Made by a program: the position numbers and the translations under genes. Of a stretch of 31,339 nt of DNA, positions 1-31,339 are shown piece by piece. Below the pieces are notes generated by a model. That model was not told the origin of the DNA. It saw nothing but the letters and a program-made list of their open reading frames with translations, and searched no databases. Origin of the DNA: a virus. The stretch lies in the IMG/VR virus record IMGVR_UViG_3300025121_000112, positions 1 to 31,339 of that record, one strand, 5' to 3'. Every line of letters starts with the position of its first letter. Within the stretch, counting starts at the first letter, position 1.

Positions 1-126
1 AAGCCTTCAGAGTCAAAATCGTTTTTCACTAAGCCGGAAAACATCGTGCGGATTTCGGAGAACCATGCCGATGCGTTTGTATACGGCGCGACTGGCAGCA
101 TGATCGCCGACATGTACGCCGCGACA
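1..126. repeat. Terminal redundancy, left copy (circular junction)
   Basis: Bases 1-126 recur at 31214-31339 with a single difference (A at 11, T at 31224). The repeat lies inside the major capsid reading frame and both copies stay in frame, so the simplest reading is a circular or circularly permuted molecule whose contig ends overlap, unit length about 31,213 bp. The mismatch changes Glu to Val and may be strain variation or an error at the contig end. Confidence 0.9.
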
Positions 127-612
127 CCGGGCTTGTCCAAAACACTCCCGGACGGACAGGGCAACTTCTACGCCGACGGCACGGCAGCCGAGGCACATTT
201 AAACTGGCAGGCGTTCATGGCTCTCGTTGCCTATTGCATGAGCCTGCAACAGACCGCCAAAGCCGAGGACTTCGGAATCATCGCCCACTATCTGACTTTC
301 GGTAACATGATTACCCTGCGGTCGGATTCATACAAGGCTATCTATGACAGCTCGACAAGCATCTGGCGGTTCCTCGGAATCCCCATTTACTCAACGGCCT
401 ACTCAACCAACTTCGGGGCAGCCTCCAGACCTGCCGCCTTCGTCTATCACAAGGACGCTGGCGCTATTGTCTGGGATGAGCCGCAGCTAATGGGCGACGG
501 CCCGATGTGGCATTGGGATGCCTGCTTAAAGTGGACAACCATTTGCCCCTATGGGCATGCGCTGCATAACGCCGCGCTACTTGGCGAACTTCTCAACCTC
601 GCCGCTCTCTAA
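1..612 (+). CDS. Major capsid protein, C-terminal part (continues from 30965-31339 across the junction)
   Basis: Reading frame 1 is open from the first base to the stop at 610-612 and is in phase with the open frame starting at 30965. Joined across the terminal repeat, the protein is 286 residues: 83 from the right end plus 203 here. Function is inferred from position, since it follows portal and scaffold and precedes the neck genes, and from a size normal for small HK97-fold coat proteins. No short diagnostic motif is visible. The C-terminal half is rich in aromatic residues and small helices. An internal ATG at 46 is not the true start. Being the most abundant virion protein, it has a dedicated structured leader (30838-30957). 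Confidence 0.8.
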   Translation, partial: KPSESKSFFTKPENIVRISENHADAFVYGATGSMIADMYAATPGLSKTLPDGQGNFYADGTAAEAHLNWQAFMALVAYCMSLQQTAKAEDFGIIAHYLTFGNMITLRSDSYKAIYDSSTSIWRFLGIPIYSTAYSTNFGAASRPAAFVYHKDAGAIVWDEPQLMGDGPMWHWDACLKWTTICPYGHALHNAALLGELLNLAAL

Positions 613-625
613 GTCGTAACGGTTA
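613..625. repeat. 13-bp direct repeat, left of the DUF115-like gene
   Basis: GTCGTAACGGTTA directly follows the capsid stop codon and recurs at 1552-1564, overlapping the end of the DUF115-like gene and lying inside the start of the next gene. The two copies bracket the 704-1558 gene. A 13-mer pair is expected a few times by chance in 31 kb, so only the position makes it notable. Confidence 0.5.
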
Positions 626-662
626 AAGTGTTCGTGTCTTCGTGTCTTCTGTACATAACGCG

Positions 663-692
663 GGGGGAGGGGACAATTATGGCCCCTCCCCC
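663..692 (+). promoter_or_regulatory. Perfect 10-bp GC hairpin after the capsid gene
   Basis: GGGGGAGGGG at 663-672 is exactly complementary to CCCCTCCCCC at 683-692, with a 10-base loop. No run of T follows, so it is not a standard intrinsic terminator. It sits between the capsid stop (612) and the next gene (704), and its 5' arm is the only strong ribosome-site-like sequence there. It could be a 3' stabiliser of capsid mRNA or a brake on expression of the next gene. Confidence 0.6.
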
Positions 693-703
693 AGGTTTCA
701 ATT

Positions 704-1558
704 ATGGCAGACTATCCGCGCATCGTAAGAGGCTATTACTACATGGCAGATATGCACCCCGGCCTGTATGTGATCGAAACCGGCGGGCGCGGCACTCCCG
801 GCGATGGTGACGTGATCCGTGAAGCGGACGGTAGGCCAAAATTTATGTGCCTGGATGACGCGCAGAAACAACTCAAGGGCGAGTATGCCGCCATAAAGGA
901 AGCCCTGTCTACTGATATTTTTAATCACCTCGACGAACTGACACTCACGGATCGTATTCAGATTGTGGCTCCGGGCATTAACGGTAAAAACTACTACAAC
1001 CAGCTTGACCCTGAATGCTTCACCATCATCGTCAACAAGGCGTGCGAAATCCCCGGCATACGCCGTGACTTATGGATGGTGGCAGACCCGACACCGTATT
1101 ATGCGAAAGTACGCGGATACCTTGACTGGTTTGGCGAGGGGCTTAAAACGTGTGAATCAATCGGTTGCTTTAACAGCCTGACCATGCTGGAATATTTCGA
1201 CAAAGTTAAGTATACGCATGAGTGGGCTGGGGAAATATTCGATGATTTTATTGACCCGATAAAGAACCGCATACGGGGCGGCCTCACGATAAGCGGCATG
1301 GCCGTGCAAATGGCATACTGGCTCGGTGCAAAAGAGATCGTCCTTTGCGGCGTGGACTTATCGGGCATGTATTATTTCGACGGGAGCGAGCGGGGCACGG
1401 CGGCGCAACATCACACCGCTTGGGTACGCGTGCTGCCCTTATTCCAGCAGCTTGTCGAGTGGGTACAGGCTCGCGGCGTCAAAGTTTATTCATTGTCGGA
1501 AACCGCATTAAACCTTGAGAGGATACCAACATGGCAGCAGGAAGTTACACGGTCGTAA
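704..1558 (+). CDS. DUF115 / MptE-like or GT42 sialyltransferase-like protein
   Basis: A 284-residue protein. Residues about 192-221 contain a Gly-Gly-x-Thr-x-Ser-Gly helix followed by GAKEIVLCGVDLSG. This resembles the nucleotide-binding core of the DUF115 (6-hydroxymethylpterin diphosphokinase MptE-like) and GT42 sialyltransferase folds. VADPT at about 126-130 and an early strand ending APGIN at about 89-93 fit such a Rossmann-like architecture. These families transfer diphosphate or sugar groups; the substrate here is unknown. It lies between capsid and neck genes and could modify virion proteins. The start is at 704 with only a weak AGG site. The last 28 bases overlap the next gene. Short direct repeats at 613 and 1552 bracket it. 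Confidence 0.6.
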   Translation: MADYPRIVRGYYYMADMHPGLYVIETGGRGTPGDGDVIREADGRPKFMCLDDAQKQLKGEYAAIKEALSTDIFNHLDELTLTDRIQIVAPGINGKNYYNQLDPECFTIIVNKACEIPGIRRDLWMVADPTPYYAKVRGYLDWFGEGLKTCESIGCFNSLTMLEYFDKVKYTHEWAGEIFDDFIDPIKNRIRGGLTISGMAVQMAYWLGAKEIVLCGVDLSGMYYFDGSERGTAAQHHTAWVRVLPLFQQLVEWVQARGVKVYSLSETALNLERIPTWQQEVTRS

Positions 1559-2040
1559 CGGTTACGGATCACGTCCGGTTGGCAATCGATATGCGGGGTA
1601 CGGATGCCTGGCTTACGGATACCGAAATAAACGGTTTTATTTATGAAAATATAACGTCAACGCGAGGGGATTTCAGTTTTCAACTCGTAACGTCAGCTAC
1701 AACCGGGCCGTCCGGATTGTACAAATGCTTTCACGGTTATTCATACGGCCTTTATTTGTGGGGGCCGACGATGACCTGCGAAGCTGATTGCGTTTATGTT
1801 CTGAACAGCAAAGGGGCGATCACGGTAACGAGCGGGACGCCGACGGCGACGGCGATAACCGTTACGGGCGCGGTCGTTGATTTCAGCAATGTCATGGTGC
1901 AACTGTTGCACTGGCTGGCGACGCACCGGGCGAAAGAAATCAGCGCAAGCGCGGGGGGCGGGTCGGTAAACTCTCAGGGCATACACGCGCAGTTGCTTGA
2001 AATGGCGGATTACTGGACGGGGATACGACAGATAGCATAA
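1531..2040 (+). CDS. Putative head-tail connector (adaptor) protein
   Basis: A 169-residue protein placed where siphoviruses encode the first neck (adaptor) protein, after the capsid gene and before HK97-gp10-like genes. The N-terminal segment with VRLAIDMRGTDAWLTDTEIN is helical and loosely resembles the first helices of connector proteins, but I cannot match a family motif. The middle is rich in Thr, Ser and Val strands, and residues about 122-160 form helices. GAGAGG lies eight bases before the ATG. The start overlaps the upstream gene by 28 bases and the stop overlaps the next ATG by one base (TAATG). Confidence 0.4.
   Translation: MAAGSYTVVTVTDHVRLAIDMRGTDAWLTDTEINGFIYENITSTRGDFSFQLVTSATTGPSGLYKCFHGYSYGLYLWGPTMTCEADCVYVLNSKGAITVTSGTPTATAITVTGAVVDFSNVMVQLLHWLATHRAKEISASAGGGSVNSQGIHAQLLEMADYWTGIRQIA
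1552..1564. repeat. 13-bp direct repeat, right of the DUF115-like gene
   Basis: Second copy of GTCGTAACGGTTA (first at 613-625). It spans the last codons and stop of the DUF115-like gene and encodes part of a Val-Thr-rich stretch near the N-terminus of the next protein. Confidence 0.5.
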
Positions 2041-2645
2041 TGCCGCGAGAACAGAAAATAGTTTTAAAGGGCTGGGATCGTCCTCTGGTTGTGGATTGGG
2101 ACTTCCAGACGGGATTGCTCAGGCTTGAAATTCAGCGACTGGCACCAGGGCGTGGTAGCGGTAACTTAAAAGAAGCGTTTGAGCACTCCGATACGGCGGT
2201 CATAAACGAGGAAGGGAATGTAATCGATATCACCGTGGGGAAGCAACATAAGGCGTGGCCTTATGCGAAAATTCAGGAACACGGAGGAACCATACCGGCA
2301 TTCGATATCAGGAAGGCGCAACGTGCTTTTAAAAGTACATATCTGGCAATGGTACGCGGACGCAAAATCAGCGCGGGGCGATACGGCAGATGGTTCCGGC
2401 GGTCGTCCGTCGGCGGATATAAACCAGTTATGGTTGCATGGATCGGCGGCATGAAAAGATTCTTTACCAAGCGCGGCCCGATTGTAATCTTGGGTTCGCA
2501 TTACGTCGAGCGGGGCGTCCATAACTGGTGGCGCAAATTGTGCGGGGCATCAAGTGGCGTCGGTGGCGGTGCTCCGGTAGGCGGGGCAACGCGGACGGTC
2601 TTCTGGTCTAAGGAACATTACAGCCGGGGGATAGATAAAAGATGA
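2040..2645 (+). CDS. HK97-gp10-like neck / tail-completion protein, copy 1
   Basis: A 201-residue protein. The segment from about residue 40, GSGNLKEAF..., through YAKIQEHGGTI (about 76-86) to GSHYVERGV (about 151-159) follows the usual order of HK97-gp10-like and Mu-gpG-like virion morphogenesis proteins: an N-terminal 'TGxLRxSF'-type turn, a YAxIQExGG motif, and a C-terminal HYxxxA-type helix. Family members act at the neck during head-tail joining. The same three elements occur in the next gene, so the two look like tandem paralogs. The C-terminal 45 residues are Gly-rich and basic. The start overlaps the preceding stop by one base and the stop overlaps the next gene (ATGAGC at 2642). Confidence 0.6.
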   Translation: MPREQKIVLKGWDRPLVVDWDFQTGLLRLEIQRLAPGRGSGNLKEAFEHSDTAVINEEGNVIDITVGKQHKAWPYAKIQEHGGTIPAFDIRKAQRAFKSTYLAMVRGRKISAGRYGRWFRRSSVGGYKPVMVAWIGGMKRFFTKRGPIVILGSHYVERGVHNWWRKLCGASSGVGGGAPVGGATRTVFWSKEHYSRGIDKR

Positions 2646-3223
2646 GCAAACTTTCCGACATCATGGCTGCTACCGGCATGACCCGCGAACAGATACGCAG
2701 GGCGGTTGCGACAGGCTACGGGAGATTCAACCCTGACACATACGCACGTCTTAAATCCGAAGCCGACACCCGCCTTGCTAATTTATTCCAGGCGATGACT
2801 GAGCGGAGCCGTGGCTTAATCGCGCCGCTTGAAACGCAAGAGGACGCGGACAAACTTCGACACTTAATCCAAGACTTTGCGCCGGTCGATACGGGCGCAC
2901 TCAGGGATAGCTTCGACGATCCGCGCACGGTCGTTGTACAACCGGACGGGAATGTGATGATCGACTTCTCCCTGCCCTATGCGCGTATTCAGGACTTGGG
3001 CGGCACGATCCATCGGACGAGCAGCACCGGAAAATCTTACACGATCCGCATACCGGCGCAGCATTACGTCCAAAAGGCTGTGACCGCGTACAATGCGTCT
3101 AGAGACGCGGAGGATGTTCCTCTGCAAGTTATATCGGAAGGCGACATAGGTATCGGCATAGCTGGCCTGATAGCGCGTGGCATGGCTTTCATACGGTCGG
3201 TGAACCCGATAGGAGCGGCATAA
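2642..3223 (+). CDS. HK97-gp10-like neck protein, copy 2
   Basis: A 193-residue protein with a clearer gp10 signature: APVDTGALRDSF (about 80-91), LPYARIQDLGGTI (about 110-122), and IPAQHYVQKAV (about 138-148). Such proteins (HK97 gp10 / Mu gpG class) complete the head-tail interface. An N-terminal helical extension of about 75 residues precedes the core and a Gly/Ile-rich tail follows it. Overlaps of four bases upstream and one base downstream (TAATG) indicate coupled translation. With two gp10-like genes in a row, one may serve the usual neck role and the other an additional joint; which is which cannot be told. Confidence 0.7.
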   Translation: MSKLSDIMAATGMTREQIRRAVATGYGRFNPDTYARLKSEADTRLANLFQAMTERSRGLIAPLETQEDADKLRHLIQDFAPVDTGALRDSFDDPRTVVVQPDGNVMIDFSLPYARIQDLGGTIHRTSSTGKSYTIRIPAQHYVQKAVTAYNASRDAEDVPLQVISEGDIGIGIAGLIARGMAFIRSVNPIGAA

Positions 3224-3633
3224 TGGCAAGCGTACTATCGGCAATACAGACGCAACTTGTGACCGACGTCGAAACCACGTCGATTAATAAATGCTATGTC
3301 GGCAAGGCGTCGGATACCACGGTCGAAACGCCGTGGTGCGAAATGTACATTGTCAGCGGCAGCCAGTCCTATGACATGACCAGCGTGATAGACCGGGACA
3401 TGACGGTTATTCTGAATATACATGGGAAGTCACAGGAGCAGGTTGAGTTGGCCTCCGAGGAACTAATGAAGCTCTGGCGGAGCGCGGCATTACTCGCGGC
3501 ATTACGCGCCCTGAGCGTCCTGCATATTTATTGCGTGTCGGATTCCCCGGCAATCGTCTATTCCAATTCAGCGACGCAACAGCCGATCATGGCGGATATC
3601 GAATTCGCGATGACCGTTCGGTATACAGCATAA
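3223..3633 (+). CDS. Putative tail terminator protein
   Basis: A 136-residue protein in the position of the tail terminator (lambda gpU / SPP1 gp17 class), between gp10-like genes and the tail tube gene. Size and predicted alternation of helix and strand are normal for that class: an N-terminal helix, a strand ending RDMTVILNIHGKS, a helix EQVELASEELMKLW, and a final strand MADIEFAMTVRYTA. The last strand with an alternating pattern is typical of these ring-forming proteins. The role, capping the growing tail tube, is inferred from position and size. Confidence 0.55.
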   Translation: MASVLSAIQTQLVTDVETTSINKCYVGKASDTTVETPWCEMYIVSGSQSYDMTSVIDRDMTVILNIHGKSQEQVELASEELMKLWRSAALLAALRALSVLHIYCVSDSPAIVYSNSATQQPIMADIEFAMTVRYTA

Positions 3634-3646
3634 GGAGAAAATTACA

Positions 3647-4561
3647 ATGGCAGCACCACACGTTGTTCAATTATCGGAGATCGGATTCAACAGCAAGACC
3701 CGGACGGTCAAGGCCTTGAACCTACAGGTGGCGGATGCGATCATGTACGATGACACCGCGCAATATCCGCTTAATGCGAGGCAGGCAGCGCAGGCGGGGC
3801 CGAAGTTCGCTCGGATGAGTTTCATAACGGAAATGAATCCGTCGGGATCATCCGGGGGCGCGAAGACACCGCCTGATGCGCTTCTGTTGAAGGCATGCGG
3901 AATAAAGGAAACCGTCGCCACGACCGTTAGCACGACCTATGACATCGATGGGGCGATAGCCGTAAACCAGACTGCTGTTGCGCTGATTTCAAAGCACGGT
4001 AGCGGCACCGGCTATTATCAGCTTTGCAGTAATGCCGTCGGGAACCTGACAATATCCGGGACACCGAATACCCCGCTGATATGCGCGTGGAATTTCGACG
4101 GGACTTACACCGCGCCCACGGAAGCGGACTTGACGGACGCGATAGATAACGGCGGCTTGGCTCCGATGTGCATCGGTACGATTACGCTTAACACCGACGC
4201 GCTCGTTATGAAGTCATTTTCCATCGCTTTGAATAACGCAAATAACGCGCCAAATCTGAATATGGCGGGCGCGAATGGGGTAAGCAATCCGGTGCTCGTT
4301 AACCAGGCTCCGACGTTTGAAACGGTCGTGGAACTTCCGGCCATGTCAACAGCAAACTACTGGACGGACTTAACGAGCCACACCATAACGCCGTTCTCGT
4401 TTGCGATAGGCACCGGCGCGGGCTATGTGATCACGATCACCGGCAAGGGCTACCTCATGGCATCCCAGCAGCTTCAGAGCCTTAACGGTGTCCTCGGAGC
4501 GCGGCTCTCATACCGCATGGATTGGGCGAGCGGCTCCCCGATATCGATTGCCTTTACTTAA
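3647..4561 (+). CDS. Major tail tube protein
   Basis: A 304-residue protein, strand-rich, with Thr/Ser/Asn-rich surface loops, located between the tail terminator and the tail assembly chaperone genes, the standard place for the siphovirus tail tube subunit. AAGGAG lies seven bases before the ATG. Residues about 60-75 contain a Gly-Ser-rich loop (SGSSGGAKTPPD), and the C-terminus ends in an alternating strand. It should polymerise around the tape measure protein into the tail tube. Length is near the upper end for simple tube proteins, which leaves room for a small extra domain. Confidence 0.7.
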   Translation: MAAPHVVQLSEIGFNSKTRTVKALNLQVADAIMYDDTAQYPLNARQAAQAGPKFARMSFITEMNPSGSSGGAKTPPDALLLKACGIKETVATTVSTTYDIDGAIAVNQTAVALISKHGSGTGYYQLCSNAVGNLTISGTPNTPLICAWNFDGTYTAPTEADLTDAIDNGGLAPMCIGTITLNTDALVMKSFSIALNNANNAPNLNMAGANGVSNPVLVNQAPTFETVVELPAMSTANYWTDLTSHTITPFSFAIGTGAGYVITITGKGYLMASQQLQSLNGVLGARLSYRMDWASGSPISIAFT

Positions 4562-4585
4562 ACCACATAAACACAGGAGACACAC

Positions 4586-5119
4586 ATGAAAGCATTGCCA
4601 GTAAGATTTCAGAAGCAAGAGCACACGTTTGAGGACGTTCGGTACACGATCCAACCGCTCACGAATCAACTCCGGGCGCATATCCAGACCGAGAACCTTG
4701 AACGAATCGGGACGGATGACCGGGGCTTTCCGATCCTCGGCACCAACAAGGGCGGCATCATTTACGATGTGATAGGTTTTTCCCTCATTGAACTTTCGGG
4801 ACTCGAAGGACTCGAAGTTGAATACGAGGATGTCAATATTGGGAAAAACATCTATACCCGCGTGAAGGATTACTGCCTCGATTTATTTCCAATGACTCTG
4901 TTTGACGATATCAAGATTAAGGCCACAACCGCCAGCATAATCACCGAGGAGGAAACCGAGGAAATGGGTTTTACGCCGGACTCGTCTACGGAGACTTCAC
5001 CTGCACCGGAGACGAGCGGTACTGTGGCTGCCGAACCGGAATTGAAGTCGGATTTACCATTACCGACAACGGATGTCGAAACCCAACCGTTATCAGGGGA
5101 TGCGTCTGGAAGCGAATAA
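4586..5119 (+). CDS. Tail assembly chaperone G
   Basis: A 177-residue protein just upstream of the tape measure gene. The N-terminal 125 residues form the folded part. From about residue 129 the zero frame becomes a Ser/Thr/Pro/Glu-rich tail (PDSSTETSPAPETSG...) typical of a frame whose main purpose is elsewhere. A slippery heptamer at 4966-4972 allows some ribosomes to shift to -1 and make a longer GT protein, as in lambda gpG/gpGT. The G form should bind the tape measure protein during tail assembly. A purine-rich site (ACAGGAGAC) precedes the ATG. Confidence 0.75.
   Translation: MKALPVRFQKQEHTFEDVRYTIQPLTNQLRAHIQTENLERIGTDDRGFPILGTNKGGIIYDVIGFSLIELSGLEGLEVEYEDVNIGKNIYTRVKDYCLDLFPMTLFDDIKIKATTASIITEEETEEMGFTPDSSTETSPAPETSGTVAAEPELKSDLPLPTTDVETQPLSGDASGSE
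4966..5019 (+). promoter_or_regulatory. Programmed -1 frameshift signal
   Basis: GGGTTTT at 4966-4972 is read as G GGT TTT in the G frame and re-pairs as GGG TTT after a -1 slip, a canonical X XXY YYZ site. Eight bases later CTCGTCT (4981-4987) pairs exactly with AGACGAG (5010-5016). CCG (4976-4978) with CGG (5017-5019) extends the stem past a two-base bulge, and CGG (4989-4991) with CCG (5006-5008) adds an inner stem. Slippery site, spacing and stem together are textbook. Confidence 0.85.
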
Positions 5120-5292
5120 GCCCGTTCATGCGGTATCTCGCGGAGCTTTATCAGGCGTACAAGGACGGGCATTTACTGGAGCGGGGGAGTTGGGGCGAAC
5201 AGCCGGCATGGTATACGGATGCGATGAGTTTGATGTCAAATGAGATGAACTCAGCCGAAGCCGACAGAATGAAGAGGATGCAAAATACATGA
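4966..5292 (+). CDS. Tail assembly chaperone T extension, made by -1 frameshift (GT fusion)
   Basis: Frame 1 is open from 4921 to the TGA at 5290-5292 and lies -1 relative to gene G. Shifting at GGGTTTT (4966-4972) joins 129 G codons to 106 T codons, giving a 235-residue GT protein. The T part reads as real protein, including ISPFMRYLAELYQAYKDG and GSWGEQPAWYTDAMSL, which resemble the T domains of other siphoviruses. An internal ATG at 5128 could make only the last 54 residues. The TGA overlaps the tape measure ATG (ATGA). GT normally recruits the tail tube protein to the chaperoned tape measure. Confidence 0.8.
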   Translation, partial: GFYAGLVYGDFTCTGDERYCGCRTGIEVGFTITDNGCRNPTVIRGCVWKRISPFMRYLAELYQAYKDGHLLERGSWGEQPAWYTDAMSLMSNEMNSAEADRMKRMQNT

Positions 5293-6803
5293 CTTACGGC
5301 GATCCGACATTACATACCAAAGTAGTCATCGACGGCACCGAGGAAGTCAACGAGCAGCTCGCGGGCGTCCAGAAAAAGGGCGAGGAAGCCGCCGCTAAAG
5401 TTGACGACGCTTTTCAGAAGTCCTCGCAGTCGTTATTACAACTATCGGAAAAGGCCGGTCGGTTCGGAAGCATCTGGACGCATAACGTGACCATGCCGAT
5501 AATCGCGCTTGGCACGGCGGCGGTTGCGATGAGCGCGGACGTGTTGAAGGGCGAGGAAAGCGTTGCGAAACTCACGGACGCGTGGAAGGGATTAAAGAGC
5601 GATGTGGCGACGGCGATAGTGCCGACGATAAACGCGCTGATAACGGATACGCTGATTCCGCTGGTTGATACGCTGGGGGACTTGGTAACAAAATGGGGCG
5701 AACAAAGTGAGGCAGCGAAAAATTCACAATTAGCCATTCTCGGATTAGTAGCCATCGTCGGCCCGGTTACAACGGCGGCAGCTAATATCGGGAAGGCAAT
5801 CGGACTTTTAAAACTCGCCTTTATCGCATTGAAAACAGAAGCAGCGGCTGCATGGCTCGCCGTTGCAGGGCCGGTTGGAATAGTCGTTGGTGCTGCTGCG
5901 CTTACATATTATGGTGTAAGCGAGATCGCTAAGGCTACTGGAATCGATGAAGGAACCAATAGGTATAGGTCACCAGAACATACGGATTATGGTGATTTAA
6001 TTCAGCGCGGCGGCCCTTATTTTGATATCGGTGCAGTTGAAGAGCGGGAACGCGATGCTATATGGGCAATGATGAAGGATAAAGAGCGCAGAGATGCATT
6101 AGCTGCTTTAGGCGGCGGCGGAGGCGGGACAGTTCCCAAAGAAGAAATCAAAGAAGTGTTCAATATCTGGAACAACGCTATAACCGATGCCTTGATTGTT
6201 CGCATGTGGAATAATCTATACGATGCTGCCGGGAATCTCAGGGCTGAGGGCGGGGTTTTTGGCGCGGACATACCGTTTAATCAGCCTGAAGGAATATCGC
6301 CTTTTGCCGGTGTAGCTCCCTCTTCATGGAGTATGCCACGTCTTGGTAGCGCGGGACTTTATGGCGGCCTTAATCTTTCAGGTGCCGCAGCCGCGAAGCG
6401 CGGTGCCGGGAAGCCCGGTACGAAAGGATATAAAGCGGACGGCGGGGATTCCTGGTACGACGCCCTCATGTCCAATGACTTCCTGATGAACGCAGGCGCG
6501 CAGGTAGCGGGAACTTTGGCAGGCGGCGGTAAATTTGGCCTTGCCGAAGCGCTGCCCCTTATCGGTTCTGCCTTTGGAGCACCCGGTGCTGCTATCGGCG
6601 CGTTGCTTGGCGGATTATTCCAGAAGAAACAGCGCGGCGACACTCCGCAAAATCCGGTACACGTCAAGGTGATCAATCCCGGCGATCTCGCAACCGCGCT
6701 GTCGAACGCCGTTAAGAGCCTCATCGCACAGGTGGGCGCGGTAGGGATGGATGATCTCGTTGAGCAAGTCCGCAAGCAGGGGCAGTTAAAGGGGTACAGC
6801 TAA
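5289..6803 (+). CDS. Tape measure protein
   Basis: A 504-residue protein directly after the G/GT chaperones. It has helical coiled-coil-like N-terminal repeats, then hydrophobic segments (about 145-215, rich in Ala, Val, Ile and Gly) and a second hydrophobic Gly/Ala segment near 420-440 (IGSAFGAPGAAIGALLGG). This pattern is usual for tape measure proteins, which set tail length and help DNA cross the host membrane. At 504 residues it is short; with roughly 1.5 angstrom per residue, the usual rule for this family, the tail would be about 75 nm. A Gly-rich linker lies near 274-280. ATG overlaps the T stop (ATGA). Confidence 0.8.
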   Translation: MTYGDPTLHTKVVIDGTEEVNEQLAGVQKKGEEAAAKVDDAFQKSSQSLLQLSEKAGRFGSIWTHNVTMPIIALGTAAVAMSADVLKGEESVAKLTDAWKGLKSDVATAIVPTINALITDTLIPLVDTLGDLVTKWGEQSEAAKNSQLAILGLVAIVGPVTTAAANIGKAIGLLKLAFIALKTEAAAAWLAVAGPVGIVVGAAALTYYGVSEIAKATGIDEGTNRYRSPEHTDYGDLIQRGGPYFDIGAVEERERDAIWAMMKDKERRDALAALGGGGGGTVPKEEIKEVFNIWNNAITDALIVRMWNNLYDAAGNLRAEGGVFGADIPFNQPEGISPFAGVAPSSWSMPRLGSAGLYGGLNLSGAAAAKRGAGKPGTKGYKADGGDSWYDALMSNDFLMNAGAQVAGTLAGGGKFGLAEALPLIGSAFGAPGAAIGALLGGLFQKKQRGDTPQNPVHVKVINPGDLATALSNAVKSLIAQVGAVGMDDLVEQVRKQGQLKGYS

Positions 6804-7645
6804 TGGCAGTTGGACAGATAACAATTACGCAATATGACGGTAACATCCAATATTGCCGCGTCTATAATGGTGCCGCTTTTACGAATAATGACGCGGAAGC
6901 CACGAGCATCGGCGGCACTCCCTTTACGCTCTGGACGGATTCAAACGATTATGTTTACGTCGGTGCCGATGCAACCTTCGCTTATGTCGGATTTCGCGTT
7001 GCCACGGCAGGCGTCGGGTATGGGACTTTCACTTTTGAATATTGGAATGGCGCATGGACGGCGTTGACGGCGCTTTTTAACAATACATCCTCATTCAGCG
7101 TATCGGGCTATCTTGCATGGAGCGTTCCCGGCGATTGGGCAGCCACAACGGTTGATACTAAATCCGCATATTGGATTCGAGCCTCGCAATCCGCCGTTGC
7201 TCCCGGCACAGCCGCGACCGCCTATCATCTCTTGCGGAATCTGACACTGACAGAGCCGCTCCATAATTATGGCCCGGAATTTGAATACGACACTGTCTAC
7301 CCCGATATCAACGGCGCGCTCCACAAAAAAGACATGACTTACAAGGGGCCGTCCAAGCTGACAGTCGGGATTACGCAGATCGCCTGCACTTACGCGAACT
7401 TCCAGCTATTGCAGGACTGGAAGTTATATCGAAACTCACTTTACATTCAGGACGAGGCGGTTACGTCACCGATTGATTTAACGGCGGATTCATACTACCG
7501 GATCATGGAGGGATATCTGGTTTATGTGCCGCCCGAGATGATGGCGGCGGGGAAAATGCCGCTTGACCCGGGCGCGTATTACCCGCTTGTTTTCAAGATC
7601 GACACCATCGTTACGCAGACGAGCCTTTTAGGAAAAGCACTATGA
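6803..7645 (+). CDS. Putative distal tail protein (Dit-like) with an N-terminal sugar-binding-like domain
   Basis: A 280-residue protein in the Dit position, between tape measure and hub. The N-terminal 130 residues are strand-rich with many aromatic residues (FEYWNGAWTALTAL, VSGYLAWSVPGDWA, AYWIRASQS). This W/Y-rich pattern, with a 'G-x-w-x-x-P-x-D-W' turn and 'YWIR', recurs in phage and bacterial surface proteins and may bind carbohydrate. The C-terminal 140 residues would be the tail-ring part. The assignment rests on gene order and size. Its stop overlaps the next gene by ATGA. Confidence 0.45.
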   Translation: MAVGQITITQYDGNIQYCRVYNGAAFTNNDAEATSIGGTPFTLWTDSNDYVYVGADATFAYVGFRVATAGVGYGTFTFEYWNGAWTALTALFNNTSSFSVSGYLAWSVPGDWAATTVDTKSAYWIRASQSAVAPGTAATAYHLLRNLTLTEPLHNYGPEFEYDTVYPDINGALHKKDMTYKGPSKLTVGITQIACTYANFQLLQDWKLYRNSLYIQDEAVTSPIDLTADSYYRIMEGYLVYVPPEMMAAGKMPLDPGAYYPLVFKIDTIVTQTSLLGKAL

Positions 7646-7797
7646 GCCGCTTTAAATGGTTAACAGCATGGGTTTACTGCCCCGTATGCCAGAAGGAATG
7701 GGTAGCGGTCATGCCGATTGATGCGGTAAAAGAACAGATCGAATGCCCGTACTGCGGGGCGTGTCACGCGAGGCTTTATAGCGAATGCCGCAAATAA
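7642..7797 (+). CDS. Small zinc-ribbon protein in the tail operon
   Basis: A 51-residue open frame, start overlapping the previous stop (ATGA) and stop overlapping the hub gene start. It contains CPVC at residues 13-16 and CPYCGAC at 35-41, a spacing suited to a four-Cys zinc ribbon, with a fifth Cys near the end. Overlaps on both sides and the metal-binding pattern support a real gene although it is short. The role is unknown. Small zinc ribbons between distal tail and hub genes could be assembly factors or minor virion parts. Confidence 0.65.
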   Translation: MSRFKWLTAWVYCPVCQKEWVAVMPIDAVKEQIECPYCGACHARLYSECRK

Positions 7798-10154
7798 CAG
7801 TCACATTCAGTAATCCCACCTATAACCTCAATGCCGATCCCGCTCTGGGGAAAACCGCCACGGACATCCCGGTCGAGACATTTACAAAGCAACACGCCTT
7901 CGATTCGATCTCGACCGCCACGCTTTACATCAGGACGGATGTACTTTCGATTTACAGCATCGAAACCGCCGACCTGACAAACGCCTGTCAACTCAACAGC
8001 ACGGTTACGGTTGTCGAAGGCGCGGCTTACCACTTCCGGGGATACGTCCACAGCAAGCCGCTTTACAAGACTTTTGAGGAAGGGAATTATCTGGTTGTCG
8101 AGTGCATGGGATGGGATGGGATTCTCGGACAGGCCTTGTGCGTGGATGCTTCCGGAAATGACATCTGGACGCTGGAATCAAGTAAGTATGCGCTGACAAA
8201 CATGCCCTTGCAGGCGACGGCTGCTTACGGCACCTTTCAGGGCAGCACGCTTTGGCCTGACCCGGACGATGCTACGGGGTTAGAGTGTTACGTCGCGGGC
8301 GCGAATGATGTCTTGTACACGGACGGAGTAGGCACGGTGCTATCGGCTGTTGCCACAACGATTATTTTAACGAGCACGACAAAGGGCTTTGTCCCTCGCG
8401 GCTGGATTAAGATTGATTCGGAATGGATATATTTTGACGGATATGACAACTCAAATGCTGACACAAAATACCGCTTGTATAACTGCGTCCGTGGTCAGTT
8501 GGGTACGGCGGCGGCTACTCATGCGGAGGGCGTCACGGTCTACGAAAAGCTCGGCAAGCAAATCGCTCCGGCGGCACTCGACCTCCAAAACGACCCGCTT
8601 GGCGGCACGGCCTGGAAAACGGTGAGGCGCGGGGCTGAATTCGACGTCCACGACGCGCTGGGATGCTTCGTGTTACGCGATCCGGCGGCAGGCACGTATC
8701 GAGCCACTTGCTCGGTTTACGACGAGGACAGCTCACTTGACGCTGCCTCAGTACCTATTTCGTTGAACGATGTGGTGACAAAGATAATGACCGGCACGGC
8801 TGCCAACTTTGGGCCGGGGTTCGTCGCCGGTGATTTAGATTTAAGCAGCACGACCGCCGCCTTGAAAGTTAACCGCTACGATTACGACCCGCAGAAAAAA
8901 CAGCAATACGCCTTCGATGCGATTCAGGAGCTTCTTGCCGCCGTGGGTTTGGAGAATGAGATTAAGTTTTGGTACAAGCATTCGACCGGGAAATTCCGTC
9001 TGACAGTTTTGGCAAATGACACGTCCAGTTTCACGCTTCCGAACACGTCGCGGGTGGAGCATGAGTTCACGCTTGCGGATGTCTATTCAGCGATCCGGGT
9101 TGAATTCAGCGATGACCAGAACCTTAACCGCGCCTGCAAAACGTATTCATGGCATCAGGCCGCCACAGACAGCGGCACAAGTCCAACTGCTTACTGGGGC
9201 GTTGAAAAAGGCGGCGCGTCGTGGGGATGGGATTCCCATACGACCGTTACGGCTGCCGGTAACGATGATATGCAGTGGACTTGCGACGGGAAAAACGACA
9301 GCAAGGTCGGGGCGATCTGGACGAATGAGAATCCCGGCGCGTCTATTAACTTCGCTGATTTCTTTTTTGGCACAGGCACGACACCGCCGTCAATTGACCT
9401 TGATAAAATCAAACTCGCGGTCGGAAATTACAGGGCAATCGAGGGATGGAATCGCAGCACCGATAACACGACCTTTACTTGGGTTGTGCGCGTATACGGT
9501 TGTGACAATTACGACACTACCAGCGCGGCGACACGGAACGCTTCTACCTGGGTTGACCTCGGCTTTTCGATGGAAGGGACACCGGCTGCCGAAGGTTCGT
9601 GGGTCGAAGGTGAAGCCCTTGCCTTTGCCAAGCGTCGTGTAAACGCGATCCGGCTTGTGTGGGATTACATGCCCGGCCCGAAAACATCAGGGGAATATTA
9701 TTATGCAGTGCTGCATGACATCGAAATCCTCGGCAATTTAATCAAATACGCTCGTTGTCAACTGGCTTCCACAGGCGCGGGCGATGCGGCAAAGTTAGTG
9801 GCACCCGCGAGTTATGAAAAGCTCCGGGGTGGCGTGAAGGCGTCGACCGGGGTAGCAGGCTGCCAGCGCGTGAAGAGTGTCAAACTTGGTGCCGCGTCCG
9901 GTCCGGCTGCGCAAAGCATGGCGCGGATACTTTTGCTGACTTACTTGCGGATGTCCGAGATGCGCCGGTACAGTTATCAGGGCGTACTGCCCGGCACACC
10001 GGAGCTTGGCATTACGATTGCCTGCGATGAGGACAACGACACGGTCGTCGATTATACCGGCGTGCTCCGGGAGTATTCGTTTGCAATCGGCCCGGTGGGG
10101 ATTAGTGAAGCGACGGGTACGATCCTATCGACGGTACAGGCGGTGATCGACTAA
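7785..10154 (+). CDS. Baseplate hub / tail-associated protein
   Basis: A 789-residue protein, the largest of the tail tip genes. Its N-terminal region (about 1-170) reads like a hub domain, with many strands and a segment on binding and displacement (YHFRGYVHSKPLYKTFEEGN). Residues about 180-265 form a separate module with GWIKIDSEWIYFDGYDNS and YNCVRGQLGTAAATHAEG, a pattern I recognise as an inserted domain in other phage tail proteins. A further strand-rich region around 440-640 contains many Trp and may contact the cell surface. The C-terminal 130 residues return to a hub-like fold. No peptidase or lysozyme motif is visible. The start overlaps the zinc-ribbon gene by 13 bases. Confidence 0.6.
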   Translation: MPQITVTFSNPTYNLNADPALGKTATDIPVETFTKQHAFDSISTATLYIRTDVLSIYSIETADLTNACQLNSTVTVVEGAAYHFRGYVHSKPLYKTFEEGNYLVVECMGWDGILGQALCVDASGNDIWTLESSKYALTNMPLQATAAYGTFQGSTLWPDPDDATGLECYVAGANDVLYTDGVGTVLSAVATTIILTSTTKGFVPRGWIKIDSEWIYFDGYDNSNADTKYRLYNCVRGQLGTAAATHAEGVTVYEKLGKQIAPAALDLQNDPLGGTAWKTVRRGAEFDVHDALGCFVLRDPAAGTYRATCSVYDEDSSLDAASVPISLNDVVTKIMTGTAANFGPGFVAGDLDLSSTTAALKVNRYDYDPQKKQQYAFDAIQELLAAVGLENEIKFWYKHSTGKFRLTVLANDTSSFTLPNTSRVEHEFTLADVYSAIRVEFSDDQNLNRACKTYSWHQAATDSGTSPTAYWGVEKGGASWGWDSHTTVTAAGNDDMQWTCDGKNDSKVGAIWTNENPGASINFADFFFGTGTTPPSIDLDKIKLAVGNYRAIEGWNRSTDNTTFTWVVRVYGCDNYDTTSAATRNASTWVDLGFSMEGTPAAEGSWVEGEALAFAKRRVNAIRLVWDYMPGPKTSGEYYYAVLHDIEILGNLIKYARCQLASTGAGDAAKLVAPASYEKLRGGVKASTGVAGCQRVKSVKLGAASGPAAQSMARILLLTYLRMSEMRRYSYQGVLPGTPELGITIACDEDNDTVVDYTGVLREYSFAIGPVGISEATGTILSTVQAVID

Positions 10155-10804
10155 TGCCGTGGGACTCAGTAGATAACCGCCTGACCCGAAACCGGACACT
10201 GGCCGACGAAATCCAGGCGCAAATCAGACGGGCGATCAATCATAGGCCAGCCAAGCCGTCCACAATAGGCGTGGGGGCACTCAAATATACCGACACTACT
10301 CCCGGGTCAGGGCAGCGGGATGTCGCCTTTGTAGACCTCACAGACACGCCGGATACTTACGTCACCGCAGGGAATATATACAAAATTAATGCAGGGAAAA
10401 CAGCATTGGAGGAAGTCGCTCCGGCTGACTTGGGGCTTGTTTCCGTACAATCATTGGCCGCCGGTTTTGCCCCTGTAACGGTAATAGCGGCAGCTTTAAG
10501 TGCGAGTGTCATAAATATAATAGCGACTCCGGGTACAATCGACTGGATCGCGATTAACATAAATGTTTGGACGCCGGATATCAGCGCGGACACGATTACC
10601 GTGACGCTTTATAAAAATAGCAGTCCGACTGATTCATTCACGAATACAGACGGGACTGCGGGAGTGAAAAGCGGAGCGGTATCGGAAGCCGTCGTGCAGG
10701 GCGACATTGTCGAAATCAAGGCACAAGTAACGACGCAGCGGTTGGGATTGGATACGATTCAGTTTAACGCATGGAGCGGGCGAGTAAGCGGGGCAATAAC
10801 CTAA
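10154..10804 (+). CDS. Putative tail tip / receptor-binding appendage protein
   Basis: A 216-residue protein at the end of the tail module. After a basic helical start there is a segment FVDLTDTPDTYVTAGNIYKI that matches the 'F-x-D-L-x-D-x-P-x-x-Y' repeat common in phage tail fibres. The rest is a strand-rich domain with alternating Thr/Ser/Ile. It could carry host recognition. Its short length suggests a compact trimeric tip and not a long fibre. Start overlaps the hub stop (TAATG). Confidence 0.45.
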   Translation: MPWDSVDNRLTRNRTLADEIQAQIRRAINHRPAKPSTIGVGALKYTDTTPGSGQRDVAFVDLTDTPDTYVTAGNIYKINAGKTALEEVAPADLGLVSVQSLAAGFAPVTVIAAALSASVINIIATPGTIDWIAININVWTPDISADTITVTLYKNSSPTDSFTNTDGTAGVKSGAVSEAVVQGDIVEIKAQVTTQRLGLDTIQFNAWSGRVSGAIT

Positions 10805-10845
10805 ATGGAAAAAATCGTACCGGCCTTTACCTGAGAGGTGAAGCG

Positions 10846-11079
10846 ATGGACTTAGACGATTTCCTCTATATCCTTGACGAACCGATTACGAAGCTCACGA
10901 ATGAGATCGAGCGCATCGGCCTTGAAAGCGGCATACCGATTATTCCCGGTTTAATCCGCGAGCTATTCGAGGATACAGCCGAGGAAATATTCGACGTGAA
11001 TTTTCTCAAATCCAAAGTGCGTAAGTTCTCAAAGTGGACTAAGCGCGCCTGGAAGAAAATAAAGAAGGTATTCTCTTAA
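10846..11079 (+). CDS. Small protein with a strongly cationic amphipathic C-terminus
   Basis: A 77-residue protein. GAGAGGTG precedes the ATG at 10846; the upstream open stretch lacks a ribosome site. The first 50 residues are acidic and helical. The last 22 (from about 56) contain many Lys/Arg spaced between Trp, Phe, Val and Ile (KWTKRAWKKIKKVF), as in membrane-active helices. It lies between the tail tip gene and a one-helix membrane protein, where lysis genes are often found. A role in lysis is inference; it might instead be a minor tail component. It ends one base into the next gene (TAATG). Confidence 0.5.
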   Translation: MDLDDFLYILDEPITKLTNEIERIGLESGIPIIPGLIRELFEDTAEEIFDVNFLKSKVRKFSKWTKRAWKKIKKVFS

Positions 11080-11384
11080 TGGAATTATCAACGCTGGATT
11101 TTATTGAAGGGCTTGTCAACCGCATCGGGCTTTCCCTCACAATCAGTATCTTTTCCATCTGGATTGTGATCGACATTTACTTGACTATTAAAAAGAAAAT
11201 TGTTAAACATTTAGAGTTGCAAACCATCAATGGTTCTGCGATTGCCCAAACAGCAAGTGACCAGCTTAAAATCTTAGAGGTCATGCAGATGGATCAAAGG
11301 GTGCATTGCGCGGAAGCTCACGATTTCATGCTCGAAGCCCGGATCAAACTCCTGGGTGACGAACCGACGGAAGGTGGAAAGTAA
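11079..11384 (+). CDS. Single-transmembrane protein, holin-like candidate
   Basis: A 101-residue protein. Residues about 17-37 (GLSLTISIFSIWIVIDIYLTI) form one hydrophobic membrane segment followed by a Lys-rich stretch (KKKIVKH), so the C-terminal 60 residues are probably cytoplasmic. They look helical and acidic. Position at the end of the late operon makes a holin or related lysis protein possible, but one-segment membrane proteins are not diagnostic. It is flanked by a cationic small protein and a coiled-coil small protein. Confidence 0.5.
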   Translation: MELSTLDFIEGLVNRIGLSLTISIFSIWIVIDIYLTIKKKIVKHLELQTINGSAIAQTASDQLKILEVMQMDQRVHCAEAHDFMLEARIKLLGDEPTEGGK

Positions 11385-11385
11385 G

Positions 11386-11556
11386 ATGCTAATCGCAAAA
11401 TGGATTATCGAGCGGACACTCAGGATTCAGGCTATCGAAGACAAATCCAATGAGGTCACTAAGAAATTGCAGGAGAACAAAGAGGAGTCCGAGCGGATCC
11501 TGAAGAAGCTCAACGGGGCGGTAAAAGGGGCGACGGCAACGCTGGCTGAAAAATAA
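11386..11556 (+). CDS. Small coiled-coil protein, last gene of the late operon
   Basis: A 56-residue protein starting at ATG 11386 after AAGGTGGAAAG. It is almost wholly helical, with a heptad-like run of charged and aliphatic residues (about 12-45: IQAIEDKSNEVTKKLQENKE and following). No family was recognised. It could pair with the upstream membrane protein as a two-part lysis or spanin-like unit, but no lipobox or signal peptide is seen. One base separates it from the upstream stop. Confidence 0.45.
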   Translation: MLIAKWIIERTLRIQAIEDKSNEVTKKLQENKEESERILKKLNGAVKGATATLAEK

Positions 11557-11603
11557 ACACGGGGGCGCGGGCGGTTCCTCCCCTCTTCCTTAAAACCTCC
11601 TAG
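11557..11603. other. Convergent gap between rightward late and leftward early operons
   Basis: Only 47 bases separate the last rightward stop from the leftward radical SAM stop. The gap is rich in G then C/T but shows no convincing stem followed by a T tract in either direction, so read-through from both sides is possible. Confidence 0.5.
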
Positions 11604-12467
11604 TCATACAACACCACGATTCACTCCCCCGCGCTCCCTCTCAGAACAGCTTGCCCTCTGGCTCGTAAGACTTCTGAATCCCGGCCTTGCCCAATGCTTC
11701 TGTAATTTTCTCCACTGGGGATTTGTCTGATTATTTTGATTCCGATAAAGCATCGCCATCGGGATCGCCCCAAGACTCATAATCCATTCCAACCGTTCCG
11801 TAGCCTCATCGAAAGTATCATGCGAAAAGCCGATCAAAACAAAACATCGGACTGAATGACTTGCCTGTGTGAACCCAGCTTGCCAGCAATTCATAATTGC
11901 CCTCTCGACAAACTCTTTATCATCGTCGGAATCATAGGCCGTGAAAATCTGCTTTGGGTTTAATACGCGAATCTCCCGCATGATCTCGACCGTCATGTAT
12001 CGGGGATCGAGACCGCCTGTAAATTCCGGAGCATGTCGTTGCCTTCTAAGCATTTCAAAAACTGTCGCGATATGCTTCTCAGAACAAGCTAACAAATTAT
12101 CGTCCAGGATATTCCATCCCTCAGTAATCGGCAATTCCCGGATCGTACCCTCGCGCTTCCAGACGCTGCAAAACCAGCATCGGTTCGGGCAGCCCCGCGA
12201 CGTAATCACATAACCCGGTTTCAAATACATCCCCGGTGTGAAGTCCTCTCCCCTCATGCCCGTTGCGGGACCACCTATCTTGACCGTGTATCCTTGCGCT
12301 TCGTATTCATCCCGGAGTCGATTCGCCTCTGGTAAATCCCATGTAAAGGCAACACTGATATGGACTTCATCGCAGTCCTGCTTAAAGAGGGACGGCGAAC
12401 CGACCCTGACCAGTTCATCGTCGGGAGTGGCATTAGTTCGTCGTGGGAATACTCGCAGGATTTTCAT
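11604..12467 (-). CDS. Radical SAM protein
   Basis: The protein is about 287 residues from ATG 12467 (a GTG at 12479 would add four). RGCPNRCWFC supplies the CxxxCxxC iron-sulfur motif at residues 93, 97 and 100. An N-terminal 80-residue region precedes it, similar in layout to B12-binding-like or Rossmann N-domains. After the cluster, TGGLDPRYM and the strand QIFTAYDSDDD fit the radical SAM barrel. Such enzymes cleave SAM to a 5'-deoxyadenosyl radical; the substrate here cannot be read. It is the last leftward gene, next to a DNA methyltransferase. The C-terminal 30 residues after WARPG look atypical and include the 17-bp repeat 11641-11657. No good ribosome site is visible. Confidence 0.75.
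   Translation of the reverse strand: MKILRVFPRRTNATPDDELVRVGSPSLFKQDCDEVHISVAFTWDLPEANRLRDEYEAQGYTVKIGGPATGMRGEDFTPGMYLKPGYVITSRGCPNRCWFCSVWKREGTIRELPITEGWNILDDNLLACSEKHIATVFEMLRRQRHAPEFTGGLDPRYMTVEIMREIRVLNPKQIFTAYDSDDDKEFVERAIMNCWQAGFTQASHSVRCFVLIGFSHDTFDEATERLEWIMSLGAIPMAMLYRNQNNQTNPQWRKLQKHWARPGFRSLTSQRASCSERERGGVNRGVV
11641..11657. repeat. 17-bp direct repeat, far side of the radical SAM gene
   Basis: TCAGAACAGCTTGCCCT occurs here and at 12482-12498. The copies enclose nearly the whole radical SAM gene. Read leftward, both end short frames with Gly-Lys-Leu-Phe-stop, although this copy is out of frame with the radical SAM gene. By chance a 17-mer pair is expected at well under 0.1 per genome of this size. 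Confidence 0.75.
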
Positions 12468-12481
12468 TGTCTTAATCACGA

Positions 12482-12498
12482 TCAGAACAGCTTGCCCT
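12482..12498. repeat. 17-bp direct repeat, near side of the radical SAM gene
   Basis: Second copy of the 11641-11657 repeat. Here it is in frame with the 24-codon frame 12482-12556 and supplies that frame's last codons and stop. Confidence 0.75.
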
Positions 12499-12556
12499 GC
12501 GCCGCCTCGTCGCCTATGCGCTGGCTTGTCACCACGTTATGCTCGATGCCGTTCAT
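12482..12556 (-). CDS. Mini-ORF ending in a QxxLF clamp-binding-like motif
   Basis: A 24-residue frame whose ATG overlaps the stop of frame 12553-13701 (ATGA) and sits next to the methyltransferase stop. The peptide ends AAQGKLF. Gln-x-x-Leu-Phe is the form of the bacterial sliding-clamp binding motif, which is often C-terminal. GGGCGGTG a few bases upstream may act as ribosome site. It may also be the relic of a longer gene broken by arrival of the radical SAM gene, because the same end sequence recurs at 11641. Real translation is uncertain. Confidence 0.3.
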   Translation of the reverse strand: MNGIEHNVVTSQRIGDEAAQGKLF

Positions 12557-12569
12557 TCATGCACCGCCC
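12553..12569. repeat. 17-bp direct repeat, far side of the methyltransferase-endonuclease module
   Basis: TCATTCATGCACCGCCC occurs here and at 14148-14164. In both places, read leftward, it encodes Ala-Val-His-Glu-stop at the end of a reading frame: the overlapping frame 12553-13701 here, and gene 14148-14519 there. The copies enclose the methyltransferase and homing endonuclease genes. Confidence 0.75.
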
Positions 12570-13701
12570 AATCGATTCCATGCTTCTCTAACCACTCGTG
12601 AAACCTGCCCGTTACCAATGGCTTTAAGTCGGTCCACCCGATAGGCCACCCCATGAGCCACTCGACCCACGAAGGATTTAGCTGTCCCCCTATCACTGTC
12701 TGTAAATCCTTCCCCCCCTGTCCATGCTCTCCCGGACTGTTCGCACATTGCCTTTTCGGTGTCGGGTAAGCTATTCGAGTCGCAAGGTGTTGCGCTTTCT
12801 CCGGCGGTCTGCCCGTCGTTCTCGGAAGCCCGAACTCCCCGTCCGATGCTTTCGGAGTCGGGTAAGTCTGCCGGGTCGATGTCCCACCATGTGCAACGGC
12901 ATTTGGCAGGCAGTCCCCCGGTGCATGTATCCCCCGCTGACTCATGCCCTTGTAATCGCGGGACTTCGGGGACGGCCATCTGACTTGCATCGATAGCGGA
13001 GTTCCGCCCTGTTTGTATTTCGTGTTCCGACCACCCGTGTCCCCACTGGTCGGGGTTGTCCACATTATTTGTTCTGCCAGACTCCCCGGTACATAATGCC
13101 GTCCTATCGATTCCCGATATGCTGTCCGCTTTTCTACTCTGTCCTCTCCCCCGGCTATTTGTTGTACAGTCGGAGTCAAATAAACGAATCCACAATCGTT
13201 TCCGTCTGTGCGGTGCTCCGACATCATCAGCCCCGATAACTCCCCACCGGCAATCATACCCCAGTTCGGAAATATCTCCAAAGATGCGCCCCATGTATCC
13301 TGAAACAAGCAGCCCTGGAACGTTCTCCAAGAGCGCGTATCGAGGTCGTACTTCGCCAATGATACGGATTGTTTCAGGCCACATGTTCCGTTCGTCGTCG
13401 GCTCCCCGTCGCTTGCCTGCGATCGAGAATGGTTGACACGGAAAACCCGCAGAGATGCAATCCACGATTCCACGCCACGGCTTTCCGTCGAAGGTTCGCA
13501 CATCATCCCAGATTGGGAAGGCTTCGAGGATACCTTCTTCTTGTCGCCGTAACAGGACTTCTCGGCAATACGGTTCGATTTCAACTGCGCACACGATTCG
13601 GTGTCCAAGCAGTTTTGCTCCGAGAATTCCTCCACCAGCACCAGCGAAGAGTGCAAGTTCTCTAATTCCGCTATCATTGTTAGGGATAAATACCATGTCA
13701 T
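12553..13701 (-). CDS. Overlapping reading frame across the methyltransferase gene (382 codons)
   Basis: A second frame on the same strand covers the methyltransferase gene from end to end. Its ATG at 13701 has the better ribosome-site spacing (AAGGGG, five bases) and overlaps the endonuclease stop (ATGA). The product has family-like features: SLAKYDLDTRSWRTFQGCLF (about 114-133), FPNWGMIAGGEL (about 144-155), repeated [WY]-P-[TS]-P motifs with nearby Asp (about 242, 280, 312), and LNPSWVEWLMGWPIGWTDLK (341-360). From memory, these motifs recur in phage proteins linked to C5 methyltransferases. Its C-terminal codons share phase with the 14148 repeat copy. Either this is a true overlapping gene or a striking constraint on the other frame. 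Confidence 0.55.
   Translation of the reverse strand: MTWYLSLTMIAELENLHSSLVLVEEFSEQNCLDTESCAQLKSNRIAEKSCYGDKKKVSSKPSQSGMMCEPSTESRGVESWIASLRVFRVNHSRSQASDGEPTTNGTCGLKQSVSLAKYDLDTRSWRTFQGCLFQDTWGASLEIFPNWGMIAGGELSGLMMSEHRTDGNDCGFVYLTPTVQQIAGGEDRVEKRTAYRESIGRHYVPGSLAEQIMWTTPTSGDTGGRNTKYKQGGTPLSMQVRWPSPKSRDYKGMSQRGIHAPGDCLPNAVAHGGTSTRQTYPTPKASDGEFGLPRTTGRPPEKAQHLATRIAYPTPKRQCANSPGEHGQGGKDLQTVIGGQLNPSWVEWLMGWPIGWTDLKPLVTGRFHEWLEKHGIDWAVHE
12557..13696 (-). CDS. DNA (cytosine-5) methyltransferase
   Basis: A 379-residue protein. Motifs in order: I, LALFAGAGGGILG (14-26), SAM binding; IV, GFPCQPFS (84-91) with catalytic Cys87; VI, LLENVPG (122-128); VIII, HRRKR (163-167); and X near the end, AIGNGQV (about 359-365). 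All keys are present, so it should transfer a methyl group to C5 of cytosine. The recognition domain lies between about 175 and 330 and is fully overlapped by a second reading frame, which may explain its low hydrophobicity and repeated polar segments. The start at 13696 lies one base after the endonuclease stop, 10 bases after AAGGGG. Likely role: protecting phage DNA from host nucleases. Confidence 0.9.
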   Translation of the reverse strand: MVFIPNNDSGIRELALFAGAGGGILGAKLLGHRIVCAVEIEPYCREVLLRRQEEGILEAFPIWDDVRTFDGKPWRGIVDCISAGFPCQPFSIAGKRRGADDERNMWPETIRIIGEVRPRYALLENVPGLLVSGYMGRIFGDISELGYDCRWGVIGADDVGAPHRRKRLWIRLFDSDCTTNSRGRGQSRKADSISGIDRTALCTGESGRTNNVDNPDQWGHGWSEHEIQTGRNSAIDASQMAVPEVPRLQGHESAGDTCTGGLPAKCRCTWWDIDPADLPDSESIGRGVRASENDGQTAGESATPCDSNSLPDTEKAMCEQSGRAWTGGEGFTDSDRGTAKSFVGRVAHGVAYRVDRLKAIGNGQVSRVVREAWNRLGGA

Positions 13702-14102
13702 AATTTCCCCTTAACTTTTTGCAATTCAATCCAGAGTTTTTCTCGTTTAGCCCAAATTTGTGGATTAAGACGATGACCGGGTTTTCCAATAAGTTTTCGA
13801 ATTTTTAGGGCAAGATCAATTTGTCTGCGTTTAACTATGCTATATTTTCGAATTGCTTTCAGGAATAATTCTGCTTCTTTACCGTGAATTCTCCATCGAT
13901 GACAGCCAGATTTAGTCATACTATCACATGTAGAACCACCAAACTTAGCATGAATTAAATCTAGTGGAGTTCTATCTTGCTGTCCTAGTTGAACACTAAG
14001 AAAATGCTCAATAAAATTTCCGCGCTGTCGTCTTATAACAGAAACGGAACCTTCTCCATCAAAAAACCCCGCTACCCATTGATTTGAAATTTTATAATTC
14101 AT
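13698..14102 (-). CDS. LAGLIDADG homing endonuclease, free-standing
   Basis: A 134-residue protein when started at ATG 14102. WVAGFFDGEGS (about 9-19) is the LAGLIDADG helix with its catalytic acidic residue. One motif is present, so it should act as a homodimer. The gene is visibly more A+T-rich than its neighbours, a sign of recent entry. A consensus promoter (14109-14137) ends six bases before this ATG, so the transcript should be leaderless. An upstream ATG at 14123 lies inside the promoter spacer and is unlikely. It sits directly before the methyltransferase gene, between 17-bp repeats. Confidence 0.85.
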   Translation of the reverse strand: MNYKISNQWVAGFFDGEGSVSVIRRQRGNFIEHFLSVQLGQQDRTPLDLIHAKFGGSTCDSMTKSGCHRWRIHGKEAELFLKAIRKYSIVKRRQIDLALKIRKLIGKPGHRLNPQIWAKREKLWIELQKVKGKL

Positions 14103-14108
14103 AAGATA

Positions 14109-14137
14109 ATGATAGCACATCATTAATGTATTGTCAA
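14109..14137 (-). promoter_or_regulatory. Promoter of the homing endonuclease gene
   Basis: On the minus strand TTGACA (14137-14132) is followed after 17 bases by TATCAT (14114-14109). The predicted start of transcription coincides with or lies within a base or two of the ATG at 14102, and no ribosome site is present, so leaderless translation is expected. Confidence 0.7.
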
Positions 14138-14147
14138 ATATGCCAAC

Positions 14148-14164
14148 TCATTCATGCACCGCCC
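14148..14164. repeat. 17-bp direct repeat, near side of the methyltransferase-endonuclease module
   Basis: Second copy of the 12553-12569 repeat, at the 3' end of gene 14148-14519. Recombination between copies would remove both inserted genes and leave this gene intact. Confidence 0.75.
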
Positions 14165-14519
14165 CCGGCTTGTCGTCACGGCTGATCGCGTCGTCGATGT
14201 CAATAAATCCAGCGTCCAGGGCATCGCGCCAGGTAGCAAAACCTCTCGCCCCATTCCTGATGACCTCCATCGTTTTGCGCGTCAGAATCCGATAGCCCCA
14301 CTCCGATGTCAGGTTGCCGTCATCATCCAAGAACCTTTGGAGTTGCATGACATCGTACGGATACATTTCATCCTCGGAGTTTATCGCAACTACTTTCTCC
14401 AACCGCCTGCTGTCAGCTTCGAGGGCGGCGAGTTCGACTGTGGCTGCCTGTGCCAACCCGTCAAATCTGATTATCGGTGTGCCTTGTACGGCATCGATCA
14501 ACTCTTTAATCGCGCTCAT
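14148..14519 (-). CDS. Hypothetical early protein
   Basis: A 123-residue acidic protein with a good ribosome site (GGAGGCGGAC then ATG). The N-terminal half is mainly helical, with an Ala/Glu-rich helix at about 24-47, and the C-terminal third contains WGYRILTRKTMEVIRNGARG. It is not recognised. Its last four codons plus stop (Ala-Val-His-Glu) are repeated at the end of frame 12553-13701. It is followed by the inserted endonuclease-methyltransferase block. Confidence 0.6.
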   Translation of the reverse strand: MSAIKELIDAVQGTPIIRFDGLAQAATVELAALEADSRRLEKVVAINSEDEMYPYDVMQLQRFLDDDGNLTSEWGYRILTRKTMEVIRNGARGFATWRDALDAGFIDIDDAISRDDKPGAVHE

Positions 14520-14546
14520 GTCCGCCTCCGTCCCCAGCTGCGGGGG

Positions 14547-14816
14547 TTATAGGGTCCATCTACCTATATTGGTATTAAGTCTCTCGTTGATCGCCACAAC
14601 CAGAGCCTCGTCGCACACCGTATCAGTAGCCCCGTACTTTCGGAATCTCTCTGCACTCATTACTGATCGCATGAGATTCCTGACGCCAATCGCCGGGGCT
14701 TCGTCGGTAGACGGCGACTCGTTCGCATAGGACATGAGGGTTTCAAAGATTTCATCGAGTTCTCTTTCGGCATCCTCGTGTCCTTCTACGGTTGTAAATA
14801 ATCCAAATTTAATCAT
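14547..14816 (-). CDS. Hypothetical early protein
   Basis: An 89-residue acidic, helical protein with an AAGGAG site before the ATG. Residues 10-30 are Glu-rich (EGHEDAERELDEIFETLMSY). No motif was recognised. It lies between the DUF5131 gene and another small gene with short gaps, as an ordinary member of the leftward operon. Confidence 0.6.
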   Translation of the reverse strand: MIKFGLFTTVEGHEDAERELDEIFETLMSYANESPSTDEAPAIGVRNLMRSVMSAERFRKYGATDTVCDEALVVAINERLNTNIGRWTL

Positions 14817-14833
14817 CGTTCATTCTCCTTTAG

Positions 14834-15670
14834 TTATTGTCGTACCCGCAGATCGTCGGGGAATTTTGCCATGTCACGCTCGACGTGTAGTTTAACTTTG
14901 CCTTCACCCCTGCATGTAGCGCAAAACGCGTAATCCCGATTGATTCCCACATTAACAAAAGCCTTGCCGTCGCAATCGGGACAAATATCACTTTCTATCT
15001 GTTTAACAAAACAATCCACGCCAGCTTCCCGGCACTGCCCCACGATGTCTCGCGCCCACTCCAGTTTCATCGGACGGCGACCGGGGCCAGACTCGCAGCC
15101 GATGATTACTTGATTAAGTCTCTGCAATTTAGTGTTAACGAATGGCATTTTGATTTCTGATAGCAATGGCTCCGCGCTGACGAACCGATACGCAGCCGGT
15201 GTCCTGAGCAGCCACGGGATGTTGCGGTCGGCATCGGCTTGCATGGACACGGACACACCGAGACGGATATTTTCGTAAAATCCCATGTGCCAGAATTCAA
15301 TAAGGGAATACATCCTTTGTGGACGCTTGGTTAATATCATAAATATGTGTCGAGGAGTTCCACGCATGACATTCCAAACATCCCATATAAACTCATCCGG
15401 CACATCCTCATGGAATAGATCGCTCATGCTGCAAACGAAAATCTTGGTGGGCTTCCGCCAATGCAGCGGTTGATCTAAGCGGTCGGGATGTAACGTCACC
15501 TTGAAATTGTCCGGTGCAGGCGGGTATCCGGCACGTCCGGCAAGGCGTTTACTCATGCGCTTGGCGTAGCAGAAACGGCAGCCCTCTGCAATCTGAGAGC
15601 ATCCTGTCACGGGATTCCAGCTCTTGCCGTCTGAACCATCATCGTTTTTCGTCCATTCGATTTTTGTCAT
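14834..15670 (-). CDS. DUF5131 (phage Gp37/Gp68) protein
   Basis: A 278-residue protein. IEWTKND...SWNPVTGC followed by GCRFCYA gives C24, C31 and C34, the signature of the Gp37/Gp68 family (DUF5131), which is widespread in phages and mobile elements. The Cys arrangement and the downstream strand-helix pattern (KIFVCSMSDLFHEDVP, HIFMILTKRP, RLGVSVSMQ, RFVSAEPLL, QVIIGCESG) suggest a radical-SAM-like barrel; the reaction is unknown. Unusually, a zinc ribbon (CPDCDGKA...CATCRGEG, about 231-257) is placed near the C-terminus. GAGGGG precedes the ATG. With the radical SAM protein at 11604 this is the second iron-sulfur enzyme of the operon. Confidence 0.8.
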   Translation of the reverse strand: MTKIEWTKNDDGSDGKSWNPVTGCSQIAEGCRFCYAKRMSKRLAGRAGYPPAPDNFKVTLHPDRLDQPLHWRKPTKIFVCSMSDLFHEDVPDEFIWDVWNVMRGTPRHIFMILTKRPQRMYSLIEFWHMGFYENIRLGVSVSMQADADRNIPWLLRTPAAYRFVSAEPLLSEIKMPFVNTKLQRLNQVIIGCESGPGRRPMKLEWARDIVGQCREAGVDCFVKQIESDICPDCDGKAFVNVGINRDYAFCATCRGEGKVKLHVERDMAKFPDDLRVRQ

Positions 15671-15912
15671 GCTAATCCCCTCGTATCATCGATGTATACA
15701 ACCTTGCGGTTCTCCTCGTGCCACTGCCGCAGGGCGTTTACTTCCAGGATAAATTTTTCTTTATAACCGGACGGGCTTATTTGTTTTTGGTTAAAATGAA
15801 GCGTATAAAACAGTCCCCCATAGGGACCTAATATCTTTTTCATCACCAGCCCGTTCGCCCGCGCCCACTGCCTGACCTGCTTCAGCGTTGTCATCGGTTT
15901 GTAGTCGTTCAT
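15667..15912 (-). CDS. Hypothetical early protein
   Basis: An 81-residue protein from ATG 15912; a GTG at 15945 would add 11 residues, and neither has a clear ribosome site. LKQVRQWARANGLVMKKILGPYG and YTLHFN give a short helix followed by strands, reminiscent of small DNA-binding or host-factor-binding proteins, but no family is recognised. It overlaps the DUF5131 start by four bases. Confidence 0.5.
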   Translation of the reverse strand: MNDYKPMTTLKQVRQWARANGLVMKKILGPYGGLFYTLHFNQKQISPSGYKEKFILEVNALRQWHEENRKVVYIDDTRGLA

Positions 15913-15957
15913 GATTGATACTACCCAAAAATTGAATTCTACCACCAGAGGGAAATG

Positions 15958-16233
15958 TTATAGTATCCTGAGTTTGCTTAAAATCAATACCTCCACAAGT
16001 TCGACCCTGATTGCTTTTAAATCTTCCTGTCGCCAAATGCGCTTGAGTTCGGAATCGCGTTGGGCTTGGGTTAATGAATCAACACCACCGGGATATTCTC
16101 GCCCGTTCATAAATATATCCAATATGGCATTATTGGCTTGCCTTTTAGTCCGATAAAATTCACCCCAAAGCCACGACTTTTCGCCCGACATTGACATTAC
16201 TCCCCAACCGATTGTTTTTCTATAGTCTGTCAT
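15958..16233 (-). CDS. Hypothetical early protein
   Basis: A 91-residue protein with several aromatic residues at the start (GEKSWLWGEFYRTKRQA) and a helical, charged C-terminal half. Its ATG overlaps the stop of the upstream gene (ATGA), so translation is probably coupled. No family was recognised. Confidence 0.55.
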   Translation of the reverse strand: MTDYRKTIGWGVMSMSGEKSWLWGEFYRTKRQANNAILDIFMNGREYPGGVDSLTQAQRDSELKRIWRQEDLKAIRVELVEVLILSKLRIL

Positions 16234-16475
16234 TTCGTCACCACTTCATCCGCGTAATAATTAATTTGTGATTCTGCCCTTACTTTAAATTGCCGTATAC
16301 TCCCTGCCTCGTCCGACACTACCACGATAACTTCCTCGCCCTCTGCAACCGTGTAATCGCCCGTATCCCACGCCTCCACATAATCGGCGGCAGCTTGCTC
16401 CATGCTGTGATAGCCAATCATGTCGGTCGCATCGTCCGGTTCTTGGTGTTCTTTTATGTAACATTTGTAATCCAT
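16230..16475 (-). CDS. Hypothetical early protein
   Basis: An 81-residue acidic protein starting at ATG 16475 in a TGATG overlap; a GTG just upstream is less likely. A helix with HSMEQAAADYVEAWDTGDY is followed by strands EEVIVVVSDEAG and IRQFKVRAES. The order helix-strand-strand and high acidity are typical of small phage proteins that bind host enzymes, but this is only a resemblance. Confidence 0.55.
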   Translation of the reverse strand: MDYKCYIKEHQEPDDATDMIGYHSMEQAAADYVEAWDTGDYTVAEGEEVIVVVSDEAGSIRQFKVRAESQINYYADEVVTK

Positions 16476-16606
16476 CACGATTTCGCCACCTCTCTTATCG
16501 CGTCCTCGATAGCTTTCGGCTCCATCTCAAGTTCCTTCGCAAGCTCTTTAACCGAAAAGCCGTAGCAGAACGCCGCGAATATGATTCGTTGCATGTTCCA
16601 GGTCAT
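16475..16606 (-). CDS. Small helix-turn-helix-like protein (43 residues)
   Basis: A short frame linked by ATGA to the upstream stop and by TGATG to the downstream start, with GAGGTGA before its ATG. Sequence around FCYGFSVKELAKELEMEPKA (about 13-32) has the shape of a helix-turn-helix: a helix, a Ser/Val turn, and a Glu-rich recognition helix. Tight coupling on both sides supports a real gene. It may bind DNA as a dimer or be an RNA-polymerase-type adaptor. Confidence 0.55.
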   Translation of the reverse strand: MTWNMQRIIFAAFCYGFSVKELAKELEMEPKAIEDAIREVAKS

Positions 16607-16932
16607 GGGGTCACCTCACGCCGTAGAACGAAGTCGGGGCAGGCACGAGTATGTGGCTCGGTTGGTCGTGTCGGCTTTGTTGAACAACCACAATCAACCA
16701 GCATTCTTGTGCCTGTGTCGTTATCTGACACTTCATCTGTAAACCAGAAATATCCGCATTCGATACATCTGTGGCTCTCGTAGTCAGACACCTTAGTCAA
16801 ATCTGCGTTGAGCAATTCCAACTTCTTCCCCTCGTAATCAAGGAAACCTAGCTGGCATTGCGCTACGATCTGGTAGAAGTCCACCAGTCGTGTGAACTTA
16901 TACATGAATCTTTCAAACTGTTCGTCTGTCAT
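16603..16932 (-). CDS. Hypothetical protein with Cys pairs
   Basis: A 109-residue protein with a GGAGG site. The N-terminal 50 residues are helical and aromatic (FERFMYKFTRLVDFYQIVAQ). The central part has CIECGYFWF and then CGC about 24 residues later, enough for a zinc ribbon. No family was recognised. Confidence 0.55.
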   Translation of the reverse strand: MTDEQFERFMYKFTRLVDFYQIVAQCQLGFLDYEGKKLELLNADLTKVSDYESHRCIECGYFWFTDEVSDNDTGTRMLVDCGCSTKPTRPTEPHTRACPDFVLRREVTP

Positions 16933-16934
16933 TT

Positions 16935-17297
16935 CTATTCGACCTCCTCGACGTGTAGCCAGCGCGTCACCGACTCCGGTAGTGTGCCAGCGTGGTAGGC
17001 TTCATATGTGAGTTTCTTGATACCATCCATTGTACCTTTCCCCAAGTCTGGTACGATATAATGTCCAGGATATGATGGATCACTAGATTCCCATGCTTCC
17101 ACCCACCCGACCAGCCGGACGGTGCATGTGCCCGTGCCGTGGCATTTCGGGCATGGATGAGACTTTCCACCCAAACGTCGAGAATCATACGCTAACTTGT
17201 GACCCAAACAAGATTTACAAACAACCTCCCACGGCTTACTCACGACCGGCATGAGCAATCCCACGACCTCCGACGGGTGCGGTGTGTTATTGGTCAT
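16935..17297 (-). CDS. Hypothetical protein with DnaJ-like zinc motif
   Basis: A 120-residue protein. CKSC and CPKCHGTG (about 27-30 and 49-56) form a two-pair Cys motif like the CxxCxGxG zinc elements of DnaJ or the ribbons of many phage proteins. The C-terminal 60 residues contain a Trp/Tyr-rich region and a helical end. Start overlaps the upstream gene by 11 bases and GGAGG precedes it. Function is unknown. Confidence 0.55.
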   Translation of the reverse strand: MTNNTPHPSEVVGLLMPVVSKPWEVVCKSCLGHKLAYDSRRLGGKSHPCPKCHGTGTCTVRLVGWVEAWESSDPSYPGHYIVPDLGKGTMDGIKKLTYEAYHAGTLPESVTRWLHVEEVE

Positions 17298-17673
17298 CGG
17301 GTTTGTCCTCCACGAATTTGGCGGTTAGACCGAGGTCTGCAAGATAATCGTTAGCTCTGTCTTTTGCTTCTTGTTCCGTCGCTTCTGCCAAATGAATCCT
17401 CAATTTACTACCTGATTTTGTTTTAATTACATATCCCCACATATCCTTGTAGGGACCAACTTTAATCAGATAGACATTCGTTTCCAGCGTCCCCCGGCAA
17501 CTGGCTTCGAGGGCGGCGCGGTGGGTTTCCAATAGTTTGACAAGTTTTCGTCTTGCCGACTCGTTCGCAGTCTGGTCAGGAGCCGTTATCCCGTATGAAT
17601 TTTCATCAGCCCAATCCATTAAATCGTCGGCAAGGGGTTCCCATCGTTCTTCAAACGTTATTGTCTTTTCCAT
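17287..17673 (-). CDS. Hypothetical early protein
   Basis: A 128-residue protein with a GGAGG site. Helical N-terminal half (EERWEPLADDLMDWADENSY, then a Lys/Leu-rich helix), then strands (NVYLIKVGPYKDMWGYVIKT) and a terminal helix (ATEQEAKDRANDYLADLG). No family was recognised. Confidence 0.55.
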   Translation of the reverse strand: MEKTITFEERWEPLADDLMDWADENSYGITAPDQTANESARRKLVKLLETHRAALEASCRGTLETNVYLIKVGPYKDMWGYVIKTKSGSKLRIHLAEATEQEAKDRANDYLADLGLTAKFVEDKPDDQ

Positions 17674-17848
17674 CGTTAGCCTCCGGTTTCCGTAATATCG
17701 ACTCTAAATCTGCCGGTGTTTGCGTCGTGTCTGCCGGGTATGACGTGTTGAAAACAATAGTAATCGGCGGCGGTCCCGAATACCCGCAGCATCCGCATCC
17801 TATTCCGTGAGAAGTATTCGACGCATTACAGTTAGGGCATATCCACAT
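17651..17848 (-). CDS. Small zinc-ribbon protein
   Basis: A 65-residue protein from ATG 17848, which overlaps the stop of the MazG-like gene (TGATG) and has GAGGAGAT eight bases upstream; a longer frame lacks such a site. CPNC and CGCCG (about 4-7 and 18-22) form a compact zinc ribbon. The C-terminal half is polar and probably flexible. A nucleic-acid or host-protein adaptor is possible. Confidence 0.6.
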   Translation of the reverse strand: MWICPNCNASNTSHGIGCGCCGYSGPPPITIVFNTSYPADTTQTPADLESILRKPEANDGKDNNV

Positions 17849-18132
17849 CAGAGCATCTCCTCTTGCAATCGCATGATAAACCGCACACACATAGCAGCGG
17901 TTTGCGTCGCCTCGTTAATCATGTCATCAACGGTCGCCTTATCGAAAAAGCGATTGTCCACGACGGCCTTCTGGAGTTCGCCAAACTCCTCCCCGATAAT
18001 CGCCACAGCATGCAGCGGGTCTACTGGCCAGAGAGGGAATTTACGCATCGCTGCTTTAACCTCTGCGGTAATATCGTAGGACGTTTCCATCATCAGGCAT
18101 TCATCCTGTCTTGTTTCATCCGGTCGTTTCAT
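17848..18132 (-). CDS. MazG-like nucleotide pyrophosphohydrolase
   Basis: A 94-residue all-helical protein. GEEFGEL (E48, E49, E52) matches the ExxE half of the MazG metal site, and INEATQTAAMCVRFI (E74) is in the place of the second half, though Gln77 stands where Asp is usual; this variant also occurs in other phage members as I recall. Such enzymes hydrolyse nucleoside triphosphates to monophosphate and diphosphate and may adjust the nucleotide pool or (p)ppGpp signalling. The start at 18132 is fixed by GGAGGTGA six bases upstream, and overlaps the preceding gene by 17 bases. Confidence 0.7.
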   Translation of the reverse strand: MKRPDETRQDECLMMETSYDITAEVKAAMRKFPLWPVDPLHAVAIIGEEFGELQKAVVDNRFFDKATVDDMINEATQTAAMCVRFIMRLQEEML

Positions 18133-18526
18133 CTGGCGTCACCTCCTGCACCTTTCGGTTAAATTCGCATTCCGCATACTTGCATGTTTCAGGTTCACAC
18201 GTTACCGCATCAAACTGACATGCGGGCCACGTATATGGACGCGTCACCTCCACCAGCTTGCGCGCTTTCACGGCGGGGCACGCGGGGTTGGTGCAGAAAT
18301 ACTGCTCTATGATTCCTTCAATATAATTCCTGATAGCACCACAAAATATACATCTCATGTGCGGGCCCGAATCGCAGAAATCGGTTTTGCGCCAAAGCGG
18401 ATTTGTCAACCCCCTCACGCACGCCTCAAGCTCTGCAATGCGGTCTGTCAGCGCGGTTAGTTCTGTGAGGGCTTCATCCTGCCAGTCACACTTTTCGATA
18501 AGCAGTTCTATCGCTTCTGTTTTCAT
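18116..18526 (-). CDS. Zinc-ribbon protein, paralog of 18970-19812 region
   Basis: A 136-residue Cys-rich protein. RIAELEACVRGL, a short coiled segment, is followed by CIFCGA and FCTNPACPAVKARKL. The same order (RVAELEAIVSGL, then CGVCGR and FCQNPDCPAVKARNL) occurs in the protein from 18970-19812. A second Cys cluster (CQFDAVTCEPETCKYAEC) follows. The repeated module suggests duplication followed by change. The function is unknown; the Cys pattern fits two zinc sites. Confidence 0.65.
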   Translation of the reverse strand: MKTEAIELLIEKCDWQDEALTELTALTDRIAELEACVRGLTNPLWRKTDFCDSGPHMRCIFCGAIRNYIEGIIEQYFCTNPACPAVKARKLVEVTRPYTWPACQFDAVTCEPETCKYAECEFNRKVQEVTPDETTG

Positions 18527-18536
18527 GGTTATGGCG

Positions 18537-18986
18537 TCACTTCCAGGTTGTCGGGTTCTTTAACTCTGCATGGACATGCTCAGGATTGATCGGCCCCTTG
18601 TGATAGACCCGGAAATCAAGCCCTTCCAGAATCTTCACCATCTCCGCCTTCTGCTTTTTGATTCGCGTTGTGAGGCTTTTATCAGGCGCATAGAATCCCT
18701 CGATGTCGATCCCGTAGCTCCCGGTCGTACGGTCAGGCCATGCCTTGAAATCTGGGTATGTCCCGTCGCTGTGCCGGGATGTTTTGTTGACCTTCCGCAT
18801 CTTGCGGTTATTTCGGATCCCCCGCGTCGCAAGTTTCGTGTAGCCGTTCTCTTTCAGCCACAGGCAGAGGGCTTCCATCAGCGGGGCGAACTTCGGGTTC
18901 ACCTTCCGGGCGTTCGCTGATAGCACCTTGCCCTGGAAAACCTTGATCTCGATCCCGTGGTCATTGAAATTAACTGGTCCGTTCAT
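18537..18986 (-). CDS. Putative M15-type peptidase, endolysin candidate
   Basis: A 149-residue protein starting at ATG 18986 after GAGGAGACACACG. It carries TRGIR (54-58), SRHSDG (70-75), GIDIEGF (92-98) and HVHAEL (137-142), a sequence of His, Asp and His in the order used by M15 D-Ala-D-Ala carboxypeptidases and L-Ala-D-Glu endolysins for zinc. Between His72 and Asp94 there is an insertion of about 15 residues not typical of the family, so the call is tentative. It would be the only peptidoglycan hydrolase seen in the genome and is encoded in the early operon, away from the late lysis position. Confidence 0.45.
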   Translation of the reverse strand: MNGPVNFNDHGIEIKVFQGKVLSANARKVNPKFAPLMEALCLWLKENGYTKLATRGIRNNRKMRKVNKTSRHSDGTYPDFKAWPDRTTGSYGIDIEGFYAPDKSLTTRIKKQKAEMVKILEGLDFRVYHKGPINPEHVHAELKNPTTWK

Positions 18987-19812
18987 CGTGTGTCTCCTCA
19001 TCGTCGATTGCCTTCCACAGATGCACATCGTCCATGCGCTTGACCTCAAACGACCGCTTGCACTGTCGGCATTTGATTACTTTCCTGAGAGTGAAAACCG
19101 CCTTATCATAGACATCGCTGCTCCGGCAGCCGAAAGGGCAGTAAACCCGGACGAAATCATGCCTATTAACAACGCCCTCGTGAACAAAGCCGGCAGGATC
19201 AACTCTAAGCCCAGTCTGCCAGCCGATAGGTTCGAGCCGGTAGTCTACCCCTGCCGGAGCCGGGATCGTCGCTTGTGGGGCACTTGGGAGCGTCAGGTTT
19301 CGGGCTTTGACGGCTGGACAATCGGGATTCTGGCAAAAAGTATGATTCTCTTTGTCCTGACGTCCGCAAACACCGCATCGATAAATTGCCCTACCGTCGT
19401 CGAATTCATCCCAATTATCAAGACAAGCGAATGCCATTGTCCCCCTTTCGGTATGTTCATTTAATCCGCTCACAATTGCTTCCAACTCTGCAACTCGCGA
19501 CGCATCCTGGACGCCGTCCTCAGTCAGTAGCTGGCCTTTCGGTTCAACCTCTATCATCGTCGAATCGGGATACTTATCGCTGAATTCATCAACAAGGTGT
19601 GGAAGTTTGAAATATTGCTCCCATGTCAGGCCGTCTGGACGTGGATAAATATCGTCGATGTATTGCCCGGTATATGCGTTTTTCATCCAATCTGGCATGA
19701 GTCCAGGTGATAAATCTTCTACCTTAATTTCCTTCAGAAGCTCGACCTTGAACCGTTGCATTGCTTGCACCAGTTCCCAGCCAAGCCGGAGTAACTCAGG
19801 GTTTGTGCTCAT
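18970..19812 (-). CDS. Multi-zinc-ribbon protein
   Basis: A 280-residue protein. A helical N-terminal part (about 1-60), an acidic middle, the coiled segment RVAELEAIVSGL (about 106-117), then CGVCGR...FCQNPDCPAVKARNL (about 146-172), shared with 18116-18526. A C-terminal region has CPFGC and IKCRQCKRSFEVKR (about 225-229 and 247-260), which forms a second ribbon of Com- or transcription-factor type. The basic end of that ribbon could contact nucleic acid. GGGGG precedes the ATG. Role unknown; it looks like an adaptor built from duplicated zinc modules. Confidence 0.6.
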   Translation of the reverse strand: MSTNPELLRLGWELVQAMQRFKVELLKEIKVEDLSPGLMPDWMKNAYTGQYIDDIYPRPDGLTWEQYFKLPHLVDEFSDKYPDSTMIEVEPKGQLLTEDGVQDASRVAELEAIVSGLNEHTERGTMAFACLDNWDEFDDGRAIYRCGVCGRQDKENHTFCQNPDCPAVKARNLTLPSAPQATIPAPAGVDYRLEPIGWQTGLRVDPAGFVHEGVVNRHDFVRVYCPFGCRSSDVYDKAVFTLRKVIKCRQCKRSFEVKRMDDVHLWKAIDDEETHDERTS

Positions 19813-20138
19813 GTCTTTTTCCCCCTGCCTTTGATCGTGACCGGTTCATGTCCTGGCAAACTCGTTGAGATTGTCGTGGAGTTCCCTTCCGGCATGGACT
19901 CGCAGGTATCGATTAATTCCTTGACGGCTTCGATGACCTTTGGAGTCACTTCCCCGGTGTCACGGTTGAATAGCGTCGGCTCAATGTCGACCGTAATGGT
20001 GACGTTCCCGCCGATGGTGAACCGCTCCGCATTGCCCACATCCATTTTGATCGTGGACGTTCTTTTCTCGGACAGCACCTTGATACTGTCGCACTCCTCG
20101 CCCTCTGTTACCTCGATGATTCTGCCTTCAATTTTCAT
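19809..20138 (-). CDS. Hypothetical early protein
   Basis: A 109-residue protein with AAGGAC before the ATG. The first 55 residues have alternating strands (KIEGRIIEVTEGEECDSIKVL and following, then VTITVDIEPTLF), and a helix follows (KVIEAVKELIDTC). The basic last six residues (KGRGKKT) are unusual against the acidic whole. No family was recognised. Confidence 0.55.
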   Translation of the reverse strand: MKIEGRIIEVTEGEECDSIKVLSEKRTSTIKMDVGNAERFTIGGNVTITVDIEPTLFNRDTGEVTPKVIEAVKELIDTCESMPEGNSTTISTSLPGHEPVTIKGRGKKT

Positions 20139-20356
20139 TGTGGTTTGTCCTTTTTCATCTTGATGTATTGGTCGATTAACTTCCGGTACATTTTCGTCTG
20201 GAAGTTTTCGTTAACGTAATCGATGAGATAATCCAGCCTGATGGATTCCAAGATTCGCCACTTAATGCCGTTGTGATACCCATGCAGGTAGCCCAAAAAG
20301 TAGCAGCTGATAATGATAGTGAGTAATCCCCCGGCGATCCAAAAGTTGTCAGTCAT
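20135..20356 (-). CDS. Small single-transmembrane protein
   Basis: A 73-residue protein. Residues about 5-25 (FWIAGGLLTIIISCYFLGYL) form one membrane segment, followed by a polar, partly basic helical tail ending KKDKPQ. GGAGG precedes the ATG. It may act at the host inner membrane, for example in exclusion of other phages, but nothing specific is visible. Confidence 0.55.
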   Translation of the reverse strand: MTDNFWIAGGLLTIIISCYFLGYLHGYHNGIKWRILESIRLDYLIDYVNENFQTKMYRKLIDQYIKMKKDKPQ

Positions 20357-20690
20357 GCGGAACCTCCATAATTATGACGTTTCCCTTGCCGACATAATCT
20401 TCCACCTTTTGGATTACTTCCGCGAAAGTAGCCGGTTGCTTTGTTTCAAGCTCATGGATTAAATCTTTAGGATGCGCAAATTCGTGCGTCCAGACAGGAC
20501 GCCCCAGCAATCCCTCGAATCGTTTGTGCATATCGGAGAATGGGACGGTTGTAATTTCCGCCTCAACCCACATTTTGAGTTCTGCCAATCGCCCTTCATG
20601 TGTTGTAGGAATCACAGATTTAAGTATCTCCATGCAACCCGGACACCAATCATCCTGAGTTGTTTTATGTTTCGGACATGTGTAAATCAT
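20349..20690 (-). CDS. Hypothetical protein with N-terminal zinc knuckle
   Basis: A 113-residue protein. C5 and H8 (CPKH) with CPGC at 16-19 make a small zinc site. FEGLLGRPVWTHEFAHPKDLI (about 58-78) reads as a conserved phage segment that I have seen in small early proteins of unknown role. The C-terminal 30 residues fold as helix then strand. Overlaps the resolvase stop by four bases and has a GGAGG site. Confidence 0.55.
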   Translation of the reverse strand: MIYTCPKHKTTQDDWCPGCMEILKSVIPTTHEGRLAELKMWVEAEITTVPFSDMHKRFEGLLGRPVWTHEFAHPKDLIHELETKQPATFAEVIQKVEDYVGKGNVIIMEVPHD

Positions 20691-21130
20691 AACGTCGCCT
20701 CCATGAATTCTGTCCAGTCCCGTTCGTAAATCTGGACATTAGTATGTGCGCTCTTATGTGCGTCGATGAATACATATCCCGCCGTGATTTGCAGGATGTC
20801 CTTATCGTCCCGGTACGCGATTCCATTCAGCGCGTCGCATACACTTTTCACCACGTTATCGATGTCCGGCCTGCGTCGCGGTTCCTCGATTCGATCCGCT
20901 TTCGTTTTAAATTCTATCAGGCGAACCGGGATCGCGATGCTGATTTTAACGGTGCATTGCGACATCGGAGTTACCCCGGCCTGCGTCGCACACAGCTTGA
21001 CCAGGGCTTCAAAGTTCCTTGTTTTCGGCGGGGTCGTAGTGACCGGGAATTTCCCGCCTGGGGGCATGAACGTCCGACCGCGCTGCTTGCCGACAGGATC
21101 ACCGGGGATTGAAAATTCATACTGTCTCAT
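20687..21130 (-). CDS. rusA: RusA-like Holliday junction resolvase
   Basis: A 147-residue protein from ATG 21130, chosen because GGAGG lies eight bases upstream; a longer frame to 21172 has no such site. RRRPDIDNVVKSVCDALNG (86-104) with D89 and D91, and YRDDKDI (106-112) with D108 to D111, contain the acidic metal-binding residues of RusA. The PGDPVGKQRGR start is also typical. It cleaves four-way junctions made in recombination or replication, probably acting with the annealing protein encoded at 22948. Confidence 0.85.
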   Translation of the reverse strand: MRQYEFSIPGDPVGKQRGRTFMPPGGKFPVTTTPPKTRNFEALVKLCATQAGVTPMSQCTVKISIAIPVRLIEFKTKADRIEEPRRRPDIDNVVKSVCDALNGIAYRDDKDILQITAGYVFIDAHKSAHTNVQIYERDWTEFMEATL

Positions 21131-21422
21131 TCGTGGCCTCCATCGCGGTGTCATATTCCTTGATCGCCTCAAACGCGATTCTCAAATGGTTTATGAATTC
21201 CCCCCGGATTCTATTCTGTCGGCTATCGCGTAATGAACCGGACACAAACGACCGCTCCACCTTGACTTCATTGTCCGCGCATTTATCCCGTTCGCCCTCG
21301 ATCAGACGGCGGAGAAGTTCTGCTCGCAGTTCGGACGGCTCTAACAACCCATCCGCACCCTGTAGCGTTCCAGATATTCGTTGAGCCAACTCCTCGTTGC
21401 TAAGTTTCGTCAGGTCTGTCAA
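21117..21422 (-). CDS. Hypothetical early protein with TTG start
   Basis: A 101-residue helical protein. The only reasonable start is TTG at 21422, six bases after a full GGAGGTGA site, which decides it. Contains LSNEELAQRISG and a Leu/Arg-rich helix (ELRAELLRRLIEGERDKC), then RNRIRGEFINHLRIAFEAIK. Position before the resolvase gene suggests a replication or recombination role, but no family was recognised. Confidence 0.55.
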   Translation of the reverse strand: MTDLTKLSNEELAQRISGTLQGADGLLEPSELRAELLRRLIEGERDKCADNEVKVERSFVSGSLRDSRQNRIRGEFINHLRIAFEAIKEYDTAMEATNETV

Positions 21423-21639
21423 GGTCGATCACCTCCCCGCTGTCCTGAATGAATTCATAGATCGCGGCATTGAAAGTCCGGCTGATTCCGAGCAGTTGCG
21501 TAATCAGCTTTTGCGTCGGATTCAGTTTGCCCGTTGCGATGAATTTAATCCGCTGCATTTTGTGCATGACCTCATCTGACCAGCCCCGGTCACATTTGAG
21601 CTCAATCGGTTCATCGTTTGGATCTCTGAGTTCCATCAT
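21400..21639 (-). CDS. Hypothetical early protein
   Basis: A 79-residue protein started at ATG 21639 in an ATGA overlap with the previous stop; a GTG at 21654 is less likely. KLNPTQKLITQLLGISRTFNAAI (about 43-65) forms a helix that resembles a DNA-binding or dimer interface. It has an acidic C-terminus. Not recognised. Confidence 0.5.
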   Translation of the reverse strand: MMELRDPNDEPIELKCDRGWSDEVMHKMQRIKFIATGKLNPTQKLITQLLGISRTFNAAIYEFIQDSGEVIDLDRPDET

Positions 21640-21893
21640 TTCCACCCCTTCCACTTCTTAACCGCTGTCGCCAGCTTGTGCATCAGCGACGAGCCTTTGT
21701 CCGCCCAGACTTCCAGCGCGGGAGTCAGTAAGGACGTGAAGCAAGCTGATGAAATATCAGCTTCAACCATCGGAAGCATTCCCGCTTCGAGCATGATGTT
21801 CGCGGTCGGCATTATTGTCGGCTCGAAAACCTGAGCGGTCAAGCTATCATCGTCCAGTTGGAAGATTTCAATCGTTGCGATTTTCGTTCTCAT
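21636..21893 (-). CDS. Hypothetical early protein
   Basis: An 85-residue protein with AAGGAGG before the ATG. Strand-rich first half (IATIEIFQLDDDSLTAQVF), followed by a Met/Leu-rich helical part and a basic, Trp-containing end (KKWKGWK). Overlaps its neighbours by ATGA on each side. No family was recognised. Confidence 0.5.
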   Translation of the reverse strand: MRTKIATIEIFQLDDDSLTAQVFEPTIMPTANIMLEAGMLPMVEADISSACFTSLLTPALEVWADKGSSLMHKLATAVKKWKGWK

Positions 21894-22171
21894 CGTGTTC
21901 CTCCTTGTAATTGATCGAGTAATGTATTCATTTTCTTTGCCTGCTTATCTACCGCCCTAAAAACTCGTACTTGAATCTTGGGATCAAACTCGCATCCGCA
22001 ATCCGGGCATTTCACCGTATGCGTCCGCTTCGCTTTTTCGATAAGCGCGGTAACCGGATGCTTTTTCTTTTCGATGATTTCCCGACGTTTCGCCTTTTGG
22101 ATTAGCGGACGATCTTGGAAATGCTCCGAGCCGGGAATTTCGGGAAAGTCATCGGGTATTGCTATGCTCAT
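21890..22171 (-). CDS. Hypothetical protein with Cys pair
   Basis: A 93-residue basic protein with GGAGG nine bases before the ATG. Lys-rich central helix (KAKRREIIEKKKHPVTALIE), then KCPDCGCEFDP, a zinc-knuckle-type pair, and a C-terminal helix (RAVDKQAKKMNTLLDQL). It could bind nucleic acid. Overlaps the upstream membrane-protein gene by 23 bases. Confidence 0.55.
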   Translation of the reverse strand: MSIAIPDDFPEIPGSEHFQDRPLIQKAKRREIIEKKKHPVTALIEKAKRTHTVKCPDCGCEFDPKIQVRVFRAVDKQAKKMNTLLDQLQGGTR

Positions 22172-22316
22172 GTTTCATGTCCTCCGTGAGTTTGTGGATT
22201 CGACCCCGCCAGAACGCCGTCGCCACAGCCCCGCCTGCTAACGTCGCGACGATGACAGCGAATACCAGCGTGGCGAGGATTTGAGCGGCGGTGAACGTGT
22301 CAAGGATTTCGGTCAT
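22149..22316 (-). CDS. Small membrane protein
   Basis: A 55-residue frame joined by ATGA to the preceding stop. Residues about 12-35 (QILATLVFAVIVATLAGGAV and the following TATAF) form one membrane segment with a short N-terminus and a basic then acidic cytoplasmic tail. Placement inside the early operon suggests a membrane-associated host-interaction factor. Confidence 0.6.
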   Translation of the reverse strand: MTEILDTFTAAQILATLVFAVIVATLAGGAVATAFWRGRIHKLTEDMKHEHSNTR

Positions 22317-22846
22317 TTCGGTTCCTCTGGTATTGGCAGTCCAGCCTTTAGTCCCTCAAATGCCTTTTCAATCGAATCGATAATAGCTTGTGCATCGGCG
22401 TCCAACTTATCCGTATAATTACTTTCTATACCGACCTTCCTGCACCAATTCCGAAAAGCAAGTCCGATTTCTTCATCATGGTAAAGCATCCAATATAAAC
22501 GCTTTTCGTGATGGATGTCGCGGATTGCATCTCTGAGCCAGCCAAGCCATGACCACTTATAACCGCTGGCAAGCTCGCCCTCGATTTTAGTTAACAATTC
22601 CTGTCTGATTCTTCCATCTGTGCTTGCCCACCATCCACCTTCATCGCCGAGCATCCGGTCAATAACCGCTCGTGCGATATGATCCTCGTATGACAAATTC
22701 CTGAGCAAGCATTTTGCCAAACCGATTCTTTCTTCATCATCGAGTTCGGCGGCGATTCTGTGAATATTCAGACTGATTGAATAATCCCCACGTTTTTCGT
22801 CATGGTGAAATCTGAGAATCCCGTCATCGAATGTTGTTCTATTCAT
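22313..22846 (-). CDS. Hypothetical early protein
   Basis: A 177-residue acidic protein with GGAGG seven bases before the ATG. Strands at the N-terminus (GILRFHHDEKRGDYSISLNI), then a long helical part with many Trp (GGWWASTDG, YKWSWLGWLRDAI, KRLYWMLYHD). No enzyme motif was recognised. A 12-bp imperfect inverted repeat precedes it in the transcript. Confidence 0.55.
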   Translation of the reverse strand: MNRTTFDDGILRFHHDEKRGDYSISLNIHRIAAELDDEERIGLAKCLLRNLSYEDHIARAVIDRMLGDEGGWWASTDGRIRQELLTKIEGELASGYKWSWLGWLRDAIRDIHHEKRLYWMLYHDEEIGLAFRNWCRKVGIESNYTDKLDADAQAIIDSIEKAFEGLKAGLPIPEEPK

Positions 22847-22877
22847 CGTATGTTCCTCCGGTCATAGTTCAAAGGTG

Positions 22878-22931
22878 GGGGCTGGCCGGATCGGATGTCG
22901 TTGGAGGTTCCATGAATTTCCGACCAGCCCC
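22878..22931 (-). promoter_or_regulatory. Inverted repeat in the leader of gene 22313-22846
   Basis: GGGGCTGG-c-CGGA (22878-22890) pairs with TCCG-a-CCAGCCCC (22919-22931), 12 pairs with one mismatch and a 28-base loop. It occupies the only sizeable gap (101 bases) in this part of the operon. There is no T run, so it probably affects stability or translation of the mRNA and is not a terminator. Confidence 0.5.
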
Positions 22932-22947
22932 GGAGCGCAAACTCTAT

Positions 22948-23913
22948 CTATCCTTCCGGTGTCGCTTCAAGTGATTTCAGGTGTGCGATTACTGCCTGCC
23001 CTTCATCGTAAGTCAGTTCTGCCGGATCAGCGGTTCGGCCTTTTGTGTACTCGTTGATCCATTCGCCAAAATCCCGACTGACTACCTTTTCGGCAATGGC
23101 GTAAATCATCTTGACCTGCTTTTCGGTCGGGTGTCCGGAGCTACCCCGCTTGACCGTGTCCGCTTTCTGTGCGCGTCCTGCATCAACCGCTTGTGCTACC
23201 TGACCGCTTTCGCCGGGTGTCCATTCTGGTTGTCCGGACGCCGGTCGACGCTTGTTCATGTCCTCGATATCCTGCGTGAAAACTTCCGATGCTCCGGTAA
23301 CTTTCAGGACAGCCGCCACGAAAGCCCGCTTATCAGCCATTTTCTCGCAGGTGTTGTATACGTCCGCGATGTCGGGGTTCTCGACCTTGCCAACTTCCTG
23401 GTCAGTAATCGCCGGATCGTCGTCGTCAAATGTCGCTCCGCATCCGCCCTTCTTTTTAAAGCAGACCCATCCGCCGCCGTATTCAGCCTTGCCTTTGATG
23501 ATCGCGGACTCGCCACAAGCCGGGCAAACGCGCTCTGAATTGCGGTAGCGGTACTTACTCTCCATTGTCGAGCATGACCCCGAACCATCGCCGAGGAAGG
23601 TCCCGTCCGTCGCATAAAGGCTGCATGTCGCACGGTATTCTCGGTGTCCGTTCGGCATGTCGATGATCTCAAAAACGGTTTTGGGTGCCAGCCTGAAAAG
23701 ATTCGCTATCTTTTCAGCACCGGGTTTAAGTAGCGTCGGCTTGGGGCCGCAACCGGGGATTTTCCCGAAATCGATGTTCGGTTTCATCGCCCGGGACATC
23801 GCCTCCTGGAGAATCTGTCGCCGCTTTATGATGCGGTCGATAGTCGGCGTGTCATCAACCGTGCTTATCGCCGTCCTCGTCGGTGTAGCCTGTGTGATTT
23901 TGTCTTCTGTCAT
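22948..23913 (-). CDS. Putative single-strand annealing (recombination) protein with zinc insert
   Basis: A 321-residue protein. KMADKRAFVAAVLKVTGASE and VFTQD (about 191-214) is a pattern I know from phage recombination proteins that sit near RusA genes (Sak/Erf-like or of uncertain family). A zinc module with C130, C133, C151 and C158 (CPAC...CFKKKGGC) is placed before it. The N-terminal half (LKPGAEKIANLFRLAP, then TCSLYATDGTFLGDG) is typical too. The C-terminal 90 residues resemble a short helical DNA-binding extension (GHPTEKQVKMIYAIAEKV). Likely role: annealing of single strands in recombination-dependent replication. GGGAG precedes the ATG. Confidence 0.55.
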   Translation of the reverse strand: MTEDKITQATPTRTAISTVDDTPTIDRIIKRRQILQEAMSRAMKPNIDFGKIPGCGPKPTLLKPGAEKIANLFRLAPKTVFEIIDMPNGHREYRATCSLYATDGTFLGDGSGSCSTMESKYRYRNSERVCPACGESAIIKGKAEYGGGWVCFKKKGGCGATFDDDDPAITDQEVGKVENPDIADVYNTCEKMADKRAFVAAVLKVTGASEVFTQDIEDMNKRRPASGQPEWTPGESGQVAQAVDAGRAQKADTVKRGSSGHPTEKQVKMIYAIAEKVVSRDFGEWINEYTKGRTADPAELTYDEGQAVIAHLKSLEATPEG

Positions 23914-24201
23914 TTATTGTTCGCTCCCGTAAATTTCTCGATTTCTGATTCTGTCCGCGTCAAGCCCGTCCTGCCATTCCCGGCGCTCCCGATCCGCATC
24001 CCCGTCTGTAAAGTCAACCGGCCCGGTATCCGCGAGTTCTGCAAGATGTCTCACAGATACCGCCTGTACGCTCTCACAGGGCAGCAAGCGCGATTCCCGC
24101 CATTCGATAGCCTCTACCACCTGCCCCGGCGCACATCGTACCAGGACGCCACTAAGCGACGTCTGGATATGGACGCCTATCCGGTCAGTTCCTTTGTGCA
24201 T
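23914..24201 (-). CDS. Hypothetical early protein
   Basis: A 95-residue protein started at ATG 24201 with GGGAGG eight bases upstream; a longer frame to 24333 lacks one. It ends in a charged helix (DADRERREWQDGLDADRIRNR). It stops immediately before the annealing-protein ATG, so it is probably translated together with it. No family was recognised. Confidence 0.5.
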   Translation of the reverse strand: MHKGTDRIGVHIQTSLSGVLVRCAPGQVVEAIEWRESRLLPCESVQAVSVRHLAELADTGPVDFTDGDADRERREWQDGLDADRIRNREIYGSEQ

Positions 24202-24346
24202 CTGCGGGCCTCCCGATCTTACAGAGTCGATCCGGTCGTGGGCATCCGGCATCCCCGGCGTCGGCGAAACACTGCCAGTACTCCGGACAACCGATGCAGG
24301 GGCAGGATTCATCGGACGATGTGGGGATGTCAATTAGTCGTTCCAT
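24185..24346 (-). CDS. Small Cys-rich protein
   Basis: A 53-residue frame with GGGGAGG seven bases before its ATG. CPCIGC and PEYWQC, then CPRPDRLC, supply seven Cys, enough for one zinc site and spare thiols. It overlaps both neighbours by 17 bases, a layout typical of the coupled small genes of this operon. Function unknown. Confidence 0.6.
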   Translation of the reverse strand: MERLIDIPTSSDESCPCIGCPEYWQCFADAGDAGCPRPDRLCKIGRPADAQRN

Positions 24347-24671
24347 CGGTAACCTCCCCGTTGAGCAGGTCGAGGACGCGGGTGTATGCTGTTTCTCTGC
24401 TTTTCCAGTCCGCTTTAATGTCCACCCTGATAATCGCTTCACCCTTTGTCCGCGCCTCATCCCTGAGCTTGGTGACCTCTGCGCGGATGCGGGTGCGCTC
24501 GGCCTGCTTGCTGTCAGACGCGAGCTTTTTCAAATCATCCAACGTAATCCAATGTTTCCAGGTACACCATGTTCCGTCGTCGGCAATAAATTCAAAGCTG
24601 TTTGGTTCGATTGGATGTGCCGACATCCTTACTGCTTTTTCGAGTCCCTCAAAAATTGAGTTCCGTGTCAT
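24330..24671 (-). CDS. Hypothetical early protein
   Basis: A 113-residue protein, first of the leftward operon after the regulator gene. A strand-type N-terminal half (NSFEFIADDGTWCTWKHWIT) is followed by a long charged helix (KKLASDSKQAERTRIRAEVT and following), possibly a coiled coil. GGAG lies about 11 bases before the ATG. No family was recognised. Confidence 0.55.
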   Translation of the reverse strand: MTRNSIFEGLEKAVRMSAHPIEPNSFEFIADDGTWCTWKHWITLDDLKKLASDSKQAERTRIRAEVTKLRDEARTKGEAIIRVDIKADWKSRETAYTRVLDLLNGEVTDGTTN

Positions 24672-24720
24672 GTTCGTTCACGCTCCTGCCGTTTAAGGTC
24701 GGTGCCTTTAAGATAAGACA

Positions 24721-24749
24721 AGCTTAACAAATGGTTTTACACTTGTCAA
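24721..24749 (-). promoter_or_regulatory. Possible promoter of the leftward operon
   Basis: On the minus strand TTGACA (24749-24744) and TAAGCT (24726-24721) are separated by 17 bases, upstream of the gene at 24671. The -10 is weak. GACAAG and CTTGTC around it form an inverted repeat that could be an operator. Confidence 0.4.
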
Positions 24750-24752
24750 GTT

Positions 24753-25001
24753 TTATTTCCGCTTATCCGCACTTTTTTTCTCTTTTTCCCATTGCTTCAT
24801 TAACCGCATTTCCCCTAACTGCATGCGTAGAAGCGTCCCGGCGTTTACCTCATGCTTCCCTGATTTGATGCGGGATATATGAGATTCAAGACATTCACAT
24901 TCCCAGGCTATATCTCGCTGACTGAATCCGAGATTTACCAAATGTAAAATAATATTTTTTGCCTGTTCGCTCCGGTTCATTTGTTTTTCTTTTGGGTTCA
25001 T
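24753..25001 (-). CDS. Small HTH transcription regulator
   Basis: An 82-residue basic protein. FSQRDIAWECECLESHISRI (about 26-45) is a helix-turn-helix of the Cro/C1 class. The ATG at 25001 lies seven bases after the -10 box of a consensus promoter (25009-25037), so the mRNA would be leaderless, as for lambda cI transcribed from its maintenance promoter; an internal ATG at 24980 has only a weak purine site. It probably binds the divergent control region and sets the balance between leftward and rightward early genes. No integrase is seen, so it need not be a lysogeny repressor. Confidence 0.75.
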   Translation of the reverse strand: MNPKEKQMNRSEQAKNIILHLVNLGFSQRDIAWECECLESHISRIKSGKHEVNAGTLLRMQLGEMRLMKQWEKEKKSADKRK

Positions 25002-25008
25002 GTCTCAG

Positions 25009-25037
25009 ATTCTAAAAGAATAATTGTATTTTGTCAA
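25009..25037 (-). promoter_or_regulatory. Promoter of the HTH regulator gene
   Basis: On the minus strand TTGACA (25037-25032), 17 bases, TAGAAT (25014-25009). Its -35 box is separated by nine bases from the -35 box of the rightward promoter (25047), giving a TGTCAA-N9-TTGACA palindrome. This is a plausible operator for the divergent switch. Confidence 0.75.
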
Positions 25038-25046
25038 GCCGAAAAT

Positions 25047-25075
25047 TTGACAAACGGGAAATCACTGGTTATAAT
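25047..25075 (+). promoter_or_regulatory. Consensus rightward promoter P1
   Basis: TTGACA (25047-25052), 17 bases, TATAAT (25070-25075): a perfect sigma-70 promoter. Transcription should start near 25082 and meet a terminator at 25129-25165, so its immediate product is a short RNA. It shares the 11-base TTGACAAACGG with P2. Confidence 0.85.
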
Positions 25076-25081
25076 CCTGAG

Positions 25082-25165
25082 TGTGAGTAAGTTGCAGTAC
25101 CCCCATTTAATCCTCCTCTTTGAGAAATGCCCCGGCGACATGGATGTTTCCGGGGCTACTTTTTT
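25082..25165 (+). ncRNA. Candidate small RNA (about 84 nt)
   Basis: Defined by P1 upstream and an intrinsic terminator downstream. No useful reading frame is present. The body holds a C/T-rich stretch with CCTCCT (25112-25117), complementary to a ribosome-binding site, as seen in small RNAs that block translation. Targets cannot be read; the purine-rich ribosome sites of many phage or host genes could pair with it. Confidence 0.5.
25129..25165 (+). terminator. Intrinsic terminator after P1
   Basis: GCCCCGG (25129-25135) pairs with CCGGGGC (25150-25156), and six T (25160-25165) follow closely. Rightward orientation. Confidence 0.8.
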
Positions 25166-25168
25166 CGC

Positions 25169-25197
25169 TTGACAAACGGATAAAATTAGTTTAAGAT
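25169..25197 (+). promoter_or_regulatory. Rightward promoter P2
   Basis: TTGACA (25169-25174), 17 bases, TAAGAT (25192-25197), four of six matches at the -10. TTGACAAACGG is shared with P1, suggesting a common regulator. Transcription would start near 25203 and enter the attenuator at 25210. Confidence 0.65.
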
Positions 25198-25209
25198 TCC
25201 CCCAGCGTT

Positions 25210-25264
25210 CTGTGAGACGCCCGAATAATACCCGAAGCCCCGTCTCACAGCGGGGTTCTTTTTT
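25210..25264 (+). terminator. Attenuator in the replication-gene leader (alternative stems)
   Basis: CCCCG (25238-25242) with CGGGG (25251-25255), extended by AAG/TT pairs and followed by CTTTTTT to 25264, is an intrinsic terminator. CTGTGAGACG (25210-25219) can instead pair with CGTCTCACAG (25241-25250), 10 exact pairs, using up the terminator's 5' arm and loop. The two structures exclude each other, as in transcription attenuation. What tips the balance is unknown. Confidence 0.7.
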
Positions 25265-25314
25265 GGGAAGCGGAGCCGCGCTTATCCCCCGGCTCCCTTC
25301 CCGAAGGGGATAAG
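25265..25314 (+). promoter_or_regulatory. Ribosome-site switch before the replication gene
   Basis: Stem 1: GGGAAG (25265-25270) and GGAGCCG (25272-25278) pair with CGGCTCC (25290-25296) and CTTCCC (25297-25302), 13 pairs with one bulge. Stem 2: CTTATCCCC (25281-25289), in the loop of stem 1, pairs with GGGGATAAG (25306-25314), nine pairs, covering the ribosome site AAGGGGA (25304-25310) of the ATG at 25318. With only three bases joining the stems, both can hardly form fully together, so they should alternate between open and closed start. Confidence 0.7.
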
Positions 25315-25317
25315 AAT

Positions 25318-26169
25318 ATGTCTGACCGCACGTGGAACCGCATTGAAGCTGCCCTTTACGAAGAAGAATGGTCACAGGCAGCGAGAATAATAGCTGGGGT
25401 AGTGCTTGCCAAATGCCCGAATCAGTACGGTATATTCAAATTTCCTTGGCAATTCCTGAAAGATCTTTTTGCCGGTATTTATAGTCGGACGGATATTGCC
25501 GGAGTGATAGCCGAATGGGAAGCGGACGGATGGGTTAAACTTTACGACGATCAGAAAATAATCTGGATCAAAAAGAAGTGGCAAAAGGAACAACCGAATC
25601 GCTCAACAAAGCATTGGCAAGGGCTTGCGACGTTTCTGAATGACTATCCGATGGTCATTAAAGACTTCATGGATTGTTACAATCCCCATGCCATCCCCAT
25701 TCAATCCCCATGCCATCCCCCTGTCAACTCTGATACTGATACTGAAACTGAAAAAAAGAAAGAAACTAATTTGGCGTCAAAAAGCGACGCCGATATAAAA
25801 AACGCTTCGCTTCCACCGGGAAACGGGAAGCCCTCAAAGCCACACATCCCCATCGAGGAACGGAAAGCCAACACCCCCATATCCCGCCTCGTCCAACAAT
25901 GGTTCCGCCATTACCTGAAGTACGAACAGATTCGCTGGTCAGGTGATCCTGCCGCGATGTCCGGGCAAGCTAAGATTCTCCTGAAATCCCACGATTACCC
26001 GACGCTCATAATGGCGATGGGGCACCTATTCGACAAGCCCCACGAAAAATACCGCCCCCACGAATGGAATTTTTACGTCCGCAAAATCTCAACCCTCATC
26101 CTGGAAGCGCAGGACGCCGGTTGCTTCCCCGATCCCCAACTGAAATTGGAGCGAACAAATCATGCCTAA
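25318..26169 (+). CDS. Replication initiation protein (lambda-O-like layout)
   Basis: A 283-residue protein. The N-terminal domain (about 1-105), with NQYGIFKFPWQFLKDLFAGI and EWEADGWVKLY, is a winged-helix DNA-binding domain as in many phage replication initiators. A low-complexity linker (about 122-175) is encoded by repeated DNA that may be the origin itself. The C-terminal domain (about 185-275) is helical and may recruit the host helicase. Expression is probably controlled by the structured leader. First gene of the rightward operon; it overlaps the next gene by eight bases. No helicase or primase gene is present, so host machinery must be recruited. Confidence 0.6.
   Translation: MSDRTWNRIEAALYEEEWSQAARIIAGVVLAKCPNQYGIFKFPWQFLKDLFAGIYSRTDIAGVIAEWEADGWVKLYDDQKIIWIKKKWQKEQPNRSTKHWQGLATFLNDYPMVIKDFMDCYNPHAIPIQSPCHPPVNSDTDTETEKKKETNLASKSDADIKNASLPPGNGKPSKPHIPIEERKANTPISRLVQQWFRHYLKYEQIRWSGDPAAMSGQAKILLKSHDYPTLIMAMGHLFDKPHEKYRPHEWNFYVRKISTLILEAQDAGCFPDPQLKLERTNHA
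25681..25791. other. Candidate replication origin inside the replication gene
   Basis: Two exact 18-bp repeats (AATCCCCATGCCATCCCC at 25681-25698 and 25703-25720) are followed by four 6-bp near-repeats (CTGATA, CTGATA, CTGAAA, CTGAAA; 25730-25753), an A-rich stretch (25750-25770) and a small palindrome (GGCGTC/GACGCC, 25773-25791). The order iterons then A+T-rich DNA within the linker of the initiator gene is the layout of the lambda origin. Confidence 0.55.
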
Positions 26170-26503
26170 CCTTTACGTTTACCACCTATCGGAGCAGGTG
26201 CTTAACCTGTCCCGGTTCGATGTTCCCGAAGCGGTCGATACCTTTGGCAAGGATACCCCGGAATTCTGCGAGTGCATGTTAGCCCGTCAAAAGGCCTGGG
26301 CGAACCTGATCGTCCAGGACTACCTGCAATATACAGATATCCGCGAGAATGAAGGCCATCGTTTGATCCAGCCTTACGAAACCGTAGAATCCTGCCATGA
26401 AGCTGCTGTCAACGGAATCATCAAATGGGAGAATCGGCTTAAACGCGCAATCTGGCTACGAGCGCACAAAAAAGCAAAGAGAGACCCGAAGGGGGAAGTA
26501 TGA
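26162..26503 (+). CDS. Hypothetical early protein
   Basis: A 113-residue helical protein between the replication gene and a winged-helix gene. GGAG precedes the ATG by nine bases. Strings such as DTPEFCECMLARQKAWANLI and ENRLKRAIWLRAHKKAKRD suggest a DNA- or replisome-binding role. The C-terminus is basic. Overlaps both neighbours by a few bases. Confidence 0.55.
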   Translation: MPNLYVYHLSEQVLNLSRFDVPEAVDTFGKDTPEFCECMLARQKAWANLIVQDYLQYTDIRENEGHRLIQPYETVESCHEAAVNGIIKWENRLKRAIWLRAHKKAKRDPKGEV

Positions 26504-26736
26504 CCACATCCAACCTGACCGCCGCCGAACAGGACGTCTACAATCACATTCGCCAGTGGGGGAAGCCGTCGCCCGGCATGTTCGCCAAGATCGCCCGGCA
26601 CATGGGAGTCAAACGGCAGTGGGTGTCCTACGTTCTCCGTCGCTTAGTGGCTTCCGGGCATCTCCGGAAGGTCAGCCGTGGCATCTATGAGGTACTCTAT
26701 GACCCGAAGTTTAACCAGAATGTATCCCTTAGCTGA
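26500..26736 (+). CDS. Small winged-helix DNA-binding protein
   Basis: A 78-residue protein of winged-helix type: helix (AAEQDVYNHIRQ), second helix (MFAKIARHMGV), recognition helix (KRQWVSYVLRRLVASG) and wing (HLRKVSRGIYEVLYD). It ends about 80 bases before a strong terminator and about 175 before the late promoter. It could regulate late transcription or the origin. GGGGGAAGT precedes the ATG and the start overlaps the previous stop. Confidence 0.65.
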   Translation: MTTSNLTAAEQDVYNHIRQWGKPSPGMFAKIARHMGVKRQWVSYVLRRLVASGHLRKVSRGIYEVLYDPKFNQNVSLS

Positions 26737-26818
26737 AAACCAAGCGAGTCCGCCACGGCGGGTTCAGAATCATCCCAGCTTGACTGGTCAGGCGATTAGG
26801 CGACGGGTTATCAGATTA

Positions 26819-26890
26819 GCCGGGAGACTGCAAACCAAGAACTCAATGAACCTCTTGGGGCTTAATGCATGCAGTCTCCCGGCCTTTTTT
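26819..26890 (+). terminator. Strong intrinsic terminator of the rightward early operon
   Basis: GCCGGGAGACTGCA (26819-26832) pairs exactly with TGCAGTCTCCCGGC (26870-26883), 14 pairs, followed by C and six T. The loop itself contains a second hairpin (CCAAGA 26835-26840 with TCTTGG 26853-26858). It should end early transcription before the late genes. Confidence 0.85.
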
Positions 26891-26911
26891 CTTATCGCAG
26901 TCTCTGAAGGT

Positions 26912-26938
26912 TTGACATCCTGACTAATGTGATATAAT
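26912..26938 (+). promoter_or_regulatory. Late promoter with extended -10
   Basis: TTGACA (26912-26917) and TGA-TATAAT (26930-26938) are perfect boxes with an extended -10; the spacer is 15 bases, short of the usual 17. It starts near 26945 and reads the terminase genes and onward. Because it is host-sigma-70-like, late timing must come from other control, such as the nearby winged-helix protein or the short spacer. Confidence 0.75.
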
Positions 26939-26946
26939 AATTGCGA

Positions 26947-26978
26947 GGGGATGGTGGCCGGGGTGAGGGTAGGTCGGG
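26947..26978 (+). promoter_or_regulatory. G-rich late leader, possible G-quadruplex
   Basis: Four G runs (26947-26950, 26960-26963, 26967-26969, 26976-26978) with loops of 9, 3 and 6 bases lie at the very 5' end of the late transcript. One loop is longer than the usual 7, so folding as a quadruplex is possible but not certain. Confidence 0.35.
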
Positions 26979-27027
26979 ACAATTTAGTTAATCTGTAAGT
27001 GCAACCGCGATTCAACGTTACTTGACA

Positions 27028-27621
27028 ATGCCTGACTCAACTGAAACCAGACGCCGCGAAATTGCCAGACTCGATTTTGAGTCAGCATTCACCATGACCG
27101 GAGCGCAACACGCTGCCAAGTATGAAGTGTCGCAGTCCCAGATAAGCCAGGACAGGCATTCAGACACCTACGCGGATGAACTATCCAAGTGCGACGGCGG
27201 ACGCCTTAATCGCGTTAACACGAAGTCATGGGTCTTCATTGAAGCTGCTATCGACATGGGGATTGAATACATGACTGCCGACAAAATCACCCTTGCTCCC
27301 AAAGGCGTCCTATATCGGGCGATGGACTGCATCCGGCTTGTCCTGGAACACAGCGGCGAAATAAAACCACCTGGCGACGAAACCGGCTCCTCTCTAATCG
27401 ACCGTGTTTTCATGCCCGCGAGTGCGCTTGAAATAGAGAATGCACGGCTGAATCAGCGCATCGCCATAATCGAGGCGCGGCTGTCGCGGTTGAACGGGAT
27501 CGGCGAGGACGTGCTCAAGGACTTGCCGCCTGCCGACGATAAATACATCGCGCCGGATGAATCGGTATGGGAGAGCAAGCAGGCATACGAGGATCACACA
27601 GGCCGATGCGCTACCCCGTAA
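27028..27621 (+). CDS. Terminase small subunit
   Basis: A 197-residue protein just before the large subunit gene. The N-terminal helix-turn-helix (ESAFTMTGAQHAAKYEVSQS, about 16-35) is in the usual place for a DNA-recognising small terminase. Central helices and a coiled-coil-like region (ALEIENARLNQRIAIIEARL, about 133-152) suit oligomerisation. No ribosome site is seen before ATG 27028; a TTG at 27022 is in frame. The role in choosing DNA for packaging is inferred from position and HTH. Confidence 0.65.
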   Translation: MPDSTETRRREIARLDFESAFTMTGAQHAAKYEVSQSQISQDRHSDTYADELSKCDGGRLNRVNTKSWVFIEAAIDMGIEYMTADKITLAPKGVLYRAMDCIRLVLEHSGEIKPPGDETGSSLIDRVFMPASALEIENARLNQRIAIIEARLSRLNGIGEDVLKDLPPADDKYIAPDESVWESKQAYEDHTGRCATP

Positions 27622-28916
27622 CAATCGATGCCGTCGAGCGCGTCCTTAAACTCCTCGGCAAGGAATGGCGCGGTGAATGGCAACGAGAGGCAGCCCACGC
27701 CTGCGTCACATACCCGGAGGTCGTAATCCAGGGGCCGCGACAGATTTTCGGTAAGACCTTTATCGTGTCCATCACCGGCGCAACGTCGCTTCTCGCAGGC
27801 AACACCCACGCTATCGGTTTCCCGACGCTGACACAATCGACACGCATCCTTGCGCGTGAGACCAGCTTTAACGTGGACAAGCTCGGCGGTTACATTCCCG
27901 GCGGTTTCAAGAAGGTCGTAGACACCATCACAGAGCGCATGTGGCGGCTCAAGGACAACGCTGATTACCTTCCCCGGCTCTTGGCTTTATCGACAAACGA
28001 AATCTCACGCAGCAAGCCGGAAGGCTACACGGTGGACACCCTCGCGATTGATGAGTCACACCGTTCAACACCGGCCATGCTTGCGATCTTCTCCCCGTTC
28101 CTCAACGTCGCCCGGCTGGAAGGGCGCGATCACATCTGGTACTCTGGCGTTGGCGGTCACAAGTCCTCACTCATCGAGGAGCGCAAGACACATCCAAACG
28201 TAAAGGTTATCCGATATCCCGCATCTGTCATCATGGAAATGGCACCGGAATGGAAGCCGATATTTGAAACGGAACGCGCCTCACTATCCGACTGGCAGTG
28301 GCGACAGCACTACGAATGCCTGCCTGCCACTGAAGGTATGCGGCTAATGTATCCGGAAGTACCGGGCGCAATCGACATGCAGCAGGAGATTGCAAAGAAC
28401 ATCGCCCCTAAGATATTTTTTGGCATTGACGTGGGCAAGGTTGTGGACAGCACGGTCGTCAAGGTAATCAGTGTGGTGTACGGTATCCGAAATAACGAAA
28501 TGAAAAAGCTGGTCAACGAGCTTGAATCCTTCGAGATTACCGGCACGAATTACGAGGATCAAGCCCTCGCGGTTTACAACTGGATTAACGGTCGATACTT
28601 CTGGCGGCCTGAAAATATCGTCGTAGAATTGAACGGCGTCGGGCAGGCGTTCTACGACATCCTATGCAAGGTGTTCGCCCGGCGTTTACGCGGCATCTAC
28701 ACCACGGCGGAACTCAAGGAACAATTCTGGCATGAGACAAGCGCGGCGATTCGTGAGCAGAGATTCGGGGTAAAAAATGCGGAAGCCCGTGCACATTATG
28801 AAAGTCTGATGTATAATGTGCGCGTGGAAGATGGTAAATTAGAATTCGAGCACAGCGACCATTGGATGGCTTTATGCATGGCATGGATCGCGATGCAGAC
28901 GGTGGAGGTGCTATAA
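27606..28916 (+). CDS. Terminase large subunit
   Basis: A 436-residue protein when started at 27606 (ATG at 27567 is an alternative). IQGPRQIFGKT (41-51) is the adenine/Walker A region, DTLAIDES (144-151) Walker B with D149-E150, and FFGIDVGKVVDST (271-283), VVELNG and the C-terminal AHYESLMYNVRVEDGKL fit the RNase-H-like nuclease domain with D275 and D281. It drives ATP-powered packaging and cuts the DNA. The start overlaps the small subunit and the stop overlaps the next gene (TAATG). Confidence 0.85.
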   Translation: MRYPVTIDAVERVLKLLGKEWRGEWQREAAHACVTYPEVVIQGPRQIFGKTFIVSITGATSLLAGNTHAIGFPTLTQSTRILARETSFNVDKLGGYIPGGFKKVVDTITERMWRLKDNADYLPRLLALSTNEISRSKPEGYTVDTLAIDESHRSTPAMLAIFSPFLNVARLEGRDHIWYSGVGGHKSSLIEERKTHPNVKVIRYPASVIMEMAPEWKPIFETERASLSDWQWRQHYECLPATEGMRLMYPEVPGAIDMQQEIAKNIAPKIFFGIDVGKVVDSTVVKVISVVYGIRNNEMKKLVNELESFEITGTNYEDQALAVYNWINGRYFWRPENIVVELNGVGQAFYDILCKVFARRLRGIYTTAELKEQFWHETSAAIREQRFGVKNAEARAHYESLMYNVRVEDGKLEFEHSDHWMALCMAWIAMQTVEVL

Positions 28917-29215
28917 TGCTGCGACAGTGGGCAGTCAACGATAAGGCAATCCCCCCGACGCTCAACCGCGCCATGAACAAATGTAAACATTGTCAGCGTG
29001 AATTTAAAGTGACCGGAAACGTAAACGCCGTGTGCTCGTACCACGCCGAGGCTCTCGAAAAATACGCCCGCGAGATCGGTGCCCCTCCCCCGGATTTAAA
29101 GCGTACCGCCCTGCGCTTGCACTATACTGCATACTTGGATGAGGACGCGCCCAGTCAGGATTTCGGCTACCTAAAGGACAAACAGGAAGCCAGGATAAGC
29201 GGAGAAAAAATATAA
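28916..29215 (+). CDS. Small zinc-finger protein between terminase and portal
   Basis: A 99-residue protein from ATG 28916, which overlaps the terminase stop and has GGAGGTG six bases upstream. CKHCQREF and CSYH (about 22-29 and 42-45) form a Cys3His zinc site. It has a charged C-terminal half. Position suggests a packaging or portal accessory role. Both ends overlap neighbours, a sign of coupled translation. Confidence 0.6.
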   Translation: MLRQWAVNDKAIPPTLNRAMNKCKHCQREFKVTGNVNAVCSYHAEALEKYAREIGAPPPDLKRTALRLHYTAYLDEDAPSQDFGYLKDKQEARISGEKI

Positions 29216-30270
29216 TGCCAGAATCAATCGGTATCGCCGACACAATCGCAACGCCCGCCTGGAAAGAATCTGATTATAAGGTCGTGAAAGGCCGAGAGGT
29301 ATACGAGGAGGTAAGCCTCACCGGAATCAACCGCGCTGTGATCGACAGCCTGACTGCGTTCATTACCGGTGAAGCCGACATGAAGGAAACAGGCAGCCCG
29401 GCGTGGCCTGAGATTCCGCCCGATAAGCTCGTGGAATATTTTCTCGTTGACGGCTCATTCGCGCTCCGGCTCATCAGCGAAAAGGAAATGGAAGCGGATG
29501 AAAAGCTGGACGATAACTTTGAATTTTTAACCGACCTGATAGAAGTCCATCGCCGGTTAGTTACGCAGCAATTACGCGATCCGGACGATAAGCTCACGGA
29601 CGTTACTCGCGTATGGCAGCAGCAGAAGACTGACTGGCTTGTGCGCGATGTCAAAAATTACGGGTTAGACGGCGAACAGATACTGGAAACAAACCATTAC
29701 CCGCTCGATGCTTTCCTGCCATATCCGAATGGCTTCGGCCTTCTTTACTGGAATCAATTCACATACCGCCGGATCGAGGAGATTGAACAGGGCATCAGGC
29801 AACAGACGGGCAAGGCCGCGCTGTCACTGATACTGACCGGCTACATGGGTGACATAAAGCAGGCACAGCAGGCGTTTGCGACCGGCAGCGAGATTGTCCA
29901 CATCCCCGGTAACCCGACGGTCACCCGCGTGGCTTCGACATCGACCGCTGACCAGCTTATGCGGAGCGGGGAAAGTTTGATGCTACGGTTTCTGAAGAAC
30001 ACGCATCAGGTCGAAATCAGTGAGACGGCTACACTGTCGGGCGTGGCGCGGCGGTTGGCAATGACGCCGATGCTGCATTTCATCCGCATGATTCAACGGC
30101 AAATCACAGCTATATATGCAACGCTTGGATACGAACTATCGTTGCGGGGCCTGAATATTATGACGCCGGAAGAGCGGTCAGCGGAGCTTGACTTCCTGAA
30201 GCGCGGTCGTGACGAGGGGCACCTGGACGAGCAGGAATACCGTACAGGGGCAAAGGCATTATATAATTGA
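29215..30270 (+). CDS. Portal protein
   Basis: A 351-residue protein after the terminase and before the scaffold. It has the portal pattern: a helical N-part, a strand region (DGEQILETNHYPLDAFLPYP), the long clip/stem helices (RRIEEIEQGIRQQTGKAALS) and a helical wing (LSGVARRLAMTPMLHFIRMI). At 351 residues it is short but within the range of small siphovirus portals. It forms the ring through which DNA enters. Confidence 0.75.
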   Translation: MPESIGIADTIATPAWKESDYKVVKGREVYEEVSLTGINRAVIDSLTAFITGEADMKETGSPAWPEIPPDKLVEYFLVDGSFALRLISEKEMEADEKLDDNFEFLTDLIEVHRRLVTQQLRDPDDKLTDVTRVWQQQKTDWLVRDVKNYGLDGEQILETNHYPLDAFLPYPNGFGLLYWNQFTYRRIEEIEQGIRQQTGKAALSLILTGYMGDIKQAQQAFATGSEIVHIPGNPTVTRVASTSTADQLMRSGESLMLRFLKNTHQVEISETATLSGVARRLAMTPMLHFIRMIQRQITAIYATLGYELSLRGLNIMTPEERSAELDFLKRGRDEGHLDEQEYRTGAKALYN

Positions 30271-30295
30271 CAACTCATAAAAAGTGTGGTATACG
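30267..30295 (+). promoter_or_regulatory. Promoter of the scaffold-capsid unit
   Basis: TTGACA (30267-30272), 17 bases, TGG-TATACG with extended -10 (30287-30295). Transcription should begin at or within a base or two of the scaffold ATG at 30302; no ribosome site precedes it, so a leaderless message is expected. It would give extra capsid mRNA beyond the main late promoter. Confidence 0.7.
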
Positions 30296-30301
30296 AAAAC
30301 C

Positions 30302-30835
30302 ATGACAGAAGAGACACCGACACCAACCCCGACACCGCAACCTGCGCCAACTCCCGCGCCCGCCCCTGCGCCGCCTGTAGTAAGCGATGAAGCCCGAAAA
30401 CAAGCCGGGTACTATGCAAGGCACCCCGATGAATTCGAGGCCGTCCTGAGCGAACTGGAAGCGTCTGGGCAGGTGGCAATTCGCGCAGAGGTGAACAATC
30501 TTAGGCGCGAGATAACGATCCGTGACGCGATTACCGATCACGGACTGACCCGCGCCGATGCGGATTTCATCCGAGGGAACACACCGGAAGAAATAAACGC
30601 GAGCGCGGCCAAACTCAAAGCAAGGCTGGAAGCGGCCACGCCTTCACCGACACTGGGCGACAAACCTCCACTGGCAGCTCCGGCGGACGTCCCCACACCT
30701 AAACCTGCACCCACTGAACCGCCGCCGCTACCGGAGCATCGCGGTGGGCGCACATCGATAGAGCAGGCGGAAGCCGATTTACTCGAAGCCTGTGCGAATA
30801 CAAATTGGACTGAATTGCTCAATCCAAGACGTTAA
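30302..30835 (+). CDS. Putative capsid scaffolding protein
   Basis: A 177-residue protein. The first 25 residues are a Pro/Thr/Ala repeat (TPTPTPQPAPTPAPAPAP), then a charged helical core (about 30-115), a second Pro-rich stretch (PTPKPAPTEPPPLPEH) and a short helical end. Position directly before the capsid gene, helix-rich sequence and acidic/Pro composition match scaffold proteins. The ATG at 30302 coincides with the predicted transcription start. Confidence 0.65.
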   Translation: MTEETPTPTPTPQPAPTPAPAPAPPVVSDEARKQAGYYARHPDEFEAVLSELEASGQVAIRAEVNNLRREITIRDAITDHGLTRADADFIRGNTPEEINASAAKLKARLEAATPSPTLGDKPPLAAPADVPTPKPAPTEPPPLPEHRGGRTSIEQAEADLLEACANTNWTELLNPRR

Positions 30836-30837
30836 AC

Positions 30838-30957
30838 GCTGCCGACTTGCGCCAATAGTCGAGAAGCAGCCGCCCTGATGCTGGGCGAGACCTCTTACCG
30901 GCCATGTGCCGAGACGAACCCCGTAAACGCGGGAGAAAAATAATCCCCTAAGAGGTC
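30838..30957 (+). promoter_or_regulatory. Structured RNA leader of the capsid gene with hidden ribosome site
   Basis: Possible stems: GCTGC/GCAGC (30838-30842, 30866-30870) with inner GACT/AGTC (30844-30847, 30857-30860); GCCC/GGGC (30872-30875, 30883-30886); an outer stem GACCTCTTA/TAAGAGGTC (30889-30897, 30949-30957) enclosing CGGC/GCCG (30899-30902, 30908-30911) and CCCG/CGGG (30920-30923, 30930-30933). The last arm of the outer stem holds the capsid ribosome site AAGAGG, nine bases before ATG 30965. GGGA/TCCC (30931-30934, 30944-30947) competes with the last inner stem. Confidence 0.65.
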
Positions 30958-30964
30958 AAATATC

Positions 30965-31339
30965 ATGGCATTCGCAATGCCCATCGCTTATAGCCGATTA
31001 ACGCATCAAAAGATCATCGGCTCGAAAGGATTCGTGAATTCATTCGCGAATAACGTTGTAGTCCCCGACGGGCCGCACACCGGCAATGTGACCTGTACAG
31101 TCCTGAGTGCCGCGACACCTACTACCATCGCCGAGGGTACAGGCGTTACCAACGCAGCCGTGACGGTTGCGACCGCTCTCACGTTCGTCGATGGTCAGGT
31201 GACAATGACCCTGAAGCCTTCAGTGTCAAAATCGTTTTTCACTAAGCCGGAAAACATCGTGCGGATTTCGGAGAACCATGCCGATGCGTTTGTATACGGC
31301 GCGACTGGCAGCATGATCGCCGACATGTACGCCGCGACA
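30965..31339 (+). CDS. Major capsid protein, N-terminal part (continues at 1-612)
   Basis: ATG at 30965 with AGAGG nine bases upstream. The frame runs to the end of the window and continues in phase after the circular junction (position 31214 equals position 1) to the stop at 612, 286 residues in all. The N-terminal 80 residues are strand-rich (Val/Thr). At 31224 T gives Val where position 11 gives Glu. Function is assigned by position after the scaffold and by size. Confidence 0.8.
   Translation, partial: MAFAMPIAYSRLTHQKIIGSKGFVNSFANNVVVPDGPHTGNVTCTVLSAATPTTIAEGTGVTNAAVTVATALTFVDGQVTMTLKPSVSKSFFTKPENIVRISENHADAFVYGATGSMIADMYAAT
31214..31339. repeat. Terminal redundancy, right copy
   Basis: Repeats 1-126 with one mismatch (31224). 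See the left copy. Confidence 0.9.

Follow-up and report, generated by a model that had tools for sequence, protein, structure and literature searches.

The window, the whole 31,339-nucleotide (31.3-kb) stretch of a virus record that we analyzed, carries two reading frames on its minus strand, alpha and beta, that cover the same DNA. The initial annotation had described two same-strand frames of 379 and 382 residues here, and both were recovered (Table 1). The stop codon (TGA) of an adjoining LAGLIDADG homing endonuclease gene overlaps the beta start as ATGA, and the whole cassette is flanked by a perfect 17-nt direct repeat that gives beta and the upstream open reading frame (ORF) an identical C-terminal AVHE, in line with the earlier remark that the end codons of beta share phase with a flanking repeat. 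The LAGLIDADG gene separates a remnant of the native start from the remainder of the pair, and translation would use the new start pair, provided that the insertion is not removed by splicing. A group I intron was sought around the endonuclease gene, with no credible Rfam match. We found no relative in which the site between the 17-nt repeats is empty; the only near relative (L451) is identical over 1,700 bases.

Table 1. Features of the overlapping pair and its surroundings, in window coordinates.
Feature	Position	Strand	Remarks
17-nt direct repeat GGGCGGTGCATGAATGA, upstream copy	14164-14148	-	
Native start remnant ATGAATGAGTTGGCA	14155-14141	-	Alpha MNELA, beta MSWH; matches the conserved start of relatives
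LAGLIDADG homing endonuclease ORF	14123-13698	-	PF00961, E 3.7e-06
Ribosome site AAGGGG	13712-13707	-	Serves both starts, best spaced for beta
Beta	13701-12553	-	382 aa, ATG start; +1 frame of alpha
Alpha	13696-12557	-	379 aa, ATG start
Alpha motif I, LALFAGAGGG	13628..13657	-	
Alpha motif IV, GFPCQPFS	13424..13447	-	Predicted catalytic Cys
Beta conserved hairpin AKYDLDTRSWRTFQ	13315..13356	-	Read over alpha motif VI; pLDDT 81-85
Alpha motif VI, LLENVPGL	13310..13333	-	
Alpha motif VIII region, APHRRKRLWI	13187..13216	-	
Beta candidate target-recognition region	12691..13185	-	Five aromatic-P-T/S-P-like units
Alpha linker, motif VIII to X	12632..13180	-	Hydrophilic; relaxed in relatives; no motif IX seen
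Beta module ASDGEFGLPRTTGRPPEKAQHLATRI	12772-12849	-	Inside the candidate target-recognition region
Beta motif IX GGQLNPSWVEWLMGWPIGWTDL	12625..12690	-	Alpha 4-fold divergence 0.02 in relatives
Alpha motif X, RLKAIGNGQV	12602..12631	-	Alpha frame constrained here in relatives
17-nt direct repeat GGGCGGTGCATGAATGA, downstream copy	12569-12553	-	

The two translations were searched separately. Alpha matched PF00145 (E 4.6e-36, residues 14-183) and phrog_363 (E 1.6e-64), and beta matched phrog_1008 (E 6.2e-28, residues 66-359) as well as phrog_26627, which supports the earlier impression that the second frame has features of phage proteins. Among the C5-cytosine methyltransferase features of PF00145, alpha has motifs I, IV (PCQ), VI (ENV), VIII, and X. 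The initial annotation had credited this frame with all catalytic motifs, and that point did not hold: the Pfam match stops at residue 183, motif IX and a target-recognition domain are not found within the alpha chain, and motif IX sits in the beta frame instead. Judged from its motifs, alpha is the predicted catalytic subunit of a C5-cytosine methyltransferase, with motifs I to VIII and X and without motif IX.

The +1 frame contains no stop codon across the 379 codons of alpha. When the synonymous codons of alpha were permuted 20,000 times, with its amino acids and codon counts held fixed, the +1 frame contained a mean of 6.28 stops, and it was free of stops in only 1 of the 20,000 permutations (5 of 20,000 under phage-wide codon usage). 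The +2 frame has 23 stops versus 20.4 expected, and the same test found stops as expected in the antisense frames. The openness of the beta frame in the window is beyond chance, which, together with the phage relatives of beta, upholds the claim of a full-length second coding frame beside the methyltransferase.

The ribosome site lies ∼5 nt before the beta ATG and ∼10 nt before that of alpha, so the second frame does have the better-placed site. In relatives, where the start reads (N)TGAATGAG, the ribosome site is found a median of 8 nt upstream of the beta ATG. The second codon of alpha is AAT, which creates the beta ATG, in 143 of 145 relative contexts, even though Asn codons within the same genes (AAT:AAC, 160:258) show that AAC is preferred elsewhere. 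This near-invariance, together with the spacing of the ribosome site, suggests that beta is probably initiated independently of alpha and perhaps more efficiently. The first alpha codon varies, being mostly ATG, GTG, or TTG and in 17 of 144 cases TTA, CTA, or CTT; in three loci with such an odd first codon that we read by eye (L013 to L015), an upstream alpha start is possible.

A beta query of IMG/VR returned at least 597 relatives, and in nearly all of the 80 that we fetched, both frames are open along the gene. Alpha-only queries were also used so that the sample was not selected on beta. Of the 90 alpha-selected loci, 67 have motif IX in the +1 frame and 3 have it in the alpha frame; across the catalytic core, the +1 frame has far fewer stops than expected. 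The split loci of this set have 0.52 stops versus 2.37 expected in the first 105 codons and 0 versus 1.60 expected in codons 106 to 160. For the first region, a one-chain actinophage control has 2.37 versus 2.31 expected, and ordinary bacterial restriction-modification enzymes have about as many +1 stops as expected. Neither of the two explanations that the initial annotation had weighed against a second gene applies: homologs picked by alpha keep the second frame open instead of having it full of stops, and matches to this frame are not frame-shifted methyltransferase annotations, since alpha is intact over the same DNA. A scan of genomes yielded 320 relatives, the best 80 of which belong to Pseudomonadota, Bacillota, Verrucomicrobiota, Planctomycetota, Spirochaetota, Actinomycetota, and others, and almost always have motif IX in the +1 frame of alpha. 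No free-standing beta was seen among the genome loci inspected; L209 and L214 have no alpha core and a beta at the contig edge.

We measured divergence by codon position in MAFFT codon alignments of 266 split loci (4,650 pairs, which are phylogenetically non-independent, so that the values are rates and not significance tests). Over motifs I to V, alpha positions 1/2/3 diverge by.134/.059/.302, indicating that alpha is constrained. Over the stretch from motif VIII to IX, beta positions 1/2/3 diverge by.205/.188/.415; here beta is constrained and alpha relaxed, with beta third positions (alpha first positions) changing most and alpha third positions least. The motif IX stretch has beta values of.124/.098/.291, at an alpha 4-fold divergence of 0.02, and past it, over motif X, constraint returns to alpha. 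The constrained frame thus switches from alpha (motifs I to VIII) to beta (variable region and motif IX) and back to alpha (motif X). Within the core, alpha 4-fold sites are held back at the conserved blocks of beta: their divergence is 0.16 over SSWRTHQCSL, the beta hairpin, and.28 to.34 over the beta N terminus and alignment columns 40 to 59, versus ∼0.55 in other stretches. Divergence over many homologs finds both frames constrained, region by region. Coding selection thus acts on both frames in the relatives, where beta also has a conserved start of its own. By these measures of selection and start conservation, beta looks like a real second gene.

In 12 sampled relatives (including L031, L091, L096, L102, L106, L125, L135, L164, and L168), motif X lies in the frame of beta, and in those inspected, alpha ends after motif VIII or before motif X. 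These 12 rows fall in 12 separate places on the alpha tree, at least 7 of them forced by well-supported branches. Where motif X is in the beta frame, a complete enzyme would require the production of beta. The beta frame of L031 (2986-4488) also has an extra stretch of ∼110 residues between motifs IX and X.

Searches of Pfam and NCBIfam with beta returned nothing, and 117 beta relatives gave only scattered single-member matches to Pfam. A profile search of solved structures found no convincing PDB relative of beta; its one match, to a designed repeat protein, was judged spurious. Modeled alone from a 117-row alignment, beta was mostly unconfident (pLDDT 56, pTM 0.26), and the model had no Foldseek match at E 0.001. 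The repeated aromatic-Pro-(Thr/Ser)-Pro motifs previously claimed for the second frame are present, with five repeats like these at beta residues 175, 214, 242, 280, and 312. The PTP units vary in number, which suggests that recognition modules can be exchanged. The module within this region is shared in frame with a one-chain methyltransferase, L274 (E 3e-14), the common pattern being ASDxxxGLPRTxGRPPEKAxxLATR; a profile match between the beta segment and one-chain enzymes had an E of 9e-14. In L274, the module is followed by motifs IX and X, all in one chain, and in one-chain enzymes of the actinophage type, this PTP-rich segment shares a single frame with motifs IX and X. The sole part of the beta profile that aligned with monomeric enzymes, LNPSWVEWLMGWPIGWTD, lands on their motif IX, RRLTPKECERLQGFPDDWTA, in a match that is short (20 columns, E 0.003, probability 10%) and weak by itself. 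When modeled, L261, another one-chain enzyme, showed the M.HhaI fold (Z 20.6, rmsd 3.5, 231 aligned), with an unconfident PTP region. Beta is most likely the target-recognition region and motif IX of a split enzyme. Where the initial annotation had imagined an unknown partner such as a specificity or anti-restriction factor, “specificity” was close; the unknown partner and the anti-restriction role were not supported.

The presence in beta of motif IX and of a segment shared with one-chain enzymes, together with the movement of motif X between frames, makes one split enzyme the simplest reading. We consider it highly probable that alpha and beta are the two subunits of a single C5-cytosine DNA methyltransferase, a variant of the M.EcoHK31I kind with co-extensive genes. 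We infer its workings throughout (translation, assembly, activity, recognition sequence, and protective role). One ribosome site would load ribosomes that start at either the beta ATG (13701) or the alpha ATG (13696), five bases on, and the same RNA would be read in two frames. Alpha would form the large domain, with motifs I to VIII and X, for AdoMet binding, the catalytic Cys, and methyl transfer; beta would form the small domain, with the variable target-recognition region and the motif IX that alpha lacks. The subunits would then come together to form the active enzyme, as those of M.EcoHK31I do, with beta supplying the specificity, and the enzyme would most likely methylate the phage's own DNA against host restriction.

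Several observations count against the split-enzyme reading: the model of beta alone is mostly unconfident and has no fold match, beta has no Pfam or convincing PDB relative, its motif IX profile match is short, the target-recognition domain of M.EcoHK31I was predicted in the large subunit, and a nested frame also overlies monomers that bear motif IX. These monomers are phage enzymes (L338 to L416, with motifs IX and X in alpha) that we had taken as a control. Over their codons 51 to 150, there are 0 +1 stops in 79 of 79 loci (expected, 1.7 plus 3.3), with +2 stops as expected, although these loci are mutually related and do not represent 79 independent events. Their alpha 4-fold divergence is.03 to.43 over codons 45 to 194 versus.48 to.63 in windows outside, and over LSDILEEEVDQKYFL alpha positions 1/2/3 diverge by.33/.06/.07. 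The nested frame overlies motifs IV to VIII, its predicted product is ∼140 to 170 aa long (for example, alpha codons 45 to 195 of L339), and phrog_16143 matches it; in phage MM1, it occupies positions 1453-1878 of L417. With this frame lying over monomers that have motif IX in alpha, a missing small domain cannot explain all of beta. The nested product resembles the first half of beta, in part because the alphas are homologous, and a common function is not implied. We offer tentatively, leaning slightly against it, the idea that a +1-frame protein is an old general feature of phage C5 methyltransferases that does not depend on the split, its shared first half having its own function (cofactor, chaperone, regulator, or counter-defence), and that the split class arose once this protein had acquired the target-recognition domain and motif IX. 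Longer methyltransferase ORFs of Oscillibacter valericigenes (L446, L448, and L449) have another +1 frame, which starts near codon 103 to 108 and has the pattern (S)LSxILQxxxPxKYYLSxxACxGILRRAxxRGKxLP; it is possibly a third kind of overlap.

It is unlikely that the enzyme is split but that only the last ∼200 to 270 beta codons are translated, from an internal start, with the open first part as a by-product. The small subunit of M.EcoHK31I is much shorter than the large one, and the beta frame is closed upstream in some relatives (such as L137, L141, L156, and L160), both of which favor such a start; the near-invariant 5' ATG with its ribosome site and the constrained blocks at the beta N terminus and columns 40 to 59 do not. 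We regard as very unlikely a reading in which beta acts on its own as an anti-restriction, regulatory, or chaperone factor, printed over the methyltransferase and no part of the enzyme. In the class to which the window belongs, motif IX is missing from alpha and present in beta, motif X shifts into the beta frame in several lineages, and the C-terminal half of beta is in frame within one-chain enzymes. What a separate protein would account for is the constrained nested +1 frame over codons ∼45 to 195 of monomers whose alpha retains motifs IX and X; the MM1 record labels such a frame “C5 methyltransferase beta subunit.” The first half of beta may have a dual role. A programmed frameshift would have ribosomes start in alpha and shift +1 into beta after motif VIII, giving one chain with motifs I to VIII, the target-recognition domain, and motif IX. 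A single +1 shift would complete the enzyme where motif X is in beta (for example, in L091, L135, and L102); in the window, however, motif X is in alpha and two shifts would be needed, and neither the near-invariant beta ATG (143/145) with its well-spaced ribosome site nor the depletion of stops in the first 105 beta codons (0.52 versus 2.37 expected) is accounted for, which makes this reading highly improbable. G+C-rich genes do have long spurious frames, but the permutation, codon-position, stop-depletion, and start tests contradict a second frame left open by composition and the amino acids of alpha, as do the near-expected stops of bacterial restriction-modification enzymes, leaving chance a negligible probability.

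Hundreds of phages and bacteria share this arrangement, and the records that we checked mostly annotate one protein or misname it. In Acidovorax phage Alfacinha1 (L003), the “cytosine-specific methyltransferase” annotation (2321-3454) is the beta frame, and the catalytic frame (2284-3438) is unannotated; Escherichia coli strain PT62 has the pair with only alpha annotated. In E. coli PCP07014 (L337, 1501-2262), the pair is annotated as a pseudogene, and each frame is interrupted by an internal stop. These findings suggest that the two-frame C5 methyltransferase, known from E. coli as an oddity, is a widespread coding mode of phages and prophages. If this reading is right, specificity or activity predicted from the annotated protein alone would leave out the recognition domain, and “the MTase” would be inactive when cloned without its second frame. 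The pair is also a clean and often repeated natural case of overlapping genes, in which the constrained frame switches and motif X changes frames in at least seven lineages.

The gene for the small subunit of M.EcoHK31I is nested within that for the large subunit, in a different frame. The beta of the window likewise overlaps alpha in another frame. The enzyme was reportedly described by Lee, Kam and Shaw in 1995 (NAR 23:103). Canonical C5 enzymes have a large domain with motifs I to VIII and X and a small domain with the target-recognition domain and motif IX, and when they are split between motif VIII and the target-recognition domain, the parts complement well (PMC5944983). M.EcoHK31I is a two-polypeptide C5 methyltransferase recognizing YGGCCR, whose large subunit has motifs I to VIII and X, whereas its smaller polypeptide has motif IX alone (PMC3404938). 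As in that enzyme, motif IX is absent from alpha (large) and present in beta. Unlike in M.EcoHK31I, the two frames of the window are co-extensive, and only 5 nt separate their starts (4 nt in most relatives). The predicted target-recognition domain of M.EcoHK31I was placed in the large subunit (PMC3404938), whereas the variable region here is constrained in beta, and the shared module lies there. The two-subunit M.AquI is split between motifs VIII and IX (PMC3404938) and thereby resembles relatives such as L091, in which motifs IX and X are both in beta; the window differs in that motif X stays in alpha and the genes overlap over their full length.

Streptococcus phage MM1 (DQ113772, orf13/orf14) has, like the window, a +1 frame over its C5 methyltransferase gene, which in MM1 is nested and annotated as the beta subunit of an alpha/beta pair, but its alpha itself has motifs IX and X, and its beta is 141 aa long without motif IX. 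The families phrog_1008, which matches the window beta, and phrog_16143, which matches the nested frame of the monomers, are both labeled “DNA methyltransferase,” although their products here hold no catalytic motif. In the open-access literature on overlapping C5 methyltransferase genes, we found, besides M.EcoHK31I and M.AquI, only the out-of-frame HNH gene inside another phage methylase (ShiLan gp65), which is a different thing (PMC11855218). What seems newly recognized is the breadth of the arrangement, its co-extensive, start-coupled layout, and the nested, constrained +1 frame in one-chain phage enzymes that have all motifs.

Follow-up and report, generated by a model that had tools for sequence, protein, structure and literature searches.

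Conserved dual RNA control in the leader before a probable phage replication gene

What does a short phage leader control, and to what does it respond? The question is raised by an IMG/VR virus record, 31,339 bases long and called the window here as a whole, in which a leader (about 25204-25317, plus strand) precedes a gene for a 283-aa protein. A first-pass annotation had read this leader as two consecutive switches, one acting on transcription and one on translation, which would sense a protein, an antisense RNA or a metabolite. The leader is a genuine and conserved element of dual RNA control; on sequence grounds, its conservation in two related phages is the strongest support. These phages are IMGVR_UViG_3300031949_000126 (L002) and IMGVR_UViG_3300009285_001314 (L003). 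One was found by searching with the terminase and one with the protein encoded at 22948-23913, and the conservation sample is three leaders. No close relative of the window was found among annotated phages; a terminase scan of genomes gave one weak and partial match (31%), and the terminase and repressor scans yielded no further phage with the control region.

The regulated gene and the surroundings of the leader

The regulated gene (25318..26169, plus strand) is a probable replication initiator by its position only. No usable family match was found for the 283-aa protein, and no relatives were found in viral contigs, phages or plasmids; single-sequence structure prediction gives a pLDDT of 39. 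The proteins encoded at the same position in L002 and L003 match PHROG replication-initiation families, and in both phages a DnaB helicase comes next. The earlier label of replication gene has no sequence support in the window and rests on position, together with these counterparts. The three downstream proteins show no significant similarity to each other.

Transcription of the leader is predicted to start near 25204, from promoter P2 (TTGACA-17-TAAGAT; 25169..25197, plus strand). The P2 region (25168-25199) is identical at 30 of 32 nt between the window and L003. The -35 of P2 sits inside a repeated TTGACAAACGG motif, which is probably an operator; the motif is present at both -35 sites in the window. 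A small helix-turn-helix protein encoded on the minus strand (24753..25001; phrog_6831 match, 6e-07) is a probable repressor. It has 82 aa and stands in the place of 68-aa helix-turn-helix proteins in L002 (6054-6260) and L003 (8252-8458), which are 72% identical to each other; the phages thus carry different helix-turn-helix proteins despite a common promoter region.

Upstream of P2 is an independent short transcription unit (25047..25166, plus strand), consisting of promoter P1 (12/12 matches to consensus) and an untranslated transcript of ~85 nt ended by a terminator at 25129-25165. The unit is kept in L002 and L003; a pattern search returned these two as its only true matches, and six other hits resembled coding sequence. 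It contains AATCCTCCT...GAGAA, which is either an anti-Shine-Dalgarno loop, belonging to a small RNA, or a strong ribosome site on the opposite strand (AGAGGAGG) before tiny ORFs. A functional tie between the unit and the leader is an unproven candidate. Pairing of its short RNA with the leader was not adopted, as matches in the window and L002 are at chance level. In L003 the upstream short RNA has a 15-pair match to the leader, beyond 300 shuffles; the match covers the 5' end of the leader near 7515-7501 (minus strand), including segment a (see below). L003 also has a gene for a 184-aa protein (7518-8224, minus strand) between the terminator of the P1 unit and P2; by eye, this protein looks like an HNH endonuclease. 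A short stretch elsewhere in the window (about 12550-12690) matches, at the DNA level, the DNA cytosine methyltransferase genes of phages (Acinetobacter and Salmonella phages).

Two stages of pairing

Stage 1 sets an antiterminator against an intrinsic terminator, both on the plus strand. Segment a (CTGTGAGACG, 25210..25219) is the complement of the terminator loop and forms a perfect 10-bp pairing with segment a' (CGTCTCACAG, 25241..25250). Segment a' lies mostly in the loop of terminator T (25236..25264; stem 25236-25257, T6 25259-25264) and makes the antiterminator when paired with a. The terminator stem, which comprises outer 7 pairs plus a G-T, has bases 25241-25243 and 25250 in common with a/a'. 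In the predicted fold with T in place, segment a is presented by a small 5' hairpin (25205..25220, plus strand); L002 and L003 have weak counterparts with different sequence. Of 20,000 dinucleotide shuffles, 11 produce a 10-bp pairing at the a/a' position. Across the window and related loci (660 kb with both strands counted), a stage-1 detector reports four sites, three of which are the leaders of the window, L002 and L003. The fourth, which came from a looser scan of all loci, lies in L010 (640-700, minus strand) ahead of a small ORF; it has a 10-bp CGTGCTGGCG/CGCCAGCACG pairing plus a terminator, lacks stage 2 and is possibly due to chance.

Antiterminator and terminator energies are -15.7 and -18.0 kcal/mol in the window, -18.1 and -16.9 in L002, and -22.3 and -21.1 in L003; in none of the phages does the gap exceed about 2.3 kcal/mol. 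At equilibrium, the stage-1 segment leans to the terminator in the window (0.96) and to the antiterminator in L002 and L003, and the modelled default state may therefore differ between phages. When the nascent RNA is folded in order of synthesis, a/a' completes ahead of the terminator.

Stage 2 is built on hairpin H (25265..25302, plus strand), which has 13 pairs, one bulge and an 11-nt loop; 25265-25270 and 25272-25278 pair with 25290-25302, and C25271 is bulged. The last nine bases of the loop, segment b' (CTTATCCCC, 25281..25289), are a perfect complement of segment b (GGGGATAAG, 25306..25314), which lies in the ribosome-binding region and ends 3 nt before the ATG at 25318. The sequence of b' has no second occurrence in the window, and a loop complementary to the ribosome-binding site inside a hairpin is found in 2 of 20,000 dinucleotide shuffles. 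The fold of the whole leader has a z of -3.46 and is better than 199 of 200 shuffles.

All the elements that the first-pass annotation described are present, both in stage 1 (a 10-pair stem and a terminator with common bases) and in stage 2 (a 13-pair stem and a 9-pair stem over the ribosome site). Their description as mutually exclusive pairs holds for stage 1, where the two states are nearly isoenergetic, but fails for stage 2 as an equilibrium choice, in which H always wins in cis. H and the 9-pair b'/b stem have no bases in common and exclude each other by topology only, since forming both would give a pseudoknot in which a 3-nt linker has to span 13 bp. H and the loop/ribosome-site pairing have energies of -28.7 and -23.2 kcal/mol in the window, -33.7 and -16.9 in L002, and -29.4 and -23.9 in L003; H is favoured by 5.5, 16.8 and 5.5 kcal/mol, respectively. 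The equilibrium probability of the 9-pair stem in cis is 0.0, and folding also indicates that H forms before the ribosome site is made. Because H forms first, has the better energy and shares no bases with its rival, stage 2 is not a cis equilibrium choice. The complementarity is nevertheless kept, which indicates another use, with a partner molecule or in a partial contact of the loop while H stays intact; use in trans or as a contact between loop and ribosome site is the more likely explanation. In the window fold, the ribosome-site purines are also paired with the terminator T run; consequently, the site is not clearly open by default.

Conservation of the plan in two related phages

The L002 leader is alignable with that of the window. 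Within a/a', double compensatory changes are found in 4 of 10 pairs, with one pair broken and one added. H has two double compensatory changes and one A-U to G-U change. The L002 counterpart of b' is 8 nt long, and 3 of the 8 b/b' pairs have double changes with none broken. Under a null model in which the window arms are mutated at random (45% per site), the L002 pattern is reached in 218 of 400,000 trials for a/a', in 201 for b/b' and in none for both. The terminator stem is identical in the window and L002 while its loop and segment a diverge together; this is as expected for specificity segments. Stage 2 of L002 was missed by the architecture detector, although it is present.

L003 is more distant. 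Its similarity to the window ends at the predicted transcription start and its leader sequence is unrelated; the same plan is nonetheless rebuilt, with an 11-bp a/a' pairing, a terminator carrying a' in its loop, and a 12-bp hairpin whose loop contains a 10-nt segment able to pair without mismatch with the bases immediately ahead of the ATG. Base sharing was dropped as a criterion for exclusivity, as the L003 antiterminator and terminator have no common bases. That no leader sequence is common to the three phages and the encoded proteins are unrelated suggests RNA-RNA pairing as the conserved feature.

Compensatory changes in homologous leaders had been proposed as the check on the switch. They are found, so that the element survives this refutation test, and they support the claim that it regulates both transcription termination and translation. 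That the plan is kept despite differing letters suggests that the RNA brake on replication is real.

How the leader may act

The best reading, by analogy, is that the leader works like the P4 CI and P1/P7 C4 systems, with an RNA derived from it acting in trans on its own flanks; this specific proposal has a little under an even chance of being correct. It would rest on a loop-to-flank design, in which a matches the terminator loop and the H loop matches the ribosome-binding site. Judged from folding, nascent a would by default pair with a' before the terminator completes, so that transcription would tend to continue, and H would fold ahead of the appearance of the ribosome site. The effector would be a copy of the leader hairpins that accumulates as the phage multiplies; leader RNA that has been terminated or processed is its most likely source. 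Pairing of its a' loop with a on the nascent transcript would allow the terminator to form, and on completed messages its b' loop would pair with the ribosome site. Both trans pairings would thus reduce expression, giving a burst and then a brake that is specific to the phage's own sequence; in cis, the pairings would have opposite signs in the two stages. A simply terminated RNA holds a' without b', so the second arm would need read-through or processed RNA. Terminated RNA also holds both a and a', and its net effect could therefore be positive.

In P4 CI RNA, a single complementary segment, seqB, pairs with both seqA and seqC. These lie upstream and downstream of the CI RNA, and pairing with them terminates transcription of the replication genes (PMC4825925). 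The P4 leader and the leader described here are alike as phage replication-gene leaders in which complementary segments flank a structured middle and control premature termination (PMC4825925), although the identity of the window gene is positional only. They differ in that here two loops each have their own partner, a/a' and b/b' being two different pairs, and in that the ribosome site serves as the downstream partner. In addition, P4 CI is a stable, processed free RNA acting in trans, while the present leader is known from sequence only.

C4 RNA is processed by RNase P to an RNA of ~77 nt. In P1 and P7, its a' loop binds an upstream segment and its b' loop binds the ribosome site (PMC5320573). 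The same two loop-target matches are found in the window and L002, and by sequence in L003; divergence of the loops while the scaffold stays is a further likeness to C4 (RF01695; PMC5320573). In contrast to C4, the hairpins here lie between their two targets and one of them is itself a terminator. Searched with the RF01695 covariance model, the records of all three phages give no match, not even at E 10. As there is no such match and the two separate pairs are unlike P4, likeness is claimed and not membership. A further parallel is IsrK of prophage Gifsy-1, whose short terminated form targets, in trans, the read-through message of the same leader; there too, one leader gives a terminated short form and a read-through message through alternative structures (PMC4825925). 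However, IsrK activates translation and controls an antirepressor, and the leader here has no Rfam match to it or to others.

A rather unlikely alternative is a two-step attenuator acting purely in cis, in which polymerase speed or pausing, or a host factor, sets stage 1 while a partial pseudoknot between the H loop and the ribosome site tunes translation. The near-isoenergetic stage-1 states in all three phages and the earlier completion of the antiterminator fit such a device, and geometry suggests that some of b might contact the loop without H opening. Against it, full loop/ribosome-site pairing has a probability of 0.0 in cis although the complementarity is kept, and the sign of the cis pairing differs between the stages. 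Attenuation of the plasmid type (pT181, pIP501), in which an antisense RNA from the opposite strand blocks a and causes termination, is improbable. The logic of a mutually exclusive antiterminator and terminator in a replication-gene leader is the same, and pT181 likewise controls transcription and translation together (PMC5435934), but here separate modules serve the two levels. The three phages have no conserved opposite-strand promoter in the leader: candidates reach 9/12 matches at best and lie in non-corresponding places, and such a promoter was ruled out for this reason.

Were the inverted repeats DNA sites for a protein (an operator or replication origin), the arm changes would reflect symmetric binding, since both arms change in symmetric operators too. 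One-mismatch 10-mer copies number 6 in the window against 1.6 expected, two of them being the arms themselves. This explanation is very improbable: the arms coincide with the terminator loop and the ribosome site in all three phages, b' has no other copy in the window and the encoded proteins are unrelated. Hardly probable at all is a ligand- or protein-binding riboswitch or a leader-peptide attenuator, although either would explain how one leader controls two expression levels. Only about 40 nt lie ahead of the terminator, no leader reading frame is common to the three phages, and Rfam searches at the gathering threshold and at a permissive E found nothing relevant. No aptamer-like sequence is conserved, as L003 similarity does not extend past the predicted transcription start; with no leader sequence common to all three, a metabolite aptamer is unlikely. 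Sensing of a metabolite, as the first-pass annotation had allowed, is thus unlikely, and so is sensing of the encoded protein, because the alignable window and L002 leaders precede unrelated proteins. Of the options it named, an antisense-type RNA fits best.

Detailed knowledge of RNA-based phage immunity and replication timing is available for few systems (P4, P1/P7). If the trans-acting reading is correct, the leader would unite a transcription brake and a translation brake in a compact element whose plan is kept without sequence conservation; segments a, a', b and b' are suited to compensatory-mutation tests. Tentatively, and with a smaller chance than the mechanism itself, such leaders may form a new family of self-targeting leader RNAs, in which the plan is conserved and the letters are free, so that each phage has a private replication brake or immunity group. 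Leaders of this kind would escape sequence and covariance searches and would perhaps be commoner than annotated.

Follow-up and report, generated by a model that had tools for sequence, protein, structure and literature searches.

A conserved RNA fold that may lock translation of the presumed capsid gene in an environmental phage

The DNA analyzed here, referred to as the window, is the whole 31,339-nt sequence of the IMG/VR virus record IMGVR_UViG_3300025121_000112, which derives from an environmental phage. Its two ends (positions 1-126 and 31214-31339) repeat the same 126 bases apart from one mismatch, which makes a circular or terminally redundant genome probable. The overlap falls inside the presumed capsid gene, where the mismatch (GAG/GTG) encodes either Glu or Val at residue 87; both the related phage described below and an otherwise identical contig carry Glu. 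The genes of interest are arranged in the order terminase-like gene (PHROG terminase match, E 8e-7), small ORF, an ORF of 351 aa that occupies the portal position and matches no family, scaffold gene, structured leader, presumed capsid gene, and further head and tail genes. The putative scaffold gene, on the plus strand like all features of the leader region described here, spans 30302-30835 (ATG at 30302, with a GTG at 30284 as another possible start). It matches PHROG 233 (head scaffolding, E 5e-6) and shows weak similarity (35% identity over 81 aa, E 0.09) to the scaffold protein annotated in Streptomyces phage phiHau3, where the annotated capsid gene comes directly after the scaffold gene.

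The presumed major capsid gene starts 129 nt beyond the end of the scaffold gene and occupies 30965-31339, continuing at window positions 127-612 when the contig is read as a circle. Its identity is presumed from synteny only, i.e., from its place after the weakly matched scaffold gene. The protein returned no significant match in PDB, Pfam, PHROG, or NCBIfam and no similarity to the phiHau3 capsid, and its AlphaFold model (pLDDT 30) was useless for assigning a fold. An in-frame start further upstream was ruled out, given the UAA stop at 30941-30943 and no start codon between that stop and the ATG. A hairpin with the stem GGCAUU/AAUGCC (30967-30981) lies at the very start of the gene.

We searched viral, genome, phage, and plasmid collections for further leaders. 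Besides an identical one (IMGVR_3300025000_002736), a single distinct leader (IMGVR_3300031949_000126, at L006:3916-4045) was obtained, from what we call the relative. Queries of IMG/VR with the capsid, the terminase (single and aligned), the portal-position gene, gene 704, and two leader patterns all led to the same two records only. None of the GenBank phages matched the capsid, portal-position, tail, or terminase proteins, and no plasmid matched the capsid. A Pseudomonas locus retrieved in the genome scan was discarded as a chance match, with none of the phage genes present.

Outside the leader, several differences between the two phages were observed. The terminase-like proteins share about 55% identity overall, and the N-terminal part of the gene (window 27605-28275) hardly resembles the relative at the DNA level, while its flanks are roughly 80-85% identical; this pattern likely reflects recombination. 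The neck-like gene encodes 193 aa in the window (2642-3223) and 463 aa in the relative (L006:7057-8448), i.e., about 270 extra residues on the N-terminal side. The window also carries a LAGLIDADG-endonuclease-like ORF (13698-14123) next to a cytosine-C5 methylase-like ORF (12557-13789), and the Pfam match of the latter spans the first half of the profile only.

The leader itself (30838-30964, 127 bases) folds with a minimum free energy of -47.0 kcal/mol, compared with -30.5 +/- 3.3 for shuffled sequences (z -5.0), and none of the 200 shuffles reached so low a value. When both strands of the window were scanned, this z fell in the lowest 0.4% among 977 stretches, and similarly low values occurred elsewhere, for example, at a terminator-like hairpin near 26817. 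The leader fold is confirmed. From the 5' end, it comprises arm A (30838-30870), with an outer stem (A-outer, 30838-30842/30866-30870) and an inner stem (A-inner, 30843-30847/30857-30861), and hairpin B (30871-30887; stem 30871-30875/30883-30887). These are followed by a three-way junction (30889-30957) closed by a 9-pair stem (30889-30897/30949-30957). Enclosed within the junction are hairpin C (30899-30911; stem CGGC/GCCG, 30899-30902/30908-30911), hairpin D (30920-30933; stem CCCGU/GCGGG, 30920-30924/30929-30933), and an unpaired A-rich linker, AGAAAAAUAAUCCCC (30934-30948), of which no further copy was found in the window. The 3' strand of the closing stem (30949-30957) includes the Shine-Dalgarno (SD) sequence AAGAGGU. 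A first-pass annotation of the locus had described five small stems and a 9-pair outer stem in 120 bases; all of these stems appear in the minimum free energy fold, but the 9-pair stem closes the last arm only and does not span all 120 bases. The annotation had named no described family with such an architecture. Rfam covariance models (riboswitches, ribozymes, and leaders among them) gave no match to the leader, either at the gathering threshold or at E<=5.

Comparison with the relative shows which parts of the fold are kept. The outer stem, whose loss from close relatives had been proposed as grounds for refutation, is retained as an SD stem of 7 pairs, together with hairpins C and D and the A-inner stem of the first 5' hairpin. 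The linker is identical in both phages, and the whole interval 30928-30967 shows zero changes, whereas fourfold sites of the neighboring coding DNA differ at 0.23-0.35. Within the 69-nt SD domain, all seven substitutions are confined to unpaired bases (p 0.004 when each is treated as an independent event, 0.10 when the five adjacent loop changes are treated as a single one). The loop of hairpin C differs at all five bases around an intact CGGC/GCCG stem, and the SD stem has lost one base at its inner end. In the two-sequence consensus fold, column shuffles gave the SD domain a z of -3.3 to -3.5 (rank 12-14 of 1172 windows), with a weaker signal on the opposite strand (z -2.2). A-outer, on the other hand, is not kept in place, the sequence of hairpin B is replaced, and the 5' half of the leader has a conserved-fold z of -0.04. 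The five-stem architecture, which the first-pass annotation had regarded as a unit, is therefore not what the comparison points to; these observations support the 3' three-way junction as the conserved element. Two sequences were judged too few to justify a covariance model.

It could be argued that conservation here concerns DNA or primary sequence, and that the fold arose by chance and has no regulatory role. The two distinct leaders show no substitution at a paired base and offer no compensatory pair, i.e., two sequences without covariation; the U-G closing pair of hairpin D is the sole pair that favors the RNA strand; the relative's full leader, folded alone, reaches a z of only -1.8; and high opening costs also occur at several other starts in the window. 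Against this reading, both the leader fold of the window and the sequestration in the two phages exceed shuffled sequences, and substitutions avoid the stems. We consider such a chance fold improbable, and the SD-sequestering fold is probably under constraint.

The consequence of the fold for the ribosome site was then assessed by computation. The core of the SD, GAGGU, sits 8 nt ahead of the capsid AUG, and its predicted pairing probability in the window, computed with 80 to 600 bases of upstream context, remains above 0.99 with up to 400 nt and above 0.98 at 600 nt; in the relative, it is about 0.87. The ribosome site thus lies within the last arm, as had been noted, in front of a gene assigned to the capsid by synteny. 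Opening the stretch from SD to AUG would cost 13.4 kcal/mol in the window and 10.5 kcal/mol in the relative. The same computation for known capsid genes gave 3.7 kcal/mol for T7 g10, 5.0 for lambda E, 5.1 for P22 g5, 3.6 for HK97 g5, and 3.5 for T4 g23, figures that serve as a guide only, since these phages differ in G+C content. When the sequence upstream of the SD was shuffled, the opening cost fell to 5.8 +/- 1.4 kcal/mol in the window (0 of 300 shuffles reached 13.4) and to 6.3 +/- 1.7 kcal/mol in the relative (8 of 300 reached 10.5). Among 18 gene starts tested in the window, that of the capsid gene is one of the costliest, with those at 10154 (15.7) and 704 (12.7) being comparable, and 6% of the SD-like AUGs in the window reach 13.4 kcal/mol. 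An RNA thermometer was dismissed, as SD pairing is nearly unchanged from 10 to 65 C. We also searched upstream for anti-sequester segments (at least 6 bases able to pair with the SD stem's 5' strand) and found none in either phage.

On these grounds, we propose that 30889-30957 is a conserved cis-acting translational lock on the presumed capsid gene, of the type known from T4 gene e and I-TevI, and we assign this reading a probability of about 0.5. On a long late transcript, the capsid SD would be held in the 7-9 pair helix that closes the three-way junction, and capsid initiation would stay low until the 5' strand, GACCUCUUA, is removed. In silico, opening costs about 5 kcal/mol once this strand is absent, which is the level of well-translated capsid genes. 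If the lock operates in the cell, it is presumably opened by an event at the invariant unpaired linker or 5' of it, most likely cleavage or shortening of the transcript, or else a ribosome that occupies the leader. Capsid output would then probably be delayed, or its level set, with respect to the genes that precede it. A regulatory role of the leader is plausible from the computations and the two sequences compared. Such a strong block would be odd for what is expected to be the most abundant phage protein, unless an opener exists.

The T4 genes e, soc, 49, and I-TevI provide the closest counterparts, being regulated through sequestration of the SD and/or AUG in an intramolecular helix (PMC3014915, PMC2988022). 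For gene e and I-TevI, long transcripts are blocked, and late ones that start within the helix are translated (PMC3014915, PMC2988022). As in those leaders, removal of the 5' strand frees the SD, here in silico. The T4 elements, however, are stem-loops on lysis, homing-endonuclease, and other genes, whereas the present one is a three-way junction that precedes a presumed capsid gene; furthermore, e and I-TevI have documented late promoters at the 5' strand, while our search for sigma-70-like sequences revealed no recognizable promoter here. The T7 gene 9-gene 10 leader likewise forms a regulatory gap between scaffold and capsid genes, but its SD is accessible (3.7 kcal/mol) and the gap contains promoter phi10. 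In the open-access literature, we did not find a structured leader of a tailed-phage capsid gene described, a negative that carries little weight.

The T4 precedent suggests one way in which the lock might be opened, namely, that a promoter or an RNase cut between 30898 and 30949 yields a shorter, well-translated mRNA that lacks the 5' strand, as for T4 gene e. In silico, transcripts with 5' ends past 30893 have an opening cost of 4-5.6 kcal/mol, and the invariant A-rich unpaired linker, which contains AATAAT, would make a suitable endonuclease target or -10 element. The late promoters that free e and I-TevI among the T4 genes e, soc, 49, and I-TevI (PMC3014915, PMC2988022) and the placement of T7 phi10 between scaffold and capsid also accord with it. 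Even so, neither phage's leader contains a sigma-70-like promoter, although other promoters of the phage match the consensus at 10-12 of 12 positions, and the proteins scanned included no phage sigma factor. Cleavage within the A-rich linker, or a promoter specific to the phage, is a possible opener, but we regard this specific route as doubtful.

Promoters were recognizable elsewhere in the window. A TTGACA-18-AATAAT promoter at 26912, ahead of the late genes, is one of those close to the consensus and is kept in the relative (L004:4934-4963). It lies past a long inverted repeat, CCGGGAGACTGC...GCAGTCTCCCGG, which is followed by TTTTTT; this terminator-like repeat was missed by the pattern scan because its loop is long. 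The interval 26817-26941 is likely the start of the late operon. In addition, the interval 25009-25257 has consensus sigma-70 promoters in both directions (25047 on the plus strand and 25037 on the minus strand) and a terminator-like hairpin at 25236-25257, and is an apparent early control region.

A ribosome could also act on the leader. The first-pass annotation had suggested that scaffold translation might unfold the upstream part of the structure; however, a ribosome terminating at the scaffold stop (30833-30835) covers RNA only to about 30848, and the stop lies 53 nt before the SD stem. With this footprint short of the SD stem, simple scaffold-capsid coupling fails in the model, and blocking the footprint indeed leaves the SD opening cost at 12.9 kcal/mol. 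A candidate leader ORF (30878-30943; 21 codons, MLGETSYRPCAETNPVNAGEK) ends with a UAA that lies in the linker, 21 nt upstream of the capsid ATG, and we weighed whether ribosomes on its first half might hold the 5' strand open and so permit capsid initiation. The relative has a 20-codon ORF that ends at the same UAA, and both AUGs stand about 10 nt before the SD stem despite otherwise diverged sequence. When a ribosome footprint with its P-site within 30878-30908 was blocked in the model, the SD opening cost dropped from ~12.5 to ~5.2 kcal/mol. Nonetheless, neither AUG is preceded by an SD, substitutions show no third-codon-position bias, the peptide is not conserved, and by our own estimate an in-frame AUG would occur there by chance in roughly 10% of cases, so that we hold coupling through this ORF to be quite unlikely. 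The more specific proposal that the three-way-junction leader, opened by short-ORF translation, is a timed or ratio-setting scaffold/capsid switch in a tailed phage is less probable still. A second short ORF (30904-30951) was dismissed, its counterpart in the relative having no start codon.

The position of the leader between scaffold and capsid also invites an explanation by autoregulation, in which binding of the capsid or scaffold protein would stabilize or open the junction. The invariant unpaired linker would be a candidate binding site, and there is precedent in T4 gp32, gp43, and RegA, which control translation by binding at initiation regions (PMC3014915). The targets of these proteins, like the RNA-phage coat operators (MS2 type), share with the present leader a structured initiation region as a possible protein target. 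Here, nothing specific speaks against it beyond the lack of conservation in the hairpin loops, which are the usual contact points; we consider autoregulation very unlikely.

Finally, a strong hairpin lies between the capsid gene and gene 704 (661-692), and it is the best conserved fold of the two-phage comparison (z -6.8), with one compensatory pair (G-C in the window, A-U in the relative). It is very stable, and its 3' side adjoins the weak SD of gene 704. In HK97, a putative terminator is annotated at the corresponding place, between gene 5 and gene 6; the resemblance is confined to the 3' side, where a hairpin comes right behind the capsid gene, and unlike the HK97 element, the hairpin here has no U-run behind it. 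The leader fold and this hairpin might therefore bracket the capsid cistron as mRNA-stability elements that protect or process the transcript, with SD pairing being incidental. The conservation of 661-692 and the HK97 annotation speak for this view, but it does not account for the location of the SD inside a helix or for the retention of the SD stem in particular, and we deem it rather unlikely.

Returning to the proposed lock, its significance would lie in the assembly of the phage head, for which tailed phages require correct amounts of scaffold and capsid protein. Should the leader be merely stable, it would be an ordinary matter. A conserved lock on the capsid start, if true, would amount to RNA-level control of head assembly, and would extend to a capsid gene a mechanism already described for lysis and homing-endonuclease genes.
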